NCBI GenBank assembly: GCA_028292435.1
Contig: JAQGMI010000060.1
Location: forward strand, 1-64,000
Origin: Betaproteobacteria bacterium
Lineage (GTDB): Bacteria; Pseudomonadota; Gammaproteobacteria; Burkholderiales; SG8-41
Length of the DNA stretch: 64,000 bases
Direction: 5' to 3'
Position numbers and translations under genes: made by a program. Of this stretch, positions 1-64,000 are shown piece after piece; within the stretch, counting starts at the first letter, position 1; each line of letters opens with the position of its first letter. Under the pieces are notes generated by a model that did not search any database, was not told where the DNA came from, and was given only the letters and a program-made list of their open reading frames with translations.

Positions 1-548
1 CAGTGTCGAGACGCGAACTGAATTAAACGAATGAGTGCTGTACTAAAACTTACCCACTCAGAAATCTCTCTGCTGTTCGCATCACGACTCCCTCTGCAAT
101 CAACCCCTTCTGAGACGCCGAGCAGTCGCAGGCAAGGAAGGAGCGGCGGTTGTGACTCGTTAGCGGAACGCCCGTTTGCGGGAACAACCGACAAAGCCCC
201 GCGCTAATGCAGTCTCCAAGTGCAGAACTGTTTGTCCATCGCGCGGCCTGCTTAACTGGCACCGGGGCGCCACGGCTGTGTCTGAGCGCTCACCGTTCAA
301 CCGTGTTTTCTCAAATTGGAGCGCGAATTCCACAGCCGCCACCCTTGTCGAGCAGCACAGGGCACGCGCTAGCGCGTCTCAGTAGGGGCGGCCTCCTTTT
401 GGTTACTTTTTCCTGGCCGCGCAGGAAAAGTGACTAGCCCCGGGTCTACCACCCGGAAGATTGAAACCGGGGCTACGCCCGGCCACACCCACTGGACGCC
501 AACCGCCCGCTGGCGGTATGTTGCGAGACTCCAAGCTGAGGAGTCGCC
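1..548. other. non-coding leader region, no gene recognised
   Basis: No convincing coding sequence is present. The short ORFs on both strands have no recognisable domain and no good ribosome binding site. The only structure I see is the imperfect inverted repeat listed separately at 402-434. The last bases before 549 carry a GAGGAG ribosome binding site for the aminotransferase. Confidence 0.6.
402..434. repeat. imperfect inverted repeat, intergenic hairpin
   Basis: A 14-base arm (GTTACTTTTTCCTG, 402-415) faces an almost complementary 13-base arm (CAGGAAAAGTGAC, 422-434) across a 6-base loop. The hairpin could form in RNA or single-stranded DNA. It resembles the dispersed GTTACTTTT/AAAAGTGAC intergenic repeats seen in many betaproteobacterial genomes. 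Only one copy is visible here, so its repeat nature is inferred from family knowledge. Confidence 0.5.
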
Positions 549-1898
549 ATGTCGCACATTCTGTATCGCGAAAGTCTTGACCGCACGCTGCCGGTCGCAG
601 TGAGCGGCGACGGCCCGTATCTGATCGACGCGCAGGGCAAGCGCTATATCGATGGCTCGGGCGGCGCAGCGGTGTCGTGTCTCGGGCACAGCAATGAAGT
701 GGTGCGTGCGGCAATCCACGCGCAAACGGACAAGCTCGCGTTTGCGCACTCGCGGTTCTTCACGACCGAAGCGGCCGAACAGCTCGCCGCCGATCTGATC
801 GCTGGCGCACCGGGCGAGTTGACGAAAGTCTGGTTGACCTGCGGCGGCTCCGAGTCGGTCGAAGCGGCGTTGAAACTCACGCGTCAGTATTTTGTCGAGA
901 GCGGACAGTCGCAGCGCAAGTATGTGATCGCGCGGCGCCAGGGTTATCACGGCAATACATTCGGCGCGCTGTCGGCGAGCGGCAATATCTGGCGGCGGCG
1001 CCAGTTCGAGCCGGTGCTCATCCAGGCGATGCAGCACATCTCGCCTTGCTACGCGTACCGCTACAAGGCAGCGGATGAGAGCGCCGAAGCGTACGGATTG
1101 CGCATGGCGAACGAACTCGAAGCGAAAATTCTCGAGCTCGGCGCGGATAACGTCGCCGCATTCATCGCCGAAACAGTGGTCGGCGCAACGCTCGGCGCGG
1201 TGACGGCGACCCCCGGCTACTTCAAACGCATCCGCGAAATCTGCGATCAATACGGCGTGCTCCTGATCCTCGACGAAGTGATGTGCGGCATGGGCCGCAC
1301 CGGCACGCGCTATGCATGCGAGCAGGAAGGCATCGCGCCTGACTTGTTGACCGTCGCCAAGGGTCTAGGTGCCGGTTACCAGCCAATCGGCGCGGTGTTG
1401 ATCGCCGAAAAAATTCATCGCGCAATCGAGCGCGGCAGCAACATCGTGATGCACGGCCACACGTTTACCGGGCATCCGGTCGCCTGTGCAGCGGCGCTCG
1501 CCACACAGGAGGAAATCCGCAAGCAAGATCTGCTCGCGAACGTGCAACGCCAGGGCGCGGCACTCGCCGCCGCACTGACTGACCGTTTCGGCAATCACCC
1601 GCACGTTGGCGACATCCGCGGCCGCGGCTTATTCATGGCGCTCGAATTCGTTGCCGACCGCCGCACGCGCCAGCCGTTCGATTCGGCGCTGAAAGTCAAC
1701 GCGAAGATCAAGGACGTCGCCATGGAGCACGGGTTGATCTGTTATCCGGCCGGCGGTCTCGTCGACGGCAAGAGCGGCGATCATGTGATGATCGCGCCGG
1801 CGTATATCGTGACCGCGGCGCATATCGCCGAGATCGTCGACAAACTCGGACGGACGGTTGACGCCGTATTGCGCGACGTGATGGTGAAAGCGGCGTAG
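549..1898 (+). CDS. class III PLP-dependent aminotransferase
   Basis: A 449-residue fold-type I, class III (ornithine/omega-amino-acid type) aminotransferase. These cytoplasmic enzymes move an amino group between an amino donor and a keto acid or aldehyde using pyridoxal phosphate. The class signature is visible: LILDEVMCGMGRTGT around residues 239-253, with D242 expected to hold the PLP pyridine nitrogen, and the Schiff-base lysine K271 in TVAKGLGAG. Length is normal for the family. The ATG start follows a well placed GAGGAG. The substrate cannot be read from sequence; annotation pipelines usually call such proteins aspartate aminotransferase family. It stands alone, with a convergent lipoprotein gene behind it. 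Confidence 0.9.
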   Translation: MSHILYRESLDRTLPVAVSGDGPYLIDAQGKRYIDGSGGAAVSCLGHSNEVVRAAIHAQTDKLAFAHSRFFTTEAAEQLAADLIAGAPGELTKVWLTCGGSESVEAALKLTRQYFVESGQSQRKYVIARRQGYHGNTFGALSASGNIWRRRQFEPVLIQAMQHISPCYAYRYKAADESAEAYGLRMANELEAKILELGADNVAAFIAETVVGATLGAVTATPGYFKRIREICDQYGVLLILDEVMCGMGRTGTRYACEQEGIAPDLLTVAKGLGAGYQPIGAVLIAEKIHRAIERGSNIVMHGHTFTGHPVACAAALATQEEIRKQDLLANVQRQGAALAAALTDRFGNHPHVGDIRGRGLFMALEFVADRRTRQPFDSALKVNAKIKDVAMEHGLICYPAGGLVDGKSGDHVMIAPAYIVTAAHIAEIVDKLGRTVDAVLRDVMVKAA

Positions 1899-1942
1899 CC
1901 GGCGAATACGTAATGTCCGCCGACGCGGGCGCGGCCAGGCCG

Positions 1943-2644
1943 TTACTTGATCGGCAGAAACACCGCTGTCGCGAAGCTCTGGATCACTTTGACGATGGTG
2001 CGGTTTTCCTTGTCGGCGACGATTTTAGACAGCACGTCGAGGCTGCCGATGATTTTGCCGAATTCGCGCTCGAACGAAAGATTGCGCACCGGGCCGGCGG
2101 CTTCGTTCGACAGCAGAAAAAACTCACCTTGTGCGCTGCGCGCCATCGATAGCTTCCACACGGCGATATCGACATTGCGCGCCGCGTTGTAGATCCGCTG
2201 CGGGTCCAGATCGTCGATGATGAAGAATTCGGTTTTGTCATTGAATGCGACCTGCATCATGCTGCCAAGCCCGGCGACCAATGCGAGTACGCGGTCGCCC
2301 GCATAGTCGTCGCGAAACGCCAGGTAGATCGCGTCGGCGCCGCGCTTGCCCTGCAATTCGGCAAATTTCCAGTCGTGCCGGCCCTCGAAAATCCGCGCGA
2401 CGCCCGCGTCGAGATTGACGGCACCGCTTTTCTTCAGCTCACGCGGGTTGCGCCGGTAAAGTTTTTCGGCCAGCAGCCGGAGATTTCCGAACACTTCGCG
2501 CTGATGCGCTTCGGCCACCCGGTCGATGTCCGACTTGGCAAGCTGCAGCGGCGCAAAGCCGCCGCCGGAACGGGCGGGCGTCGTGCCTTGTTGCGCACAG
2601 GCGGTCAGGAGCGTGACTGAAAGTAAACACCATAAACGATACAT
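1943..2644 (-). CDS. putative lipoprotein of unknown function
   Basis: A 233-residue protein starting with a hydrophobic signal segment that ends in the lipobox L-T-A-C, with the acylated cysteine at residue 16. It should therefore be anchored to the inner or outer membrane on the periplasmic side. I do not recognise a domain in the mature part, which contains a mix of charged helices and a FFIIDDLDP stretch near the middle. No strong ribosome binding site precedes the ATG. It converges with the aminotransferase, and the next gene in the same direction begins about 40 bases upstream. Confidence 0.75.
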   Translation of the reverse strand: MYRLWCLLSVTLLTACAQQGTTPARSGGGFAPLQLAKSDIDRVAEAHQREVFGNLRLLAEKLYRRNPRELKKSGAVNLDAGVARIFEGRHDWKFAELQGKRGADAIYLAFRDDYAGDRVLALVAGLGSMMQVAFNDKTEFFIIDDLDPQRIYNAARNVDIAVWKLSMARSAQGEFFLLSNEAAGPVRNLSFEREFGKIIGSLDVLSKIVADKENRTIVKVIQSFATAVFLPIK

Positions 2645-2683
2645 CCGGCCATCATAGCGTGAAGCGACTTCTGCACGCGACGT

Positions 2684-3073
2684 TTACCCGGCGTGGGGAA
2701 TGGCGGCGGTCGAGCCGATCAGGAATATCTTCGGCTGCTTCATGATCGCTAACAGCACCCGGTTGCCGGACGCCATCTTGCTAGTCCACTCATCGACCCG
2801 ATACACGCTTGGATTGATGAGGCGGGCCAGATATTTCGCGGCGATAATGCAATGCGGGATCACTGCGGCGTAATCGATCGTGCGCCCGATGATCATGATT
2901 TCGATGGCGCGATTGCCCTCGAGCGCGCTGAAATTTTTTGCCGTCGGCCCGTAGATGAACGCGGCCTCGATTTGCGTGGCGATCGGTTCCAGCGCGCTGC
3001 GCAACACTTCGGTCACGGTCGGTGCGCCGTCGTCCGCGCCGCCGCCATCGCTGTTTGCCGGTTCCCTCAACAT
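2684..3073 (-). CDS. nucleotidyltransferase-like protein with degenerate active site
   Basis: About 129 residues when started at the ATG at 3073, 20 bases behind the stop of the neighbouring gene. A longer start at 3133 would overlap that gene. The pattern FIYGPTAKNF...AIEIMIIG...INPSVYRVDEW...PKIFLIGS matches the fold of small nucleotidyltransferase domains found with ArsR-like regulators (usual form FVYGSxAxG...SDIDLMVIG...NPxVYxxxEF...PKxFLIG). The catalytic G-S is G-P here, and the D-x-D metal-binding pair is replaced (R-A-I-E-I), so nucleotide transfer is unlikely. No N-terminal winged helix is present. It may be a regulatory or scaffold remnant cotranscribed with the phosphodiesterase-like gene. 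Confidence 0.6.
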   Translation of the reverse strand: MLREPANSDGGGADDGAPTVTEVLRSALEPIATQIEAAFIYGPTAKNFSALEGNRAIEIMIIGRTIDYAAVIPHCIIAAKYLARLINPSVYRVDEWTSKMASGNRVLLAIMKQPKIFLIGSTAAIPHAG

Positions 3074-3093
3074 GATTGGCGTATCAACCCGTA

Positions 3094-3636
3094 TCACGCC
3101 GCGAGCAGCGGCTGTTCGACGAGCGTGTGCCATTGCGCAACCGGCACGCCGCTGGTCGAATTGACGAGGTGCAGCGCGCGCACGTCGAATTGCACATCAA
3201 GCCGGCCGCCCGCTTCAGCAGCGATTTGCTTCTTCATCGATTCATCGACCTTGCCATAGAGCAGGCTTAAATGCGGCTCGAACGGCGGCGCCGGGTTCAT
3301 GTCAAATGCGTCATAAGCATCGCGCTGCGCAGCGGCAAGTTCGTCGTTGAGTTCGACTGCAGCATACAGGCAGCGAAAATATTCGTCGCGCCATTCGATG
3401 TTGCCGAGCCTGATCGTGAACGGCTTGAGGCGCGTCGCGAGATGCTTTAGCTTGAGCTCGGCGCTCACGCGCGTCATCTCGGCGCCCGTCAGTAAGGTCA
3501 CGTGCGACGGCACCTGCGCGCGGCCGGTTTCCTGATGGGCGAGACGCAACACTTTCTGAATGCGCTCGAGCGCGCCGCCCGCGGGCCGGATCCAGATCGA
3601 GGCGCGGATGACTTCGCTGGTGTCGATATGTGCCAT
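3094..3636 (-). CDS. cyclic phosphodiesterase / 2H phosphoesterase superfamily protein
   Basis: A 180-residue member of the 2H superfamily, closest in pattern to cyclic phosphodiesterase-like proteins that open 2',3'- or 1'',2''-cyclic phosphates. Both catalytic H-x-(T/S) motifs are present: H45-V-T47 in PSHVTLLTG and H122-L-S124 in PHLSLLYG, about 75 residues apart as expected. It is probably cytoplasmic, with no signal peptide. The ATG follows a GAGGAGAA site. It is upstream of, and probably cotranscribed with, the degenerate nucleotidyltransferase. The exact substrate (RNA end, ADP-ribose cyclic phosphate or other) is unknown. Confidence 0.75.
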   Translation of the reverse strand: MAHIDTSEVIRASIWIRPAGGALERIQKVLRLAHQETGRAQVPSHVTLLTGAEMTRVSAELKLKHLATRLKPFTIRLGNIEWRDEYFRCLYAAVELNDELAAAQRDAYDAFDMNPAPPFEPHLSLLYGKVDESMKKQIAAEAGGRLDVQFDVRALHLVNSTSGVPVAQWHTLVEQPLLAA

Positions 3637-3762
3637 GCAATGATTCTCCTCGCGCTAAAAATAAAAAGATACCGTACATCGGCGTTAAACAAGAGTAGCC
3701 GATTCGCCTGTTACCGGGAATCGCGCGCCTATCGTAAAATGGCCGGCCGAGGAGAAACTAAA

Positions 3763-4758
3763 TTGCAAATCCCAAGACTAAAGCCGCTTGTAAAAACGTT
3801 GTTCTATGGCGCCGCGTGCGTGGCGGCCTCAGCATTGGCGGCGACCGCTGACAGCGTCAAGGATTTTCCCACCAAACCCGTGCGCTTTATCGTGCCGTTT
3901 GTCGCAGGCGCCGGAACCGATGCAACGGCGCGCCTGATTGCCGCCAAACTGACTGAGCTGTGGGGCCAGCAGGTCGTCGCCGACAACCGCACGGGCGCGA
4001 CCGGTTCGATCGGTGTCGATCTCACCGCGCATGCGGCGCCCGACGGCTACACAATCTGCCTGATCTCCGCATCGCACGCGGTCAATGCGGCGGTGAATCC
4101 CAAGCTGCCGTACGATCTGACCAAAGACCTGATCGGCGTGACGCAGGCCACTTCATTGTTCTACGCGGTCTATATCAACCCAACGGTGCCGGCGAACAAT
4201 GTCAAGGAACTCATCGCTTACGCGAAAGCCAACCCGTCAAAATTGAATTTTGGGTCGAGCGGCACCGGCGGCCTCGAGCACTTCGCCGGTGAGATGTTCA
4301 ACCACATGGCCGGCATCAAGATGGTTCATATTCCGTTTAAAGGCGCGGCCGCGGCGATTCTCGCCAATCTCGGCAACGAAATTCAGGTCGGCTTCTCGAC
4401 GCTGATTGGCGTGAAGCCGCAGGTTGCGAACGGACGCCTGCGCCTGCTGGCCATCACGTCGGCGAAGCGGTCGCCCGCAGTGCCCGATACGCCGACCGTC
4501 GCTGAATCCATTCCAGGCTATGAAGTAAACCAGTGGTACGGCATCGTGATTTCATCGAAAGTGCCGATGCCCATCGTCAATAAGATCAATGCCGGCATCG
4601 TTGCCGCATTGAAATCGCCGGAAATTAATCAGCGGCTCGTCGCCGACGGCTCGATCCCGGTCGGTTCGACACCCGATCAATTCAGCACGCACATCAAGGC
4701 CGAGATCGCAAAGTGGCACAAATTTGCGCAAGACACGCGCATCGTGCTCACGCAATGA
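3763..4758 (+). CDS. Bug-family tripartite tricarboxylate transporter receptor (copy 1)
   Basis: A 331-residue periplasmic solute-binding protein of the Bug/TctC family, which delivers small carboxylates to a TctAB-type permease. After a signal peptide ending near residue 30 the mature protein shows the family landmarks FPTKPVRFIVPF, NRTGATGSIG, PDGYT, SSGTGGLEH and HIPFKG. I chose the TTG at 3763 because AGGAG lies 8 bases upstream. An ATG at 3739 is in frame but lacks a ribosome binding site, and the ORF extends upstream only as an open frame. Its stop overlaps the ATG of the next Bug gene, so the two are translationally coupled. The ligand is unknown. Confidence 0.88.
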   Translation: MQIPRLKPLVKTLFYGAACVAASALAATADSVKDFPTKPVRFIVPFVAGAGTDATARLIAAKLTELWGQQVVADNRTGATGSIGVDLTAHAAPDGYTICLISASHAVNAAVNPKLPYDLTKDLIGVTQATSLFYAVYINPTVPANNVKELIAYAKANPSKLNFGSSGTGGLEHFAGEMFNHMAGIKMVHIPFKGAAAAILANLGNEIQVGFSTLIGVKPQVANGRLRLLAITSAKRSPAVPDTPTVAESIPGYEVNQWYGIVISSKVPMPIVNKINAGIVAALKSPEINQRLVADGSIPVGSTPDQFSTHIKAEIAKWHKFAQDTRIVLTQ

Positions 4759-5726
4759 AAATTGGCGCCGCGCTCGTTTTAGCGTGTGCCTGGCCGGTAA
4801 TGGCGCACGCCGCAACGCCGGCCGATGCAAACGTTTATCCGCAGCGACCGGTACGCATTGTCGTCAACGTGACGGCGGGCGGCGGCGTCGATGCCGTCGC
4901 GCGCATAACGGCGGCGCATTACGCGCAGTTATGGGGCCAGTCGTTCGTGATCGACAATCGCGTCGGCGCGGGCGGCAGCATCGGCATCGAACTGGCTGCG
5001 AAGGCGGTGTCCGATGGCTATACGCTGCTGGTCACGAGCAGCGGCGTTGTCACTAATGCTGCGCTGCGGCCGCAAAGCTACGATCCGATTCGCGATCTGC
5101 AGCCGATCAGCAAGCTCACGTCCAATCCGTACATCGTCATCCTCACGCCGTCGGTGCCGGCGGCGAACATCAAAGAATTGATCGCGCTCGCGAAGACGAA
5201 GCAGGGCGGCGTCAGCTATGCGTCGGCGGGTGTCGGCAGCATCGTGCACATGGGCGCCGAGTTGCTCGCCGTGATGGCGAACACGCCGATGACGCATATT
5301 CCGTACAAAGGCGTGGCCGATGCCTATCCGGCAGTGGCCGCCGGCCAGGCGGACTGGATGATCGGCAGTCCGATTTCGGCATTGCCGTTGATCCGCGCCG
5401 GCCGCCTCAAAGCGATCGCCGTGACGAGCAAGACGCGCGCGAAAGCGCTGCCCGAATTGCCGACGGTCGCGGAGAGCGGTATTCCCGGCTACGACGTGGT
5501 CGCGTGGTTCGGCATGTTTGCGCCGGCGCACACACCGATGAATATCGTCAATCGGCTCGCGGCCGAAGCGCACAAGGCAATGCAATCGCCGGAAGTCGCG
5601 CGCCGCATGGAGGTCGAAGGCACGGATGCCGTCGGCAACACGCCGCAGGAATTCGCGAAGGAAGTAAAAGTCGAGTACGACAAGTGGCGCGAGCTCGTGA
5701 AAAAAGCGGGCATGACGGTCCAATAG
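4755..5726 (+). CDS. Bug-family tripartite tricarboxylate transporter receptor (copy 2)
   Basis: A 323-residue Bug receptor starting at the ATG of an ATGA overlap with copy 1. The signal peptide is short (cleavage near A-H-A, residue 19). Family landmarks include YPQRPVRIVV, the ligand-loop segment GGGVDAVAR, NRVGAGGSIG and HIPYKG. The first loop reads VNVTAGGG instead of the usual PFxPGG, which may change ligand specificity. Two receptors translated from one message without permease genes is typical of the orphan Bug expansion in Burkholderiales. Confidence 0.88.
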   Translation: MKIGAALVLACAWPVMAHAATPADANVYPQRPVRIVVNVTAGGGVDAVARITAAHYAQLWGQSFVIDNRVGAGGSIGIELAAKAVSDGYTLLVTSSGVVTNAALRPQSYDPIRDLQPISKLTSNPYIVILTPSVPAANIKELIALAKTKQGGVSYASAGVGSIVHMGAELLAVMANTPMTHIPYKGVADAYPAVAAGQADWMIGSPISALPLIRAGRLKAIAVTSKTRAKALPELPTVAESGIPGYDVVAWFGMFAPAHTPMNIVNRLAAEAHKAMQSPEVARRMEVEGTDAVGNTPQEFAKEVKVEYDKWRELVKKAGMTVQ

Positions 5727-5734
5727 TTTTTGCC

Positions 5735-5825
5735 CCCATCCCGGCCTTGCCCTTAAACGGGGGAGAAGTTTTTCGGAAATTGCCTCCCCGCTGCGTGGGG
5801 GAGGGTCAGGGTTGGGACAATCAGA
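5735..5825. repeat. GC-rich intergenic inverted repeat
   Basis: The 108-base gap between two Bug genes is almost filled by a purine/pyrimidine-polarised inverted repeat. The left side is rich in CCC (CCCCCATCCCGGCCTTGCCC) and the right side in GGG (GGGGAGGGTCAGGGTTGGG), with a second internal CTCCCC/GGGGGAG pair. It could fold into a long hairpin. This form resembles the widespread CCCTCACCCC...GGGGTGAGGG intergenic repeats of proteobacteria. It may act as a transcription attenuator between copies 2 and 3. Function is inferred. Confidence 0.55.
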
Positions 5826-5834
5826 GAAAAGAGA

Positions 5835-6800
5835 ATGACAATTAGAATGATCCGTGCGGCGCTGGCACTCTGCGCTTTATCCGCAGCAACCGCGACCTTC
5901 GCGCAACCCGACTATCCGACGCGCCCAATCCGCTTCCTCGTCGGTGTAGTGCCCGGCGGCGCTGCGGACACGCTCGCGCGCACGGTCGGGCAGCGGTACT
6001 CCGTCGCATTCAATCAACAGGTGATCGTCGACAACCGGGTCGGCGCGAACCAGACCATCGCGACGGACATCACGGCGAAAGCGGCGCCCGACGGTTACAC
6101 CATCGTAATCGTCGCCGCGGGTCATGCGATCAGTCCGGCGCTGTACAAGCTGCCCTACGATGTGCTCAAGGATTTTTCGGCGATCGGCTTCATCGCCGCG
6201 GTGCCCAATGTGCTCGTCGTGCATCCGGGGCTCAATGTGCGCACGGCGAAAGACTTTATCGCGCTGGCGCGCAGCAAGCCGGGCGCGTTTGCGTACGGCT
6301 CCTCGGGCATCGGCTCTGCCAGTCATCTGTCGACCGAATTGTTCCAGATGATGACGAAGTTGAACCTCGTGCACGTGCCATACAAAGGCCAGAGCATTGC
6401 GATGGTCGATTTGATTTCGGGTCAGCTGCAACTCGGTTTTCCCTCGGTGCCGGCGTCGATTCAGCACATCAGGTCGGGCAAGATGATCGCGCTCGGTGTC
6501 GCATCGAAAGAGCGCTCGTCCGCACTGCCTGACGTGCCGGCGCTCGATCAGACCGTGCCCGGTTATGAAGTCAGCGGTTGGTACGGCGTGCTCGCGCCGG
6601 CGAAGACCCCCGCCGCGGTTGTAACGAAATTGAACAACGAGTTGAATCGCATGCTGCAGGACCCGGCGACGCGCGAGATCCTGTCGCGCGAAGGCGCCGA
6701 TCCCTTGCCGCGCACGCCGGGCGAATTTACGCGGACCATCGCCGACGACGTCGTGAAATGGGCGAAGGTCGTCAAGACCGCCGGTCTCAAAGTGGAATGA
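5835..6800 (+). CDS. Bug-family tripartite tricarboxylate transporter receptor (copy 3)
   Basis: A 321-residue Bug receptor with a cleavable signal peptide (T-F-A-Q near residue 24) and the landmarks YPTRPIRFLVGV, NRVGANQTIA, PDGYT, SSGIGSASH, HVPYKG and WYGVLAPAKTP. A purine-rich AGAGAAAAGAGA precedes the ATG. It lies upstream of an SDR and a D-2-hydroxyacid dehydrogenase in the same direction, so its ligand may be a hydroxy or keto acid handled by them. That link is inference. Confidence 0.88.
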   Translation: MTIRMIRAALALCALSAATATFAQPDYPTRPIRFLVGVVPGGAADTLARTVGQRYSVAFNQQVIVDNRVGANQTIATDITAKAAPDGYTIVIVAAGHAISPALYKLPYDVLKDFSAIGFIAAVPNVLVVHPGLNVRTAKDFIALARSKPGAFAYGSSGIGSASHLSTELFQMMTKLNLVHVPYKGQSIAMVDLISGQLQLGFPSVPASIQHIRSGKMIALGVASKERSSALPDVPALDQTVPGYEVSGWYGVLAPAKTPAAVVTKLNNELNRMLQDPATREILSREGADPLPRTPGEFTRTIADDVVKWAKVVKTAGLKVE

Positions 6801-6845
6801 ACCCGCTTTACCATCGCAACGAATAGTAAATTTAAAGGAACCACC

Positions 6846-7658
6846 GTGGGCAGACTCGAAGGCAAAGTGGCATTTCTGACGGGCGCGGGCGCCGGCATCG
6901 CGAAAGCGACCGCGCTTGCTTATGTGCGCGAAGGCGCGAAAGTTGCGATCATCGAACTCAACAAGGAAGCCGGCGCGGCGGCCGAGAAAGACGTGCGCGC
7001 AGCCGGAGGGGACGCCATTTTCATCGAGACTGACGTCACCGACTTCGACAGCGTCAAACGCGCGGTCGACGCGACCGTCGCGAAGTTCGGCATGCTCAAT
7101 GTGCTTCTCAACTGCGCGGGCGGCTCGTTGCAGGAGGACGTGCCGGTGCACGAAATGGACCTCGACGTATGGCATCGCACCGTCGCCTTGAATATGCTGC
7201 ATCCGTTCCTGACCTGCCGTCATGCACTTCCGCACATGATGAAAGCGGGCGGCGGTTCGATCATCAACATGACCTCGCACCTCGGTCTCATGGGCTCGAT
7301 CAAACCTGCGTATGCGGCGACCAAGGGCGGCATCATTTCGTTTACGAAAACGCTTGCCGCCCAATATGCCGACTATGGCATACGCGCCAACGGCATTGCA
7401 CCCGGTTCGGTACGCACCGAGCGCCAGATCAAGCGCTATGAAAACAAGGAATGGATGCTTGCGGAGAAACTCACGCCCGCCGCGCGCGCGCGCCAGATCG
7501 CGAAAAAGCTCTATCCGTTCGCGTCCGGCGACCCGGGCGACATTGCTGCGATCGCCGTTTTTCTGGCGTCCGACGAATCGCGCATGCTGACCGGCACCAC
7601 CATCGCGGCGGACGGTGGCCGCTCGTCGTACTTGAAGATGTATGCAGGCGACGAGTAA
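6846..7658 (+). CDS. short-chain dehydrogenase/reductase (SDR)
   Basis: A 270-residue classical SDR, an NAD(P)-dependent alcohol/ketone oxidoreductase of the cytoplasm. The cofactor motif is TGAGAGIAKA near residue 12, NCAG follows around residue 88, and the active site has S in NMTSHLG and the YxxxK pair in YAATKGG. An ADGG segment closes the C-terminus as usual. Translation starts at GTG with AAAGGA upstream. D36-region residues (IIELNK) give an acidic end of beta-2, which favours NAD over NADP. The substrate is unknown; neighbours suggest a hydroxy acid or cyclic alcohol. Confidence 0.88.
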   Translation: MGRLEGKVAFLTGAGAGIAKATALAYVREGAKVAIIELNKEAGAAAEKDVRAAGGDAIFIETDVTDFDSVKRAVDATVAKFGMLNVLLNCAGGSLQEDVPVHEMDLDVWHRTVALNMLHPFLTCRHALPHMMKAGGGSIINMTSHLGLMGSIKPAYAATKGGIISFTKTLAAQYADYGIRANGIAPGSVRTERQIKRYENKEWMLAEKLTPAARARQIAKKLYPFASGDPGDIAAIAVFLASDESRMLTGTTIAADGGRSSYLKMYAGDE

Positions 7659-7697
7659 CTTGCATCGCTGGCATGCACTGTTTGAAGCACTGAATCA

Positions 7698-8690
7698 ATG
7701 ACCGGCATCCTGCTGTCGAAGGGCTTTGTTTCGACGTACGGCGAGCTGCTCGCCGCAACCGCGCGGCGTGCCGGACTCGCGCTCGAAATCGTCCACTTGC
7801 CTGACGATCCGGCGGTACGCCTGCCGGCCGCAGACCTGGATCGCATTGAAATGACGATGCTTACTCGCGACATCCGGTTTTCAGCGCATTACCAGCCGTA
7901 CGGCGATACGCTGCTCGCGGCGAAAAATCTGAAGCTTGCGTACTTCGACAGCACGGCGATCGAGCAGCATCCGTTCGTCGCGCCGCTCGCCGCGCGCGGC
8001 GTCAGGCTCACCACGGCCGCCGGCAGCAACGGCGTGCCGGTCGCACAGACGGTGATTACGACGCTCCTGATGATGAGCCGCCTGCTGCCGCAATACCTCG
8101 ATGCGCAGCACCGCAAGAGTTGGGAGCCGGCGCGCGCCGCTGCGCAGCCGCCCGATTTGCAAGGACAGACGATCGTGATCGTCGGCATGGGAACGATCGG
8201 CGCGACGGTCGCGCGATTTGCGCAAGTGCTCGGTATGCATGTGATCGGTGTTCGCCGCAAGCCGCGCGCGGACGGCGATCCGGTCAACGAGATGCACACG
8301 CTGGCCGAGTTGCCGCAATTGTTGCCGCGCTGCGACTGGCTCGTGCTGGCGTGCCCGCTGGTGCCGGAAACGCGCGGGCTCATCAATGCGCAATCGCTCG
8401 CGGCCATGAAAAAAACCGCCGGGCTCATCAACGTTGCGCGCGGCGCACTGTGCGATGAAGCTGCGCTGATCGCAGCACTGCAGCAAGGCCGCCTGCGGTG
8501 CGCGCATCTCGACGTGTTCGCGACGGAGCCGTTGCCGACGGATTCGCCGCTGTGGACGATGCCCAACGTGATCATGACGCCGCACAGCGCGGGCGCGTCG
8601 GCCGGCAATGAACTGCGCAGCGTGAAGATCTTTCTCGACAACGTCGAACGCTGGGCGCGCAAAGAGCCGTTGCTCAATTTGTATTCGTAA
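7698..8690 (+). CDS. D-2-hydroxyacid dehydrogenase family protein
   Basis: A 330-residue NAD-dependent 2-hydroxyacid dehydrogenase (phosphoglycerate/glyoxylate reductase fold) that interconverts 2-hydroxy and 2-keto acids. The Rossmann motif is GMGTIGATVARF around residue 162. The catalytic triad is visible as R in NVARGAL, E in FATEPLP and H in MTPHSAG. The N-terminal substrate domain is shorter and less conserved than in SerA, as in many soluble reductases. It lies 40 bases behind the SDR and 34 bases ahead of another Bug gene, so it is probably in the same operon. Confidence 0.88.
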   Translation: MTGILLSKGFVSTYGELLAATARRAGLALEIVHLPDDPAVRLPAADLDRIEMTMLTRDIRFSAHYQPYGDTLLAAKNLKLAYFDSTAIEQHPFVAPLAARGVRLTTAAGSNGVPVAQTVITTLLMMSRLLPQYLDAQHRKSWEPARAAAQPPDLQGQTIVIVGMGTIGATVARFAQVLGMHVIGVRRKPRADGDPVNEMHTLAELPQLLPRCDWLVLACPLVPETRGLINAQSLAAMKKTAGLINVARGALCDEAALIAALQQGRLRCAHLDVFATEPLPTDSPLWTMPNVIMTPHSAGASAGNELRSVKIFLDNVERWARKEPLLNLYS

Positions 8691-8724
8691 TCAAAAAATA
8701 ACAACAATCAGCGAGGAGGTTTAC

Positions 8725-9705
8725 GTGAACAGGTTTTTTCGGCCCTTTACAGGCAGCGTCATGTGCGCGGCGTTCGCCATGTTCTGCTCAACCAGCTTTG
8801 CGGCTGTGGCGTATCCCGATAAACCGATTCGATTAATCATCCCCTTCGCTCCAGGCGGCGGGATAGACACCATCGGCCGCATCATGGCGCAGAAACTGAC
8901 AGCCGGATTCGGCCAATCGGTGATCGTCGATAACCGCGCCGGCGCGGGTGGCAAAATCGGTATCGAAACGGCGCTCGAAGCCGCGCCCGACGGCTACACG
9001 ATGTTGTTCATCTCGGGCGGCTATTGCGCGAATGCCGCCATCTACAAATTGCCGTACGATCCGATCGCCGACGTGACGCCGGTTGCAATGATTGGCGAGT
9101 CTGGCTACCTGATTGCGCTGAATCCCGGCGTGCCGGCGAAAAATACCGCCGAGCTGATCGCGCTCTCGAAAGCGAAGCCGAAAAGTTTGCTCTACGGCAC
9201 TTCCGGCGTCGGCGGGCTCACGCATCTGGCGAGCGAATTGTTCGACCTCATGGCCGGCACGCAGATGACGCATGTGCCATACAAGGGCTCGGGCCCGGCG
9301 CTGACCGATTTGCTCGGTGGCCAGATACAAGTGAGCTTCGCGGCGATTCCGGTGGTCATGCCGCATGTCAAAACCAATCGCCTGCGCGCCGTCAGCGTCA
9401 CGACCGCCAAACGCGTCGCGGCGATTCCCGACATTCCGACCGTGGCCGAAACGGTGCCCGGCTACGAAACAATTCTTTGGTACGGCGTGCTGGGCCCCAA
9501 AGGCTTGAGCCGCGAAGTGCTCGCGCGCTGGAGCAAGGAAGTGTCCGCGACGCTGACCAATCCTGAAATGAAAGAGCGCATCGCCGCCGAAGGCTTTGAA
9601 ATCGGCGCGACTGATTCGAGGCGATTGCTGGAAGTGATGAAACGCGACATCGTCAAGTGGACTAAAGTCGTGAAGACGGCCAACATCCGCGCCGCCGCTC
9701 AATAA
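8725..9705 (+). CDS. Bug-family tripartite tricarboxylate transporter receptor (copy 4)
   Basis: A 326-residue Bug receptor. It starts at GTG with a strong GAGGAGG seven bases upstream. The signal peptide ends near S-F-A-A (residue 27). Landmarks are YPDKPIRLIIPFAPGGG, NRAGAGGKIG, PDGYT, TSGVGGLTH, HVPYKG and WYGVLGP. It sits between the 2-hydroxyacid dehydrogenase and the enolase-superfamily gene, which makes a sugar-acid or aromatic-acid-like ligand possible. No permease is encoded nearby. Confidence 0.9.
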   Translation: MNRFFRPFTGSVMCAAFAMFCSTSFAAVAYPDKPIRLIIPFAPGGGIDTIGRIMAQKLTAGFGQSVIVDNRAGAGGKIGIETALEAAPDGYTMLFISGGYCANAAIYKLPYDPIADVTPVAMIGESGYLIALNPGVPAKNTAELIALSKAKPKSLLYGTSGVGGLTHLASELFDLMAGTQMTHVPYKGSGPALTDLLGGQIQVSFAAIPVVMPHVKTNRLRAVSVTTAKRVAAIPDIPTVAETVPGYETILWYGVLGPKGLSREVLARWSKEVSATLTNPEMKERIAAEGFEIGATDSRRLLEVMKRDIVKWTKVVKTANIRAAAQ

Positions 9706-9740
9706 CCCAAGATTCAACGAACCTCCGCTGGAGTCCGCAA

Positions 9741-10889
9741 GTGATGAAAATAAAATCGATCAAGGGCCACGCCATTTCGGTGCCGCTCAAATATGTTTAC
9801 GCAGTGGCGACCGAGCCGTTCACCGTCGCAACGCAGATCATCGTCGAAGTCACGACCGACGACGGCTTGATCGGGCTCGGCACCATCCATGGCCGCGCGG
9901 CGAAGCCCGTGCTCGAGGCGCTCGAGAAACTGAGCCACATCCTGATCGGCATGGATGCCCATGCGCATGAGGCGATCTGGGCGAAGATCTTTGCGCTGAC
10001 CAACGACGGCGCCAAAATCTATAAAGACGGCGATACCGCGAACATGGGTTTTCGCACCGCGCAGCGCCAGCCCATCATGGCCGCGCAGGCCGGTATCGAC
10101 AGCGCGCTGTGGGACTTGAAAGGCAAGGCGTGCAATCTGCCGGTGTGGAAGCTGCTGGGTGCGGGCACCCAGGAAATTCACGCGTATGCAAGCGGCGGTT
10201 ACTACCGAGCCGACAAGCCGGCCGAAATCGTCGCCGACGAAATGGCCGCTTATGTCGAACAGGGCTTCACTGCCGTCAAGATGAAAACCGGCGGCCTGCC
10301 GCTCGCGCAGGACGTCGACCGGGTGCGCCGCGTGCGTGAAGCGATCGGCCCCGATACGCAGTTGATGATCGACGCGAGCCGTTCGTATTCGCTGATGCAG
10401 GCGGTCGATGCGATACACGCGTTCGAGCCCTACAACGTTTTCTGGTACGAAGAGCCGCTGCACTGGTACGACGCGATCCGCGGCATGGCCAAGCTGACCC
10501 AGCACACCAACACGCCGCTGACCTGCGGCGAAAGCGAGAGCCACTTGTGGGCTTGCCGCGATTTGGTCGACCTGGGCCTCGTGCGCTATCTGAACTTCGA
10601 CTGCACGCGCGCCGGCGGCATCACCGAGTGGCTGCGCATCGCCAGCTATGCGCACGCGCACGGCGTGCTGATGACCACGCATCACGATCCGCAGGTGCAG
10701 GGCCATTTGACCGTTGCAGTGCCGAACGGTTACTGCGTCGAGGTTTTCGCGGACGAAGACCGCGATCCCTTATGGAACAATCTATTCACGCAGCGCGCCG
10801 AAATGCGCGGCAGCAAACTCGTGCTGAACGACGAGCCGGGCTTCGGTTACTCGATCAACTGGGATTATGTGAATAAGTACCGCGTTTAG
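9741..10889 (+). CDS. mandelate racemase / muconate lactonizing enzyme family protein
   Basis: A 382-residue enolase-superfamily enzyme. Such enzymes abstract the alpha-proton of a carboxylate held on Mg2+ and then racemise, dehydrate or lactonise it. Visible residues are the K-x-K base (VKMKTGG), metal ligands D in LMIDASRS, E in YEEPLHW and E in TCGESES, and the TTHHDPQVQGH segment carrying the second base. Start is GTG 9741 or the adjacent ATG 9744; both follow CTGGAG. The neighbours (Bug receptor, hydroxyacid dehydrogenase, 3-hydroxyisobutyrate-dehydrogenase-like protein) suggest acid-sugar or branched hydroxy-acid catabolism. The actual substrate is unknown. Confidence 0.9.
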   Translation: MMKIKSIKGHAISVPLKYVYAVATEPFTVATQIIVEVTTDDGLIGLGTIHGRAAKPVLEALEKLSHILIGMDAHAHEAIWAKIFALTNDGAKIYKDGDTANMGFRTAQRQPIMAAQAGIDSALWDLKGKACNLPVWKLLGAGTQEIHAYASGGYYRADKPAEIVADEMAAYVEQGFTAVKMKTGGLPLAQDVDRVRRVREAIGPDTQLMIDASRSYSLMQAVDAIHAFEPYNVFWYEEPLHWYDAIRGMAKLTQHTNTPLTCGESESHLWACRDLVDLGLVRYLNFDCTRAGGITEWLRIASYAHAHGVLMTTHHDPQVQGHLTVAVPNGYCVEVFADEDRDPLWNNLFTQRAEMRGSKLVLNDEPGFGYSINWDYVNKYRV

Positions 10890-10909
10890 TTAATGCCTAC
10901 GTCTATTGA

Positions 10910-11095
10910 GCCGCAGATGAACGCAGATAAACGCAGATGTGAGACTTCATAAAGATTCGGGTTTGCTTCCATCTGCGTTTATCCGTGGCTTGCCAAGCAC
11001 CTGGAAGTCACAAACGAACGCTCGCCTTTGTAGTGCTTTGTAACTGATAGATTGGTTTTGATTTTCATCTGCGTTTATCTGCGTTCATCTGCGGC
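10910..11095. repeat. MITE-like element with perfect 30-bp terminal inverted repeats
   Basis: The arms at 10910-10939 and 11066-11095 are exact reverse complements over 30 bases. Each arm is itself built from repeats of GCAGAT(G/A)AACGCAGAT. A third partial copy (CATCTGCGTTTATC) lies between them at 10970-10990. The element occupies most of the 245-base gap and contains no ORF. It looks like a short non-autonomous mobile or REP-type element of a kind dispersed in many proteobacteria. The extruded hairpin could also affect readthrough into the next gene. Confidence 0.7.
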
Positions 11096-11134
11096 TAAAA
11101 TTAAGTTTTAGTTAGTAGTAATTAAAGGAAAATC

Positions 11135-12025
11135 ATGGCACTCAAAATTCGAAAAATCGGCATCACCAGCATCGGCGACATGGGCGGCCAGGTCGCCGTG
11201 CGGTTAAAAAAAGCGGGCTATGAAATCTTCACGTCGCTCGAGGGCCGCAGCAAGCGCACCCAGGCGTTGACCGTCAAAGCCGGCGTGACCGATTGCGGCT
11301 CGATCGAGAAACTTGTCGCCTCCGTTGACGTCATCATCTCAGTGCTCGATCCCGCGCACGCGGTGAGCAAGGCGCGCGAAGTCGCGGCCGCTATCAAGGC
11401 GACTGGCAAAAAAATCATGTTCGTCAACGGCAATGCAGTCGCACCGCGCACCGCGCAGGAGATCGACGGCATCATCCGCGCGGAGGGCGGCTCATGCATC
11501 GACGGCAGCATCCTGCGGGTGACGACGCGCGAGGGCAAATCCGAATTGCGGCTGTATGTATCCGGCCCCGAGGCGGCCGAGCTCACCCAGATCAACGACG
11601 AGATCCTCAAGATCCGCGTGGTCGGCGAAAAGGTCGGCAACGCTTCCGCGCTCAAGATGTGCTACGGCGCGTTCACCAAGGGCGCGCTCGCGCTCGGCGT
11701 CGAACTTTTACTCGCGAGTCACAAGCTCGGCGTCGCCGATGAAGTCGCGGCCGAATTCGAAGACACCCAGCCCGAAGTTTATAAATGGATTCTCGGCCGC
11801 ACGATTGGCATGGCGCCGAAAGCTTATCGCTACGTGCCCGAGATGCTCGAAGTCGCGACCACGTTCGAAGATGCCGGCATGACGCGGCGCATGCTCGAAG
11901 GAGCGGCCGATATGTTTGAAATGCTGGCTAAGACGCCGCTTGCCAAAGAGACGCCGGAAGAATCGAAAGAAAAAGGGCGCAAGGGGAAAGAGATTATTAA
12001 GGCGCTGGCAGAGGGGAAGGCGTAA
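11135..12025 (+). CDS. 6-phosphogluconate / 3-hydroxyisobutyrate dehydrogenase-like oxidoreductase (DUF1932 type)
   Basis: A 296-residue beta-hydroxyacid dehydrogenase-like protein. It has an N-terminal NAD(P)-binding Rossmann domain (IGITSIGDMGGQVAVRL; the usual GxGxxG is degenerate here) and an all-helical C-terminal domain of the DUF1932 type. The conserved lysine region GNASALKMCYGAFTKG around residue 167 matches the catalytic G-x-x-x-K of the superfamily. ATG follows AAAGGAAAA. It is separated from the enolase-superfamily gene by the repeat element and closes the left catabolic region. It probably oxidises or reduces a short hydroxy acid. Confidence 0.82.
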   Translation: MALKIRKIGITSIGDMGGQVAVRLKKAGYEIFTSLEGRSKRTQALTVKAGVTDCGSIEKLVASVDVIISVLDPAHAVSKAREVAAAIKATGKKIMFVNGNAVAPRTAQEIDGIIRAEGGSCIDGSILRVTTREGKSELRLYVSGPEAAELTQINDEILKIRVVGEKVGNASALKMCYGAFTKGALALGVELLLASHKLGVADEVAAEFEDTQPEVYKWILGRTIGMAPKAYRYVPEMLEVATTFEDAGMTRRMLEGAADMFEMLAKTPLAKETPEESKEKGRKGKEIIKALAEGKA

Positions 12026-12303
12026 GGGCCTAAGCACCATATGAATGACGGTCTACACTTAACCGTCGGTAACACCTGTTCGTGCCGGCGCTCGCCAAGA
12101 GAGACCTCGAGCGCTGAGCCGCCTTCATTAAGCGTGGCAACGTCCGGCGATGATGAAGTCATAAGTATAAAGAAAGAATCGTCTTACTCCTTCACTCTTC
12201 TCGCATTCGGCGCTTGACCGCCTTTCGATCGGCGTAGAATCTTCGTGGGACCAATAATCGCGGAGCGTCCAAACCCGGTTATGGTGAGTGGAGGAATAGA
12301 CGA

Positions 12304-13794
12304 ATGGTTGTGACACAGTGCAATATTTCGGAAGGCACCGAGAATGCGCCGCACCCATTCGCGCTCGTAGAGGCAATGCGCAGCATAGGTTACACCCCAC
12401 CCACGGCGCTGGCTGACCTAATCGATAACGGTATTACCGCAGGCGCGAAGAACATTAAGATACGCATGTCACCGCCGCGGACGTCCACACCAAGCGGATT
12501 CGTAGTCGTCGAAGACGATGGCAACGGCATGTCGCCCGAACGTCTGGCCGAAGCGATGCGGTGGGGTGGTGATGGGCCTGATCGACCGCGCCGAGTCGAT
12601 GACCTCGGTCGCTTCGGTCTTGGTATGAAGACTGCATCGATTGCTTTGGGTCGCAGGTTGACCGTTGCAAGTCGAGCGGCAGGCGAGCCGCTTCGAATAC
12701 TGCGCTGGGACCTAGATCATATTGCACAGGCAGGTTGGAAGATGCTGGACGGTCCGGATGCTGAGGCGGAGCCTCTGATGGCGCGGTCTGCTCTATTCAC
12801 GGAACCGACGGCAACCGGAACTATTGTTATCGTGACTTATCTTGATCGGCTGGCTGTTCGATCGTCGCTTCCGTCGCATTCGGAGCGCAATGAGGCTGCG
12901 TTAACCGCAAAAATTGCCGAGCATCTTGGAATGGTATTCCATCGATTCATTGCTGAAGGACTGAAAATCCGGCTAGGGGCATCGGAAATTTCCGGATGGG
13001 ATCCTTTCAAAAACGCGGTGCTTAAGGACACGGAAAAGCTTGGAGGGGCAGTGGAAGTGGCTTCCTACGTGCTGCCGCATCATTCTACGGTTACGACGGA
13101 GGAGGATAGTCGGATGGCTGGCCCGTCAGGTTGGGGTGCGCATCAAGGATTCTTGGTATATCGCGCAAGACGTCTTATCGTCCCGGGCGGATGGTTGAGG
13201 TTATTTTCGCCGGCAGAAAATTGTCGATTAGCACGTATTCGTATTGACCTACCAAATATGCTTGATGACGGATGGAAACTGAACGTTATGAAGTCGAGCG
13301 TAGTGCCGCCCTCGTGGCAACTCGCCGACCTACAGCGTATCGGCGAGGCAACACGTCGTGAATCGATGGCAATGTTTAATTTCCGTGGCGAGCGGCAGGC
13401 GCCTACGACAGGGAGCGATGATAGTTCTGTACCGAATGCGTTTTGGATGCAGGTGCCGTCACCCGACGCCGTGCGTTTTCGCATCAATCGGGCGCATGCG
13501 GTAGTTCAAACGCTGAAACAATCCGTTCGTGACCCGGCGGTTGCCGAGGATTTTCTGCGAGCGTTTGAGCGGATGCTACCGTTGCAGGCGATCCTTCAGG
13601 ACCCGAAGCGCACGGTCAATGGGGCCGTGGACGAACCAACGCCGGACGAGTTGCGGGGCATGGCGGAATTTGCGAAAAAGGCTGTCAAAACCCTGCGCGC
13701 ACAAGGCTATGCGACAGATGCTGCTTGCCGTATTGTTTTGTGCTCAGAACCATTTGCGCTATATGCTGAAAAAATCCGGCCTCACCTGATATAA
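12304..13794 (+). CDS. GHKL/MORC-like ATPase of a restriction-type defence system
   Basis: A 496-residue protein with an N-terminal GHKL (Hsp90/MutL/histidine-kinase) ATP-binding domain. The N box is ALADLIDNGITAGA with N42, followed by VVEDDGNGM (residues 68-76) and the glycine-rich GRFGLGMKTASIALG (102-116). MORC/MutL homologues in restriction-modification islands carry this layout and are thought to act as ATP-driven conformational switches on DNA. The C-terminal half has no motif I recognise. GGAGG lies 10 bases before the ATG. The stop is 3 bases before the next start, so it is the first gene of a four-gene operon. Confidence 0.85.
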   Translation: MVVTQCNISEGTENAPHPFALVEAMRSIGYTPPTALADLIDNGITAGAKNIKIRMSPPRTSTPSGFVVVEDDGNGMSPERLAEAMRWGGDGPDRPRRVDDLGRFGLGMKTASIALGRRLTVASRAAGEPLRILRWDLDHIAQAGWKMLDGPDAEAEPLMARSALFTEPTATGTIVIVTYLDRLAVRSSLPSHSERNEAALTAKIAEHLGMVFHRFIAEGLKIRLGASEISGWDPFKNAVLKDTEKLGGAVEVASYVLPHHSTVTTEEDSRMAGPSGWGAHQGFLVYRARRLIVPGGWLRLFSPAENCRLARIRIDLPNMLDDGWKLNVMKSSVVPPSWQLADLQRIGEATRRESMAMFNFRGERQAPTTGSDDSSVPNAFWMQVPSPDAVRFRINRAHAVVQTLKQSVRDPAVAEDFLRAFERMLPLQAILQDPKRTVNGAVDEPTPDELRGMAEFAKKAVKTLRAQGYATDAACRIVLCSEPFALYAEKIRPHLI

Positions 13795-13797
13795 CCA

Positions 13798-16614
13798 ATG
13801 CTAACTAAGCAGGAGTTTCTCAATTTCGCCCTTGCCGGGATCGCGGCCCGCGGCATCCAGGCACCCGAAGACGTCGAGGTGCAGATGGACCAACTGCTGG
13901 CGCTAGCGCCGCACCTCGTCGAGCACCGCCAATATCTTATCGACGAGGCGTTGGCCCACGTCATTACTGCGGTCGGCCGATGCGAATCGATGGTCGATGA
14001 CGACGAGGATGTCCGTTGGCTCACCTCCGAGACGTCGAAGGCATGGGTGCACTGGCCGTGGCTTAAGGCCTATCTGGGAGCGGAAGTCCGTCGGCCTGCG
14101 CAGGTTATGAAGGAACTGGACGACAGTACGGACGAGGTCATCGACCTGCTCGGTGATCCGAAGCGGGAAGGAATATGGGATAGGCGCGGCCTCGTGGTGG
14201 GCCATGTGCAATCCGGGAAAACGCAGCACTACACTGCGCTTACCGCAAAGGCGCTGGACGCCGGTTTTAAGCTGGTAATCATTCTTTCAGGCATCCACGA
14301 AAACCTTCGGCAGCAGACGCAGGAGCGAGTTGAGCAGGTGATCATCGGCAAGGACAGCCGGAACAATTTCGCACACTGCGGAATCCGGCTATGGTCCAAC
14401 AAGCGTCTGCGGCTCTGCATAGAAGGGGACCCAACAGATGGTTTACCCGACATCAGTACGCTCACCTCCGTCGCGGGTGACTACGGCGCAGCTGTAAATG
14501 CCCAATTTCACGTTACGCCCGGGCAGGCGCCAGTGATTCTCGTGATAAAGAAGAACGCGTCGATACTTCGCAATCTACTCCGTTGGGTCACGTCGATCGA
14601 AGACGGTGCTCCTCTGAGGGTGCCAACCTTGGTTATCGACGATGAGGCGGACCACTCGTCGATCAACACAGCCGCAACCGACCCGGACACCAACCCGACG
14701 ACAATCAATCTGCTCATTCGCAAGTTACTCTGGCGCTGCGACCGGGTCGGCTTCGTCGGCTACACGGCGACGCCGTACGCCAACATTTTTATGGACCAGA
14801 ACCATGTAGAAAAGCGTGCCGGCAGGAATCTCGAAAATGAAGGATCGGACCTGTTCCCTAAATCCTTCATCACGAACCTTGATTCGCCGACGAATTATAT
14901 TGGACCGGAAACCGTTTTCGGCCATGCCGGTGATGAAAGTCTCGGGATTCCACGTCGCGCTTCCTTGCCAATGCACGAGCGTGCAGATGATGCCGAAACA
15001 TGGCTGCCACCACGGCACAGGAAGGATTGGGCGGTTTCGCCGGATCTGCCGATTTCTCTACGTGAAGCGCTTCGAGCTTTCTTGCTTTCGACGGCGGCAC
15101 GGATCACGCTTGGTCATGATACTTCGCATATGTCGATGCTCGTCCACGTGAGTCGGTTTAATGACGTCCAGGAGCAGGTCACCAGCCATGTACAGAACGA
15201 GTTGTCATCGCTCATCGAGAGACTTCGGCACGGCGATTCGGCGGAACAGGACTGGATTAGTCTGAAGGAAATCTGGGACCGGGTTTTCGTAAGGTCATAT
15301 CCAAGTTTTGCAGCACACACCTCGCAGCAGCTGATCAAGCCTGTCATGCCCGATTGGCCAGCAGTGCGTCGTCAGGTCGTGTCAGCGTTCGAGCGGATGA
15401 GGTTCAGCAATATAAACAGCACGACGAAGGAGAGTCTCGATTACATGGGCACTCCTGAGGGGCTGATAGTGGTGGCGGTTGGTGGTGATCGTCTGAGCCG
15501 CGGATTGACGCTCGAAGGTCTCAGTGTCAGTTACTTTCTCAGGGGCGCAAAAGCCTTTGACACGTTGATGCAGATGGGCCGATGGTTTGGCTATCGTCCG
15601 GGCTACGCGCATCTTTGCAGAGTGTATGCGCCCCCTGCTATTGTGCAGAACTTCCGGACAATTGCGCTCGCGACTGAGGAACTCCGCAGGGAGTTCAGCC
15701 GGATGTGTTTCCTGAACAAGCGTCCAACTGAATACGGACTACGCGTGCGCGAGCCCCGTGCAGACCTACTGGTGACGGCGATGAACAAGATGCGACGCGG
15801 CGAATCTGTACGTGTGCATTTCGCGGAAAGTCTCGTTTCCTCACTTGACATTCCGACAGCTGCTGCAGAAGCCAACTACAGCGCGTTCGTCAGGCTTGTG
15901 GACGCGATGGAAAAAGAGTCTGGTCAGCCCGTAACCGGTCCGACAATGGTCAGCGGCGAGAAGGGTTCGTCCTATCACTACAGGTGGGATGCTGTCGATG
16001 CTGAATACGTGGTGGAGTTCCTTAAGCGCTATCGGGCGAACGTGAACGTTTGTTTCGAGGAGATGAACGACGGCTCAACCATGATTTCACGGTTTGTCGA
16101 GTCGATGAACAGCAAGGGCGAGCTTACTGGGTGGACTGTGGCGCTCATCGGCAGCAGCAAGATGACAAGGCGAGCGATTGACGGTCGCGAGTACCGGGCT
16201 CTGAACCGCAATATCGATTCGGACAAGGCGACGACGCGCGTGAACCAGCATGTATTTCAAAGTGTCGCAATGGGCCAAGACGAAGCAATTGATCTTACGC
16301 GCACTCAATACGAGGAGGCGCTTTCTCTCTATGAACAAAGTGAAAAACGCGCGTCAAAAGCTGGATTCTTTCGCATGAAGCGTCCGCCAGAGCGCGGGCT
16401 GTTGCTACTCTATCCGATCATTCCGCGCCGTGACGAGGAGGAACTGCGCGTGGCCCATCCGGTCATCGGCGTAGCAGTGAGTCTCCCATCTTCCACGAAC
16501 GATGTTGGACAAGACTATGTATGTAATCCGCGGATGCTGGCAGAACTTTATGGCGCCGAATTTGCCGACGACTCGCAGCGCGACGCGATTGAGGAGGCGC
16601 AGCCGGCAACATGA
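13798..16614 (+). CDS. Z1 domain-containing helicase-like protein
   Basis: A 938-residue protein with the Z1 domain of a superfamily II-like P-loop NTPase. Walker A is GHVQSGKT (135-142), Walker B is VIDDEADHS with DDEAD at 281-285, and a motif III-like GYTATPYANIF is at 321-331. The C-terminal helicase half shows DRLSRGLTLEG near residue 564 and the arginine-finger-like MGRWFGYRPGY near 591. Z1 proteins accompany MORC ATPases, PD-(D/E)XK nucleases and AIPR proteins in restriction-type systems and probably translocate on DNA. The end overlaps the next gene by ATGA. Length is normal for the family. Confidence 0.9.
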   Translation: MLTKQEFLNFALAGIAARGIQAPEDVEVQMDQLLALAPHLVEHRQYLIDEALAHVITAVGRCESMVDDDEDVRWLTSETSKAWVHWPWLKAYLGAEVRRPAQVMKELDDSTDEVIDLLGDPKREGIWDRRGLVVGHVQSGKTQHYTALTAKALDAGFKLVIILSGIHENLRQQTQERVEQVIIGKDSRNNFAHCGIRLWSNKRLRLCIEGDPTDGLPDISTLTSVAGDYGAAVNAQFHVTPGQAPVILVIKKNASILRNLLRWVTSIEDGAPLRVPTLVIDDEADHSSINTAATDPDTNPTTINLLIRKLLWRCDRVGFVGYTATPYANIFMDQNHVEKRAGRNLENEGSDLFPKSFITNLDSPTNYIGPETVFGHAGDESLGIPRRASLPMHERADDAETWLPPRHRKDWAVSPDLPISLREALRAFLLSTAARITLGHDTSHMSMLVHVSRFNDVQEQVTSHVQNELSSLIERLRHGDSAEQDWISLKEIWDRVFVRSYPSFAAHTSQQLIKPVMPDWPAVRRQVVSAFERMRFSNINSTTKESLDYMGTPEGLIVVAVGGDRLSRGLTLEGLSVSYFLRGAKAFDTLMQMGRWFGYRPGYAHLCRVYAPPAIVQNFRTIALATEELRREFSRMCFLNKRPTEYGLRVREPRADLLVTAMNKMRRGESVRVHFAESLVSSLDIPTAAAEANYSAFVRLVDAMEKESGQPVTGPTMVSGEKGSSYHYRWDAVDAEYVVEFLKRYRANVNVCFEEMNDGSTMISRFVESMNSKGELTGWTVALIGSSKMTRRAIDGREYRALNRNIDSDKATTRVNQHVFQSVAMGQDEAIDLTRTQYEEALSLYEQSEKRASKAGFFRMKRPPERGLLLLYPIIPRRDEEELRVAHPVIGVAVSLPSSTNDVGQDYVCNPRMLAELYGAEFADDSQRDAIEEAQPAT

Positions 16615-17591
16615 GCCCGCTTGATTTGACGAAGGCGTGGGACGAAATCGGCCGACAGACAATTAATGGCACTGCAGGTCCTTACTTGCACTTACAAATG
16701 CGGGGAGGAGACATGCCGATCGGTGTGATACTGCGCGCGAGGGACCGACGTCCGGGGCTTCTCGTGCGTTTCAGATCCGCCGATCTCTCCCGATTACCTC
16801 AACCGGATTCCGGCCGGGGCTTTTCGTTCGAGCGACCGGTGCCGGCGGGGAGCGGCATGCTGGGACTACCAATCCTTCTCGCGGATCCGGCGGCCGCAGA
16901 TCTTTTCGCCCTCATGGGGGCGGATCTTATTTCAGAGGTCGAGCGCCTCGATGCGAACATCGCCGCCGTAGATCGTGTTCTACGGCGCATCTCCCTTTGG
17001 CGTAGGTTCCTCCAGCGGCGCGGCGGTCTGATGACGTCTGAAGAAATACGGGGGCTGTTTGGCGAGTTATACGTTTTCTCGCTCATCGTTTCAGCCGACG
17101 GCGTTGATGCGGCACTGGAAGCGTGGAAAGGTCCGGAACGTGAGCTTCACGACTTCCATTTCGCCGACGGCCTCGTGGAGGTCAAGGCTTGGCGTGCCGA
17201 GTCAGGCGCACGGGCATATATTTCGCAACCAGATCAAATTAGTGTCGATCCTATCCGTCCGTTGCATCTCGCTGCCGTTCGGATTTCGGTCGGCGGCATG
17301 GCCGGCCGTACCTTGCGCGAAACCGTGGCACTTCTTGAGGGTCGGATGAGCGGTCTTCAACTGCAACGGTTCGAGGAACTCTTGGCGGATTACGGCTACC
17401 TTGAGGCACAAGCGGACGAATACCGTGACAAAATGCGTGTGCTCGGCATAGATGTCTACGAAGTGCGTGACGGGTTTCCGTATGTAGACGTCCGGTCGAT
17501 TCCGGGGGGCGTGGTTAATCTTCGTTATGCGATCGAGCTTGGGGCGCTGGATCGATTCCGAACGAGCAATCGGCATCTAGCCCAGCCATGA
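16611..17591 (+). CDS. PD-(D/E)XK family nuclease (DUF4420 type)
   Basis: A 326-residue protein translationally coupled on both sides through ATGA overlaps. The central region carries a restriction-endonuclease fold: E152 in LFGELYVF, D181 in LHDFHF and the E190-V-K192 of LVEVKAW, which together make the E...D...ExK active site. It is the best candidate for the DNA-cleaving subunit of the system. The N-terminal 130 residues resemble the beta-rich first domain of the DUF4420 family. No membrane segment or signal peptide is seen. Confidence 0.85.
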   Translation: MSPLDLTKAWDEIGRQTINGTAGPYLHLQMRGGDMPIGVILRARDRRPGLLVRFRSADLSRLPQPDSGRGFSFERPVPAGSGMLGLPILLADPAAADLFALMGADLISEVERLDANIAAVDRVLRRISLWRRFLQRRGGLMTSEEIRGLFGELYVFSLIVSADGVDAALEAWKGPERELHDFHFADGLVEVKAWRAESGARAYISQPDQISVDPIRPLHLAAVRISVGGMAGRTLRETVALLEGRMSGLQLQRFEELLADYGYLEAQADEYRDKMRVLGIDVYEVRDGFPYVDVRSIPGGVVNLRYAIELGALDRFRTSNRHLAQP

Positions 17592-19672
17592 ACATCGAGT
17601 CCATTCGCCAAGAAATATACGAGACCGCAAACTGTGCAGATAGCGGTCTCCATCGCACCGAGGCGATCTTCCGGTCCTTGGCGGGAACAGTGGCAGAGGC
17701 AGGTTTTCTCACGGATCCCCAATTCACACCAATTCGATTCAAGTCAGGCCGGCAGCAGTGCGCTATTGATGGTTACGACATTGACGAGGAAGACGGAGTG
17801 ATAACGGTGTTTACTGTTATCGACGCACACGCCGCAACGGAGCTGGATCGGCCGTGGGCAGACGCGACATGCGCAAAGAAGGACTTAGACCAAGCTGTGA
17901 AGGAAATGGTTGCGGCCATAGAGGCCATCGGAAGCGGGACGCGACCGCCGTTGGACGAGTCTGACCCCGCGCAAGACCTCGTCAAGTCCTTGCAGACGGA
18001 TTACCGAGCGGAGCAGGGCCGCGTGACATGCTGCGTGCTAACTACGGGCCGCGTGACCAATATGGGCGCGGATTCAGCTGCGGAAGCCGCGATCCGCACA
18101 GCGGTATGGGATGCAGACCGGCTTATTCGAACTCGCGAAAACGGACGCGAACAGCTCGTGGCGGATTTTGAGCCAATCGGTGGACTGCCCTGCTTGGTTT
18201 CCGAGCATGAGGCCGCGGAAATCCAAGAGGGCAGGGTTGGCGTCCTCATCGCCAAGGTTCCGGGGACTTTTCTCGCCTCCCTTTACAACGAACATCGAAT
18301 GCGGCTGCTGGAGCGAAACGTCCGGGCATTTCTGCAGTTCACCGGAAAGGTGAACAAAGGTATTCGCGAGACAATCCGTTTCAAGCCGGAGCATTTCCTT
18401 TCCTTCAACAATGGAATCGCCGTAACCGCCTCAAAGGTAAGGCTGAGTAAGAGCCCGGGCGGCTACCTGCTTCTCGTGGCAGAGGATTTTCAGATCGTAA
18501 ATGGAGGCCAGACTACGGCATCTCTCGCTCGTTGCGTACGCGAGGATAAGGCTGACGTGTCCGCCATCGCTGTTGCCATGAAGCTGACGGTGGTGCCCGA
18601 AGAGCTTATCGGAGAACTCGTGCCGCTGATTTCCCGCTATGCCAACACTCAGAACCGAATCCAAGAAACGGATTTCTTTGCGAACAATCCTTGGCACATT
18701 GAGCTAGAGCGCCATTCGCGTGCTGTAGAGGCCGAGCGGGATGAGCTGTCCGAGGGACGCCCGATCCGCTGGTATTACGAACGAGTACGCGGACAGTATG
18801 CGGAAGAACTGGCGAAACTCTCAACAGCGCCTCGAAAGGCGGCATTTCGTAGCCGCAATCCTTCCCGCGCAAAGTTCACAAAGACAGATCTCGCACGATA
18901 CCTCTTGGCGTGGGAGCAAGAGGCACATACGGTAAGTCTGGGCGGGCAGAAATGTTTTGTTCGACTCATGGCAGTACTCGGCGCAACAGCAACAAATGCA
19001 GAGGCGAGCCAGTTGCCCGGCGAAGAAGAATTCAGGCGCATCTGCTGTCTCGCGCTCCTTCAACGTCGAGGCGAAAAAATATGTACTGAGCTAGGTATCG
19101 TTGGTTACCGCGCGAATCTCGTCGCATATGCAATCATGGTGCTTTCAATCCAGACCATGAAACGCCTGCCATGGCGAAAGATTTGGACGAGTCAGGCGGT
19201 TCCGCCAGACATCGATCAGGCGCTGCGCATCGCGATCCCGGCATGCGATATGGCTATCCGCGAATCTGCGGGTCCAAGAAATGTCAGCGAATGGGCGAAA
19301 AAGCCCGACTGCCGCCAATTCGTCTTGGACCGTAAAATTGAGTTGACCCTGCGACCGTCAATCGATTGGGATCAGTTTTCGATCAAAGATATGGCACGGC
19401 CGAAAGGCGAGATTGACCTTATTCGCGTGTTCTGCAAATTGAACGCAGAACAGTGGCTCTCGGTGGCGAATGCCGCGCGACGTGGTGGTGCGAATCCAGT
19501 CTGGAGCGGGGTGGCTGAAACGATGGCAAATCGGCTGATTCCAGCTGGACGCTCGCCCTCTGAAAAGCAAACTAAGGTCCTGAGAAAGGTGCTTACGCGG
19601 TACTCCGGAATCGCTGCTCTTCGTAAAGTCCTTTCGAACGAGGATCAGAGAATACTCTCAGGAGGCAGTTAA
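17588..19672 (+). CDS. AIPR family (abortive infection phage resistance) protein
   Basis: A 694-residue AIPR-family protein and last gene of the operon. The family core is clear: FNNGIAV with F273-N-N-G276, then FQIVNGGQTTASL with N305-G-G-Q-T-T310, then ISRYANTQNRIQETDFFANN. AIPR proteins were first linked to abortive infection by plasmid-borne phage-resistance systems and recur with Z1 and MORC ATPases. Their biochemical role is unsettled. Start ATG overlaps the nuclease stop. Downstream lies only an 86-base gap before the convergent vsr gene. Confidence 0.88.
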   Translation: MNIESIRQEIYETANCADSGLHRTEAIFRSLAGTVAEAGFLTDPQFTPIRFKSGRQQCAIDGYDIDEEDGVITVFTVIDAHAATELDRPWADATCAKKDLDQAVKEMVAAIEAIGSGTRPPLDESDPAQDLVKSLQTDYRAEQGRVTCCVLTTGRVTNMGADSAAEAAIRTAVWDADRLIRTRENGREQLVADFEPIGGLPCLVSEHEAAEIQEGRVGVLIAKVPGTFLASLYNEHRMRLLERNVRAFLQFTGKVNKGIRETIRFKPEHFLSFNNGIAVTASKVRLSKSPGGYLLLVAEDFQIVNGGQTTASLARCVREDKADVSAIAVAMKLTVVPEELIGELVPLISRYANTQNRIQETDFFANNPWHIELERHSRAVEAERDELSEGRPIRWYYERVRGQYAEELAKLSTAPRKAAFRSRNPSRAKFTKTDLARYLLAWEQEAHTVSLGGQKCFVRLMAVLGATATNAEASQLPGEEEFRRICCLALLQRRGEKICTELGIVGYRANLVAYAIMVLSIQTMKRLPWRKIWTSQAVPPDIDQALRIAIPACDMAIRESAGPRNVSEWAKKPDCRQFVLDRKIELTLRPSIDWDQFSIKDMARPKGEIDLIRVFCKLNAEQWLSVANAARRGGANPVWSGVAETMANRLIPAGRSPSEKQTKVLRKVLTRYSGIAALRKVLSNEDQRILSGGS

Positions 19673-19758
19673 GCCCGATTCGGGCATTGCGATCTTGTGA
19701 ATCGTCAGCCGGTTTGAAACGGATAGGTATGTGAGAAAGGGCATGGTCCGTACTGCTT

Positions 19759-20178
19759 TTAGCGCCGAAGTTTTCGTTCTATCTGCAGCGCGCATTGATT
19801 TACGTCGTTACGGATTTGATGTTCCCACACCCGGATCACCAGCCAGCCGCTCCGCTTCAGATCACGGTTTGTGGCTGCATCTCGATTCTTGTTTCCCAGG
19901 ATTTTGTTTTTCCAAAATTGTGCATTGTTCTTGGGCCACACAAGATGTTTTCGGCAACCGTGCCAGAAGCAGCCGTCAACGAAAAGGACAACTTTGAAAC
20001 GTGGGAAAACTAAATCTGGCTTTCCGCGCAATTTTGTAGACAGTCGGTAGCGAAGACCTAAGCCCCACAGTGCCTTGCGGAGTAAAATTTCCGGACGCGT
20101 GTTAACGCCCCGAATTCTGGACATGTTGTAGCTTCGCTGGGCGGCTGTATGTACGTCCGACGATGACCTGGATGTCAT
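19759..20178 (-). CDS. vsr: very short patch repair (Vsr) endonuclease
   Basis: A 139-residue Vsr nuclease. In the known family it nicks 5' of the T in T:G mismatches that arise when 5-methylcytosine deaminates, protecting the methylated site from C-to-T mutation. The core is intact: catalytic D55 in GKPDLVF, then VDGCFWHGC with F71-W72-H73, the WxxKI segment (FWKNKILGNKNRD) and the C-terminal VIRVWEHQI. Its ATG overlaps the stop of the methyltransferase gene, so the two are translationally coupled. It is convergent with the AIPR gene. Confidence 0.95.
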   Translation of the reverse strand: MTSRSSSDVHTAAQRSYNMSRIRGVNTRPEILLRKALWGLGLRYRLSTKLRGKPDLVFPRFKVVLFVDGCFWHGCRKHLVWPKNNAQFWKNKILGNKNRDAATNRDLKRSGWLVIRVWEHQIRNDVNQCALQIERKLRR

Positions 20179-21653
20179 ATTTGCTCTAGAACATCATGCA
20201 CAATCGCAGCTAGTTGCCCTGCTAGCAACGGGGGCACTGCGTTACCCACCTGTTCATATTGCTGAGTACGGTTTCCCTCAAAAAAATAATTGTCGGGAAA
20301 CGTTTGCAGTCTAGCTGCTTCTCGCACAGTGAGGCTACGGCACTGAACAGGATCGTAGTGGATGAAGTAATGTCCGTCTTTACTAAGGTGGGACACGATG
20401 GTCGTTGCAGGCTTGCTCGCAGCCTGAACTCTGAACCGATCTGCGAACATCGTTCCATTTGCGGCGTCCTTAATATTCACATGATTAGGCCAGAGGCTCC
20501 TTGGGAATTCTGAGATTTTGGGCGACGTGCAATATAGTCTCGTATAACTCGATGCAAATAAATATCGCTTCAGATCGCTCCCCATGTGGGATTTTGAAGC
20601 ATGGTGAGTGACTCCATGAATATTCCCATCAAGGAACCAATTTTTTTTCTGCTCTAACCATGCACTTCTCAAAGTTGGAGTGGTGCGGACATTCAGAAAC
20701 TCGGCTCCACAAGATAAGTCTTTCAATTTAGCAACGTGTTTATGCAAGGCAGTTCTCAGGACGTTTCGCAATTGCAATTGTTTCAAGCTGGCTACTGCCT
20801 TCTTCCAATTGTTGAAAGTTGGCTCTGCTTTTGTGATGGCGCTTCTGATCTTAGGTAGATCGCCGATAGCTTCCTTTACGGAAATAAAAGCAGATTTTCG
20901 TCTCAGAACGCGGCGTTTTCGTTCAAGGTCGTTTCGGATGCCTAAAAGTATGACTCGATGCCTGGTTTGAGGTATGCCAAATTCTTCTGCTCTGATGATA
21001 AAGTCTTTAGGCTCTGGCTCAGCGTTCGCGTGGAGCCGCGTGAACGAATGTATTGTGTACCCAGCGTTAGCTAAGTCCTTTCGTATTTTGCCGAATATAT
21101 GCGTGTCCTTAACCGTCGAGGATAGAATTCCTTTGACGTTTTCCATCACAAAAACTGGGGGTTTGAATCGTTCAAGAATTCGGAGGTATTCTCGATATAG
21201 AAAGTGGCGATGATCTTGCTCGAACTCGTCCGGATTTGAACTGCGCATTCTGGATCTTCCCGCAAGTGAGTACGCTTGGCATGGAGGACCTCCTATTAGC
21301 ACCCACTTTTCGCGCTTTCCTTTGAGGGCATTGCTAATTAATTTTTCCACTTTTGGGTAATTGTATCTGCCAAGTTTTATGCATTTAGCTTCAGCTTTTG
21401 CGAGCTTTGCTTCGTCGGGATAGAGTCTAAATAAGTCCTCGGTTGAGATTTTTCCGCGAATACGGGCATAGTATTCTTCAGGTGCCGTTTCAAATTTTCG
21501 GAGAAAGCTGCGTAGAAGTAACGTCTGATGAGCTACCGGTTCTTTCTCAATCGAAAGAACGCTATGGAAGGATGTCCCGTTCTTGCTACGAAACGACGAG
21601 AACCCTTCGTTCAGCCCGCCGGGACCTGCAAAGAGATCGATGACTGGTATCAC
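20175..21653 (-). CDS. DNA (cytosine-5) methyltransferase
   Basis: A 492-residue C5-cytosine methyltransferase that transfers a methyl group from SAM to cytosine in a specific DNA site. Motifs in order: I DLFAGPGGLNEGF (6-18), IV GGPPCQAYS with nucleophile C125, VI MENVKG with E171, VIII QTRHR (229-233), then a variable target-recognition region of about 150 residues, IX TVREAARLQTFP and X QVGNAVPP. Translation starts at GTG 21653 without a strong ribosome binding site. A candidate promoter lies at 21769-21797. The coupled vsr gene and the CCWGG-rich array upstream suggest, but do not prove, a Dcm-like CCWGG specificity. Confidence 0.93.
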   Translation of the reverse strand: MIPVIDLFAGPGGLNEGFSSFRSKNGTSFHSVLSIEKEPVAHQTLLLRSFLRKFETAPEEYYARIRGKISTEDLFRLYPDEAKLAKAEAKCIKLGRYNYPKVEKLISNALKGKREKWVLIGGPPCQAYSLAGRSRMRSSNPDEFEQDHRHFLYREYLRILERFKPPVFVMENVKGILSSTVKDTHIFGKIRKDLANAGYTIHSFTRLHANAEPEPKDFIIRAEEFGIPQTRHRVILLGIRNDLERKRRVLRRKSAFISVKEAIGDLPKIRSAITKAEPTFNNWKKAVASLKQLQLRNVLRTALHKHVAKLKDLSCGAEFLNVRTTPTLRSAWLEQKKNWFLDGNIHGVTHHASKSHMGSDLKRYLFASSYTRLYCTSPKISEFPRSLWPNHVNIKDAANGTMFADRFRVQAASKPATTIVSHLSKDGHYFIHYDPVQCRSLTVREAARLQTFPDNYFFEGNRTQQYEQVGNAVPPLLAGQLAAIVHDVLEQI

Positions 21654-21768
21654 TTGAGCCTACGTCGCATCGGGAATTAGATGATGGGGATGGCCGGTTT
21701 AGCTAGTTTCGGCACGAAATGGGGGTAATGTCCTACGCGACGTGCCCCCCCGGTCCCCCCGTTCGTCG

Positions 21769-21797
21769 ATTTTGGCCGTCTTGAGCCGTAAAGTCAA
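21769..21797 (-). promoter_or_regulatory. candidate sigma-70 promoter of the methyltransferase gene
   Basis: Reading the minus strand, a -35 element TTGACT (21797-21792) is followed after exactly 17 bases by CAAAAT (21774-21769), matching the consensus at 5 and 4 of 6 positions. Transcription would start near 21762, leaving about 108 bases of leader before the GTG. The palindrome array begins about 30 bases upstream of the -35. Assigned by eye only. Confidence 0.4.
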
Positions 21798-21824
21798 TGG
21801 GTTATGGAATGGATTATTTTTTTT

Positions 21825-21993
21825 ACCAGGTTGTGACCTGGTATTTAACAAGCGAAACCAGGCTATGGCCTGGCTAGTGGTCGGGGAAACCAGGCCATAA
21901 CCTGGCAAAGTGTCGGAAACACCAGGCTACAGCCTGGTCAAAAAAATAAACCAGGTTGAAACCTGGTATACTAAAACCAGGTTATAGCCTGGT
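21825..21993. promoter_or_regulatory. array of six CCAGG-N6-CCTGG palindromes
   Basis: Six 16-base palindromes of the form CCAGG-N6-CCTGG, mostly extended to ACCAGG...CCTGGT, are centred at about 21833, 21865, 21897, 21929, 21958 and 21984. Centre spacings are 32, 32, 32, 29 and 26 bases. The N6 cores differ (TTGTGA, CTATGG, CCATAA, CTACAG, TTGAAA, TTATAG) while the arms are invariant, so the arms are under selection. The linkers are AT-rich and unrelated. A TATACT -10-like hexamer lies at 21967-21972 between the last two units. The array fills the divergent region between the methyltransferase and mobile mystery protein A genes and is probably an operator set. Every arm is also a CCWGG site. 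Confidence 0.7.
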
Positions 21994-22017
21994 TTTTTTT
22001 GATGAAAGGATAGCGCC

Positions 22018-22476
22018 ATGAAGGATAAAGACTTACTAAGGATGCGTCAGATAGAAGAACTCGCCGCGCCTTATCGCCAAGTCCTTTCGGGTCGTAGGCC
22101 ACAAAAAGGATGGATCCGCGCAATACAAGAAGGACTTGGAATGACCAATGTTCAGCTCGCGAAACGACTAAAGCTCCAACCACAAACAGTGGAGGACATG
22201 CAGGGATACGAGATCAGTGGAACGATAAAACTTAAGACGCTCGAAAAACTTGCCTATGCAATGGGATGCCGTCTTGCTTACGCAATAGTACCTCCAAAAC
22301 CTCTTGAGGAGATGCGCAATGAGCGAGCGTACACCATCGCAAAACGTCAACTCCAACCAGTGTCTCACTCAATGAAATTGGAAGATCAGGGCGTAACGGA
22401 CGCGGAGGAACAGAGTGCGATTGACCGCTTGGCAAAAGAAATATTAGCCGGCAATCCAAAACAATTATGGCAATAG
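22018..22476 (+). CDS. mobile mystery protein A (Xre-like HTH regulator)
   Basis: A 152-residue DNA-binding protein of the mobile mystery protein A family. A helix-turn-helix occupies roughly residues 41-78 (GLGMTNVQLAKRLKLQPQTV and following). These proteins are always encoded just ahead of a Fic-domain partner on variable or mobile DNA. By analogy with other regulator/toxin pairs, A probably represses the operon and may neutralise or control B. AAAGGA precedes the ATG. The six-palindrome array directly upstream is the natural candidate operator. The stop overlaps the start of the next gene by 10 bases. Confidence 0.88.
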   Translation: MKDKDLLRMRQIEELAAPYRQVLSGRRPQKGWIRAIQEGLGMTNVQLAKRLKLQPQTVEDMQGYEISGTIKLKTLEKLAYAMGCRLAYAIVPPKPLEEMRNERAYTIAKRQLQPVSHSMKLEDQGVTDAEEQSAIDRLAKEILAGNPKQLWQ

Positions 22477-23081
22477 AATTTGAATATCCTCCGGGTTCGA
22501 CACCATTAGATCCTGATGAAGCGGCTGGACTAATTCCAGGACACATTGCTACGCAAGGACAGCTAAATGAATGGGAGATGGCGAATATTCTGCGTGGTGA
22601 GGCATGGGCGTTTTCTAGAAAACACGACGATATGCTTTCGCCAAAATTCATTCGCTTCTTGCATAAGAAATTATTCGAGGATACGTGGGAATGGGCCGGC
22701 AAATATCGCACAACAGCGAAGAGTATTGGGATCGACGCTGCGCAGATTGGCCTTGAATTGAGCAAATTATGTAAGGATGTTGAATGCCAGCTTAAATATC
22801 GCAGTTATCCTCCAGATGAGCTTGCCGCTCGATTCCACCATCGCCTAACTTGGATACACCCCTTCCCAAATGGAAACGGCCGTTTCTCAAGAACAATGGC
22901 CGATCTCCTGATGGTGCAGAATGAAGAGCCCCGTTTTTCGTGGGGTGCTAGTGACATTATTTCGAAAGGAAATGTACGCACTAAATACATTGCGGCTTTG
23001 AAAGCAGCTGATGTCAAAGACTATGGTCCTCTTTTGGAATTCCTAAGATCAGGACACAGGCCGATTGGCGGGGCTGGTTAA
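22467..23081 (+). CDS. mobile mystery protein B (Fic domain)
   Basis: A 204-residue Fic-fold protein, partner of mobile mystery protein A. Fic enzymes usually transfer AMP or another nucleotide-derived group to hydroxyl side chains of target proteins. The core motif is HPFPNGNGRFSR starting at H131. The canonical motif is HxFx(D/E)GNGR, but the acidic Mg2+-binding residue is N135 here. This Asn form recurs in the mystery protein B group, so activity may be altered rather than lost. No inhibitory (S/T)xxxE(G/N) helix is evident. The start overlaps gene A by 10 bases, so translation is coupled. Confidence 0.88.
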   Translation: MAIEFEYPPGSTPLDPDEAAGLIPGHIATQGQLNEWEMANILRGEAWAFSRKHDDMLSPKFIRFLHKKLFEDTWEWAGKYRTTAKSIGIDAAQIGLELSKLCKDVECQLKYRSYPPDELAARFHHRLTWIHPFPNGNGRFSRTMADLLMVQNEEPRFSWGASDIISKGNVRTKYIAALKAADVKDYGPLLEFLRSGHRPIGGAG

Positions 23082-23156
23082 CTTGTCTTCCATAATCAGC
23101 TTGAAAGTGTGTTCGGTGACTCGCCTACCTCTCGATGCGTAACCGCAGCGACAAGT

Positions 23157-23368
23157 TTGCGTTTATTGGTTTTTCTTGGTGCTGCTTGGCGTCGCGTTCA
23201 CGCAGCCTGCGCCCGCTGCGGCACCAACCGGCAGCTATCCCGCTAAAACAATCCGCTATGTGACTCCGTTTCCGCCCGGCGGCATCACCGATCTGATGGC
23301 GCGCAAGATTGCGCAGAGACATCCGATGGTAGAAGCAGTCGGTTGTGATAGACAGCCGGCCGGATGAA
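23157..23368 (+). pseudogene. remnant of a Bug-family receptor gene
   Basis: About 210 bases are clearly homologous to the 5' part of the Bug gene at 24654. The fragment encodes a signal-peptide end and SYPAKTIRYVTPFPPGGITDLMAR, then runs out of frame after a small deletion, so the region equivalent to WKQSVVIDNRPGG is read as EAVGCDRQPAG. The start codon is lost and nothing downstream of this region is retained. It sits about 75 bases right of the mobile island, so island arrival or an incomplete tandem duplication may have destroyed it. The remaining sequence to 23559 shows nothing recognisable. Confidence 0.8.
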
Positions 23369-23559
23369 AGAAGTCCGGCACGGGCACGAAGATCTTTTGT
23401 AAACCGTAGCGCGCCCCGCTTTTTGCACTGTGACACCGGCATAATTCTGGTCCCGTTTAAGGTCATAAGTTCAGCACACAGTCAGAACAGCGCCCCGTTT
23501 ACAATTCGGTTCTTTTCCCACTGTTGGTGCAGTTCACAACACAATAACGAGGAGATCGA

Positions 23560-24552
23560 GTGAACAACGAAAAAACCGGTATGCGGGAACGGTTTGCCAT
23601 GGCATTGGTTGCAGCAGCGCTGCTGTATCTGCCGTCCGCCGCCAACGCGCAGGATTACCCCAATCGCCCCGTGCGCCTGCTCCTGCCATTTTCCGCCGGC
23701 GGCGGCAGCGATATCATCGCGCGCGTGCTCGCGCAGAAGTTGAGCGCCCAGCTTGGCCAGTCGGTGGTCGTCGACAATCGCGCCGGCGCGAGCGGCAATA
23801 TCGCGGCGGAGCTCACTGCAAGAGCTAACGCCGATGGCTACACGCTGATCTTCGGCAACTCGTCATTGGCGCTTGCGCCGGTGGTGTTCTCAAAGCTCAG
23901 CTACGACCCGATCAAGGATTTACAGCCGATCTCGATGGTGTCGTCGTTTCCATTCGTGCTCGGCGTGCATCCGTCGATGCCGGCGCGCGATGTGCGCGAG
24001 CTGGTGGCGCTCGCTAAATCGAAGCCCGGCGAACTCGCGTATGCGTCCGCAGGTGTAGGCACGCTGGGTAATTTCGCGATGCAGTTGTTCCGGCTGAAAG
24101 CCGACATCAAGCTGAATCATATTTCGTATAAAGGTTCGGGACCGGCGATCCTGTCGGTCATCGCGGGTGAAACGCAGCTCGCGACACTGACCTTGGCGGC
24201 CGTGAACGCGCACATCGCGAGCGGCAAGGTGCGCGCGCTGGCGGTGCTCGATAAAGTGCGCGCGCTGGCGATCCCGCAAGTGCCGACGATGAAAGAAGCC
24301 GGCATTGACGGCGTCGTCGTGCTGCAGTGGAACGGTTTGCTCTCGACGGCAGGCACGCCGCGCGCGACGATCGAGCGGCTGCATCGCGAGACCGTGAAAG
24401 CGCTGGCCGACCCGGAACTGCGCCAACGGCTCGCGAACGAAGGTGCAGCGCCGGTTGGAGATACCCCTGCGCAGTTCGGCGATTTCATCAAGCAGGAAAT
24501 GCGGACTTGGAATGAAGTCGCGAAAAAAGCCAGCATCGGCGCGGAACAGTAA
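23560..24552 (+). CDS. Bug-family tripartite tricarboxylate transporter receptor (copy 5)
   Basis: A 330-residue Bug receptor starting at GTG 23560 with ACGAGGAG upstream. The signal peptide is cleaved near A-N-A-Q (residue 31). Landmarks: YPNRPVRLLLPFSAGGG, NRAGASGNIA, ADGYT, SAGVGTLGN, HISYKG and LSTAGTPRATIERL. The usual WYG before the C-terminal lobe is replaced by LQWNGLL. It is the first gene right of the island and is followed by copy 6 after about 100 bases. Confidence 0.88.
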   Translation: MNNEKTGMRERFAMALVAAALLYLPSAANAQDYPNRPVRLLLPFSAGGGSDIIARVLAQKLSAQLGQSVVVDNRAGASGNIAAELTARANADGYTLIFGNSSLALAPVVFSKLSYDPIKDLQPISMVSSFPFVLGVHPSMPARDVRELVALAKSKPGELAYASAGVGTLGNFAMQLFRLKADIKLNHISYKGSGPAILSVIAGETQLATLTLAAVNAHIASGKVRALAVLDKVRALAIPQVPTMKEAGIDGVVVLQWNGLLSTAGTPRATIERLHRETVKALADPELRQRLANEGAAPVGDTPAQFGDFIKQEMRTWNEVAKKASIGAEQ

Positions 24553-24653
24553 GCGGGCAATCGCGCGCCGCGTGCTACAGTAGTTCCCAGACGTAACTTT
24601 TAAACACGTCGCCGCGAAAAACGCGGTGCCGATGAGGAAGTACGGAGGAGATC

Positions 24654-25631
24654 ATGCAGCGCACGGCCGCTTATGGTTTTGTCCTGGCGCTGGTTGGCGT
24701 CGCGTTTACGCAGTACGCGCTCGCTGCGGCGCCCGCGGGCAGCTATCCCGCCAAAACAATCCGCTATGTGATTCCCTTTCCGCCGGGCGGCATTACCGAC
24801 CTGATGGCGCGCACGATCGCGCAGAAAACCTCAGATGCATGGAAGCAGTCGGTCGTGATCGACAACCGGCCCGGCGGCAACGCGCTGATGGGTGCTGACC
24901 TCGTCGCCAAATCATCGCCCGACGGCTACACCTGGCTCGGCATGACGATTACGCACACGGTAAACGCGACGCTGTTTCCGCAGGCGCCGTACAATTTCTC
25001 GAAGGACCTGACGGCGGTCACGGTGCTGGGCTCGTTGCCGCTCGTGTTCGTCGTGCCGCAAAGCCTGCCGGTTAAATCGCTCGCTGATGTCACCGCATTG
25101 AGCCGTACGCGACCGTTGAACGGCGGATCGAGCGGCAATGGCACGCCGCAGCATCTGGCTTTCGAACTGTATCGCCAGTTGAGCGGCGTGAATGCGCAGC
25201 ACATTCCGTTCAAAGGCGGCGGACCTTCAACGATTGCGCTGCTAGGCGGTCATCTCGATTTCATTATCACCGGCCTGCCCGAGTGCCTGCCGCATATCCG
25301 CTCGGGCCGGCTGCGTCCGCTCGCAGTCGCCGGCGCCGCTCGCCTGCCGCCGATCCCGGACATTCAGACGACGGCAGAGCTCGGCATGCCGAGTCTCGCC
25401 ATCACGAGCTGGACCGGGCTGATGGTGCCGGCCGGCACGCCGAAACACATCGTCGCGCGGATCAACGCTGAAGTTACCAACGCGTTGAAGCAGCCGGATA
25501 CCGCCGACCGTGTGCGCGAGCAAGGCTTCGACGTTGTCGCCAACACGCCGGAAGCGGCGCAGAGTTTTATGGCCGCGGAAGTCGAGCGCTGGGGCAGGCT
25601 TGTGCGCGAAGCCAACATTAAAGCCGACTGA
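24654..25631 (+). CDS. Bug-family tripartite tricarboxylate transporter receptor (copy 6)
   Basis: A 325-residue Bug receptor, intact relative of the nearby remnant at 23157. GGAGGAG lies just before the ATG. The signal peptide ends near L-A-A-A (residue 24). Landmarks: YPAKTIRYVIPFPPGGITD, NRPGGNALMG, PDGYT, GSSGNGTPQH, HIPFKG and WTGLMVPAGTP. The segment ITGLPECLPHIRSG differs from the more common forms and may shape the ligand pocket. No catabolic gene follows directly; the next gene is convergent. Confidence 0.9.
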   Translation: MQRTAAYGFVLALVGVAFTQYALAAAPAGSYPAKTIRYVIPFPPGGITDLMARTIAQKTSDAWKQSVVIDNRPGGNALMGADLVAKSSPDGYTWLGMTITHTVNATLFPQAPYNFSKDLTAVTVLGSLPLVFVVPQSLPVKSLADVTALSRTRPLNGGSSGNGTPQHLAFELYRQLSGVNAQHIPFKGGGPSTIALLGGHLDFIITGLPECLPHIRSGRLRPLAVAGAARLPPIPDIQTTAELGMPSLAITSWTGLMVPAGTPKHIVARINAEVTNALKQPDTADRVREQGFDVVANTPEAAQSFMAAEVERWGRLVREANIKAD

Positions 25632-25664
25632 TCACGCGCAACCGGCGCGCGTGCAACTCCGGTC

Positions 25665-26069
25665 TTACATCATCCAGAGCTGGTGGCCGATCACCGCCTG
25701 ATAAAGGCACAGCACCGCCTCGAGCGCCAGTACCAGAAATGTGAGGCCGGCACCTGCAATCCGGGGCGACATCGAGTGCTTCGCATAAGAAAACGCGGAT
25801 GCGTGCAGCAGCCGCGAGATGACCAGCAGGATGCCGAGCGCATGCAGCACGTAAATCGAGAACCGGCTTAGCTCGAGCATCGCCATCATGAGTAAGGCGA
25901 GCGGCACATACTCGGCGAAATTGGCGTGACCACGGACGAGCCGCAGCATGCCCGCATTGCCGCCGTCGCCGAGCAGGATCTTTTCGCTGCCCCGGCGGCG
26001 GATAATGCGCACGCTCAGGAACAGGAACCACAGGACGAGCAAGCCCGCGTATAACGGCGTCACCATCAT
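25665..26069 (-). CDS. MAPEG family membrane protein
   Basis: A 134-residue membrane protein with four predicted hydrophobic helices. The MAPEG signature region RGHANFAEYVPLALLMMAMLE is clear around residues 46-66. The family includes microsomal glutathione S-transferases and many bacterial members of unknown substrate. It should sit in the inner membrane as a trimer. The gene is convergent with the Bug receptor and stands alone. Confidence 0.88.
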   Translation of the reverse strand: MMVTPLYAGLLVLWFLFLSVRIIRRRGSEKILLGDGGNAGMLRLVRGHANFAEYVPLALLMMAMLELSRFSIYVLHALGILLVISRLLHASAFSYAKHSMSPRIAGAGLTFLVLALEAVLCLYQAVIGHQLWMM

Positions 26070-26211
26070 GATTGCGTTCCCCCTTGATTGTTATGTGGCC
26101 GCGTCAGGGCGCGACTGCTCGATTGTGCCTGAAGTCCGCCAAGCCTGAGAGCAACGACGGCTTTGCCGGCATTCACCATCGTCCGATACGGCTTGCACAG
26201 CGTCGGCGCGG

Positions 26212-26865
26212 TTAACCTTCGGCGTTGGCAGCGGGCACGATTTGCGAGTTGCTGCGCTTTGTTTCCACCGGCGCGCTCCACTCTGCCGCCGGTTTTACGC
26301 TGGGGAACCATCCGCCATTCGCATCGTCGATCGACGTCGTTTGCCCCAACTGAGGGTTGATGCCGATTGCCGTCATGACGGCTGGCTTGGCGCTCGGAGA
26401 CCATCCGCCGGGCGCAAAGTCGACGGCCGTCGCTTGCCCGAACTGAGGGTTGATGCCGATCGCGACGCTGGCTGCCGGTTTTGCGCTCGGGAACCACCCG
26501 CCACGCACATCATAGTCGAGCGTCGTTTGTTGCTGCGGCACGGTCGTGCTCATCGCCGCGGCGGTGGGTGCGGGTTCTGGCGCGTAACCTGAATTCGCCG
26601 CCGTCTTTGTTGCGCACAACGACTTATTGTCGAAGACATTGAAAACTTTGCAATCCTGGTCGAACATCGAGGACAGCGCATGGTCGGTGATCGTCTTCGA
26701 GGAACTCATATAGCTCGCGCCGTCGCCGACGAGCTTCGCGCGCTCGACCTGCGCAATGAGCTGGACGATGCCCGAATTCGCACCCACCAGGCCGAGCATC
26801 GGCGCGCAACCTGAGAGCGCAGTCAATGCGCACGACAAGCAGATGAGACGGATAAGGGTGGGCAT
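26212..26865 (-). CDS. putative lipoprotein with 31-residue C-terminal repeats
   Basis: A 217-residue protein with a signal segment ending in L-S-G-C (cysteine at residue 20), a helical middle part, and a C-terminal half built from a 31-residue repeat that begins GGW(F/S)PSxKPA and ends in GINPQ(F/L)GQ(A/T)T plus a short linker. Two full copies and a truncated third are visible, mirrored by a 93-base period in the DNA (for example TGAGGGTTGATGCCGAT at 26351 and 26444). The middle has two cysteines that could pair. Function is unknown; a cell-envelope role is likely from the lipid anchor. Confidence 0.7.
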   Translation of the reverse strand: MPTLIRLICLSCALTALSGCAPMLGLVGANSGIVQLIAQVERAKLVGDGASYMSSSKTITDHALSSMFDQDCKVFNVFDNKSLCATKTAANSGYAPEPAPTAAAMSTTVPQQQTTLDYDVRGGWFPSAKPAASVAIGINPQFGQATAVDFAPGGWSPSAKPAVMTAIGINPQLGQTTSIDDANGGWFPSVKPAAEWSAPVETKRSNSQIVPAANAEG

Positions 26866-27144
26866 AAGCCGTTTGCCAACGCAAGCGGCATGCCATCACC
26901 GCAGGCCCGCACCGGCGGTGGCGGTGCGACGCTCCCGGGCGCTAATAAATCCCGGGATGCGCTGCGCTACGGCTCAAGCGCGGTGCAGCGGCGCACATTG
27001 TGGTGCATCGAATGAAGACGCTGCATGGACTGACTCGGAGCGGCCGGCGCTCGGGGCTGTAAATCGGACAAAGCGGCGCCGTAATTCCTACGCTAATTTG
27101 CAGCGTTTACCTGCGCGCGTATGGGCGGATGGCCCGCATCGCCG

Positions 27145-27312
27145 CTAAAACGGCGCTTTCGGCTTCACGCGTTTGATTGCTTCTCGATTGAGCAGATGCT
27201 GGCTCGACGAGCCGGCCTTTTTTGGGCTGCTCTGCCGCAGTCGCTTTGCGGGCGCTGTCTTCTGCGGGCGCTTAACTTTCGATTTGCCGACGCGGGCACG
27301 TGCTCTGGGCAT
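27145..27312 (-). CDS. small basic protein of unknown function
   Basis: A 55-residue Lys/Arg/Ser-rich protein starting MPRARARVGKSKVKRP. The ATG at 27312 is preceded by a strong GAGGAG at the right distance, which is the main support for this start. A longer in-frame ORF upstream overlaps the HMG-CoA-lyase-like gene on the same strand in another frame and is a shadow. It is strongly positively charged and probably binds nucleic acid, but there is no recognised domain. Confidence 0.5.
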   Translation of the reverse strand: MPRARARVGKSKVKRPQKTAPAKRLRQSSPKKAGSSSQHLLNREAIKRVKPKAPF

Positions 27313-27383
27313 CGAATTCTCCTCGTGTTCTGGAGAGGATAAGACGGCAGCGTCGAAGCGGCGGTTCCCCGCAGAGCAGCGTC

Positions 27384-28349
27384 TTACGCCGCGGCGCGGA
27401 CTTTCTCGCGCAGTGCACGCAGCGTGCCGCCTTGCTTGACCGCGCCGGGCAGCGGATGACCGACGATGTCTTCGGCGAGCCGCGCCGCTTCGACCAGCAA
27501 ATCGAGATCGACGCCGGTGGCAATGCCCATCTCCTCGCACATGAAAACGAGGTCCTCGGTGCAGATGTTGCCGGCAGCGCCTTTGTGCGCGGCGAACGGA
27601 CAGCCGCCCAGGCCCGCAACGCAGGAATCGTAGACGCCGACGCCCATTTCGAGCCCGGCGTACGCGAGCGCGACGGCCATGCCGCGCGTGTCGTGCAGGT
27701 GCAGCGAGAGGCGCTGCTCGGGATATTTGTCGCGCACCGCGCCGATCACACGCTTGATCGACAGCGGCGTCGCCCACGCCATCGTGTCGGACAGGTTGAG
27801 CGTATTGATCGTCAGGCCATATTCCGCCGCCAGATCGAAAATCTGCCGCGTGATGTCGAGAACGCGATTGACCGTGATGTCGCCTTCGAAGTTGCAGCCG
27901 AACGCGGCCATGATCGAGCCGCGGTCGACCGGCACGTTGTGGCGCTGGTACATCTCGATCATGCCGTGCTGCGCGTCGTAGTTTTCCTGCAGCGTGCGTT
28001 TCTGGTTGCGCTTCACGAACGCTTCAGACGCCGTCAGCGAAATAATGCCGGTCGTGTCAAAGCGGCCGCTCATGATCGCGCGCTCAAGGCCTTTTTCGTT
28101 GAGCGACAGCGCTTCATAGCGTACGCCAGGCGCGCGAGCAAAGCCGGCCGCCACTTCGTCGGCATCGGCCATGCCGGGCACGTTCTTCGCTGGCACGAAC
28201 GAGCACACTTGGATTTGTTTGAGTCCGGTGCGCGACAGCGCATCAACGAGCTCGATTTTGCGCGCGGTGGGAATCGGCCCTTTCTCGAATTGAAAACCCT
28301 CGCGCGGGCCTTGCTCGTAGATATGGACCGACTTCGGTAAATTGCTCAT
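27384..28349 (-). CDS. hydroxymethylglutaryl-CoA lyase family protein
   Basis: A 321-residue TIM-barrel enzyme of the HMG-CoA lyase/DRE-TIM family, which cleaves 3-hydroxy-3-methylglutaryl-CoA or a related 3-hydroxyacyl-CoA. Visible features are GPREGFQ near the N-terminus, CSFVPAKNVPGMAD, the metal ligands in LHLHDTRGM, and the lyase signature GLGGCPFA...GNICTEDLVFM with the active-site cysteine. The ATG at 28349 follows AGGAGAAAG. The open frame continues upstream without a good start. It is divergent from the alpha/beta hydrolase gene. The CoA substrate may be a branched hydroxyacyl-CoA. Confidence 0.88.
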   Translation of the reverse strand: MSNLPKSVHIYEQGPREGFQFEKGPIPTARKIELVDALSRTGLKQIQVCSFVPAKNVPGMADADEVAAGFARAPGVRYEALSLNEKGLERAIMSGRFDTTGIISLTASEAFVKRNQKRTLQENYDAQHGMIEMYQRHNVPVDRGSIMAAFGCNFEGDITVNRVLDITRQIFDLAAEYGLTINTLNLSDTMAWATPLSIKRVIGAVRDKYPEQRLSLHLHDTRGMAVALAYAGLEMGVGVYDSCVAGLGGCPFAAHKGAAGNICTEDLVFMCEEMGIATGVDLDLLVEAARLAEDIVGHPLPGAVKQGGTLRALREKVRAAA

Positions 28350-28527
28350 CGCTTTCTCCTGATGCGCGCAATCCAATTTTGTTGCGCGCGGCGAGTGGAC
28401 GAAACCGCCTGTATTGCACTGAGTATAAACCTTGCGGCAAGCCGGCAAACGACCGCCCGGCCCCGGTTGCAAAGACGCCGCCGTTAATGCATAAAGCTGC
28501 ATTCCCCCTCTACACAAAACTGCCCCT

Positions 28528-29337
28528 ATGCCGAAAGCCCGTGTCGCCCCCGATCTCGAAATGCACTATCTCATCGATGACTTTACCGATCCCTGGAAAA
28601 AAGCTGAAACCATCCTGATGATTCACGGCAATGCCGAGCGCGGGTCCGCCTGGTACGGCTGGGTGCCGCATCTCGCGCGTGAATTTCGCGTCGTGCGTCC
28701 CGATACGCGCGGCTTCGGCGAATCGACCGTGATGCCGCGCGACTTCAAGTGGTCGCTCGATCTCGTCATCGACGATTATCTCGAACTCATGCGCCAGCTC
28801 GGCATCGCGCGCTTTCATTTGATTGCGGCCAAGCTCGGCGGCACCATCGCGCGTCATTTCGCGGCGCGTTGTCCGGACCAGGTGCAGACGCTGACGGTCG
28901 TTGGCACGCCGCCGCCGAAATGGGACCGCCTCGGCGCCAAGGCCGTGCACTCGACCGAAGAGCTCGAGAAGTCGGGCGTCGAAACGTGGGCGCGCAAGAA
29001 CATGGCGAAGCGGCTCGGCAGCAACTTCCCGGCCGAGGGCGTCGAATACTGGACCAAATTCATGGGCAAGACCGCGGCGTCGACGATGATCGGCTTCGGC
29101 GAATCCGTACCTTACGTGGACATCACCGGCGACCTGCCGAACATCAAATGTCCGACGCTCGTGATGACAACCGAAGCAAGCGCGCTGGGCTCCGTTGAAT
29201 CGACGCGCGAATGGCAGGTCATGATTCCGAATTCCGAACTGCGCATTATTCCGGGCGACTCGTATCATGTGGCGGCGACCGACGCCGACCGTTGCGCGCA
29301 GGAAACGCTGCAATTTATTTTGAAGCATCGGCAGTGA
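28528..29337 (+). CDS. alpha/beta hydrolase-fold protein lacking the nucleophilic serine
   Basis: A 269-residue alpha/beta-hydrolase-fold protein. It has the oxyanion-region HGNAERGSAWYGW (33-45), RPDTRGFGES (58-66) and a late histidine in GDSYHVA. At the nucleophile elbow, where relatives have G-x-S-x-G-G, it reads A-A-K102-L-G-G, so the catalytic serine is lysine. It may be non-hydrolytic or use another chemistry. The TGA overlaps by one base the ATG of Bug copy 7, so the two are cotranslated. Confidence 0.8.
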   Translation: MPKARVAPDLEMHYLIDDFTDPWKKAETILMIHGNAERGSAWYGWVPHLAREFRVVRPDTRGFGESTVMPRDFKWSLDLVIDDYLELMRQLGIARFHLIAAKLGGTIARHFAARCPDQVQTLTVVGTPPPKWDRLGAKAVHSTEELEKSGVETWARKNMAKRLGSNFPAEGVEYWTKFMGKTAASTMIGFGESVPYVDITGDLPNIKCPTLVMTTEASALGSVESTREWQVMIPNSELRIIPGDSYHVAATDADRCAQETLQFILKHRQ

Positions 29338-30299
29338 TGCCGCGCGCGCTGGCGGCGATTTTCTGCGCCTGCGCATTAAACGCGCTTGCCGCCGAGACAG
29401 CCAATTACCCGACGAAACCGATCCGCATCGTCGTGCCTTATACGCCCGGCGGGCCAAGCGATATGCAGGCGCGGCTCATCAGCCAGAAACTGACCGAAGC
29501 ATGGGGGCAAACGGCCGTGGTCGACAATCGCGGCGGGGGCAGCGGGATCATAGGTACCGAGTTGGTCGCGCGCGCGGATGCGGATGGCCACACGCTGATC
29601 ATCATGTCCGGCACCAATGCAGTTCAGCCGGCGTTGTATCCCAAATTGCCGTACGACCTTGTGCGTGATTTTGCGTACATCACGCAGATCACGTCGGGGC
29701 CCGGCATACTCGTCGTGAGTCCGGCATTGCCGCTCAAATCCGTGGCCGATTTTCTTGCTTACGCGCGAGCGCGGCCCGGTAAAATTTCTTTCGGTTCGGC
29801 CGGCAACGGCGCGCCGAGTCATCTCGCGGTCGAACTCCTGAAGGTGATGGCGCATATCGATGCCGTGCACATTCCGTATAAGGGCATGGCGGGCGCGTTG
29901 ACCGACGTGATCGGCGGCCAGATTGAATTCAGCATCCCGACTATCGCCGGCGGACTGCCGCTCGCGCGCGCAGGCAAACTGCACGCCCTGGCGGTTACCG
30001 GCGCCAGGCGTTCGCCGGCCGAGCCGTCGCTGCCGACGATCGCCGAATCCGGCGTGCCGAATTACCAGGCGTCGAACTGGTACGGCTTCGCCGCACCGGC
30101 GAAAACGCCGCGCGCGATCATCGACAAGTTGAACCGCGAACTGGTGCGCATACTCGCTGCATCTGACGTGCGCGACAAGCTCGTCAACGTCGGCATGGAA
30201 CCCGTGACGAGCACGCCCGAGCAGTACGCCGCGTTTATCCAGACGGAAGTCATGAAATGGGCGCGCGTGGTGAAGGATGCAAACATTCGCCCTGAGTAG
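29337..30299 (+). CDS. Bug-family tripartite tricarboxylate transporter receptor (copy 7)
   Basis: A 320-residue Bug receptor. The ATG lies in a TGATG overlap with the hydrolase-fold gene. The signal peptide is short (cleavage near L-A-A, residue 19). Landmarks: YPTKPIRIVVPYTPGGPSD, NRGGGSGIIG, ADGHT, SAGNGAPSH, HIPYKG and WYGFAAPAKTP. The coupling to a hydrolase-fold protein and to the MFS gene 6 bases downstream suggests a single uptake and processing operon. Confidence 0.88.
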   Translation: MPRALAAIFCACALNALAAETANYPTKPIRIVVPYTPGGPSDMQARLISQKLTEAWGQTAVVDNRGGGSGIIGTELVARADADGHTLIIMSGTNAVQPALYPKLPYDLVRDFAYITQITSGPGILVVSPALPLKSVADFLAYARARPGKISFGSAGNGAPSHLAVELLKVMAHIDAVHIPYKGMAGALTDVIGGQIEFSIPTIAGGLPLARAGKLHALAVTGARRSPAEPSLPTIAESGVPNYQASNWYGFAAPAKTPRAIIDKLNRELVRILAASDVRDKLVNVGMEPVTSTPEQYAAFIQTEVMKWARVVKDANIRPE

Positions 30300-30305
30300 T
30301 TCGCC

Positions 30306-31514
30306 GTGCGGCATTTGCAGTTTGACGCCGCGTTTGCTACAAGATGTCTTCCGCTTCGTTTCCCTCGTGCCGCTCAGATGACGCTGTTCCTCACGCTCGC
30401 CCTCGCGTTTTTCAACATGACCGGCGTGCGCGCATCGCGCGTGCTGGGCGTGCTGTTCGCGATCAAGCTCGGGGCGGCGCCATTTACGATCGGCGCGCTC
30501 GCGGCGACGTTTGCGTTGTTTCCGCTTTTGCTTTCGTGGCCGGCCGGCCGCATTGTCGACCGCTACGGGCCGCGCACGCCGCTGTTGATGGGCGCAGTCG
30601 GCAGCGCAATCGGCATGCTGTTGCCGTGTTTCTGGCCTTCCCTCGTTGCGGTATTTGCGGCGGCAGCCATGACCGGGATTGCGACAACGTTTTACAGCAT
30701 TGCCCTGCAAAACATGGTCGGCGTCTTTTCGACAGCGGAAAATCGCGCACGCAATTACAGCAATTATGCGATGGCGATCTCGACGGCGGCGTCGGCAGGC
30801 CCGCTGCTTGCCGGCTTTTCATTCGACAATGTCGGGCCGGCGGTCGCTTTCTTCTTCGGCGCACTGTGCTTTCTGGTGCCTGCCATCATGCTCGCGATCT
30901 GGGGCGGCATGCTGCCGCGTGCGAAGCCGACCGAGGCGCCGCCGATGAATGTACGCGACGTGCTGACCAATCCCGGCGTGTGGCCGGTGCTGGTCGCGAG
31001 CAGCCTCGCGCAGACGGGCCTCGACCTTTTTCAGTTCTACATTCCGGTCTACGGCGATTCGCACGGCCTGTCATCCTCCGCGATCGGGATCGTCATCGCG
31101 ATGTGCGCGGTGGGCGGTTTCGCGGCGCGCGTCATCCTGCCGTCGTGGATCAAATGGCTGAATGAAGAAAAAGTGCTGGCGCATGCGCTGATTCTCAGCG
31201 GCTTTAGTCTTGTGCTGGTGCCGTTCGTCACCACGGCGCCAGCGCTGTCGGTGATCGCCTTCGTGTTCGGCTTCGGTCTCAACGTGACGCAGCCGATCTC
31301 GCTGATCATCATGTACGCGCGTTCGCCGGAAGGGCGTTCGGGTGAAGCACTCGGGGTGCGCTTTGCGGCGGACAACTCGACCAAACTGGTCGGTCCGATG
31401 ATCTTCGGCGCGATTGCGGGCGCGATGGGCGTCGCACCGCTGTTCTGGATCAACGCGGCGATGCTGGTGGCCGGCGGCTTCGTGATGGGAAAAACCGCGC
31501 GCAAGAAATCATGA
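30306..31514 (+). CDS. MFS transporter
   Basis: A 402-residue major facilitator superfamily permease with about twelve hydrophobic segments. The conserved loop after helix 2 reads WPAGRIVDRYGPRTP, a form of the MFS motif A. The GTG at 30306 fits the tight operon spacing; an alternative ATG at 30378 would remove 24 residues that precede helix 1. It lies between two Bug receptor genes and overlaps the second by ATGA. It may export or import the same class of compound, but substrate and direction are unknown. Confidence 0.85.
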   Translation: MRHLQFDAAFATRCLPLRFPRAAQMTLFLTLALAFFNMTGVRASRVLGVLFAIKLGAAPFTIGALAATFALFPLLLSWPAGRIVDRYGPRTPLLMGAVGSAIGMLLPCFWPSLVAVFAAAAMTGIATTFYSIALQNMVGVFSTAENRARNYSNYAMAISTAASAGPLLAGFSFDNVGPAVAFFFGALCFLVPAIMLAIWGGMLPRAKPTEAPPMNVRDVLTNPGVWPVLVASSLAQTGLDLFQFYIPVYGDSHGLSSSAIGIVIAMCAVGGFAARVILPSWIKWLNEEKVLAHALILSGFSLVLVPFVTTAPALSVIAFVFGFGLNVTQPISLIIMYARSPEGRSGEALGVRFAADNSTKLVGPMIFGAIAGAMGVAPLFWINAAMLVAGGFVMGKTARKKS

Positions 31515-32467
31515 CGAAAACACTGACCGCTTTTCTCATCGCCGTGAGCGCACAATTGGCCGCCGCGCAGAGCTATCCGGTGAAGCCGATTCGCCTCGTG
31601 CTGCCGGTCGCGCCCGGCGGCGGTTCGGACATCATCGTGCGCATCGTCACGCAAAAAGTCGCAGCGGTCATCGGCCAGCAGTTCGTGATCGATTATCGCG
31701 GCGGCGCCAACGGCAATATCGCGCACGACCTGGTGGCGAAAGCGCCCCCCGATGGCTATACGCTGTTGTGGGTCAATGCGGGCATTGCGACCAACGCGAG
31801 CCTCTATAAAAAGTTGAATCACGACCCGGTCAGGGATTTCACGCCCATTACGCAGCTGACAAGCCAGAGTTATGTCTTCGTCGCGCATCCATCGGTGCCG
31901 ATCAGGAATGTGAAAGAGTTTGTGGCGCTGGCCAATGCACGCAAGGGCGGGCTCGTCTATGCGTCGACCGGCGCCGGTTCGCTGCCCCATCTGGGCATGG
32001 AGCTTTTGATTATCAAGGCGCGGACTTCGGGCACGCACATTCCGTACAAAGGCGCAGGCCCCGCGCTCATCGATTTAATCGGCGGCCAGGTCGACGTGAT
32101 GATGCCAACGATGATCGCCGGCACGCCGTTTGCGAGAAGCGGCAAGTTGCGCGCGCTCGCCGTCACGAGCGCCAGGGGCTCCGCATTGTTGCCGGAGGTC
32201 GCGACCGTTGCGGAACAGGGCTATCCGGGTTTTGAAGTGAGCGGCTGGTATGGCATGTTGGCGCCCGCCGGCACGCCGAAAGAGGCGATCGCTTTGCTCA
32301 ACGCGGAAATCGGCAAGGCGCTCAAATTGCCCGACGTCAACGAACGCTTAAGCGGCGATGGCGCGGTGGCGGTCGGCAATACGCCGGAAGAATTCGGCGC
32401 CTACATCAAGTCTGAAATGGCGAAGTGGGCGCCGGTCATCAAGGCGTCGGGCGCGACCGCCGACTAG
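31511..32467 (+). CDS. Bug-family tripartite tricarboxylate transporter receptor (copy 8)
   Basis: A 318-residue Bug receptor that starts inside the MFS stop (ATGA). The signal peptide ends at about A-A-A-Q (residue 20). Landmarks: YPVKPIRLVLPVAPGGGSD, YRGGANGNIA (Tyr in place of the usual Asn), PDGYT, STGAGSLPH, HIPYKG and WYGMLAPAGTP. Downstream lies a carboxymuconolactone-decarboxylase-like gene after 27 bases. Confidence 0.88.
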   Translation: MTKTLTAFLIAVSAQLAAAQSYPVKPIRLVLPVAPGGGSDIIVRIVTQKVAAVIGQQFVIDYRGGANGNIAHDLVAKAPPDGYTLLWVNAGIATNASLYKKLNHDPVRDFTPITQLTSQSYVFVAHPSVPIRNVKEFVALANARKGGLVYASTGAGSLPHLGMELLIIKARTSGTHIPYKGAGPALIDLIGGQVDVMMPTMIAGTPFARSGKLRALAVTSARGSALLPEVATVAEQGYPGFEVSGWYGMLAPAGTPKEAIALLNAEIGKALKLPDVNERLSGDGAVAVGNTPEEFGAYIKSEMAKWAPVIKASGATAD

Positions 32468-32494
32468 TTAAAGCTTAAAAGCGGGGAGGACGAA

Positions 32495-33019
32495 ATGGCA
32501 CGCATACCGTACATCAAGGAAGCCGAGCATCCCGAGCTCGCGGAGATGATCGCGTCGATCCGCGAGCGCCGGCAGGGCGCGCTGTCGCCGCCCGCCCGCA
32601 TGTTGTTGCACAGCCCGCCGCTCGCCGAGGGCTGGATGAAATTGTTCACCGTGATTCGCTATCAAACGACATTCGACCCGCGCCTGCGCGAGCTGATTGT
32701 CGCGCGCATCGGCGTGCACAATGGCGCGCGCTATGAATACGAGGCGCACCGGTCGCATGCGCTCGCAGCCGGCGTGACGGCCGCGCAGCTCGACGCGATC
32801 GGCGACTGGCGGCAGTCGTCATTGTTCGACGCCACCGCCCGCACGATACTCGAATATACGGACGCCATTACCGACGACATCAAGGTGAGCGACGCGGTGT
32901 TCGCGGCCGTGCGCGCATTGTTTGACGACCGTCAACTGGTCGAGCTGACGGGAACGATTGCGGCTTACAGTTTCGTGTCGCGTTTTCTCGTTGCCCTGGA
33001 GATCGAACCCGGGGAATAA
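32495..33019 (+). CDS. carboxymuconolactone decarboxylase family protein
   Basis: A 174-residue all-helical protein of the CMD/AhpD-like family. The core segment is RELIVARIGVHNGARYEYEAHRSHA around residues 66-90. It has the E-Y-E-x-x-H pattern of the decarboxylase-like branch and no C-x-x-C, so it is not a peroxidase of the AhpD type. GGGGAGG precedes the ATG. As last gene of the hydrolase-Bug-MFS-Bug operon it may act on a lactone or carboxylate intermediate. Confidence 0.85.
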   Translation: MARIPYIKEAEHPELAEMIASIRERRQGALSPPARMLLHSPPLAEGWMKLFTVIRYQTTFDPRLRELIVARIGVHNGARYEYEAHRSHALAAGVTAAQLDAIGDWRQSSLFDATARTILEYTDAITDDIKVSDAVFAAVRALFDDRQLVELTGTIAAYSFVSRFLVALEIEPGE

Positions 33020-33077
33020 CGTTTTGGCGGCAAGGCAGTAAAGACGTAATGTACTGGCAATAAAGGGGGGACTGGCG

Positions 33078-33761
33078 TTGCTGAACTTTCGCTGGTTAGC
33101 GCTGGTCGCGCTCGTCGCCGCACACGCGGCGATGGCGCAGGTCGCTCCGAGCGCGGCCGAAATCCGCGGTTACACCGGTTTGCTGGCGGCGGCGGCGCGC
33201 GGCGATGCGGCCCACGTTTATATGATGACGGGCGCCGGCGAGCCGGTGAACGTCCGCGATGCGTACGGACGCACGCCGCTGCACGTCGCCACTTTCGGCC
33301 GTCATCGCGAAGTCATCGTCGCACTCGCCAAAGCGCGCGCCGACCTGAACCTCACAGAAAACGACCGCTACGATGCGGTCACGATCGCGGCGGTCGCCGA
33401 CGACGTGGAGACGCTGCGCTTGCTGCTGCGCCTGGGCGCGAGTGCCAAGCAGATCACGAGCCGTTACGACGGCACGGCACTGATTGCGGCTGCCCTTCTG
33501 GGTCATGTAGAAGTGGTCAAGCTGTTGATCGACGCCGGCGCGCCGCTCGATCACGTCAACAATCTCGGCTGGACCGCGCTGATCGAATCAATCGTGCTCG
33601 GCCAGGGCGGACCGCGCCATGTCGAGACGCTGCGCGCGCTCGTGCGCGCCGGCGCCAATGTAAATCTTGCGGATCGCCACGGCCAGTCGCCGCTGCAACT
33701 TGCGCGCCAACGCGGCTATCAAACGATGGTCGAGATCCTCGAGCAGGCGGGCGGGAAGTAA
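33078..33761 (+). CDS. ankyrin repeat protein with signal peptide
   Basis: A 227-residue protein with a signal peptide (cleavage near A-M-A-Q, residue 21) and about five ankyrin repeats filling the rest. Repeat landmarks are YGRTPLHVATFGRHREVIVAL, YDGTALIAAALLGHVEVVKLL and HGQSPLQLARQRGYQTMVEIL. Ankyrin repeats mediate protein-protein contacts, so this is probably a periplasmic adaptor. Translation begins at TTG 33078 with GGGGGG upstream. It is followed after 10 bases by the amidase gene. Confidence 0.88.
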   Translation: MLNFRWLALVALVAAHAAMAQVAPSAAEIRGYTGLLAAAARGDAAHVYMMTGAGEPVNVRDAYGRTPLHVATFGRHREVIVALAKARADLNLTENDRYDAVTIAAVADDVETLRLLLRLGASAKQITSRYDGTALIAAALLGHVEVVKLLIDAGAPLDHVNNLGWTALIESIVLGQGGPRHVETLRALVRAGANVNLADRHGQSPLQLARQRGYQTMVEILEQAGGK

Positions 33762-33771
33762 AATCGGGGCG

Positions 33772-34515
33772 ATGCAGATCACGCGCGCATTATCGGTTTT
33801 CACACTCGTGGCACTTAGTGCGTGCACGACGCCGCCCGCCATTCAACACACGACGTTGCCCGTCAGCGTCCGGCTCTCGGCCAATTTCGACGAGCGGCGC
33901 CCGAATTATGTGATCGTGCATTACACGAGCAGCGACACCGCCGACCGCGCGCTGCGCACCCTGACCGATCCCGCGAGCAAAGTGAGCGCGCATTATCTGA
34001 TCGCGAGCGATGGAAAAATTTACTCACTGGTCGACGAGCGGGCGCGCGCCTGGCATGCGGGCGTTTCGTACTGGGGCGGCAACCGCGATGTCAATTCCAC
34101 GGCGATCGGCATCGAGCTCGACAACAACGGACGCGATCCGTTTGCCGCACCGCTTATCGATGCACTGGGTGCGCTGCTTGGCGATCTCAAAGAGCGTTTC
34201 TCGATTCCGACCGCCAACTTTCTCGGCCATAGCGATGTCGCGCCGCGGCGCAAGGTCGATCCGGGCGCGCTGTTTCCGTGGCGCGAACTGGCCGCGCGCG
34301 GATTCGGCGTGTGGTGCGATCCGCCGTATCGCGTGCCGCCGGCGGCCGACGGCGCGACATTGCTCGCGGCGTTCGGTTACGACACCGCGGACGAAGCCGC
34401 CGCCGTCAGCGCGTTCAAATTGCATTTCGTGCCGGACGGCGATCCGCGCGAACTCACCGACGGCGACCGTGCGCTGCTCGCCTGCCTGATCGAGCAGAAG
34501 CGGACAATCGAATGA
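33772..34515 (+). CDS. N-acetylmuramoyl-L-alanine amidase (AmiD-like lipoprotein)
   Basis: A 247-residue Amidase_2 (zinc amidase, AmpD/AmiD type) protein that cleaves the bond between N-acetylmuramic acid and the stem peptide. A signal segment ends in L-S-A-C (residue 18), so it is probably lipid-anchored. Zinc-site residues are H in VIVHYTSS and H plus D in FLGHSDVAPRRKVDPGALFPW; an intermediate WHAGVSYWGG motif is also typical. The C-terminal 60 residues resemble the peptidoglycan-binding tail of AmiD. The start at ATG 33772 follows GGGGCG. The stop overlaps hslR by ATGA. Confidence 0.9.
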   Translation: MQITRALSVFTLVALSACTTPPAIQHTTLPVSVRLSANFDERRPNYVIVHYTSSDTADRALRTLTDPASKVSAHYLIASDGKIYSLVDERARAWHAGVSYWGGNRDVNSTAIGIELDNNGRDPFAAPLIDALGALLGDLKERFSIPTANFLGHSDVAPRRKVDPGALFPWRELAARGFGVWCDPPYRVPPAADGATLLAAFGYDTADEAAAVSAFKLHFVPDGDPRELTDGDRALLACLIEQKRTIE

Positions 34516-34898
34516 GCGAAGGGCGCATGCGCATCGACAAGTGGTTGTGGGCGGCGCGCTTCTTCAAGACGCGCCAGCTCGCGCAGGATGCGGTCGTGGC
34601 GGGCAAGGTGAGAGTCGGTGATGAGCGCGTCAAGCCGGCGAAAGAAGTCAAAACCGGCGATGCCCTGACAATTCGCGTCGGCGAGTTCGAATGGAGCGTG
34701 ACGGTCGCCGGCGTTGCGGAGCGGCGCGGTCCCGCGGAGGAGGCGCGCCGGCTTTATGCGGAAAGCGAAGAAAGCATCGCGCGTCGCGTCGCCCAGATCG
34801 CCGATCGCAAAGCTTTCGGCGGCCCGCCCGGTGCGCGCAAGGGGCGGCCGACCAAGCGGGACCGGCGGCTGATTATCCGGTTTCGCGAGGGCGGTTAG
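34512..34898 (+). CDS. hslR: RNA-binding S4 domain protein, heat shock protein 15 homologue
   Basis: A 128-residue S4-domain protein like Hsp15, which in E. coli binds free 50S subunits carrying a nascent chain and helps recycle them after heat stress. The S4 core is MRIDKWLWAARFFKTRQLAQ at residues 6-25 followed by AGKVRVGDERVKPAKEV. The basic C-terminal tail (ARKGRPTKRDRRLI) is typical. It is translationally coupled to the amidase gene. Confidence 0.9.
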   Translation: MSEGRMRIDKWLWAARFFKTRQLAQDAVVAGKVRVGDERVKPAKEVKTGDALTIRVGEFEWSVTVAGVAERRGPAEEARRLYAESEESIARRVAQIADRKAFGGPPGARKGRPTKRDRRLIIRFREGG

Positions 34899-34913
34899 AG
34901 CCGCCCGGATCGT

Positions 34914-36653
34914 CTAGCGCTTTTGCGCCGCGAGCAACTGCGCCCAGTTTTTCGGCAAGTCAATTTTCTTCGCGGTCGGGAAGCCGAGAAAACCGTTATG
35001 CGCAAACACGTATGCATTGTTGCGCAGCGGGTCGCCGCCGACGGCAATCATGAAATCCTCGGGCTTCCACACGATGGGCACCATGCGCTTCGGATCGTCC
35101 GATTCGTAAAAGACTTTCGGAATGCGGTCGTGGGTGACGTCGTCTTTGAGATCCCACACGCCGCGGATGTTCCAGTCGCGCAACTGCCGTTCGAAATCGT
35201 GCGCGCTGATGCGGGCATGCTCGAACAGATATTTCTGCACGTCGGATTTCTTCCAGCCGGCTTTGGCAATGGTTTCCGCGATGATCGGCGTGATGACTGC
35301 GAGCGGTCGCAGCGTGCCCGGCCCGTGGCTCGTCGTGAAAGTGATTTGCCAGTTGTTGAATCTCACCAGCGAATCGGCGAGGTACGGCAGCATTTCCTCG
35401 GGCGTGCTGCCGGTAACCGACGACAGCGTGCCGCCGCCGGTAAAGCGCGAGATCGTGACGGTGTTGTCGCCTGCTTTAAAGCCCATATCGGCGGAAATCG
35501 TCGACCAGCCGATCGACTTCAATACCGCTTCGTTTTCCGCCAGCACGACGCGCCAGGTATTGCCGAAGGTCGCCTTGTCCGTCTTGTGCAGCAGAAAGCC
35601 GGCGACGTTGCGCAGGTATAAACGCCAGAAGCGGCCGACCGACGTGTTCGGCAAAAACCCGTCGCGCATGGCGCCCTGCGAATCGTTGAACTCGAGGTCC
35701 TTGATGATCGGGCCGTTCAGGATGATGAGGGTGTCGCCGCCCGGCGTGTTGCCGCTGTGCTCGACGCCGTACTTGGGATCGCACATCGCTTCGATGAGCG
35801 CGATCAGCAGCGGCATATATTCGGGCCGGCAGCCGGCCATCACGCCGTTAACGGCGACGTTCCAGATGGTGGCCGCGCGCCGGTCGGGCAACAGCACGCC
35901 GAGCACGTCATCCGGACTGCGGTCGGTAAACTTCAGGAATTGGTCGATCGCCTCTTTGGTCGGAGGCACGATCGGCAAGCCGTCCGAATATTCGCGTTCG
36001 TAGAAAAAGCGGTTCACGGCATTGAAGCCGCCTTTGACGACGACGTCACGCGCGCCAGGCTCGGCGCTGTCGGCTTGCGACGCGCCGGCGCTGGTCAGGT
36101 TGCCGACCACCGCATCGAGTGTCACGCCAAGAATATCGTGACGCAAATCTTCCTTGCTCTTGGTGCCGATGTGGCCGGGCACCAGCGCGAGCGGAATATT
36201 GCGCATGCCAAGGCCGATCGACGTCGCGGCGGCCTGCTTGAAGAAGCCTTCACACGTGAGCGATGAGGTCGGATAACCGGCGGCTTCGCACGCTGCACTT
36301 GCCCGCAACACGGCGGGCGTGCAACTGCCTCAACAAGCCATCCCGGATATCACTGCATCGACGCCGAGCTCCTTGAAGCGCTGGGGCAATGCCGCGAGCG
36401 TTTCCCTTTCGTCGCCGCTGTGCGTGCTGCCAAGGTCGCGCCAGCTCACAAATTTGACGCCGGGAAATTTTTTCTTCAAACCCTCTTCAAGCAGCTCGAA
36501 CACTTCATCGCCCTTGAAAAGATAATCCCATAGCTGCGCGACCGTTTTGCCTTCGAGCGTGTCGAGGCGTGGCGCGAGCGCGCGGGTTTTCTGCTGCCGC
36601 GTGCCGCGCGGCCAGTAAGCTTCGTAATAACCGTCGTTGTTTTGCTCAGACAT
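34914..36653 (-). CDS. UGSC-family selenoprotein with large C-terminal domain (in-frame UGA)
   Basis: Two frames that look like separate genes (36653-36330 and the 465-residue frame ending at 34914) lie in the same frame and are divided only by TGA at 36332-36330. Read as selenocysteine, the junction becomes M-A-C-U-G-S-C-T-P-A-V-L, the motif of the UGSC selenoprotein family, giving one 579-residue protein with Sec108. A hairpin follows the UGA (listed separately). The N-terminal 200 residues resemble the short selenoprotein at 63465. The C-terminal 370 residues (NVAVNGVMAGCRPEY, HSGNTPGGDTLI, TSHGPGTLRP) form a domain of unknown function. Sec beside Cys suggests redox chemistry. It is cotranscribed with the TctC-like gene upstream. 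Confidence 0.88.
36294..36323 (-). promoter_or_regulatory. candidate bacterial SECIS hairpin for the UGA at 36332-36330
   Basis: Six bases after the UGA the minus strand forms TGCAC-GCCCGC, a 6-base loop CGTGTT, GCGGGC, a two-base AA bulge, then GTGCA. This gives 11 base pairs and a GU-containing apical loop beginning 18 bases after the UGA. That agrees with the spacing reported for bacterial SECIS elements (roughly 16-37 bases to the loop). SelB is expected to bind it and deliver Sec-tRNA. Folding judged by eye. Confidence 0.7.
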
Positions 36654-36678
36654 TTTGTGTTCCCGGGTTTTGCATTGA

Positions 36679-37680
36679 CTATGGTTTCGCCATGCCGATT
36701 TCAGTCAGCACGTCTTTGAGAATCTCGTATTGGGACTTCAAGCTCTTGGCGAAATCGGCGCTGTTCATGTAGTCGTCTTCCCATTGGTTCTTTTCGACGG
36801 CCTGCCGCCATTCGGCGGTCTTGACCATACGGCCGAATGCATTGTCCCAGTAGCGGATTTGATCGGCGCTCAGGCCTTTCGCGCCCATCACGCTGCGCGG
36901 CAGATCGAACACGACATCGAATCCCTGCTCCTTGAACGTAGGTACGGTCGCGAGCAGGCCGCCGAGCCGGCGTTGCGAGCCGAGCCCGAGGATGCGGATC
37001 TTTTTTGTTTCATACAGCGGCAGGAAATTACCCGGCGTCACCGCGACGATATCGACGTGCCCGCCGAGCAGCGCGGCAACCGCATCGCCGGACGAGGTGT
37101 AGACCACGATCTTCAATTTCTTCGCATCCGCGCCCGCGGCACGTGCAAACAGCGCAGCGGTGATGTGAAACGCATTGCCGCGCGCGGTCGCCAGCGCGAT
37201 GCTCAGGGCCGACGGATCCGCTTTCAGGCGCTGCGCAAGGTCCTTGCCGTTCGCAATCGGCGATTCAGTGCGCACCATGAACAGGATCGGCTCGGTGATG
37301 AGATTCGCGATCGGCGTGAACTCAAAGTATTTGAGCGTTAACTGCCCGGTCACGAGCGCTGCAAGCGGCGTCGAAGTCTGAACCGCGAGCTTGCTGCCGT
37401 CGCCCTGGAATTGCGACATATAGTTATAGGCGACCGCATATGGACCGCCCGGCTTGTTGTTGACGGTGATCTGCGGGTCGACGATTTTTTGCATCTGCAG
37501 GATCGATTGCACGACGCGCGCGGTGTTGTCGACGCCGCTGCCGGGGCCGGTGCCGACGACCAATTCAATCGCCTTGTCCGGTTTCCAGTCGGCGGCGATT
37601 GACGAAGCGGGCGCCGAGACCAACACGAGCGCGGCGGTGCACACGCAGAGCGTGCGTATAACAGATGGGTTGCAAGTCAT
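36679..37680 (-). CDS. divergent TctC/Bug-family substrate-binding protein (copy 9)
   Basis: A 333-residue periplasmic binding protein of the TctC family but clearly distinct from the other copies. The signal peptide ends near S-I-A-A (residue 30), and the first strand reads WKPDKAIELVVGTGPGSGVDNTAR instead of YPxKPIRxIVPFxPGG. NNKPGG replaces NRxGA, and HIPYKG is replaced by VYTSSGDAVAALLGGHVD. AGGAG precedes the ATG. The UGSC selenoprotein gene starts 26 bases downstream, so uptake and redox processing of one substrate may be coupled. This receptor type also appears beside other operons with non-canonical enzymes. Confidence 0.85.
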   Translation of the reverse strand: MTCNPSVIRTLCVCTAALVLVSAPASSIAADWKPDKAIELVVGTGPGSGVDNTARVVQSILQMQKIVDPQITVNNKPGGPYAVAYNYMSQFQGDGSKLAVQTSTPLAALVTGQLTLKYFEFTPIANLITEPILFMVRTESPIANGKDLAQRLKADPSALSIALATARGNAFHITAALFARAAGADAKKLKIVVYTSSGDAVAALLGGHVDIVAVTPGNFLPLYETKKIRILGLGSQRRLGGLLATVPTFKEQGFDVVFDLPRSVMGAKGLSADQIRYWDNAFGRMVKTAEWRQAVEKNQWEDDYMNSADFAKSLKSQYEILKDVLTEIGMAKP

Positions 37681-37713
37681 GCCCGGGATGCTCCTCTCGG
37701 GCGAATTATACTT

Positions 37714-38289
37714 TCAGCGCGGCCCGCCTGCTTCGCGTCCGCCCGCCGGTGGCTTTTGCTGCGCTCGTTCTGGCACGCCGGATGCCGGCGCATTGATCGA
37801 GATGAACGGCACCAGGGAGGCAACCCGCGAATCGGCGAGGAGTTTCTGCTCCGGCGTCAGATTGTCATAGAGTGCGTTCGCGCTCGCGGCGATGTCTTCG
37901 AGCGCCGTCATGCGATTGCGTGCGACGTCCAGCGCGTGAGCCATCTGCTGAGGCGCGGTTAACGGTGTAACGGTCGGCGTCTTGGTGCGGTCGCGCTCGC
38001 GCACGATGTCTCCGCCCAGCGCGCGAACCTTTTCGGCGTATGCATCCCACAGCCGCTGTTGCACCGGCGTGAGCTTCAGATCTTCCTGCATGCTTTCGAG
38101 GCGATAGTCGAGTACGTTGGCGGCATCGTTGCCGCCGCCGGGCGACTCGCCCCGCGGCACCCCGCCCTGAGAACGCGATCCGCCCGAGCGCCCGCGCATG
38201 CCGCCGCCGAATTGCGCCATCACGTCAAATGCGGAGGCTGAGATCAAGACAACGAGCAGGCAGACGATCAGTTTTCGGATGTCGTGCAT
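37714..38289 (-). CDS. Spy/CpxP family (LTXXQ motif) periplasmic protein, copy A
   Basis: A 191-residue secreted protein. A signal peptide ends near V-M-A-Q (residue 25), then a Gly/Arg/Ser-rich stretch and a helical domain with two L-T-x-x-Q motifs, LTPVQQRLWDAY and LTPEQKLLAD, the hallmark of the Spy/CpxP family. Family members are periplasmic ATP-independent chaperones or inhibitors of envelope-stress sensors. The ATG at 38289 has GGAG upstream; a frame start at 38310 does not. It follows a second LTXXQ gene in the same direction after a terminator. Confidence 0.82.
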   Translation of the reverse strand: MHDIRKLIVCLLVVLISASAFDVMAQFGGGMRGRSGGSRSQGGVPRGESPGGGNDAANVLDYRLESMQEDLKLTPVQQRLWDAYAEKVRALGGDIVRERDRTKTPTVTPLTAPQQMAHALDVARNRMTALEDIAASANALYDNLTPEQKLLADSRVASLVPFISINAPASGVPERAQQKPPAGGREAGGPR

Positions 38290-38371
38290 GATAATTTTCT
38301 CCGTTCGCATGAGGGCATTGGCGCATGGCCTAAATAGCGATCAAGTATCGCCCGTGAGTACAGTACATGGG

Positions 38372-38400
38372 AAAAACGCCGGGCCTTCCGGGCCCGGCGT
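38372..38400 (-). terminator. rho-independent terminator behind LTXXQ gene copy B
   Basis: On the minus strand ACGCCGGGCC, a 5-base loop CGGAA and GGCCCGGCGT form a perfect 10-bp stem followed by a run of five T. It lies 26 bases beyond the stop codon of the gene ending at 38426 and separates it from copy A, which therefore needs its own promoter. Confidence 0.88.
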
Positions 38401-38425
38401 CAGTTCCTGCCTGCCGGCTTGATGC

Positions 38426-39004
38426 TTATTCGGCCGCAGCCGAGTGCCGGAAATGGTGGTCGCCTTCGCCGCCACGGTTGCCATGGTCGCCGTGGCCACC
38501 GCGCGCACCGCCGGCGAATTGCTTGTCGGCGATCGCTTTTTGCTCAGGCGACAGCACTGCATAAAGGTCCGTCACTGCGGCGGTCCGCGCTTCCATGCTC
38601 GCAACGAACTGCTTCATCCGCGCTGTGCGTTGCGCAAGACGTTCCGGCGCCGGCACGTTTGTCGCCGGTTTGTCGCCGCGCGCCTTCCTGTCGGCCATCA
38701 TCTTGGTGCGTTGGGCAAAGCGCGCTTCGCTTTGTTGACGGATTTTGCCGGCGAACGTCTGCCAGGCGCTTTCCTGGTTAGGCGTTATCTTGAGCTCGAC
38801 TTTCAATGCGGCAAGATGGCCTTCGACCGCGGCGGCCGGATTGCTCCAGCGGCCGTGACCATGATGGCCGCCGTGCCCGCGCATGCCGTGGCTTTCGCCG
38901 TGGGCACCTGCAGGCTTGTCCGCCTGCGCGTACACCTGCGAACCCGACGCCGCCAACGCGGCGGCTGCAATCATGCCGGCGATAATTTTACGGTTGTGTC
39001 TCAT
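38426..39004 (-). CDS. Spy/CpxP family (LTXXQ motif) periplasmic protein, copy B
   Basis: A 192-residue secreted protein with a signal peptide ending near V-Y-A-Q (residue 27). A His/Gly-rich segment follows, and after the helical LTXXQ-type core (ITPNQESAWQTFAGKI and LSPEQKAIADKQF) the C-terminus is again His/Gly-rich. The histidine clusters (GHGGHHGHGR near residue 43 and GDHHFRH near the end) could bind metal ions such as zinc, copper or nickel. AAGGAG precedes the ATG at 39004. It is divergent from the response regulator gene, as cpxP is from cpxR. Confidence 0.85.
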   Translation of the reverse strand: MRHNRKIIAGMIAAAALAASGSQVYAQADKPAGAHGESHGMRGHGGHHGHGRWSNPAAAVEGHLAALKVELKITPNQESAWQTFAGKIRQQSEARFAQRTKMMADRKARGDKPATNVPAPERLAQRTARMKQFVASMEARTAAVTDLYAVLSPEQKAIADKQFAGGARGGHGDHGNRGGEGDHHFRHSAAAE

Positions 39005-39135
39005 CTTCAAATCTCCTTGGGTTGGTTGTCTGTAGCCTTGAGGCACCGGCATCGACCTTGTGTCGCCGCCGGGCCTTTTTGGCATGCGTTCATTGGAACA
39101 TTGAGGTGTAAACAGAACGTGTCGCGGACAGCCCG

Positions 39136-39186
39136 TTTTGTATCGCGCCCTGTCAATCCCGCCGGTTGTTACACTGCGATACAAAA
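39136..39186. promoter_or_regulatory. candidate response-regulator operator in the divergent region
   Basis: A perfect 11-base inverted repeat TTTTGTATCGC (39136-39146) and GCGATACAAAA (39176-39186) lies about 40 bases before the response regulator ATG. The right arm is the second half of a direct repeat GTTACA-ctgc-GATACA (39168-39183) with half-sites 10 bases apart. That is the geometry usual for OmpR/PhoB-family regulators. It could control both the two-component operon and the LTXXQ gene. Inferred from layout only. Confidence 0.5.
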
Positions 39187-39225
39187 TTCCCGCCCGCTGG
39201 CGCGGCGCGGCTGTATATAAGGTGC

Positions 39226-39948
39226 ATGAGCGAAATGGACCATGTATTAGTCGTCGATGACGACGCCGAGATCCGCAGCCTGCTGCGCGCGTACCTCGAG
39301 AAGAACGGTTATCGCGTGACAGCGGTCGGCGACGGCAAGGCAATGTGGACTGCGTTCGACGAAGCGCATCCCGATCTTGTCGTGCTCGATGTGATGCTGC
39401 CGGGCGCCGATGGACTGACGCTTTGCCGCGATGTGCGCGCGCGCTCGGGCGTGCCCATCATCATGCTGACTGCACGCGGCGAAGAGACCGATCGTATCGT
39501 CGGGCTCGAAATGGGCGCCGACGATTACCTGGCGAAGCCGTTCAGCCCGCGCGAGTTGCTGGCGCGCATCAAGAGCGTGCTGCGGCGCGCGCGCACGCTG
39601 CCGGCCAATCTGCAGCCCGAGGCTGCGCGCCGGCTCGCCTTCGCCGGCTGGACGCTCGATACATCGACGCGCAACCTGGTGTCGCCGGCCGGTGTCGTGG
39701 TCGCGTTGAGCGGCGTCGAATTCAAGCTGCTCAGGATTTTTCTCGCGCATCCGAATCGCGTGCTGAATCGCGATCAGCTGATCGACATGATGCTCTCGCG
39801 CGATGCTTCGCCGTTCGATCGCAGCATCGACGTGCAGGTAAGCCGCTTGCGCCATCGCCTCGATGAAGACGCGAAGGAACCCGCGATCATCAAAACGGTG
39901 CGCGGCGAAGGCTATGTGTTTGCCGCCGCCGTGGACGTGATTGCGTGA
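39226..39948 (+). CDS. OmpR/PhoB-family response regulator
   Basis: A 240-residue two-domain response regulator. The receiver domain has D11-D12, phospho-acceptor D55 in LVVLDVMLPG, T82 and K104 in YLAKPFSP. The C-terminal winged helix (residues about 140-235) contains FKLLRIFLAHPNRVLNRDQL and the recognition region VSRLRHRLDED followed by IKTVRGEGYVF. The ATG at 39226 is chosen over an upstream frame start at 39166. The stop overlaps the kinase start. The divergent Spy/CpxP-like gene suggests it senses envelope or metal stress. Confidence 0.93.
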   Translation: MSEMDHVLVVDDDAEIRSLLRAYLEKNGYRVTAVGDGKAMWTAFDEAHPDLVVLDVMLPGADGLTLCRDVRARSGVPIIMLTARGEETDRIVGLEMGADDYLAKPFSPRELLARIKSVLRRARTLPANLQPEAARRLAFAGWTLDTSTRNLVSPAGVVVALSGVEFKLLRIFLAHPNRVLNRDQLIDMMLSRDASPFDRSIDVQVSRLRHRLDEDAKEPAIIKTVRGEGYVFAAAVDVIA

Positions 39949-41360
39949 GGCTGATGCCGCGTTCGCTGTTCGCGCGCATGGTGCTCGTGCTGTTTGCGGG
40001 TCTCATCGTCGCGCAGCTTGCCAGTTTTGCCGTGCACTGGCGCGAGCGCGGCGAAATCATGACGCGCGCGATGGGCATGCGTTCCGCCGCGCGCATTGCC
40101 GACATCATCGAGCTGCTCGATTCGATCGAGCCGGCCGAGCGCGCGAAAATCGTGAGCGTGTTCAGCTCGCCGCCGCTGCGCATTGCGCTCGACGTGCCGC
40201 GGATCGAGGCGCTGGGCGGCGACCCGGAAAAGGAAGAACAGGCGCGCCAGTTCACGGCGGCACTGCGGCGAACGCTGGATAGCGACTTTCCGGTGGTCGT
40301 GCAGGCGACCGAGGCACGCGGCAGTTTCGGCAAAGGAGCCGAGATGCGGGGCGGGCGCCGCGCCGGCATGGAAGCGGGCGCAACGCCGCCGCCCGAAAGC
40401 GGTTTCGGCGTGCGTCGCTTCGGCGCGGCGTTCATCGTGCAGGCGCAGTTGAAAGACGGCACGCTCGTGACATTCAACGCGCGACAGCCGCAGGAGACGG
40501 TGGCGTGGCCCTACCAACTGCTGCTGAGCCTCGGCGTGCTGCTCGCCGTCGTGATGATCGTGACGCTGATCGCTGTGCGCTGGGTGACGCGTCCGCTCAA
40601 TACGCTGGCGGCCGCGGCGCAAAGTCTGGGTGAGGATATCCATCGCGCGCCGATCGACGAACGCGGGCCGCTCGAAGTCAGCCGGGCTGCGCAAGCGTTC
40701 AATGCGATGCAGCAGAAGCTCGTCAAATTCATCAGCGACCGCACGCGGATTTTTGCCGCGATGTCGCATGACCTGAAGACGCCGATTACCCGCTTGCGCC
40801 TACGCGCGGAACTGCTCGACGACGCCGAGCTGCGCGCGAAATTCGTCAAAGACCTCGAGGAAATGGAAGCCATGGTCAGCGCCGCGCTCGATTTCATGCG
40901 CGGCGTGGATACCCACGAGCCGCCGCAGCCCGTTGACGTGATGGCCATGCTCGAGAGTTTGCAGGAGGATGCGCGCGAGACCGGCGGCAACGTCACCCTC
41001 GAGGGCCTCGCGGCGGCGCCATATTGCGGTCACGCCCAAACACTCAAGCGCTGTATCGGCAACCTCATCGATAACGCGCTGATATACGGCCAGCGCGCGG
41101 TGATCGCAGTCGCTGATTCGCCGGCGCAATTGACGATCTCGGTGCGCGACGCCGGTCCCGGGATACCGGAGGCCGAACTCGAGCGCGTGTTCGAGCCGTT
41201 TTACCGGCTCGACGCTTCGCGCAATCGCGCGACCGGCGGTACTGGACTGGGACTTACGATTGCGCGCAACATCGCGCGCGCGCATGGCGGCGATGTCGTG
41301 CTGCTCAATCGCAGCGAGGGCGGCCTTGAGGCGGTGCTGACGCTGTCCAGGCGCACTTAG
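39945..41360 (+). CDS. sensor histidine kinase (EnvZ/CpxA type)
   Basis: A 471-residue inner-membrane kinase starting at GTG in a 4-base overlap with the regulator. It has a membrane helix near residues 8-28, a periplasmic domain of about 160 residues rich in Arg and Met, a second helix near 190-210, HAMP (RWVTRPLNTLAAAA), the H box AMSHDLKTPITRL with H275, the N box NLIDNAL, VRDAGPGIP and GGTGLGLTIARN. It phosphorylates the adjacent regulator. The periplasmic part could be inhibited by the neighbouring Spy/CpxP-like proteins, as CpxP does to CpxA. Confidence 0.93.
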   Translation: MRLMPRSLFARMVLVLFAGLIVAQLASFAVHWRERGEIMTRAMGMRSAARIADIIELLDSIEPAERAKIVSVFSSPPLRIALDVPRIEALGGDPEKEEQARQFTAALRRTLDSDFPVVVQATEARGSFGKGAEMRGGRRAGMEAGATPPPESGFGVRRFGAAFIVQAQLKDGTLVTFNARQPQETVAWPYQLLLSLGVLLAVVMIVTLIAVRWVTRPLNTLAAAAQSLGEDIHRAPIDERGPLEVSRAAQAFNAMQQKLVKFISDRTRIFAAMSHDLKTPITRLRLRAELLDDAELRAKFVKDLEEMEAMVSAALDFMRGVDTHEPPQPVDVMAMLESLQEDARETGGNVTLEGLAAAPYCGHAQTLKRCIGNLIDNALIYGQRAVIAVADSPAQLTISVRDAGPGIPEAELERVFEPFYRLDASRNRATGGTGLGLTIARNIARAHGGDVVLLNRSEGGLEAVLTLSRRT

Positions 41361-41383
41361 AGCGTGATCTAAAGTGCAAAGCG

Positions 41384-41507
41384 TTCACCGCGAAGGACGC
41401 AAAGGACGCGAAGGAAATGATAAAAAAACGTAACTGGAGCAATGCAGTTACAGGGAATGACAGTCATGTCATTGCTCTGGTTTTCCTTGGCGTCCTTGGC
41501 GGTTCAA
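41384..41507. repeat. imperfect inverted repeat between convergent genes
   Basis: TTCACCGCGAAGGACGCAAA (beginning at 41384 and continuing to about 41416) faces TTCCTTGGCGTCCTTGGCGG (from 41482). Both are built on an AAGGACGC unit and are largely complementary to one another. The spacer carries a smaller GTAACTG...CAGTTAC hairpin. It fills the gap between convergent kinase and Bug genes. It resembles dispersed intergenic repeats and could serve as a bidirectional terminator. Confidence 0.5.
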
Positions 41508-41541
41508 GACGTTTAGCGGGTCACTCGCTTGAAATTCGTTC

Positions 41542-42522
41542 TTAATCGAGCTTCACGCCGAGCTTCTTGCCGATCGCGCCCCATTTGTCGGCGTCGCTCT
41601 TGATGACTTTCGCAAACTGATCGGGCGTGTTGGCGAGCGGCTCATTTCCCTGCGACACGAACGTTTGACGCACGTCCGGCGTGTTCACGATCGCGGCGAT
41701 TTCCTTTTGCAGTCTGTCGACCACCGCGCGCGGCGTTTTGGCCGGCGCCATGAAGCCGTACCAGGTCAGCGCTTCGAATCCGGTCACGCCGGCTTCGTCG
41801 ATGGTCGGCAGGTCGGGCATCGCTTCCATGCGTTTCGGACCGCCGGTCGCCAGGAGCTTTAAGCGTCCCGCTTTCCAGTGCGGCATCGTGGTGAACATGT
41901 TCGAAAACGAAAACTGAATCTCATTGCCGATTTGCGCGGTGATGTATTGAGAGACGCCTTTATACGGAATGTGCGTCGTCTTGATGCCCGCCATCGAGCT
42001 GAACAATTCGGCGGCGAGATGCGGCGAACTGCCGGGCCCCGACGAACCGTAGTTCAGCTTGCCGGCGTTGGCTTTCGCGTAAGCAATGAATTCCTTGATG
42101 TTGGCGGCGGGCACCGACGGATTGGTCAGCAAGGTGAGCGGGGTTGCGATGACTTCCGTCACCGGCGCGAAATCCCTGATCGGGTCGTACGGCAGCGTCG
42201 TAAAAAGCTGCGCGCTTTGCGCATGCGTCGAATAAGCGAGCAGCAGGGTATAGCCGTCGGGCACCGCCTTGGCGACCATTTCGGTGCCGACGATGCCGGA
42301 TGCCGCCGGACGATTGTCGACGACCACCGCCTGGCCGATGCGGTCGGCAAGACGCAGGCCGATGTAGCGTGCGGTGTAATCAGAGCCGCCGCCGGGCGCG
42401 AGCGGCACGATGATGCGAATCGGCCGGTCGGGATAAGTGCCTTGGGCCAACACTGAATCCGGCGCCAGCGCAGTCACCAATGCGAGGACAAAACCAGCGG
42501 CATTCGCTATTCGGCTCAACAT
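41542..42522 (-). CDS. Bug-family tripartite tricarboxylate transporter receptor (copy 10)
   Basis: A 326-residue Bug receptor. I chose the ATG at 42522, which has GGAGG seven bases upstream, over frame starts at 42534 and 42588. The signal peptide ends near V-L-A-Q (residue 27). Landmarks: YPDRPIRIIVPLAPGGGSD, NRPAASGIVG, PDGYT, SSGPGSSPH, HIPYKG and WYGFMAPAKTP. It is divergent from the large alpha/beta hydrolase gene, a pairing repeated at 58220-61275. Confidence 0.9.
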   Translation of the reverse strand: MLSRIANAAGFVLALVTALAPDSVLAQGTYPDRPIRIIVPLAPGGGSDYTARYIGLRLADRIGQAVVVDNRPAASGIVGTEMVAKAVPDGYTLLLAYSTHAQSAQLFTTLPYDPIRDFAPVTEVIATPLTLLTNPSVPAANIKEFIAYAKANAGKLNYGSSGPGSSPHLAAELFSSMAGIKTTHIPYKGVSQYITAQIGNEIQFSFSNMFTTMPHWKAGRLKLLATGGPKRMEAMPDLPTIDEAGVTGFEALTWYGFMAPAKTPRAVVDRLQKEIAAIVNTPDVRQTFVSQGNEPLANTPDQFAKVIKSDADKWGAIGKKLGVKLD

Positions 42523-42724
42523 TGGTGCCTCCATCCAGGTCGTTTGCGCGAGGGCGTCATAGTGCCCTAATTCATCTCGATACGACAACCGGGCTTAGCG
42601 CGGCAAAAACGCGCCGGCTGCACCGCATTGCCGCTCGGCGCGCCTAAAACTATACTGGTGCGCGCCGCTCGATAAAATTAATGGCGAATAAAAGCCGCGG
42701 CACCGCAACCATGGGGACAACTAA

Positions 42725-44749
42725 ATGAGAACTGCCTGGATCAGCGCAATGTGCGGCTTGTTGGCATGCGTCGACGCACATGCCGTGGTGACACGAATCG
42801 CGATCGATACGGTTGACGCCCCGACCTTCGACGCGCGCGAATTCGGCGCGGTTGGCCGCTACGAGAAGTTGTCCGGCAAGGCGTTTGGCGAAGTCGATCC
42901 GGCCGATCCGCTGAATGCGGGCATCACTTACATTCAGGATGCGCCGCGCAACGCGCGCGGCCGCGTCGAGTATGTGGTGGACATCAGCATCTTGAAGCCG
43001 ATCGAACCGTCGCGCGGCAACGGCACCTTGCTCTACGACGTCGTCAATCGCGGCGCGCGGCGGGCGTTCGATGTGTTCCACGTCGGCCCGGGCGGCGGCA
43101 ATAATCCTTCGAAGGCCGCGGATGTCGGCGATGCCTATCTGCTGCGTCAGGGCTACACGCTCGTCGTCAGCGGCTGGCAGGCCGACCTGCCGAAAGATCC
43201 CGAGGAGTTCAATGCGTATTTTCCGGTCGCCAAACGCGGGGCGGCGCCGATCGCGAAAACGATCAGCGTCGAGTTGATCGTCACCAAGCCGGCTTTCACG
43301 CTGCCCATCGGCTGGGACAACGGGCGCGCGCTGTTGCCGTACTCGACGATTGAACGGCAGGCGCAGCGCGCGCGGCTGATCCGCCGCGCGCATGCCGACG
43401 CCGCGGACGAAGTCATTGCGCGCAACGAATGGTCGTTTGGCGCTTGTCCGGACGGCAAGACGGTGACCGAGTCGCTGACCGACATCTGCCTGCCGGCCGG
43501 ATTTTCTCCCGACGCCGTGTATTACCTGAGCTATCTTGCTTACGATCCGATCGTCATGGGCCTCGCGTTTGCCGCGACGCGCGACGTCGTTTCGTTTCTG
43601 CGTTACGACACGAGCAGCGCGAATCCGCTGATCGCGCGTATCGGCCGCGACCTGCAACCGAACGCCATCCGCCGCACCATCATGTTCGGCCGCTCGCAAA
43701 GCGGCCGCTTTGCCAAGGATTTTGTTTACCAGGGTTTCAACCAGGACGAAGCGAAGCGCGTCGTATTCGACGGTACCATCGAGCTCACCGGCGGCGGACG
43801 GTTGACGAACGTCAACAGCGAATTCTCGATGCCGGGCCGGTTCTCGACCACGCTCGTCGGACATTTCACGGGGGGCGACCAATTCCCTTTTACGTACGAG
43901 ACGCTGAAAGATCCGGTGAGCGGCCGCACCGACGGCCTCCTGGAGCGCTGCCGCGCGCAGGGCGTGTGTCCGAAAATCATGCACTGGGATTCGGGCACCG
44001 AACCGTGGGGCGCGCGCGCGTCGCTCGTGCGCACCGATCCGCTCGGCAAAACCGACGTCAAGATCCCGGATAACGTGCGGTTTTATTACTTTGCCGGCAC
44101 CCAGCATGTGCCGGCCGGCGTGTCGGCCGGCGCCGGCATCTGTCAATCGGCGCCAAACCCGAATCCGTACCGCGAAGCCGCGCGCGCGTTGCTTGCCGCC
44201 ATGAACGACTGGATAAGCGCCGGTAAGGCGCCGCCCGCGACGCGCTATCCGTCGCTCGCCGACCGGACGCTCGTGCGGCCGCTGCCGCAGCGCGAATTCG
44301 GCTTCCCGGAAATTCCGGGCAAGCGCTACACCGGCGAGGCCAATCACCTGTTCATGAACGACGACAGCGAGCCGCCGCGCCATGTGAAAGGCAAGCAGTA
44401 CACCGTGCTGGTGCCCAAGGTCGATCGTGACGGCAATGAAGTCGCGGGCGTGCGCTCGGCGACGCTGCAGGTTCCGCTCGGCACTTATACCGGGTGGGGG
44501 CTGCGCAAGAAAGGCTACATGGAAGACCGCTCGTGCTACCTGCAGGGCACTTTTATTCCATTCGTCCGTTGGCGCATCGACCGCGGCAACGATCCGCGAC
44601 GCTCGCTCGAAGAGCGCTACGTCAGCAAGGACAATTACGTGAAGCTCGTCGATGCAGCGGCCCAGCGCTTGCAACAGGAAGGATTCCTGCTGCCTGAAGA
44701 CGCGCAGAGGATTTCACGCGAGGCGCGCGAGCTGTATCTCGGATTTTGA
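42725..44749 (+). CDS. large secreted alpha/beta hydrolase domain-containing protein (copy 1)
   Basis: A 674-residue protein with a short signal peptide (cleavage near residue 19) and a large alpha/beta-hydrolase domain family that annotation pipelines call alpha/beta hydrolase domain-containing protein. The likely nucleophile is S in MFGRSQSGRF, followed by VYQGFNQDEAKRVVFDG. HVPAGVSAGAG and HLFMNDD segments provide candidate histidines. It is about 40% similar by eye to the copy at 59266. Probably periplasmic. It lies divergent from Bug copy 10; hydrolysis of an ester or amide and uptake of the released acid is a plausible pairing. Confidence 0.8.
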   Translation: MRTAWISAMCGLLACVDAHAVVTRIAIDTVDAPTFDAREFGAVGRYEKLSGKAFGEVDPADPLNAGITYIQDAPRNARGRVEYVVDISILKPIEPSRGNGTLLYDVVNRGARRAFDVFHVGPGGGNNPSKAADVGDAYLLRQGYTLVVSGWQADLPKDPEEFNAYFPVAKRGAAPIAKTISVELIVTKPAFTLPIGWDNGRALLPYSTIERQAQRARLIRRAHADAADEVIARNEWSFGACPDGKTVTESLTDICLPAGFSPDAVYYLSYLAYDPIVMGLAFAATRDVVSFLRYDTSSANPLIARIGRDLQPNAIRRTIMFGRSQSGRFAKDFVYQGFNQDEAKRVVFDGTIELTGGGRLTNVNSEFSMPGRFSTTLVGHFTGGDQFPFTYETLKDPVSGRTDGLLERCRAQGVCPKIMHWDSGTEPWGARASLVRTDPLGKTDVKIPDNVRFYYFAGTQHVPAGVSAGAGICQSAPNPNPYREAARALLAAMNDWISAGKAPPATRYPSLADRTLVRPLPQREFGFPEIPGKRYTGEANHLFMNDDSEPPRHVKGKQYTVLVPKVDRDGNEVAGVRSATLQVPLGTYTGWGLRKKGYMEDRSCYLQGTFIPFVRWRIDRGNDPRRSLEERYVSKDNYVKLVDAAAQRLQQEGFLLPEDAQRISREARELYLGF

Positions 44750-44907
44750 GCGTCGTTGCGGGCAAAAATCACGCTTGCGCCGTCAGCCTGATGCAAGCTT
44801 TGTATTGCAAGTTGTAACAACGGTAAACGTTTGTAGCAGTCATCGACTCGCCGGCAGTCGCATCGTTTAATTCAGTCAGAGGGCTGAACTTTACGAAGGA
44901 GACTGCC

Positions 44908-45072
44908 ATGACGACACTACTGCATTATCTGCCGCACTTTCTGTTTTTCGGCCTCGGACTGCTGGCGCTGGGCGCGTTGTTCGGCAGTGACGGCCGCAAA
45001 AAGCACGCGCAGCCGCAACGCGTGCGGCACCAGCACTATCAATGGAACGATCAGGACCCGCGCCGCGGTTAG
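44908..45072 (+). CDS. small single-pass membrane protein
   Basis: A 54-residue protein beginning MTTLLHYLPHFLFFGLGL. GAAGGAG lies seven bases before the ATG. Residues 7-26 form one hydrophobic helix, and the remainder is polar and basic with several His and Gln (HQHYQWNDQD). The gene ends 18 bases before the convergent uvrA stop. No domain is recognised. The good start signal and membrane helix make it a likely real small protein. Confidence 0.55.
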   Translation: MTTLLHYLPHFLFFGLGLLALGALFGSDGRKKHAQPQRVRHQHYQWNDQDPRRG

Positions 45073-45090
45073 AGGCTAGCGGATGGCGAA

Positions 45091-48000
45091 TCAAGCGCTG
45101 CGCTCGGCGAGAAACTCGCCAAGCACGCGCGTCGTGTGAGACGGCGATTTCGTCTTGATGATGGCGCCCGGCGCGCCTTGCGCGACCAGCCGGCCGCCGC
45201 CATCGCCGCCTTCAGGTCCGAGATCGAGGATCCAGTCGGCGTCCGCCATCACATCGAGATTGTGCTCGATCACGACGACGGTGTTGCCCGCGTCGACGAG
45301 GCGATGCAAAACCAGGATCAGTTTCTCGACGTCGGCCATGTGCAGTCCGACAGTCGGCTCGTCCAATACATATAAGGTATGTTTTTGCGCCCCGGCCCGT
45401 CCCGGCCGCGCCCCGGCATCATCGCTGCCGATACGTACTTTGGCGAGTTCCGTCACGAGCTTGATGCGCTGCGCTTCACCGCCCGACAAGGTCGGGCTTT
45501 GCTGGCCCAGCGTCAGATAACCCAGACCGACGTCTTGCAACAGGCGCAGCGCGTGATGAATCGACGCATGGGCGCTGAAAAACTCGACCGCTTCGTCGAC
45601 GTTCATCGCGAGCACGTCGCCGATCGACTTGCCTTTGAAACGCACGGCGAGCGTTTCGGGATTGAAGCGCGCGCCGTTGCACACTTCGCACAGCACTTTG
45701 ACGTCGGGCAGAAAATTCATTTCGATGCGCTTGATGCCCTGGCCTTCGCAGCCCTCGCAGCGCCCGCCGTTCGTGTTGAACGAGAAGCGGCTCGCGGTAT
45801 AGCCGCGTATGCGCGCTTCGCTGGAGTCCGCAAACAGGCGGCGTATCGTGTCCCAGAAACCGACATAGGTCGCAGGGCAGGAGCGCGGCGTCTTGCCGAT
45901 CGGGGTCTGGTCGACTTCGAGCACGCGGCCGACCTGTTGCCAGCCCTTGATGTTTTTGCAGCCGACCAGTGCCGGCGTTTTCTTCTTGTTGTGTTCACCC
46001 ACGCGCTGGGCGAGGTTCGTATACAGGACATCGCGCGCGAGGGTGGATTTGCCCGAACCTGAGACGCCGGTGACGACGATGAGCCGGCCAAGCGGCACGC
46101 GAACATTCACATTGTGCAGATTGTGCAGGCTCGCGCCGACGATTTCGATCGCCGGCGTTTGCGGATGAACTTCGCGCGACGGATGGAGCGGATGCTTGAG
46201 TGGTTCGCGCAGGAAGCGACCCGTGATCGACGCCGGGTTCTGCATGAGTTCCGCCGCCGAACCGTGAGCGATCACTTCGCCGCCGCGCTTGCCCGCGCCC
46301 GGCCCCAGATCGATCACATGCGCCGCGCGCCGGATCGTGTCTTCGTCATGTTCGACCACGAGCAGCGTGTTGCCTTTCGCCTGCAGTTTTTCAAGCGTGT
46401 CGAGCAGGATGCGGTTATCGCGCGGATGCAGGCCGATCGTCGGTTCGTCGAGGATGTAGCAAACGCCGCGCAGGTTCGAGCCGAGTTGCGACGCGAGGCG
46501 AATGCGTTGCGCTTCGCCGCCTGACAGCGTCGGCGCCGAACGGTCGAGCGCGAGATAACCCAGGCCGACCTGGTTCAGGAAGTCGAGCCGCGACTTCAAT
46601 TCCACGACGAGGTCGCGCGCGATTTCGGCTTCGCGCCCGCTTAATGCGATGTCACGGAAGAGCGACTCGACTTTGCCGACCGCGAGCGCGGTGATGTCGG
46701 CGATCGTATGGCCCTGGTAGCGCACGGCGAGCGCTTCGCGATTGAGCCGCCTACCGTTGCAGGCGGGGCAGGTCTCGTCGACCTCGAGCCATTCGATCCA
46801 CGAATCGAGGACATGATCGTCGGCGCCCGTTTTGGCGCGTTCGTCGTCCCAGTCGACGCCGGTCAGCTTCAGGCCGGTGCCATAGCATTCGCCGCACCAG
46901 CCGTGCTTCGAATTGAACGAGAAGAGCCGCGGATCGAGTTCCGGAAAGCTGCGGCTGCACGACGGGCACGCGCGCTTGACCGAAAACACGGTTGAGCTCA
47001 TACGCGCGAGCGCCGGATTTTTCTTCGTCATCGCCGTTTCGAGCGCTTCGAGCGGCGCCAGCACGTGCACGATGCCTTTGCCCAGATCGAGCGCCTGCGT
47101 GAGCGCGCTGCGCAATGCCGATTCGTCATTGGCGGCAACGCGCACGTCGGCGACCGGGAGCTCGATGTTGTGCTCTTTAAAGCGGTCAAGCCGCGGCCAT
47201 TTATCCGTCGGTATGAATTCGCCGTCGACGCGCAAATGGGTGTAGCCCTTGCCGCGCGCCCATTTCGCCAGATCGGTGTAATAGCCTTTGCGCGAGACGA
47301 CGAGCGGCGCCAACAGGCCGATGCGGCTGCCTTTATATTGCTTGAGCAACCGCGCGGCGATGGCGTCGACTGACTGCGGCTCGATCGCGACATCGCAATC
47401 GGGACAGTATTGGGTGCCGAGCTTGACGAACAGCAGGCGCAGGAAATGATAAATCTCGGTCAGCGTCGCGACCGTGCTTTTGCGCCCGCCGCGGCTCGTG
47501 CGCTGCTCGATGGCGACGGTCGGTGGAATGCCGAAAATCGCGTCGACATCGGGTTTCGAGGCCGGCTGCACGAACTGGCGCGCATAGGCGTTCAGCGATT
47601 CCAGATAGCGGCGCTGGCCTTCGGCGAACACGATGTCGAACGCGAGCGTACTTTTACCGCTGCCCGAGACACCGGTCACGACCGTGAACACGTTGCGCGG
47701 AATCGTGACGTCGATGTTCTTCAAATTGTGTTCGCGTGCGTTGTGGATCCTGATTTCCGCGGCGGCAAACGAAGGTTTGCGCTTGGTTTCTGGCTCGCGC
47801 ACGCTCAAGGGCAGGGCCGGAATGGAGTCTCCGGCCAGCGCCGCCGCATATTCCCGCAACGCCTTGCCGGTATGCGAAGTCGGATGCGCCTTGATGGCAT
47901 CAGGCATGCCGGTGCACACGATTTCGCCGCCAGCGTCGCCGCCTTCAGGCCCCAAATCGATAATCCAGTCGGACGCGCCGATCACGTCGAGATTGTGCTC

Positions 48001-50811
48001 GATCACGATCAGCGAGTTGCCGGCGGCAATCAGCTGGCGAAATGCGCGCAGCAGCTTCGCGACATCGTCGAAATGCAATCCGGTCGTCGGTTCGTCGAAC
48101 AAAAACAACGAGCCGCGTTCGGTTTTGCCGAGGCTGCGCCGGCCTTGTTCGATGGCACGTTCGGCGGCTTTGGCGAGATGCCCGGCGAGCTTCAGCCGCT
48201 GCGCTTCGCCGCCCGACAGCGTCGGCACCGGCTGGCCCAGGCGCAAGTAATCGAGCCCCACGTCGGCGAGCGGTTGCAGCGCGGTCAGCACGGTTTGCTG
48301 GCCTGCAAAGAAAGTGAGCGCTTCGTTCACGGTCAGGTCGAGCACCTCGGCCACCGACTTGCCTTCGACCGTTACTTCGAGCACTTCGGGGCGGAAGCGC
48401 TTGCCGTCGCAGTCGGGGCAGCGCAAATAGACGTCCGACAAAAATTGCATTTCGACGTGTTCGAAGCCATTGCCGCCGCAGGTCGGGCAGCGGCCGTTGC
48501 CCGAGTTGAAGCTGAACGTGCCGCGCGTGTAGCTGCGTTCTTTGGCGAGCGGCGTTTGCGCAAAGAGTTCGCGAATCGCTTCGAAGGCGCCCACATAGCT
48601 CGCCGGATTTGAGCGGGTCGTGCGTCCGATCGCCGACTGGTCGACCATCACGACGTCGCCAATCAACTGATGGCCGTGAACGGCGCGATGCGCGCCGGGC
48701 GTTTCGGTCGGCTTGCCCTTGTGTTTCAAGAGTGCCGCGTAAAGCACGTCCTGGACGAGCGTCGATTTGCCGGACCCTGACACACCGGTCACGCAGACGA
48801 GCCGGTTCAGCGGCAATGCGACATTCAGGTTTTTAAGGTTGTGCTCCGTCGCGCCGGTGATTTCGATTTTCGGCCCGCCGGCGATGGGCGCAGTCGGCGC
48901 AATGCCGCTGTCCGCGCGTTTGCGGCCCGAAAGATAGTCCGCGGTCAGGGTATGCGTCGCCATCAAGCGCGCCGGCGTATCGAAGCACACGACTTCACCG
49001 CCGCGCTCGCCCGGCCCCGGGCCCATGTCGAGGATTCGATCGGCCGCGAACATGATCTGCGGCTCGTGCTCGACGACGACGAGAGAATTGCCGGCATCGC
49101 GCAGCCGCTCCATGACGCCGATCACGCGTTCCATGTCGCGCGGATGCAGCCCGATCGACGGCTCATCGAGCACGAACAGCGTGTTGACGAGCGAAGTGCC
49201 GAGCGCGGTCGTGAGATTGATGCGCTGCACTTCGCCGCCCGACAGTGTGCGCGACTGGCGGTCGAGCGTCAGATAACCCAGGCCAACCCGGGTCAGGTAC
49301 GCGAGCCGGGTGCGGACTTCTTTCAACAACAGATCGGTGGCTTCGTCCAACGCAGCAGGCAAATGCAGATGGTCGATAAACGCTTTGGTGCGCTCGATCG
49401 GCAGCAGCATTAAATCGTGAACCGTGAGTCCGGGCAGCGCGTACAAAATTTCATTGTCGTATCGCACGGTATTTGCTTTGTATCTTTGGCTTGCGGGTAG
49501 CACGCGATCGGCATCTTCTTTCGTGCCAAGCCGCCAGCTCAGTGCGTCCGGTTTCAAGCGCGCGCTGCCGCACGTTTGGCATTCGGTGTAGGCGCGGTAT
49601 TTCGACAGGAGTACGCGGATATGCATCTTGTAGGCTTTGGTTTCAAGCCACTTGAAGAAGCGCCGCACGCCGTACCACGTGCCGGGCCACGATGTTTTCC
49701 AGTTGACCCACGTGTTCTCGCCCTCGAGCACCCACGCTTTCTGCTTAGCAGTGAGTTCGCGCCACGGCGTATCGAGCGGAATGCCGCGCAAACGCGCGTA
49801 TTTCAGGATGTCGTCCTGACTTTCGGAGAAGCTCGGCGTCTGCCATGGCCGCACCGCGCCTTCTTTCAATGTCTTGGACTCGTCGGGAACGATCAAACCG
49901 AAGTCGACGCCGATCACGCGGCCGAAACCGCGGCAATCGTCGCACGCGCCGAGCGGCGAATTGAACGAGAAGAGGCTCGCGGTCGGCTCGGTGTAATGAA
50001 TATCGCAATCCGCGCAGTGCAAATCAGCGGAAAAACGCCAGGCAATGCTGTTGTGCGGAGCAACGCCGTCGTCGTTGTCGCCAATCGGGTACACATTGAC
50101 GCGTCCCTGCCCCACGCGCAGCGCCGCTTCGAGACCTTCTATCACTCTTACGCGCTCAGTGCTGCCAGCACGAAAACGATCCTGCACGATCTCGATGACG
50201 TTTTCATCTTCGCAATGAATGCGCGTGTAACCTTGCGCGGCGAGATGTTTTTTGATTTCAGCGACCGAAAAGTTTTTCGGCACGGTGACGGGGAACGTCA
50301 CAATCAGCCGCGGATCGCCACTCGCTTGTGCGCGCGCCAGCAACGCAGCGTAAATCGAATCAGGGGTATCGCGCTTCACGGCGCTGCCGCAACCGCGACA
50401 GAAAAGCTGCGCGGTCCGTGCGTACAGCAGCTTCAAATGATCGTTCAGTTCGGTCATCGTGCCGACCGTCGAGCGCGAAGTGCGCACCTGGTTGGTCTGA
50501 TCGATCGCAATCGCCGGCGGAATGCCATGAATCGCATCGACCTGCGGCTTATCCATGCGGTCGAGGAATTGCCGCGCGTACGGCGAGAAAGTTTCGACGT
50601 AGCGCCGCTGGCCTTCGGCATACAGAGTGTCGAACACGAGCGAAGACTTGCCCGAGCCCGAAACGCCGGTGACGACGATCAGTTCGTTCAGCGGCAGGTC
50701 GAGCGACACATTCTTCAGATTGTTCTGGCGCGCACCCGTGATCGTGATGGCCGGCGCGGCTGCGGCGTCGATGGGGGCCGATGCGATCGGCAAGTTTTCG
50801 TTGAGCTTCAT
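45091..50811 (-). CDS. uvrA: double-length UvrA (tandem excinuclease ABC subunit A)
   Basis: A 1906-residue protein made of two consecutive UvrA units. UvrA is the damage-recognition ATPase of nucleotide excision repair and is normally about 940 residues. Four Walker A motifs GVSGSGK(S/T) occur near residues 49, 680, 1050 and 1585. Four ABC signatures (LSGGExQR) follow, and each unit has its own zinc module (CPTCGGNGFEH...CPDCDG near 774; CEGCEGQG...CEVCNG near 1685). Unit 2 starts near residue 1020. Both units keep their key motifs, so a pseudo-dimer in one chain is likely. Double UvrA is known in Burkholderiales and usually coexists with a standard UvrA, which is not in this window. Confidence 0.92.
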   Translation of the reverse strand: MKLNENLPIASAPIDAAAAPAITITGARQNNLKNVSLDLPLNELIVVTGVSGSGKSSLVFDTLYAEGQRRYVETFSPYARQFLDRMDKPQVDAIHGIPPAIAIDQTNQVRTSRSTVGTMTELNDHLKLLYARTAQLFCRGCGSAVKRDTPDSIYAALLARAQASGDPRLIVTFPVTVPKNFSVAEIKKHLAAQGYTRIHCEDENVIEIVQDRFRAGSTERVRVIEGLEAALRVGQGRVNVYPIGDNDDGVAPHNSIAWRFSADLHCADCDIHYTEPTASLFSFNSPLGACDDCRGFGRVIGVDFGLIVPDESKTLKEGAVRPWQTPSFSESQDDILKYARLRGIPLDTPWRELTAKQKAWVLEGENTWVNWKTSWPGTWYGVRRFFKWLETKAYKMHIRVLLSKYRAYTECQTCGSARLKPDALSWRLGTKEDADRVLPASQRYKANTVRYDNEILYALPGLTVHDLMLLPIERTKAFIDHLHLPAALDEATDLLLKEVRTRLAYLTRVGLGYLTLDRQSRTLSGGEVQRINLTTALGTSLVNTLFVLDEPSIGLHPRDMERVIGVMERLRDAGNSLVVVEHEPQIMFAADRILDMGPGPGERGGEVVCFDTPARLMATHTLTADYLSGRKRADSGIAPTAPIAGGPKIEITGATEHNLKNLNVALPLNRLVCVTGVSGSGKSTLVQDVLYAALLKHKGKPTETPGAHRAVHGHQLIGDVVMVDQSAIGRTTRSNPASYVGAFEAIRELFAQTPLAKERSYTRGTFSFNSGNGRCPTCGGNGFEHVEMQFLSDVYLRCPDCDGKRFRPEVLEVTVEGKSVAEVLDLTVNEALTFFAGQQTVLTALQPLADVGLDYLRLGQPVPTLSGGEAQRLKLAGHLAKAAERAIEQGRRSLGKTERGSLFLFDEPTTGLHFDDVAKLLRAFRQLIAAGNSLIVIEHNLDVIGASDWIIDLGPEGGDAGGEIVCTGMPDAIKAHPTSHTGKALREYAAALAGDSIPALPLSVREPETKRKPSFAAAEIRIHNAREHNLKNIDVTIPRNVFTVVTGVSGSGKSTLAFDIVFAEGQRRYLESLNAYARQFVQPASKPDVDAIFGIPPTVAIEQRTSRGGRKSTVATLTEIYHFLRLLFVKLGTQYCPDCDVAIEPQSVDAIAARLLKQYKGSRIGLLAPLVVSRKGYYTDLAKWARGKGYTHLRVDGEFIPTDKWPRLDRFKEHNIELPVADVRVAANDESALRSALTQALDLGKGIVHVLAPLEALETAMTKKNPALARMSSTVFSVKRACPSCSRSFPELDPRLFSFNSKHGWCGECYGTGLKLTGVDWDDERAKTGADDHVLDSWIEWLEVDETCPACNGRRLNREALAVRYQGHTIADITALAVGKVESLFRDIALSGREAEIARDLVVELKSRLDFLNQVGLGYLALDRSAPTLSGGEAQRIRLASQLGSNLRGVCYILDEPTIGLHPRDNRILLDTLEKLQAKGNTLLVVEHDEDTIRRAAHVIDLGPGAGKRGGEVIAHGSAAELMQNPASITGRFLREPLKHPLHPSREVHPQTPAIEIVGASLHNLHNVNVRVPLGRLIVVTGVSGSGKSTLARDVLYTNLAQRVGEHNKKKTPALVGCKNIKGWQQVGRVLEVDQTPIGKTPRSCPATYVGFWDTIRRLFADSSEARIRGYTASRFSFNTNGGRCEGCEGQGIKRIEMNFLPDVKVLCEVCNGARFNPETLAVRFKGKSIGDVLAMNVDEAVEFFSAHASIHHALRLLQDVGLGYLTLGQQSPTLSGGEAQRIKLVTELAKVRIGSDDAGARPGRAGAQKHTLYVLDEPTVGLHMADVEKLILVLHRLVDAGNTVVVIEHNLDVMADADWILDLGPEGGDGGGRLVAQGAPGAIIKTKSPSHTTRVLGEFLAERSA

Positions 50812-51199
50812 CGTTTACTAAGGCAAAAAGATCTGCGCGGCGCGCAACGAAATGCATGCACGCATGTCAGAGAAAAGTGAATGAGTCGGCTGGTTTGACT
50901 CGATGTGAATATTGTAACTGCTGTGTCAACCACTGCTGGATTAAAAACGTTCGTCTCAATATGTTGCGCGAAGAACTTAATGACCCGTCCGCAGCTGTCC
51001 TACAGCACAAAAAGCCTTTTAGCGTGCGTTATCGAACATATGTTGCAGTAGCCGCTAGCTATCTTTTTAAGCATGAGAAAGATTGCATTTTTCACCGCCT
51101 TTGAAGCATTCCGCATGAGCGGCTTGTCTATTCATCTGGCCTGTCCAGCTCGTTCGGTCATTAAGGGAGGCCGGTAGTTTACTCATTACGAGGACTCGA
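50812..51199. other. intergenic region between uvrA and prkA
   Basis: The 388 bases between the divergent uvrA and prkA starts are AT-richer than the genes and presumably hold both promoters. I see no strong hairpin, terminator or RNA gene. An 82-codon open frame at 50856-51104 lacks a ribosome binding site and any domain, and I do not consider it real. GAGGACTCG just before 51200 is the likely ribosome binding site of prkA. Confidence 0.5.
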
Positions 51200-53125
51200 A
51201 TGACGACATTGCTGGAAGATTACCGGTCGAGCTATTCGACCACCCAGGAACAGGATTTAAGTCTCGAAGATTACCTGAAGCTTTGCCAAACCGATTCGTC
51301 CGCTTACGCGACGGCGGCCGAACGAATGCTCGCGGCGATCGGCGAGCCGGAGCTGGTTGATACGCGCAATGACCCGCGCCTTGGTCGTATTTTCTCCAAT
51401 CGGGTCATTCGCCGTTACCCAGCGTTTCGCGAATTTTTCGGCATGGAAGACGCGATTGAACAGATCGTTGCATTTCTGCGGCATGCCGCGCAAGGCCTCG
51501 AAGAGCGTAAGCAGATACTCTATCTGCTCGGCCCGGTCGGCGGCGGCAAGTCGTCGATTGCCGAACGGCTTAAAGCGCTGATGGAATTAAAGCCGATTTA
51601 CGCACTGGCCGGTTCGCCGGTCAACGAGTCGCCGCTCGGGCTTTTCTCCGCCGAGCGCTATGGCGAAGTGCTCGAGGCCGATTACGACATTCCACGGCGT
51701 TATCTCACCGGCATCATGTCGCCGTGGGCGATCAAGCGCCTGAAGGAATTTGGCGGCGATATCTCAAAATTCCGCGTCGCGCGCATCCAGCCGTCGGTGC
51801 TGCGGCAGGTCGCGATTGCCAAAACCGAGCCGGGCGACGAAAACAACCAGGACATCTCATCGCTCGTCGGCAAGGTCGACATCCGCAAGCTCGAAAGTCA
51901 TTCGCAGAACGACACCGACGCGTACAGTTATTCCGGCGGCCTGTGCCTCGCGAACCAGGGTCTGCTTGAGTTCGTCGAGATGTTCAAGGCGCCGATCAAG
52001 ATGCTGCACCCCCTGCTGACGGCGACCCAGGAAGGCAATTACAAAGGCACCGAAGGGTTTTCGGCCATTCCGTTCAATGGCGTCATTCTCGCTCACTCGA
52101 ACGAATCCGAATGGCAGAGCTTTCGCAACAATCGCAACAACGAGGCTTTTCTCGATCGCATTTCGATCATCAAGGTGCCGTACTGCCTGCGCGTATCTGA
52201 AGAGGTGCACATTTATCGCAAGCTTTTGACCAATTCATCGCTTTCCGGTGCACCTTGTGCGCCGGGAACGCTCGAAATGATGGCGCAGTTTTCGGTGCTG
52301 ACGCGTCTTAAAGATCCGGAAAACTCGAGCCTCTATTCCAAGCTGCGCGTTTACGACGGCGAAAGTCTCAAAGACGTCGATCCCAAAGCCAAGAACCTGC
52401 AGGAATACCGGGATTACGCGGGCCCCGACGAAGGCATGAGCGGCATCTCGACGCGCTTCGCGTACAAGATTCTGTCGGCGGTGTTCAATTACGACCAGAC
52501 GGAAATCGCCGCCAACCCGGTCCATCTCATGTACGTGCTCGAGCAGCGGCTTGCGCGCGAAGGCCTGCCCGAGGAAACGCATCGCCGCTACCTCGAGCAC
52601 ATCAAGGGCTGGATTGCGCCGCGTTACGCCGAATTCATCGGCAAGGAAATTCAGACCGCGTATCTTGAATCGTATTCTGAGTACGGCCAGAACATTTTCG
52701 ATCGTTACGTGACGTTCGCCGACTGCTGGATCCAGGAAGAAGACTTCCGCGATCCCGAAACGGGCGAGAGTTTTAATCGCAGCGCGCTCAACGACGAGCT
52801 CGAGAAAATCGAAAAGCCGGCGGGAATCGCCAATCCGAAGGATTTTCGCAACGAGATAGTCAATTTCGTGCTGCGGGCGCGCGCCGGCAACGGCGGCCGC
52901 AACCCGGCGTGGAACAGCTACGAAAAACTGCGCGAAGTCATCGAGAAGAAAATGTTCTCGAATACCGAAGATCTGCTGCCCGTCATTTCGTTCAATGCCA
53001 AGGCATCGGCCGAAGACCGTGAAAAGCACGGCGACTTCGTCGCGCGCATGGTCGCCAAGGGTTATACCGAGAAACAGGTTCGCCTGCTCGCCGAATGGTA
53101 CTTGCGGGTGCGCAAATCTTCCTGA
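51200..53125 (+). CDS. prkA: PrkA-type serine protein kinase
   Basis: A 641-residue PrkA/YeaG protein. The family has an AAA+ domain and a C-terminal kinase-like region and acts in nutrient-stress and nitrogen-starvation responses in E. coli (yeaG), and with SpoVR in sporulation of Bacillus. Walker A is GPVGGGKS (111-118). The IPFNGVILAHSNESEW segment and the C-terminal PVISFNAKAS...EKHGDFVARM are family hallmarks. Length is as expected. First gene of a three-gene operon with yeaH and spoVR homologues. Confidence 0.95.
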   Translation: MTTLLEDYRSSYSTTQEQDLSLEDYLKLCQTDSSAYATAAERMLAAIGEPELVDTRNDPRLGRIFSNRVIRRYPAFREFFGMEDAIEQIVAFLRHAAQGLEERKQILYLLGPVGGGKSSIAERLKALMELKPIYALAGSPVNESPLGLFSAERYGEVLEADYDIPRRYLTGIMSPWAIKRLKEFGGDISKFRVARIQPSVLRQVAIAKTEPGDENNQDISSLVGKVDIRKLESHSQNDTDAYSYSGGLCLANQGLLEFVEMFKAPIKMLHPLLTATQEGNYKGTEGFSAIPFNGVILAHSNESEWQSFRNNRNNEAFLDRISIIKVPYCLRVSEEVHIYRKLLTNSSLSGAPCAPGTLEMMAQFSVLTRLKDPENSSLYSKLRVYDGESLKDVDPKAKNLQEYRDYAGPDEGMSGISTRFAYKILSAVFNYDQTEIAANPVHLMYVLEQRLAREGLPEETHRRYLEHIKGWIAPRYAEFIGKEIQTAYLESYSEYGQNIFDRYVTFADCWIQEEDFRDPETGESFNRSALNDELEKIEKPAGIANPKDFRNEIVNFVLRARAGNGGRNPAWNSYEKLREVIEKKMFSNTEDLLPVISFNAKASAEDREKHGDFVARMVAKGYTEKQVRLLAEWYLRVRKSS

Positions 53126-53144
53126 GATCTACGAGGCGCGCACC

Positions 53145-54416
53145 ATGAACCGCCTTATCGATCGCCGCCTGAACGGCCGCGGCAAAAGTACCGTCAATCG
53201 CGAGCGTTTTCTTCGCCGCTACAAGCAGCAGGTCCGCGCCGAAGTAAAGCGCATGGTCGGCGAGCGCAACGTCAAGGACATGGACCGCGGCGGCGAAATT
53301 CACCTGCCGAAAAAGGACATCGCCGAACCGAATTTCAATTTCGGCCACGGCGGCGATCGCGAATTCGTGCTGCCGGGTAACCGCGAGTACGTCGCGGGCG
53401 ACCGCATCCCGCGGCCGACCGGTGAAGGCGAAGGCGGCGGCGGCGCGGGCGGCGCCGGCAGCGATGGTGAGGAGACCCGCGATGAATTCGTCTTCTCGTT
53501 GTCGCGCGAAGAGTTTCTCGACATTTTTTTCGACGATCTCGAGCTGCCGCGGCTTGTCCGCACGCAATTAAGCTCGCTCGAAAAGTTTCGCACCATTCGC
53601 ACCGGCTACACGACGCAAGGTTCACCATCGAACCTGTCGGTCCCGCGCACGCTGGGCAACGCACTCGCGCGTCGCATTGCATTAAACGGGGCACGCCAGC
53701 AGGCAATCGCATTGCTCGAAGCCGCTTATCAGGCTGCGCTCGCAGAAGGACGCACCGACGAGTCGGCGCGCATTGCCGGGGAACTCGAGCAAATCAAGAG
53801 TCGCCGCGCCACGCTGCCGTTTCTCGAGGAACTCGATTTGCGTTATCGCAACCGCGTGCTGCGGCCGGAGCCGGTCGCGCGCGCGGCGATGTTCTGCCTG
53901 ATGGACGTGTCGGCGTCGATGGATGAGGTTAAAAAAGACCTCGCCAAGCGGTTTTTCACCTTGCTGTATCTGTTCCTCACGCGCAAGTACGCGCAGGTCG
54001 AGCTCATCTTCATCCGCCACACCGAGAACGCCGAAGAAGTCGACGAGGACACGTTTTTCCACGATCCCAAGTCTGGCGGCACGGTGGTGCTGTCCGCGCT
54101 CGAATTAATGGACGAAATCCGGCGCAAGCGTTTTGCCGACGACTGGAACGTGTACGCCGCGCAAGCCTCCGATGGCGACGCGTTCGGCAGCGATCCCGCC
54201 AAGAGTGCGCGGTTCCTGCGTGAAGTCCTGTTGCCCGCCTCGCGTTATTACGCTTACATCGAATTGGCACCCGAGGGCATGCTGCACGCGTCGACCTTGT
54301 GGGCCGAATACGCAGTGCTCGCCGAGGAACTCGAGAATTTCGCGATGAGCCGCGCTTCGAACCGCCGCAATATTTATCCGGTGTTTCGCAATCTCTTCAG
54401 CAAGGAAGCGCGATGA
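53145..54416 (+). CDS. yeaH: YeaH/DUF444 family protein with vWA domain
   Basis: A 423-residue DUF444 protein. The N-terminus is basic, residues about 85-110 include a Gly/Glu-rich linker, and the second half is a von Willebrand A domain with the MIDAS motif D254-V-S-A-S258 in CLMDVSASMD. Homologues are encoded with PrkA and SpoVR and are thought to be its cofactor. ATG 53145 lies 19 bases behind the prkA stop; the open frame extends upstream inside prkA but is not the real start. The stop overlaps the spoVR start by ATGA. Confidence 0.94.
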   Translation: MNRLIDRRLNGRGKSTVNRERFLRRYKQQVRAEVKRMVGERNVKDMDRGGEIHLPKKDIAEPNFNFGHGGDREFVLPGNREYVAGDRIPRPTGEGEGGGGAGGAGSDGEETRDEFVFSLSREEFLDIFFDDLELPRLVRTQLSSLEKFRTIRTGYTTQGSPSNLSVPRTLGNALARRIALNGARQQAIALLEAAYQAALAEGRTDESARIAGELEQIKSRRATLPFLEELDLRYRNRVLRPEPVARAAMFCLMDVSASMDEVKKDLAKRFFTLLYLFLTRKYAQVELIFIRHTENAEEVDEDTFFHDPKSGGTVVLSALELMDEIRRKRFADDWNVYAAQASDGDAFGSDPAKSARFLREVLLPASRYYAYIELAPEGMLHASTLWAEYAVLAEELENFAMSRASNRRNIYPVFRNLFSKEAR

Positions 54417-55903
54417 GCCGCGTGCTGTCGACAGGCTCCGACTGGAGCTTCGAACTCATCGAGCGCTACGATGAAGTGATTGGGGCTGAAGCTGCGGGTT
54501 TCGGTCTCGACACTTACCGCAACCAGATCGAAGTGATCACCTCCGAGCAGATGCTCGACGCGTATGCGAGCGGCGGGCTTCCTGTCGGCTATCCGCACTG
54601 GTCGTACGGCAAGGAATTCATCCGCAACGAGCGCGCTTACCGCAGCGGCCAGCAAGGGCTTGCTTACGAGATCGTGATCAATTCCGATCCCTGCATTGCC
54701 TACCTGATGGAAGAGAACACCATGGCGATGCAGGCGCTGGTGATCGCGCACGCGAGCTATGGCCACAATTCTTTTTTTAAGAGCAATCATCTGTTCCGGC
54801 AATGGACCGCACCCGACGCGATTGTCGATTACCTGTTATTTGCGCGCCGCTATGTGATGGAATGCGAAGAGCGGCACGGCTCGGATGAAGTCGAGGCAAT
54901 ACTCGATTCGTGCCACGCGCTGATGCCGCACGGCGTCGATCGCTACCGGCGGCCGGTACCGTTGACGCTCAGAGCCGAAGCGGCGCGCCTCAAAGACCGC
55001 GAACTGCATCGCGAACGCCAGTTCAATGACATCTGGCGCACTCTGCCGGTCAATGAGCGGCCGAAGGAAGCGGGGGTGACGATGCCGTTTCCGGCTGAAC
55101 CGCAGGAAAACCTGCTTTACTTCATCGAGAAGCTCGCGCCGTCGCTCGAACCGTGGCAGCGCGAACTCGTGCGCATCGTGCGAAAGCTCGCGCAATATTT
55201 CTATCCGCAAGGCCAGACCAAAGTCATGAACGAAGGCTGGGCGACGTTCTGGCATTACACGCTGCTCAATCGCCTGCATGAGCAGGGCCTGGTTACCGAC
55301 GGCTTCATGCTCGAAGTGCTGAAAAGCCACACCAATGTCGTTTATCAGCCGCCGTTCGATTCGCAGGTGTTTCCCGGCATCAATCCGTACGCGCTCGGCT
55401 TTGCGATGTATTCGGACCTGCGGCGTATCTGCGAGCGTCCGACGGCCGAAGATCGCGAATGGTTTCCCGAACTGGCCGACACCGACTGGAAAGCGACGCT
55501 CAACTTTGCGATGCGCAACTTCAAGGACGAATCGTTTATCGCGCAGTATTTGTCGCCGCGCCTGATTCGCGAGTTTCGCCTGTTCGCGATCGCCGACCAC
55601 GAATATGAAATGGAGCTCGGCGTCGATTGCATCCACGACGAAGCGGGTTACCGTCGCGTGCGCAAACTGCTCGCGCATCAGAACAGCCTTGAATCGCGCG
55701 TGCCCGATGTGCAGATCCAGCGTTACGCGCGCGATGCCGACCGCTCGCTGACGTTGCGCTACCGCCGCCTGCGCGGCCGGCCGCTATCGGCTGCGGCGAC
55801 TGAAGTGTTAAAGCATGTGCGCCGGCTGTGGGGCTTTCCGGTTCGGCTCGAGACCGTGGACGTCGAGAACCGCGTGCTCGAAACGCTTGAATGCGCGGCT
55901 TGA
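54413..55903 (+). CDS. SpoVR family protein
   Basis: A 496-residue SpoVR/YcgB protein. Family members act in spore cortex formation in Bacillus and in stress responses of non-sporulating bacteria, always tied genetically to PrkA and YeaH. Visible hallmarks are LPVGYPHWSYGKEF, YLMEENTMAMQALVIAHASYGHNSFF split around residues 95-120, and MNEGWATFWHYTLLNRLHEQG. The ATG sits in the yeaH stop. Length is normal for the family. Confidence 0.95.
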   Translation: MSRVLSTGSDWSFELIERYDEVIGAEAAGFGLDTYRNQIEVITSEQMLDAYASGGLPVGYPHWSYGKEFIRNERAYRSGQQGLAYEIVINSDPCIAYLMEENTMAMQALVIAHASYGHNSFFKSNHLFRQWTAPDAIVDYLLFARRYVMECEERHGSDEVEAILDSCHALMPHGVDRYRRPVPLTLRAEAARLKDRELHRERQFNDIWRTLPVNERPKEAGVTMPFPAEPQENLLYFIEKLAPSLEPWQRELVRIVRKLAQYFYPQGQTKVMNEGWATFWHYTLLNRLHEQGLVTDGFMLEVLKSHTNVVYQPPFDSQVFPGINPYALGFAMYSDLRRICERPTAEDREWFPELADTDWKATLNFAMRNFKDESFIAQYLSPRLIREFRLFAIADHEYEMELGVDCIHDEAGYRRVRKLLAHQNSLESRVPDVQIQRYARDADRSLTLRYRRLRGRPLSAAATEVLKHVRRLWGFPVRLETVDVENRVLETLECAA

Positions 55904-55980
55904 TGCAACGCAATTAATCTTATCGCCCCTGTTCTGGCGCGGCGCGCCTTGCTGTTATCCTACCGGTCCGAACTCTGGGA

Positions 55981-56400
55981 GTGATCTTGAGCGAACCTGT
56001 ACTGGCGTGGTCGGACCAGTTGGCAATCGGCCAAAGCGTCATGGACGACACGCACCGCGAATTCGTCGAGCAGTTAAACCGCGTGGGCGAAGCTGAGGAT
56101 AGTGCGATGCTCGCCGCGATCGACGATTTCATTGCGCATACCGAAACCCATTTCGGCCAGGAAGAGCAGTGGATGGATGCCATCGAGTTTCCGCCACGCG
56201 GCTGTCATCGCGACGAGCACGAGAGAATTCTAGAAACCGTGCGTGTTGTGCGTACCCGCGTTGCCGCCGGTGACTTCAGGCTGGGACGCACGCTCGCCGA
56301 AGCACTCGCCGAGTGGTTTCCGCAGCATGCACTGTCGATGGACGCCGTGCTCGGCCTGTATATGACGCAAATCGATTACAAGCCGCCGCCGGCCGCCTAA
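55981..56400 (+). CDS. bacteriohemerythrin-like oxygen-binding protein
   Basis: A 139-residue four-helix hemerythrin domain protein that should bind O2 or NO at a di-iron centre. Iron-ligand motifs are in order: H25 in MDDTHREF, H53 and H57 with E61 in HTETHFGQEE, H77 and H81 in CHRDEH, and H112 in FPQHAL followed by D118-region. GTG at 55981 opens the frame; the TTG at 55987 has a better placed GGGAG and may be the true start. It follows spoVR after about 80 bases and could be part of the same stress response. Confidence 0.85.
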   Translation: MILSEPVLAWSDQLAIGQSVMDDTHREFVEQLNRVGEAEDSAMLAAIDDFIAHTETHFGQEEQWMDAIEFPPRGCHRDEHERILETVRVVRTRVAAGDFRLGRTLAEALAEWFPQHALSMDAVLGLYMTQIDYKPPPAA

Positions 56401-56406
56401 TTGCCG

Positions 56407-57315
56407 TCACGGCTCGCGGCGCACTTCCTGCTGCAGCCACTTCACGAACCGCTGCACCTGGGGCCGTGCCGCGGCGTGCGGTGCGACGATAATAAAATAT
56501 TCGCGCGTTGCGGAAATCCGATTTTGAAACGGCGCGACCAGCGCACCGCTTTTCAGCAAGCGTTTGATCAGCGGCGTGCGGCCGAGCGCAACCCCTTCGC
56601 CTTCGATCGCCGCATGAATCAACTGGTCGTAATGACTGTAGCGTGCGATGCCCGCGGGCTTCAGATCGCGCAGGTTGAAAGCGTCGAGCCACTGCGTCCA
56701 TGACAGCCACGGCCATTGGCCGGCCGGGTCGTCGTAATGCAGCATGACATGTCGCGCGAGGTCCGCGGGTTTTTTGAGCGGACGGTCGATCAGCAGCGCC
56801 GGGCTGCACACCGGAAATACTTCCTCGCCTGTCAGCGCAATGGCGCCTTTCGGTGCGGCGTTCGGTTCCATGAAGCGAATCGCAACGTCGATGCGGTCGC
56901 GTTCGAGGTTGGTCGTATCGTTGGTCGCCGCAAGCCGCACATCGGTGTCGCGGCCGGTCTTGCGAAAGTGCGCGAGCCGCGGCACCAGCCACAGCGCCGC
57001 AAACGAAATCGTCGTCGTCACGGTCAGCAGGCGGTCGTCGCCGCGCGTCGAAAGCTGCCGCGCCGTTTCCTCGATCTGGCGCATCACCGATTGCGCCGTC
57101 ACGTAAAGCGTTTCGCCTTCCGGCGTCAGTCTCAACGCGCGGTTCAGCCGCGTAAACAGCTTTACGCCGAGGTGGTCTTCGAGCGTCTTGATCTGGCGGC
57201 TCACCGCGGACTGCGTGACGTGCAGTTCGGCGGCGGCGCGCGTAAAGCTCATCTGGCGGGCGGCTGCTTCGAAGCCGCGGATCAGGTCGAGCGAGGGGAG
57301 GCGCGCAGTTCGCAT
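56407..57315 (-). CDS. LysR family transcriptional regulator (GcvA-like)
   Basis: A 302-residue LysR-type regulator. The N-terminal winged helix (LIRGFEAAARQMSFTRAAAELHVTQSAVSRQI at about residues 12-43, shown here in two overlapping pieces of the classical pattern) is followed by LEDHLGVKLFTRLNRALRLTPEGE. The C-terminal domain has the periplasmic-binding-protein fold, with VAIRFMEPNAAP of the GcvA subgroup. It is divergent from the DUF2917 gene with 116 bases between starts, so it probably controls that gene. Confidence 0.9.
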   Translation of the reverse strand: MRTARLPSLDLIRGFEAAARQMSFTRAAAELHVTQSAVSRQIKTLEDHLGVKLFTRLNRALRLTPEGETLYVTAQSVMRQIEETARQLSTRGDDRLLTVTTTISFAALWLVPRLAHFRKTGRDTDVRLAATNDTTNLERDRIDVAIRFMEPNAAPKGAIALTGEEVFPVCSPALLIDRPLKKPADLARHVMLHYDDPAGQWPWLSWTQWLDAFNLRDLKPAGIARYSHYDQLIHAAIEGEGVALGRTPLIKRLLKSGALVAPFQNRISATREYFIIVAPHAAARPQVQRFVKWLQQEVRREP

Positions 57316-57431
57316 GCGTTTAAGTCATCCGAATGATACGCAAATGTCGTTTGTTCGGCCGCCCTGACGGGCGCAATCTCTCAGCGTGAGATCGCGGTGC
57401 AAAGCACTGCGTGAATGAACGGGAGTATACG

Positions 57432-57758
57432 ATGGACATGCATGGAACGCATACGAAACATGAATTGAGCCGGCATGGCGGGTTGGCGCTCGATGCCGCC
57501 AGCGGCCGCACGGTAACCTGTGTCAGCGGAAATATCTGGCTCACGATGGAAGGCGACACGCGTGACGTCGTGATCGAACCGGGGGCATCGTTTGTGATCG
57601 ATCGCGGCGGCCTGACGTTGCTGGCCGCGCAAACGCCGAGCGTCGTGCTGATCAGTGCGGCGAAACGAGCGCCCGCGGGATTTGCCCGCATCGCGCGGTG
57701 GTTTTTAGACACCTACGGCCCGGCCGCCGTGCGTCCCAGTCGCACGTGGGCTTATTAA
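57432..57758 (+). CDS. DUF2917 domain-containing protein
   Basis: A 108-residue small beta-rich, cupin-like protein of the DUF2917 family. The core reads VTCVSGNIWLTMEGDTRDVVIEPGASFVIDR in two overlapping segments, around residues 30-60. ATG 57432 follows GGGAG by 6 bases and is preferred over the frame start at 57411. It lies divergent from the LysR gene, a pairing often seen for this family, so LysR control is plausible. Function unknown; no signal peptide. Confidence 0.8.
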   Translation: MDMHGTHTKHELSRHGGLALDAASGRTVTCVSGNIWLTMEGDTRDVVIEPGASFVIDRGGLTLLAAQTPSVVLISAAKRAPAGFARIARWFLDTYGPAAVRPSRTWAY

Positions 57759-57784
57759 CACTTTAACCATCAGAGGATTTGCAC

Positions 57785-58216
57785 ATGCCATTCATCCACA
57801 TCAAGATCAGCGGCGAGCGCGACGCAGCGCTGGCGACGAGAGTAGCGCAGCGCATTACCGCCCTCACCCAGGAGCGTTTGCGCAAGAATCCGGCCGACAC
57901 CAACGTTGCAATCGACTTTATCGCGGCAGACTTGTGGTTCATCGCGAATAAGCCGCTGGCGGGTGAAGGGGCGCGCGCTTTCTATCTCAACATCAGCATC
58001 ACCGACGAGACCAACACGAAAGACGAAAAGGCGGCATTCATTGCGGCGGTTTACACGGCGATGGGCGAACTGTTGGGCGGCGTCCACGAGAAATCGTACG
58101 TGCTCGTCGCAGATACCAGCGGCTCAGCGTACGGCTACGGCGGGATCACGCAGGAAGAGCGCTATGTTTTTGGCAAGCCGGCATCGATCGCGCGTCGGCT
58201 GCGCGCGGCCAGCTGA
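57785..58216 (+). CDS. tautomerase family protein
   Basis: A 143-residue member of the tautomerase (4-oxalocrotonate tautomerase/MIF) superfamily. The mature N-terminus would be Pro (MPFIHIKISG), the catalytic base after removal of Met, which fixes the start at ATG 57785, with AGAGGA upstream. A second segment YVLVADTSGSAYGYGG resembles the C-terminal half of the fold. Substrate unknown; enzymes of this type isomerise unsaturated keto acids. It lies 26 bases behind the DUF2917 gene and converges with Bug copy 11. Confidence 0.85.
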   Translation: MPFIHIKISGERDAALATRVAQRITALTQERLRKNPADTNVAIDFIAADLWFIANKPLAGEGARAFYLNISITDETNTKDEKAAFIAAVYTAMGELLGGVHEKSYVLVADTSGSAYGYGGITQEERYVFGKPASIARRLRAAS

Positions 58217-58219
58217 ATT

Positions 58220-59215
58220 TTATTCTGGCGTGATGCCGGCGTTCTTGATCACGCGCGCCCACTTCTCGATTTCCGTTCTGATGACCGATTCGACCGCTTC
58301 GGGCGTGCCGCCGAGGGACTCGATGCCCTGCGGCGCGAGCTTTTCCTTCACGTCCGCGAGCTGCAGCACCGCGTTGGTTTCGCGGTTCAGGTAAGCGATG
58401 ATGTCTTTCGGCGTGCCGCTCGGCGCCATGAACGCGTAGATAGCGACGGATTCGAATCCCGGCAGCGCGGCCTCGGACACGGTCGGCAGATCGGGCAATA
58501 CCGGCGAGCGTTTTGCCGTCGTCACCGCCAGCGCCCGTAGTTTGCCGATTTTGATAAACGGCAGATGCGGCGGCAGTGTGTCGAGCGACATCGCGATTTG
58601 TCCATTCAGTAAATCCGGCAGGAACAGTGCCGTGCCCTTGTAAGGCACGTGCACGATATCGATCTTCGCCATCTGCCCGAACAGCGCGCCGGTCAGGTGA
58701 ATGAGACCGCCAGTACCCGACGACGCGTAATTCAGTTGGCCCGGATGGGCGCGAGCGAGCGCGATCAGGTCCTTGACCGTGCGCACCGGCAGCGCCGGAT
58801 GCACGACCAGCACATTGGTGATCGCACCGGTCATGGCTATCGGCGTGAGATCGCGGCGCAGATCGTAATTCAGATGCTTGTAATAGCTGACGGCGATCGA
58901 GTGCGACATGATCGACGCCATCAATAGCGTGTAACCGTCGGGCGGCGACTTCGCCGCGGCTTCTGCGCCGATGTTCGCGCCGGCACCGGGCTTGTTGTCG
59001 ATCGGCATTTGCTGAGCGATGCGCTCGGACAACTTCTGGCCGACGATACGCGCAAGGATGTCGGTAGCGCCGCCGGCGGGAAACGGCACGATGATTTTGA
59101 CTGGCTTGGCCGGATAGCTCGCGGGTTTGGTCTGGGCTGAGACGTTTGCAGTCAGCGGCAACAAAAGCAGCAACAACATGCCGACAGCGAAGGTAACTCG
59201 GCAAGCAGATGTCAT
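58220..59215 (-). CDS. Bug-family tripartite tricarboxylate transporter receptor (copy 11)
   Basis: A 331-residue Bug receptor. GGAG lies seven bases before the ATG. The signal peptide has a run of leucines and ends near V-S-A-Q (residue 28). Landmarks: YPAKPVKIIVPFPAGGATD, NKPGAGANIG, PDGYT, SSGTGGLIH, HVPYKG. WYG is replaced by AIYAFMAPSGTP. It is cotranscribed with the large hydrolase gene 50 bases upstream. Confidence 0.9.
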   Translation of the reverse strand: MTSACRVTFAVGMLLLLLLPLTANVSAQTKPASYPAKPVKIIVPFPAGGATDILARIVGQKLSERIAQQMPIDNKPGAGANIGAEAAAKSPPDGYTLLMASIMSHSIAVSYYKHLNYDLRRDLTPIAMTGAITNVLVVHPALPVRTVKDLIALARAHPGQLNYASSGTGGLIHLTGALFGQMAKIDIVHVPYKGTALFLPDLLNGQIAMSLDTLPPHLPFIKIGKLRALAVTTAKRSPVLPDLPTVSEAALPGFESVAIYAFMAPSGTPKDIIAYLNRETNAVLQLADVKEKLAPQGIESLGGTPEAVESVIRTEIEKWARVIKNAGITPE

Positions 59216-59265
59216 GAGCGCTCCATCAAGGTGGTCGATACTACCATCGGCGCCCCGCCAGACCG

Positions 59266-61275
59266 TCAGCGGTTGAAGCGTTGCCGCGTTTCCTCGGTTT
59301 TTGCCCGCGCCACCAGGCGCTCGGCGTCTTCCTGCAGCAATACGCGCGCGGCAACGAGTTTAGCCGCCGCCTCTTCGACTTGTTTCACATAAGCGGCCTG
59401 ATTGCCGTAGCGTTCTTCGAGCGATGGACGCGGATCGTTTTTTTCGAGGCGGGCGGCGCGCGTCGCGGTGAACGGCGCGTAAGTACCGTCGCGGTCGCAT
59501 AATTCGCCTTCGGTAAACGGCGCGCGGTAATAATTCCAGCCCGTATACGTCGCGAGCGGCACGGCGATGTCGGGCAGCCGGATGCCGGCGGTCTCATTGC
59601 CGTCTAAATCGACTTGAGTTACATAGGTGCGATACGGCCTGGACATGTCCATCTCGGGCTTGATCCAGTCTTTGAGCACGCCGATCTCGTTCATGCGCTG
59701 CGCGACCTTGATGCCGGGAATCGCGGGAAACTTGAGCTGAGTGGGCGTCGTGAGCGTTTTGTCGGTGAGCCGCGGCGTCATCGACGGCGGCGGCGCCTTG
59801 CCATCGCTTGCCCATTCGTCGAGCGCGACGAGCAGGGCGCGCAGCGCCGGCGTGGGACTGTGCGGATTGCGCGAATTCACGCAGGAACCGGGCATTGAGG
59901 TCAGCCACGCTGCGCCGGCGTGCTGGGTGCCGGCGATCAGGTAGGCGCGCGCATTGCGCGGCAGTTCGATATCGCGTTCGCCGAGCGGGTCGGTCACCAG
60001 CAGCGACGCGCCTTTTTGCCAGTATTCCGTCGACGTATTGGTTTCCATCCACAGCGGATCGAATCCGTCGTTGCGCAGCAGCGCGCCGGTGCGGCCGGTG
60101 ACCGGGTCGGTCAGCGTCGCGGTCGAAAACGGAAATGCGTTTTCCGGCATCGTGTGATCTTCGTGCTGAGTGTTGGTGCGATTGGTCTGCGCGAATTCCG
60201 CATTCAAAAAAACACCGCCGGCGCCGGCGGTGTGCGCGAGCATGCCGTCGAACACCTTGCGTGCCGCTTCGTCCTGGTTGAAGCCGTCGTGCACGAAGTC
60301 GCGCAGGAAGCGTCCGGCTTGTGAGATTCCAAACGCAAGCGTGGTGCGAATGCCGCCGCCCGCCGGATTCGCGGTGCCTTTGCCGTCCGCCGTTTCAAAA
60401 CGCAGGAATGAAATCAGGTCGCGCGTCGCCGCCATGCCGATGCCGAGCACGCGCGGATTTTTCGCGGGATAGTGAAATTCATACAGCGTCCCGGGCTCGG
60501 GCTGGGTGCCGGCGGGCAGCAACTCGATTGCGCGCGGGCCTGAATACGCCCATTTCGCCGCCGGGATTTCCACGCGCGGATCGGCCTCGCCGCGCCGGGC
60601 GGTCAACTTTGCCTGGCCTTGATCGAGCGTCGCCGCTTCATATGACAGCTTCAACATTTCGCGGGGCGGCGGCTCGCCCGGTTTCGGCGGATCGACGCGC
60701 GAACGCGTGCCGCTGACCAGTTCGTCGCGAATGACGCGCACGATGGGCTTGCCGTTGTCGCTCGCGATGATCGGTTTCATCGTGAGGCCGTTATTCGCGC
60801 GCGGCGCCTCCGAATCCCAGCCGCTCCATGCGAGCGTATAGCCCATGCGAAAGAAAATTCCGGTGCCCGCATCGGCGGCTGTCTTCGGATCGTTGGCCGC
60901 CGCGACTGTCGGCGGGTTCGCGTCCATCAGCCGGAAGTGGATGAGCTTGCGGCCGCGATTGGTCACGTCGTAAATAAGTTTGTGGTTGCCGCGCGCCGCA
61001 TCGGCCGGACGCAGCAGGAAGAAGTCGGCCTCGTATTCGACGCGGCCCCGCGCGTTGCGCGGCGCCTTGTCGAGATTCACGATGACCTTATTGCGCGCGT
61101 CCGCCGGGTCGAGCTCGCCTTTGAAAGTGCCGCGCACGCGCTCGTACGCGCCGGTCGCTCCGTACGCAGCGCCATCGGCGAAAGGCTCGATGGCGACGAC
61201 GTTGATTTCGGTGACACGCGCATGCGCGCCAGTGCACGCCAGCAGCGCGCACGCGCTGATAGTTTTAAACCACAT
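59266..61275 (-). CDS. large secreted alpha/beta hydrolase domain-containing protein (copy 2)
   Basis: A 669-residue paralogue of the protein at 42725, with the same layout: signal peptide (cleavage near A-H-A, residue 19), an N-terminal beta-rich part with DPADARNKVIVNLDKAPRNARGRVEYE in the same place as its paralogue (given here as DPADARNKVI... NARGRVEYE), nucleophile S in AFGISQAGRF, and DFVHDGFNQDEAARKVFDG. The C-terminal LEERYGNQAAYVKQVEEAA helix is also shared. GGAG precedes the ATG. It is the first gene of an operon with Bug copy 11, supporting hydrolysis followed by uptake of the product. Confidence 0.8.
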   Translation of the reverse strand: MWFKTISACALLACTGAHARVTEINVVAIEPFADGAAYGATGAYERVRGTFKGELDPADARNKVIVNLDKAPRNARGRVEYEADFFLLRPADAARGNHKLIYDVTNRGRKLIHFRLMDANPPTVAAANDPKTAADAGTGIFFRMGYTLAWSGWDSEAPRANNGLTMKPIIASDNGKPIVRVIRDELVSGTRSRVDPPKPGEPPPREMLKLSYEAATLDQGQAKLTARRGEADPRVEIPAAKWAYSGPRAIELLPAGTQPEPGTLYEFHYPAKNPRVLGIGMAATRDLISFLRFETADGKGTANPAGGGIRTTLAFGISQAGRFLRDFVHDGFNQDEAARKVFDGMLAHTAGAGGVFLNAEFAQTNRTNTQHEDHTMPENAFPFSTATLTDPVTGRTGALLRNDGFDPLWMETNTSTEYWQKGASLLVTDPLGERDIELPRNARAYLIAGTQHAGAAWLTSMPGSCVNSRNPHSPTPALRALLVALDEWASDGKAPPPSMTPRLTDKTLTTPTQLKFPAIPGIKVAQRMNEIGVLKDWIKPEMDMSRPYRTYVTQVDLDGNETAGIRLPDIAVPLATYTGWNYYRAPFTEGELCDRDGTYAPFTATRAARLEKNDPRPSLEERYGNQAAYVKQVEEAAAKLVAARVLLQEDAERLVARAKTEETRQRFNR

Positions 61276-61367
61276 GTGTTTTCTCCGTCCGTGAGCGCCC
61301 GGGGCAGGCGTTTTTTATTACATTACCACGGACGGTCGCGGCGCGAATCGCGCGCCGGCCATGCCGG

Positions 61368-61631
61368 TTATTTGAGGTTCGGCAGATTCATGAGCAGCAT
61401 GTCGAGTTTGTCGATCAGCAGCCCGTATTCGTCTTTGCCGCCGAGCTGCTCGAGGCAGCCCGTGATGCGCGGTTGCAATTCGCCCTGCGCCAGGCCGTCG
61501 ACGCCGGTCAGCAGCTTTGCCACTTCGGGCAAGTCGGCCGCCGCGGCGAACGAGCGGCAATCGCCGAGCATCGCTTCGATCTCCGCACGATTCATGGTGG
61601 TGCTGAACTTCATTGTCGAATCGAAACTCAT
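61368..61631 (-). CDS. small helical protein of unknown function
   Basis: An 87-residue protein beginning MSFDSTMKFSTTMNRAEIE. GGGGAG lies 6 bases before the ATG at 61631 (a GTG at 61634 is also possible). The sequence is predicted mostly helical with no signal peptide. No domain recognised. It is alone between the hydrolase operon and ettA. Confidence 0.6.
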   Translation of the reverse strand: MSFDSTMKFSTTMNRAEIEAMLGDCRSFAAAADLPEVAKLLTGVDGLAQGELQPRITGCLEQLGGKDEYGLLIDKLDMLLMNLPNLK

Positions 61632-61786
61632 CACATCTCCCCGTGGATGGTTTTGGCATTGCGAGCGCCGCCAGATTACGCTGTAACCGCTGGTCCGGAC
61701 AAGTAGAAATTACCGCCGCAAGGTGCGGCGCGCGGGCGGGCATTCCGCTATGATTGCCAACTTTTCCCCAATCCGCGCAGAACCTT

Positions 61787-63448
<1,662 letters not shown>

Positions 63449-63464
63449 CGGCCTGGCGGCGGCG

Positions 63465-63995
63465 CTACGCCGTCAGTTGTTTGACCAGCTGTTCGACGTA
63501 TTTCAGCGTGAGCTCGCGCATTTCATCCGGCTTCAGATTGCTGACCGGGTGCGGCAACTCGATATACGGATGACCGTCCATGCCTTTGGCGCGGAACTGG
63601 AACACCGCGGCGTTGGTAAACGCTGTCGTAATAATGGTCGTCGCGGGAATCCCGCGTTTTTCAAATTCGATCGTGTCGTGCACACTGCACAACGTGCACG
63701 ACCCTCATCCGCCGACGGCGGCGACCGCCACCTGCACTTCCTTCGCCATTTCGTTAATGATCTCTTCGGTCGCGGGCTTGGAATAATGCTCTTTGCGCCG
63801 CGTGACGACTTTGGCGACGCCGTAGCGTTCGCGCAGCGCAGCCGCGATCGTCTCGAGAATGACGTCGCCTTGTTCCTTGGTGTTGTCCAGCAAGCCGACG
63901 ACTTTGCCGGCGAGATCCATCGGACGCGGCGCCAGCGCGACGCGCGCTTTGCCGCCGCCCGCTGTCGGGTCGATGAACGGAAGTTCGTTTGCCAT
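63465..63995 (-). CDS. UGSC-family selenoprotein, short form (in-frame UGA)
   Basis: A 176-residue protein in one frame interrupted by TGA at 63707-63705. Read through, the junction is V-G-G-U-G-S-C-T-L-C-S-V-H-D-T-I with Sec97, the defining motif of the UGSC family. The parts before (ALAPRPMDLAGKVVGLLDNT, RRKEHYSKPAT) and after (HPYIELPHPVSNLKPDEM) are both conserved and of normal length. A 9-bp hairpin follows the UGA. The start is ATG 63995, near the window end. Sec and two nearby Cys suggest a thiol/selenol redox enzyme. The reaction is not known to me. Confidence 0.9.
63675..63702 (-). promoter_or_regulatory. candidate bacterial SECIS hairpin for the UGA at 63707-63705
   Basis: Two bases after the UGA the minus strand shows GTCGTGCAC, a 10-base loop GTTGTGCAGT and the exact complement GTGCACGAC. 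The loop contains GU. It begins 12 bases after the UGA, slightly nearer than the usual bacterial SECIS range. An alternative smaller stem TGCAC/GTGCA with loop GTT is possible. Folding was judged by eye. Confidence 0.6.
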
Positions 63996-64000
63996 GTTGT

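Follow-up and report, generated by a model that had tools for sequence, protein, structure and literature searches.

Evenly spaced palindromes upstream of mobile mystery protein A genes as a probable autoregulatory operator array

Six palindromes lie between a C5 cytosine methyltransferase gene and a pair of mobile mystery protein genes, and their arms read as a methylation site. Which of these genes would such an array serve, and does the methylation site matter to it? We analysed the array in the window (the whole stretch of 64,000 nucleotides) together with the upstream regions of other mmpA genes. Judged from sequence, the array is very probably the autoregulatory operator of the mmpAB operon.

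The array and its neighbouring genes

The genes around the array were assigned as follows.

12304..19672, + strand: MZA-like defence cassette (MzaB from 12304, MzaC from 13798, MzaD from 16611, MzaE from 17588; profile and PADLOC matches)
19759..20178, - strand: Vsr-type endonuclease, partner of the methyltransferase (profile matches)
20175..21653, - strand: C5 cytosine methyltransferase, 492 aa, divergent from mmpA (profile matches, PADLOC)
22018..22476, + strand: mmpA, mobile mystery protein A, 152 aa, HTH regulator and proposed antitoxin (TIGR02612, 140.4 bits, cut-off 122.6)
22467..23081, + strand: mmpB, mobile mystery protein B, 204 aa, Fic-domain protein (TIGR02613, 245.6 bits, cut-off 124.4; Pfam Fic)

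The profile matches bear out the first-pass annotation, which had called the divergent gene a C5 methyltransferase with a Vsr partner. Both genes are convergent with the defence cassette. MzaB to MzaE were matched in order but under the NCBIfam cut-offs (296/850, 593/1500, 150/420 and 301/1050 bits, respectively), while the PADLOC models clearly match all four genes; the cassette is therefore named MZA-like. In the text available to us, Iyer and colleagues described restriction-modification neighbourhoods with GHKL ATPase and helicase genes beside methylases and Vsr-type endonucleases (PMC2292703). On the other side of the array, mmpA is adjacent to and upstream of mmpB with a 10-bp overlap, and both exceed their curated cut-offs as a mobile mystery pair.

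The array (21826-21992, + strand) consists of six exact copies of CCAGG-N6-CCTGG, listed here with the possible promoter element between the last two.

21826..21841, no strand: palindrome 1, CCAGG-TTGTGA-CCTGG (exact sequence match)
21858..21873, no strand: palindrome 2, CCAGG-CTATGG-CCTGG (exact sequence match)
21890..21905, no strand: palindrome 3, CCAGG-CCATAA-CCTGG (exact sequence match)
21922..21937, no strand: palindrome 4, CCAGG-CTACAG-CCTGG (exact sequence match)
21951..21966, no strand: palindrome 5, CCAGG-TTGAAA-CCTGG, right end overlapping the TG of the possible extended -10 (exact match; promoter by eye)
21964..21972, + strand: possible extended -10 (TGGTATACT) of the mmpAB promoter (by eye)
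21977..21992, no strand: palindrome 6, CCAGG-TTATAG-CCTGG, which would cover the transcription start (exact match; start position inferred)

The five-base arms are perfect in 12 of 12 half-sites, an A stands immediately left of the palindrome in all six sites, and the centre-to-centre steps are 32, 32, 32, 29 and 26 bp. In dinucleotide shuffles of the 364-bp intergenic region, at least two copies were seen in 0 of 20,000 and one copy in 11. The phased palindromes with invariant arms reported in the first-pass annotation are thus real, and mmpA does start 25 bp past the end of the array, as it had stated. Its description of the cores as variable holds in that all six differ; they are not free, however, but tend towards YTRTRR and share a TATA-like centre with the relatives. 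Its suggestion of proteins on one DNA face fits part of the array. At 10.5 bp per turn the sites lie at helix angles of 0, 17, 34, 51, 326 and 137 degrees, so that five sites are within about 51 degrees of the first and the sixth is off-face.

The array appears as a set of operator-like sites over the promoter of mmpAB itself, as is expected for a type II toxin-antitoxin module with an autoregulating antitoxin, a placement made by sequence only, with the window promoter located by eye. No good -35 was found for this promoter in the window, and a promoter scan gave no + strand promoter at 21964..21972. The centre of the last site lies 33 bp before the mmpA ATG.

Exact CCAGGYTRNRRCCTGG occurs in its own genome (90.6% complete) in the array only. 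When one mismatch was allowed, four places were found outside the array vs. three for a reversed control pattern, which gives no sign of a wider regulon; a regulon elsewhere in this genome was rejected as a candidate on these counts. The exact tandem pattern was also searched for in 398 genomes of the phylum, and the sole match was the array's own genome. Elsewhere in the window, a lone exact CCAGG-N6-CCTGG with the core CGCTTT is present at 38762-38777.

Arrays at other mmpA loci

A first set of 71 mmpA loci was assembled, comprising the window, 14 loci from contigs, 10 from plasmids and 46 from genomes, with wider flanks. The genome-derived loci were drawn from matches over the cut-off (in 26 of 369 genomes and 23 of 399 genomes), and the ten plasmid loci were chosen from 238 records with MmpA matches among 72,556 plasmid records. 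Left out of the set were weak or cut matches (L041-L044, L067-L073), a match over the cut-off on a short contig (L036) and matches without a returned locus, among them a second copy in G165. Five mmpA matches (L051-L054 and L056) have a single in-frame TGA within the match. Start codons were assigned by rule; none was found in L014, L103, L109 and L110, and a fixed offset was used for these 4 of the 71. Two loci with less than 100 bp upstream (L134 and L135) were excluded from the array tests, leaving 69. The test took the best-scoring pair of sequence windows that were both palindromic and alike, the sole constraint on spacing being a distance of at least 20 bp.

In 43 of the 69 mmpA upstream regions the best palindrome pair had a spacing of 31-35 bp (shuffles, 4.9%). 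Best pairs close to 33 bp, or to its double or triple, numbered 60. Other ORF starts of the same loci, used as a control, gave 29/469 at 31-35 bp and 58/469 near the 33-bp multiples. After clustering of MmpA at 70% identity the counts were 28/48 and 42/48, respectively. All 20 shuffles were beaten by 52 of the 69 upstream regions and not by the other 17. The best pair was off period in nine loci. The window is one of these: its best pair stands 55 bp apart (29 + 26), although its first four sites keep steps of 32 bp. Another class of the phylum (385 genomes) supplied a second set of 28 loci; none is at least 70% identical to the first set, and six pairs reach at least 70% among themselves. Here 20 of 28 best pairs fell at 31-35 bp and 23 near the multiples (shuffles, 4.6% and 10.7%), with 17 beating all shuffles, 11 not doing so and five off period. 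Palindrome arrays with a spacing of about 33 bp are found at mmpA loci of several phyla, as named in the contig titles.

Traced site by site, spacings were 33 bp in 101 of 161 cases, 32 bp in 33 and 34 bp in 9, counts that are favoured by the limits of the tracing (24-36 bp). Arrays of two, three, four, five and six sites were seen in 9, 34, 21, 4 and 1 of the 69 loci, and the centre of the last site lies 3-24 bp before the start codon in 58 of 69. The window departs from the 33-bp rule in its final steps (29 and 26 bp). Most consensus sites have a TATA-like centre (T at -2 in 42/48, A at -1 in 40/48). The outer arms differ by clade, e.g., CCAGG in the window, TTAGG in Hyphomicrobium, TAAGG in Flavobacteriales and GAAACC in Leucothrix, and spacing and position stay constant. 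A promoter match of the form TTGAC-16 to 18-TAnnnT was found in 10 loci; a traced site overlaps the -10-like hexamer in nine of them and none does in L104.

The letters of the operators drift together with the sequence of MmpA. Operator distance correlated with distance in the MmpA HTH (Mantel r 0.30, 0/2000 permutations) and in the recognition-helix region (r 0.31, 0/2000). A correlation was also seen for the remainder of MmpA, outside the HTH (r 0.22, 0/2000), so shared descent accounts for part or much of the operator-HTH correlation.

Position bears on a second possible role, in which array-bound MmpA would also control the divergent methyltransferase and Vsr genes. The divergent layout would allow this, a promoter-like site for the methyltransferase lies at 21797-21769, about 28 bp from site 1, and the window's six sites make the longest array of the 69. 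However, the predicted methyltransferase promoter is a weak consensus match (9/12; shuffles mean 0.5) that no site overlaps, and relatives with other neighbours also have their array before mmpA. We consider two-way control unlikely, and the divergent methyltransferase is probably a neighbour outside the switch.

Palindromes might also act in RNA, as hairpins or terminators, rather than as DNA operators. Site 6 (21973-21996, + strand) and site 5 (21967-21950, - strand) are terminator-like with T runs (two vs. a shuffle mean of 0.6), and a T run follows the middle site of L005 by eye. In relatives, however, arm mismatches were G-T in 57 cases and A-C in 55 (the 69 traced loci minus six, the window among them), and this near-equality indicates no RNA pairing bias. 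By eye, the last sites of L004, L006, L010, L011 and L013 reach right up to the start codon and lack a T run. Given no G-T bias, an RNA role was judged very unlikely.

Viral contigs were searched as well. No relative turned up either by phage tblastn with MmpA or by pattern-based searching of viral contigs. A tandem-palindrome scan of viral contigs gave 26 stretches, and MmpA, MmpB and the methyltransferase were all absent from the DNA fetched around them. Spacings were multiples of three in 18 of the 26, which points to repeats within genes. Spacings of 32 or 33 bp numbered 11 of 26 vs. about 4 expected if flat, an excess that possibly comes from coding-repeat bias. Among the viral contigs listed, the stretches of L162, L176 and L179 are inside reading frames and those of L175 and L180 between long ones. 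Two copies of CCAGG-N6-CCTGG stand 32-33 bp apart in L175 (10526-10573), L180 (3437-3485) and L162 (4198-4246). A strict core scan gave six stretches, all singles except for L162. Phage-borne arrays are a weak lead.

The methylation site in the arms

The arms of the window array are CCWGG, the sequence that Dcm methylates, twelve of them with perfect arms within 170 bp, as the first-pass annotation had counted. It went on to propose that binding could depend on methylation: the methyltransferase would modify the twelve arms, alter MmpA binding and so tie mmpAB to the level of the enzyme. As a principle this coupling was not supported by the family survey. CCWGG is absent from 60 of the 69 mmpA upstream regions (200 bp readable) and is thus not conserved in the family's operators. 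A C5 methyltransferase was found near mmpA at 2 of 71 loci, the window and L116, by a profile made from the window enzyme and by a motif scan, which covered varying flanks (at least 2.9 kb upstream in 67 of 71 loci) and would miss methyltransferases further off. Methylation coupling as a general rule was rejected on these two results. The same annotation had suggested looking for the palindromes at mmpA loci without a methyltransferase; arrays are present there, but in other letters.

Single loci speak to the same point. In L116, the C5 methyltransferase lies with a Vsr-like gene downstream of mmpAB, at a distance of about 3-4.4 kb, and the operators of this locus are not CCWGG-like. L002, the nearest relative (52-53% identity), has CCWGG-like arms and five upstream CCWGG, but no methyltransferase was found within about 6 kb on either side of its mmpA. 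Upstream of related methyltransferases, palindromes were seen in 0 of 16 readable regions (19 fetched).

The specificity of the window enzyme was approached by comparison. Its PDB sequence match to 3me5, which we take to be Dcm-like, spans residues 115-248 only, and target recognition would presumably lie in residues 241-400. There, 20-residue blocks of 19 relatives match the window enzyme at mean identities of 11-41%, vs. 64-90% in several catalytic blocks; other non-motif stretches are low too. The best PADLOC match is DrmMII (330 bits). DISARM of Bacillus paralicheniformis methylates CCWGG according to the accessible part of a review (PMC5957327), which favours the coupling, whereas the text available for the C5 enzyme of a Serratia DISARM operon gives a motif other than CCWGG (PMC9142583). 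DrmMII-type specificity therefore varies.

Taken with the CCWGG-free relatives, we regard methylation gating of this operator as improbable. Since relatives keep the spacing and change the letters, the match of the arms to the methylation site is probably accidental. A local methylation effect in this genome is possible. In its most specific form, the array would have drifted onto CCWGG beside a methyltransferase that writes that site and would read the modification state, with mmpAB as a sentinel of the cassette; lost methylation of the defence cassette would then change MmpA occupancy and switch the Fic module. We hold this form to be even less probable.

The mmpAB module and related systems

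As a prediction, the first-pass proposal that mobile mystery protein A has its operators in the array finds good support in the family-wide arrays with a spacing of about 33 bp and in the confinement of exact CCAGGYTRNRRCCTGG to the array. Most likely it would be a HipBA-like, cooperatively bound autoregulatory array. MmpA dimers would bind each palindrome through their HTH, and about three helical turns between sites would put neighbouring dimers on roughly one face, allowing cooperative binding. Filled sites nearest the gene would cover the -10 region and the transcription start and so repress mmpA and mmpB; in the window, site 5 borders the possible extended -10 and site 6 would contain the start. 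MmpB would probably be held by MmpA acting as antitoxin; if MmpA were lost, MmpB would be released and the promoter would open again.

MmpB follows close behind mmpA in 63 of 71 loci. The canonical Fic motif is HxFx(D/E)GNGRxxR. MmpB of the window departs from it, reading HPFPNGNGRFSR with N at the D/E place, and in the form HPFxNGNGRxxR this N replaces D/E in 95% of 61 MmpB sequences. The enzymatic activity of MmpB may therefore be unusual, given the N in its motif.

In MmpA, residues M119, L121, E122, Q124 and W151 are invariant in 70 of 70 sequences, i.e., an M-x-L-E-x-Q stretch and a C-terminal tryptophan; M.LE.Q is present in 26 of 28 MmpA of the second set. At the place of the (S/T)xxxE(G/N) motif, the window MmpA reads SMKLED, which is SxxxE-like but has D where G/N is expected. 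The S/T place holds other residues in some relatives, E122 being invariant, and the full motif occurs in 7/71 MmpA and 1/61 MmpB. We propose the S together with the M-x-L-E-x-Q stretch as a putative inhibitory element towards MmpB. Residues 119-124 and 151 are a candidate contact with MmpB; model confidence is low at residues 115-119. The AlphaFold model of MmpA has a pLDDT of 82 and a pTM of 0.49. Its closest folds are the HTHs of the antitoxins HigA and HipB, matched weakly (best E 0.016; none at E 0.001 or better), and a PDB sequence search with MmpA returned nothing useful.

In the portion seen of a cas-gene survey, a TIGR02612 relative from Geobacter that stands next to a Fic gene is named as an antitoxin (PMC3936711). 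In Mesorhizobium loti, the 50 genes most overexpressed after heat shock include mll2066, a mobile mystery protein B gene (M-value 4.02; Table 2 of PMC3989490, an article available to us in part). This rise fits derepression and is no proof of it.

The following comparisons draw on the accessible portions of the cited articles. E. coli hipBA resembles mmpAB in having an HTH antitoxin and several upstream palindromic operators, to which HipB binds cooperatively and so represses hipBA, and the conserved C-terminal tryptophan of HipB recalls W151 of MmpA (PMC3376134). It differs in its toxin, a kinase rather than a Fic protein, in its operator TATCC-N8-GGATA with O1 and O2 28 bp apart (counted by eye in a quoted oligo) vs. 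about 33 bp, and in having four operators vs. two to six in the mmpA arrays (PMC3376134). For Legionella HipBST, nearly every species compared has three operators at even intervals; unlike mmpAB, the system has gaps of 53 bp between them and, as described there, no Fic protein (PMC10653801). VbhA/VbhT, a class I Fic toxin-antitoxin, likewise has the partner gene upstream of the Fic gene, and inhibition in its class by an SxxxE element parallels the S-M-K-L-E of the window MmpA (PMC3667792). In contrast to VbhA/VbhT, MmpA has an HTH and an operator array, D rather than G/N follows in its motif, and the Fic motif of MmpB carries N at the D/E position. In Xre-RES of Pseudomonas putida, the complex of an Xre-type antitoxin represses its own promoter through an inverted repeat, as in our reading of mmpAB, but repression relies there on one imperfect repeat and the toxin is RES, not Fic (PMC12204516).

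With four operators for HipB and three for HipBST, multi-operator antitoxin promoters were already known; the new element is the family-wide 33-bp array before mmpA. In the available text of the open-licence papers found, mobile mystery A and B are mentioned in passing only, and no description of operators of the pair was found in the open-licence literature naming the proteins or their TIGR numbers.

Mobile mystery A and B are widespread, are carried on plasmids and stand here beside defence genes. Palindromes at about 33 bp, with drifting letters and fixed spacing, give the pair a testable mechanism, and the shared architecture of the arrays would support mmpAB as a self-regulated, toxin-antitoxin-like module. 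The spacing lets operators be predicted in uncharacterised genomes, and the mmpA loci offer a natural set of protein-DNA pairs in which changes of HTH specificity can be studied.
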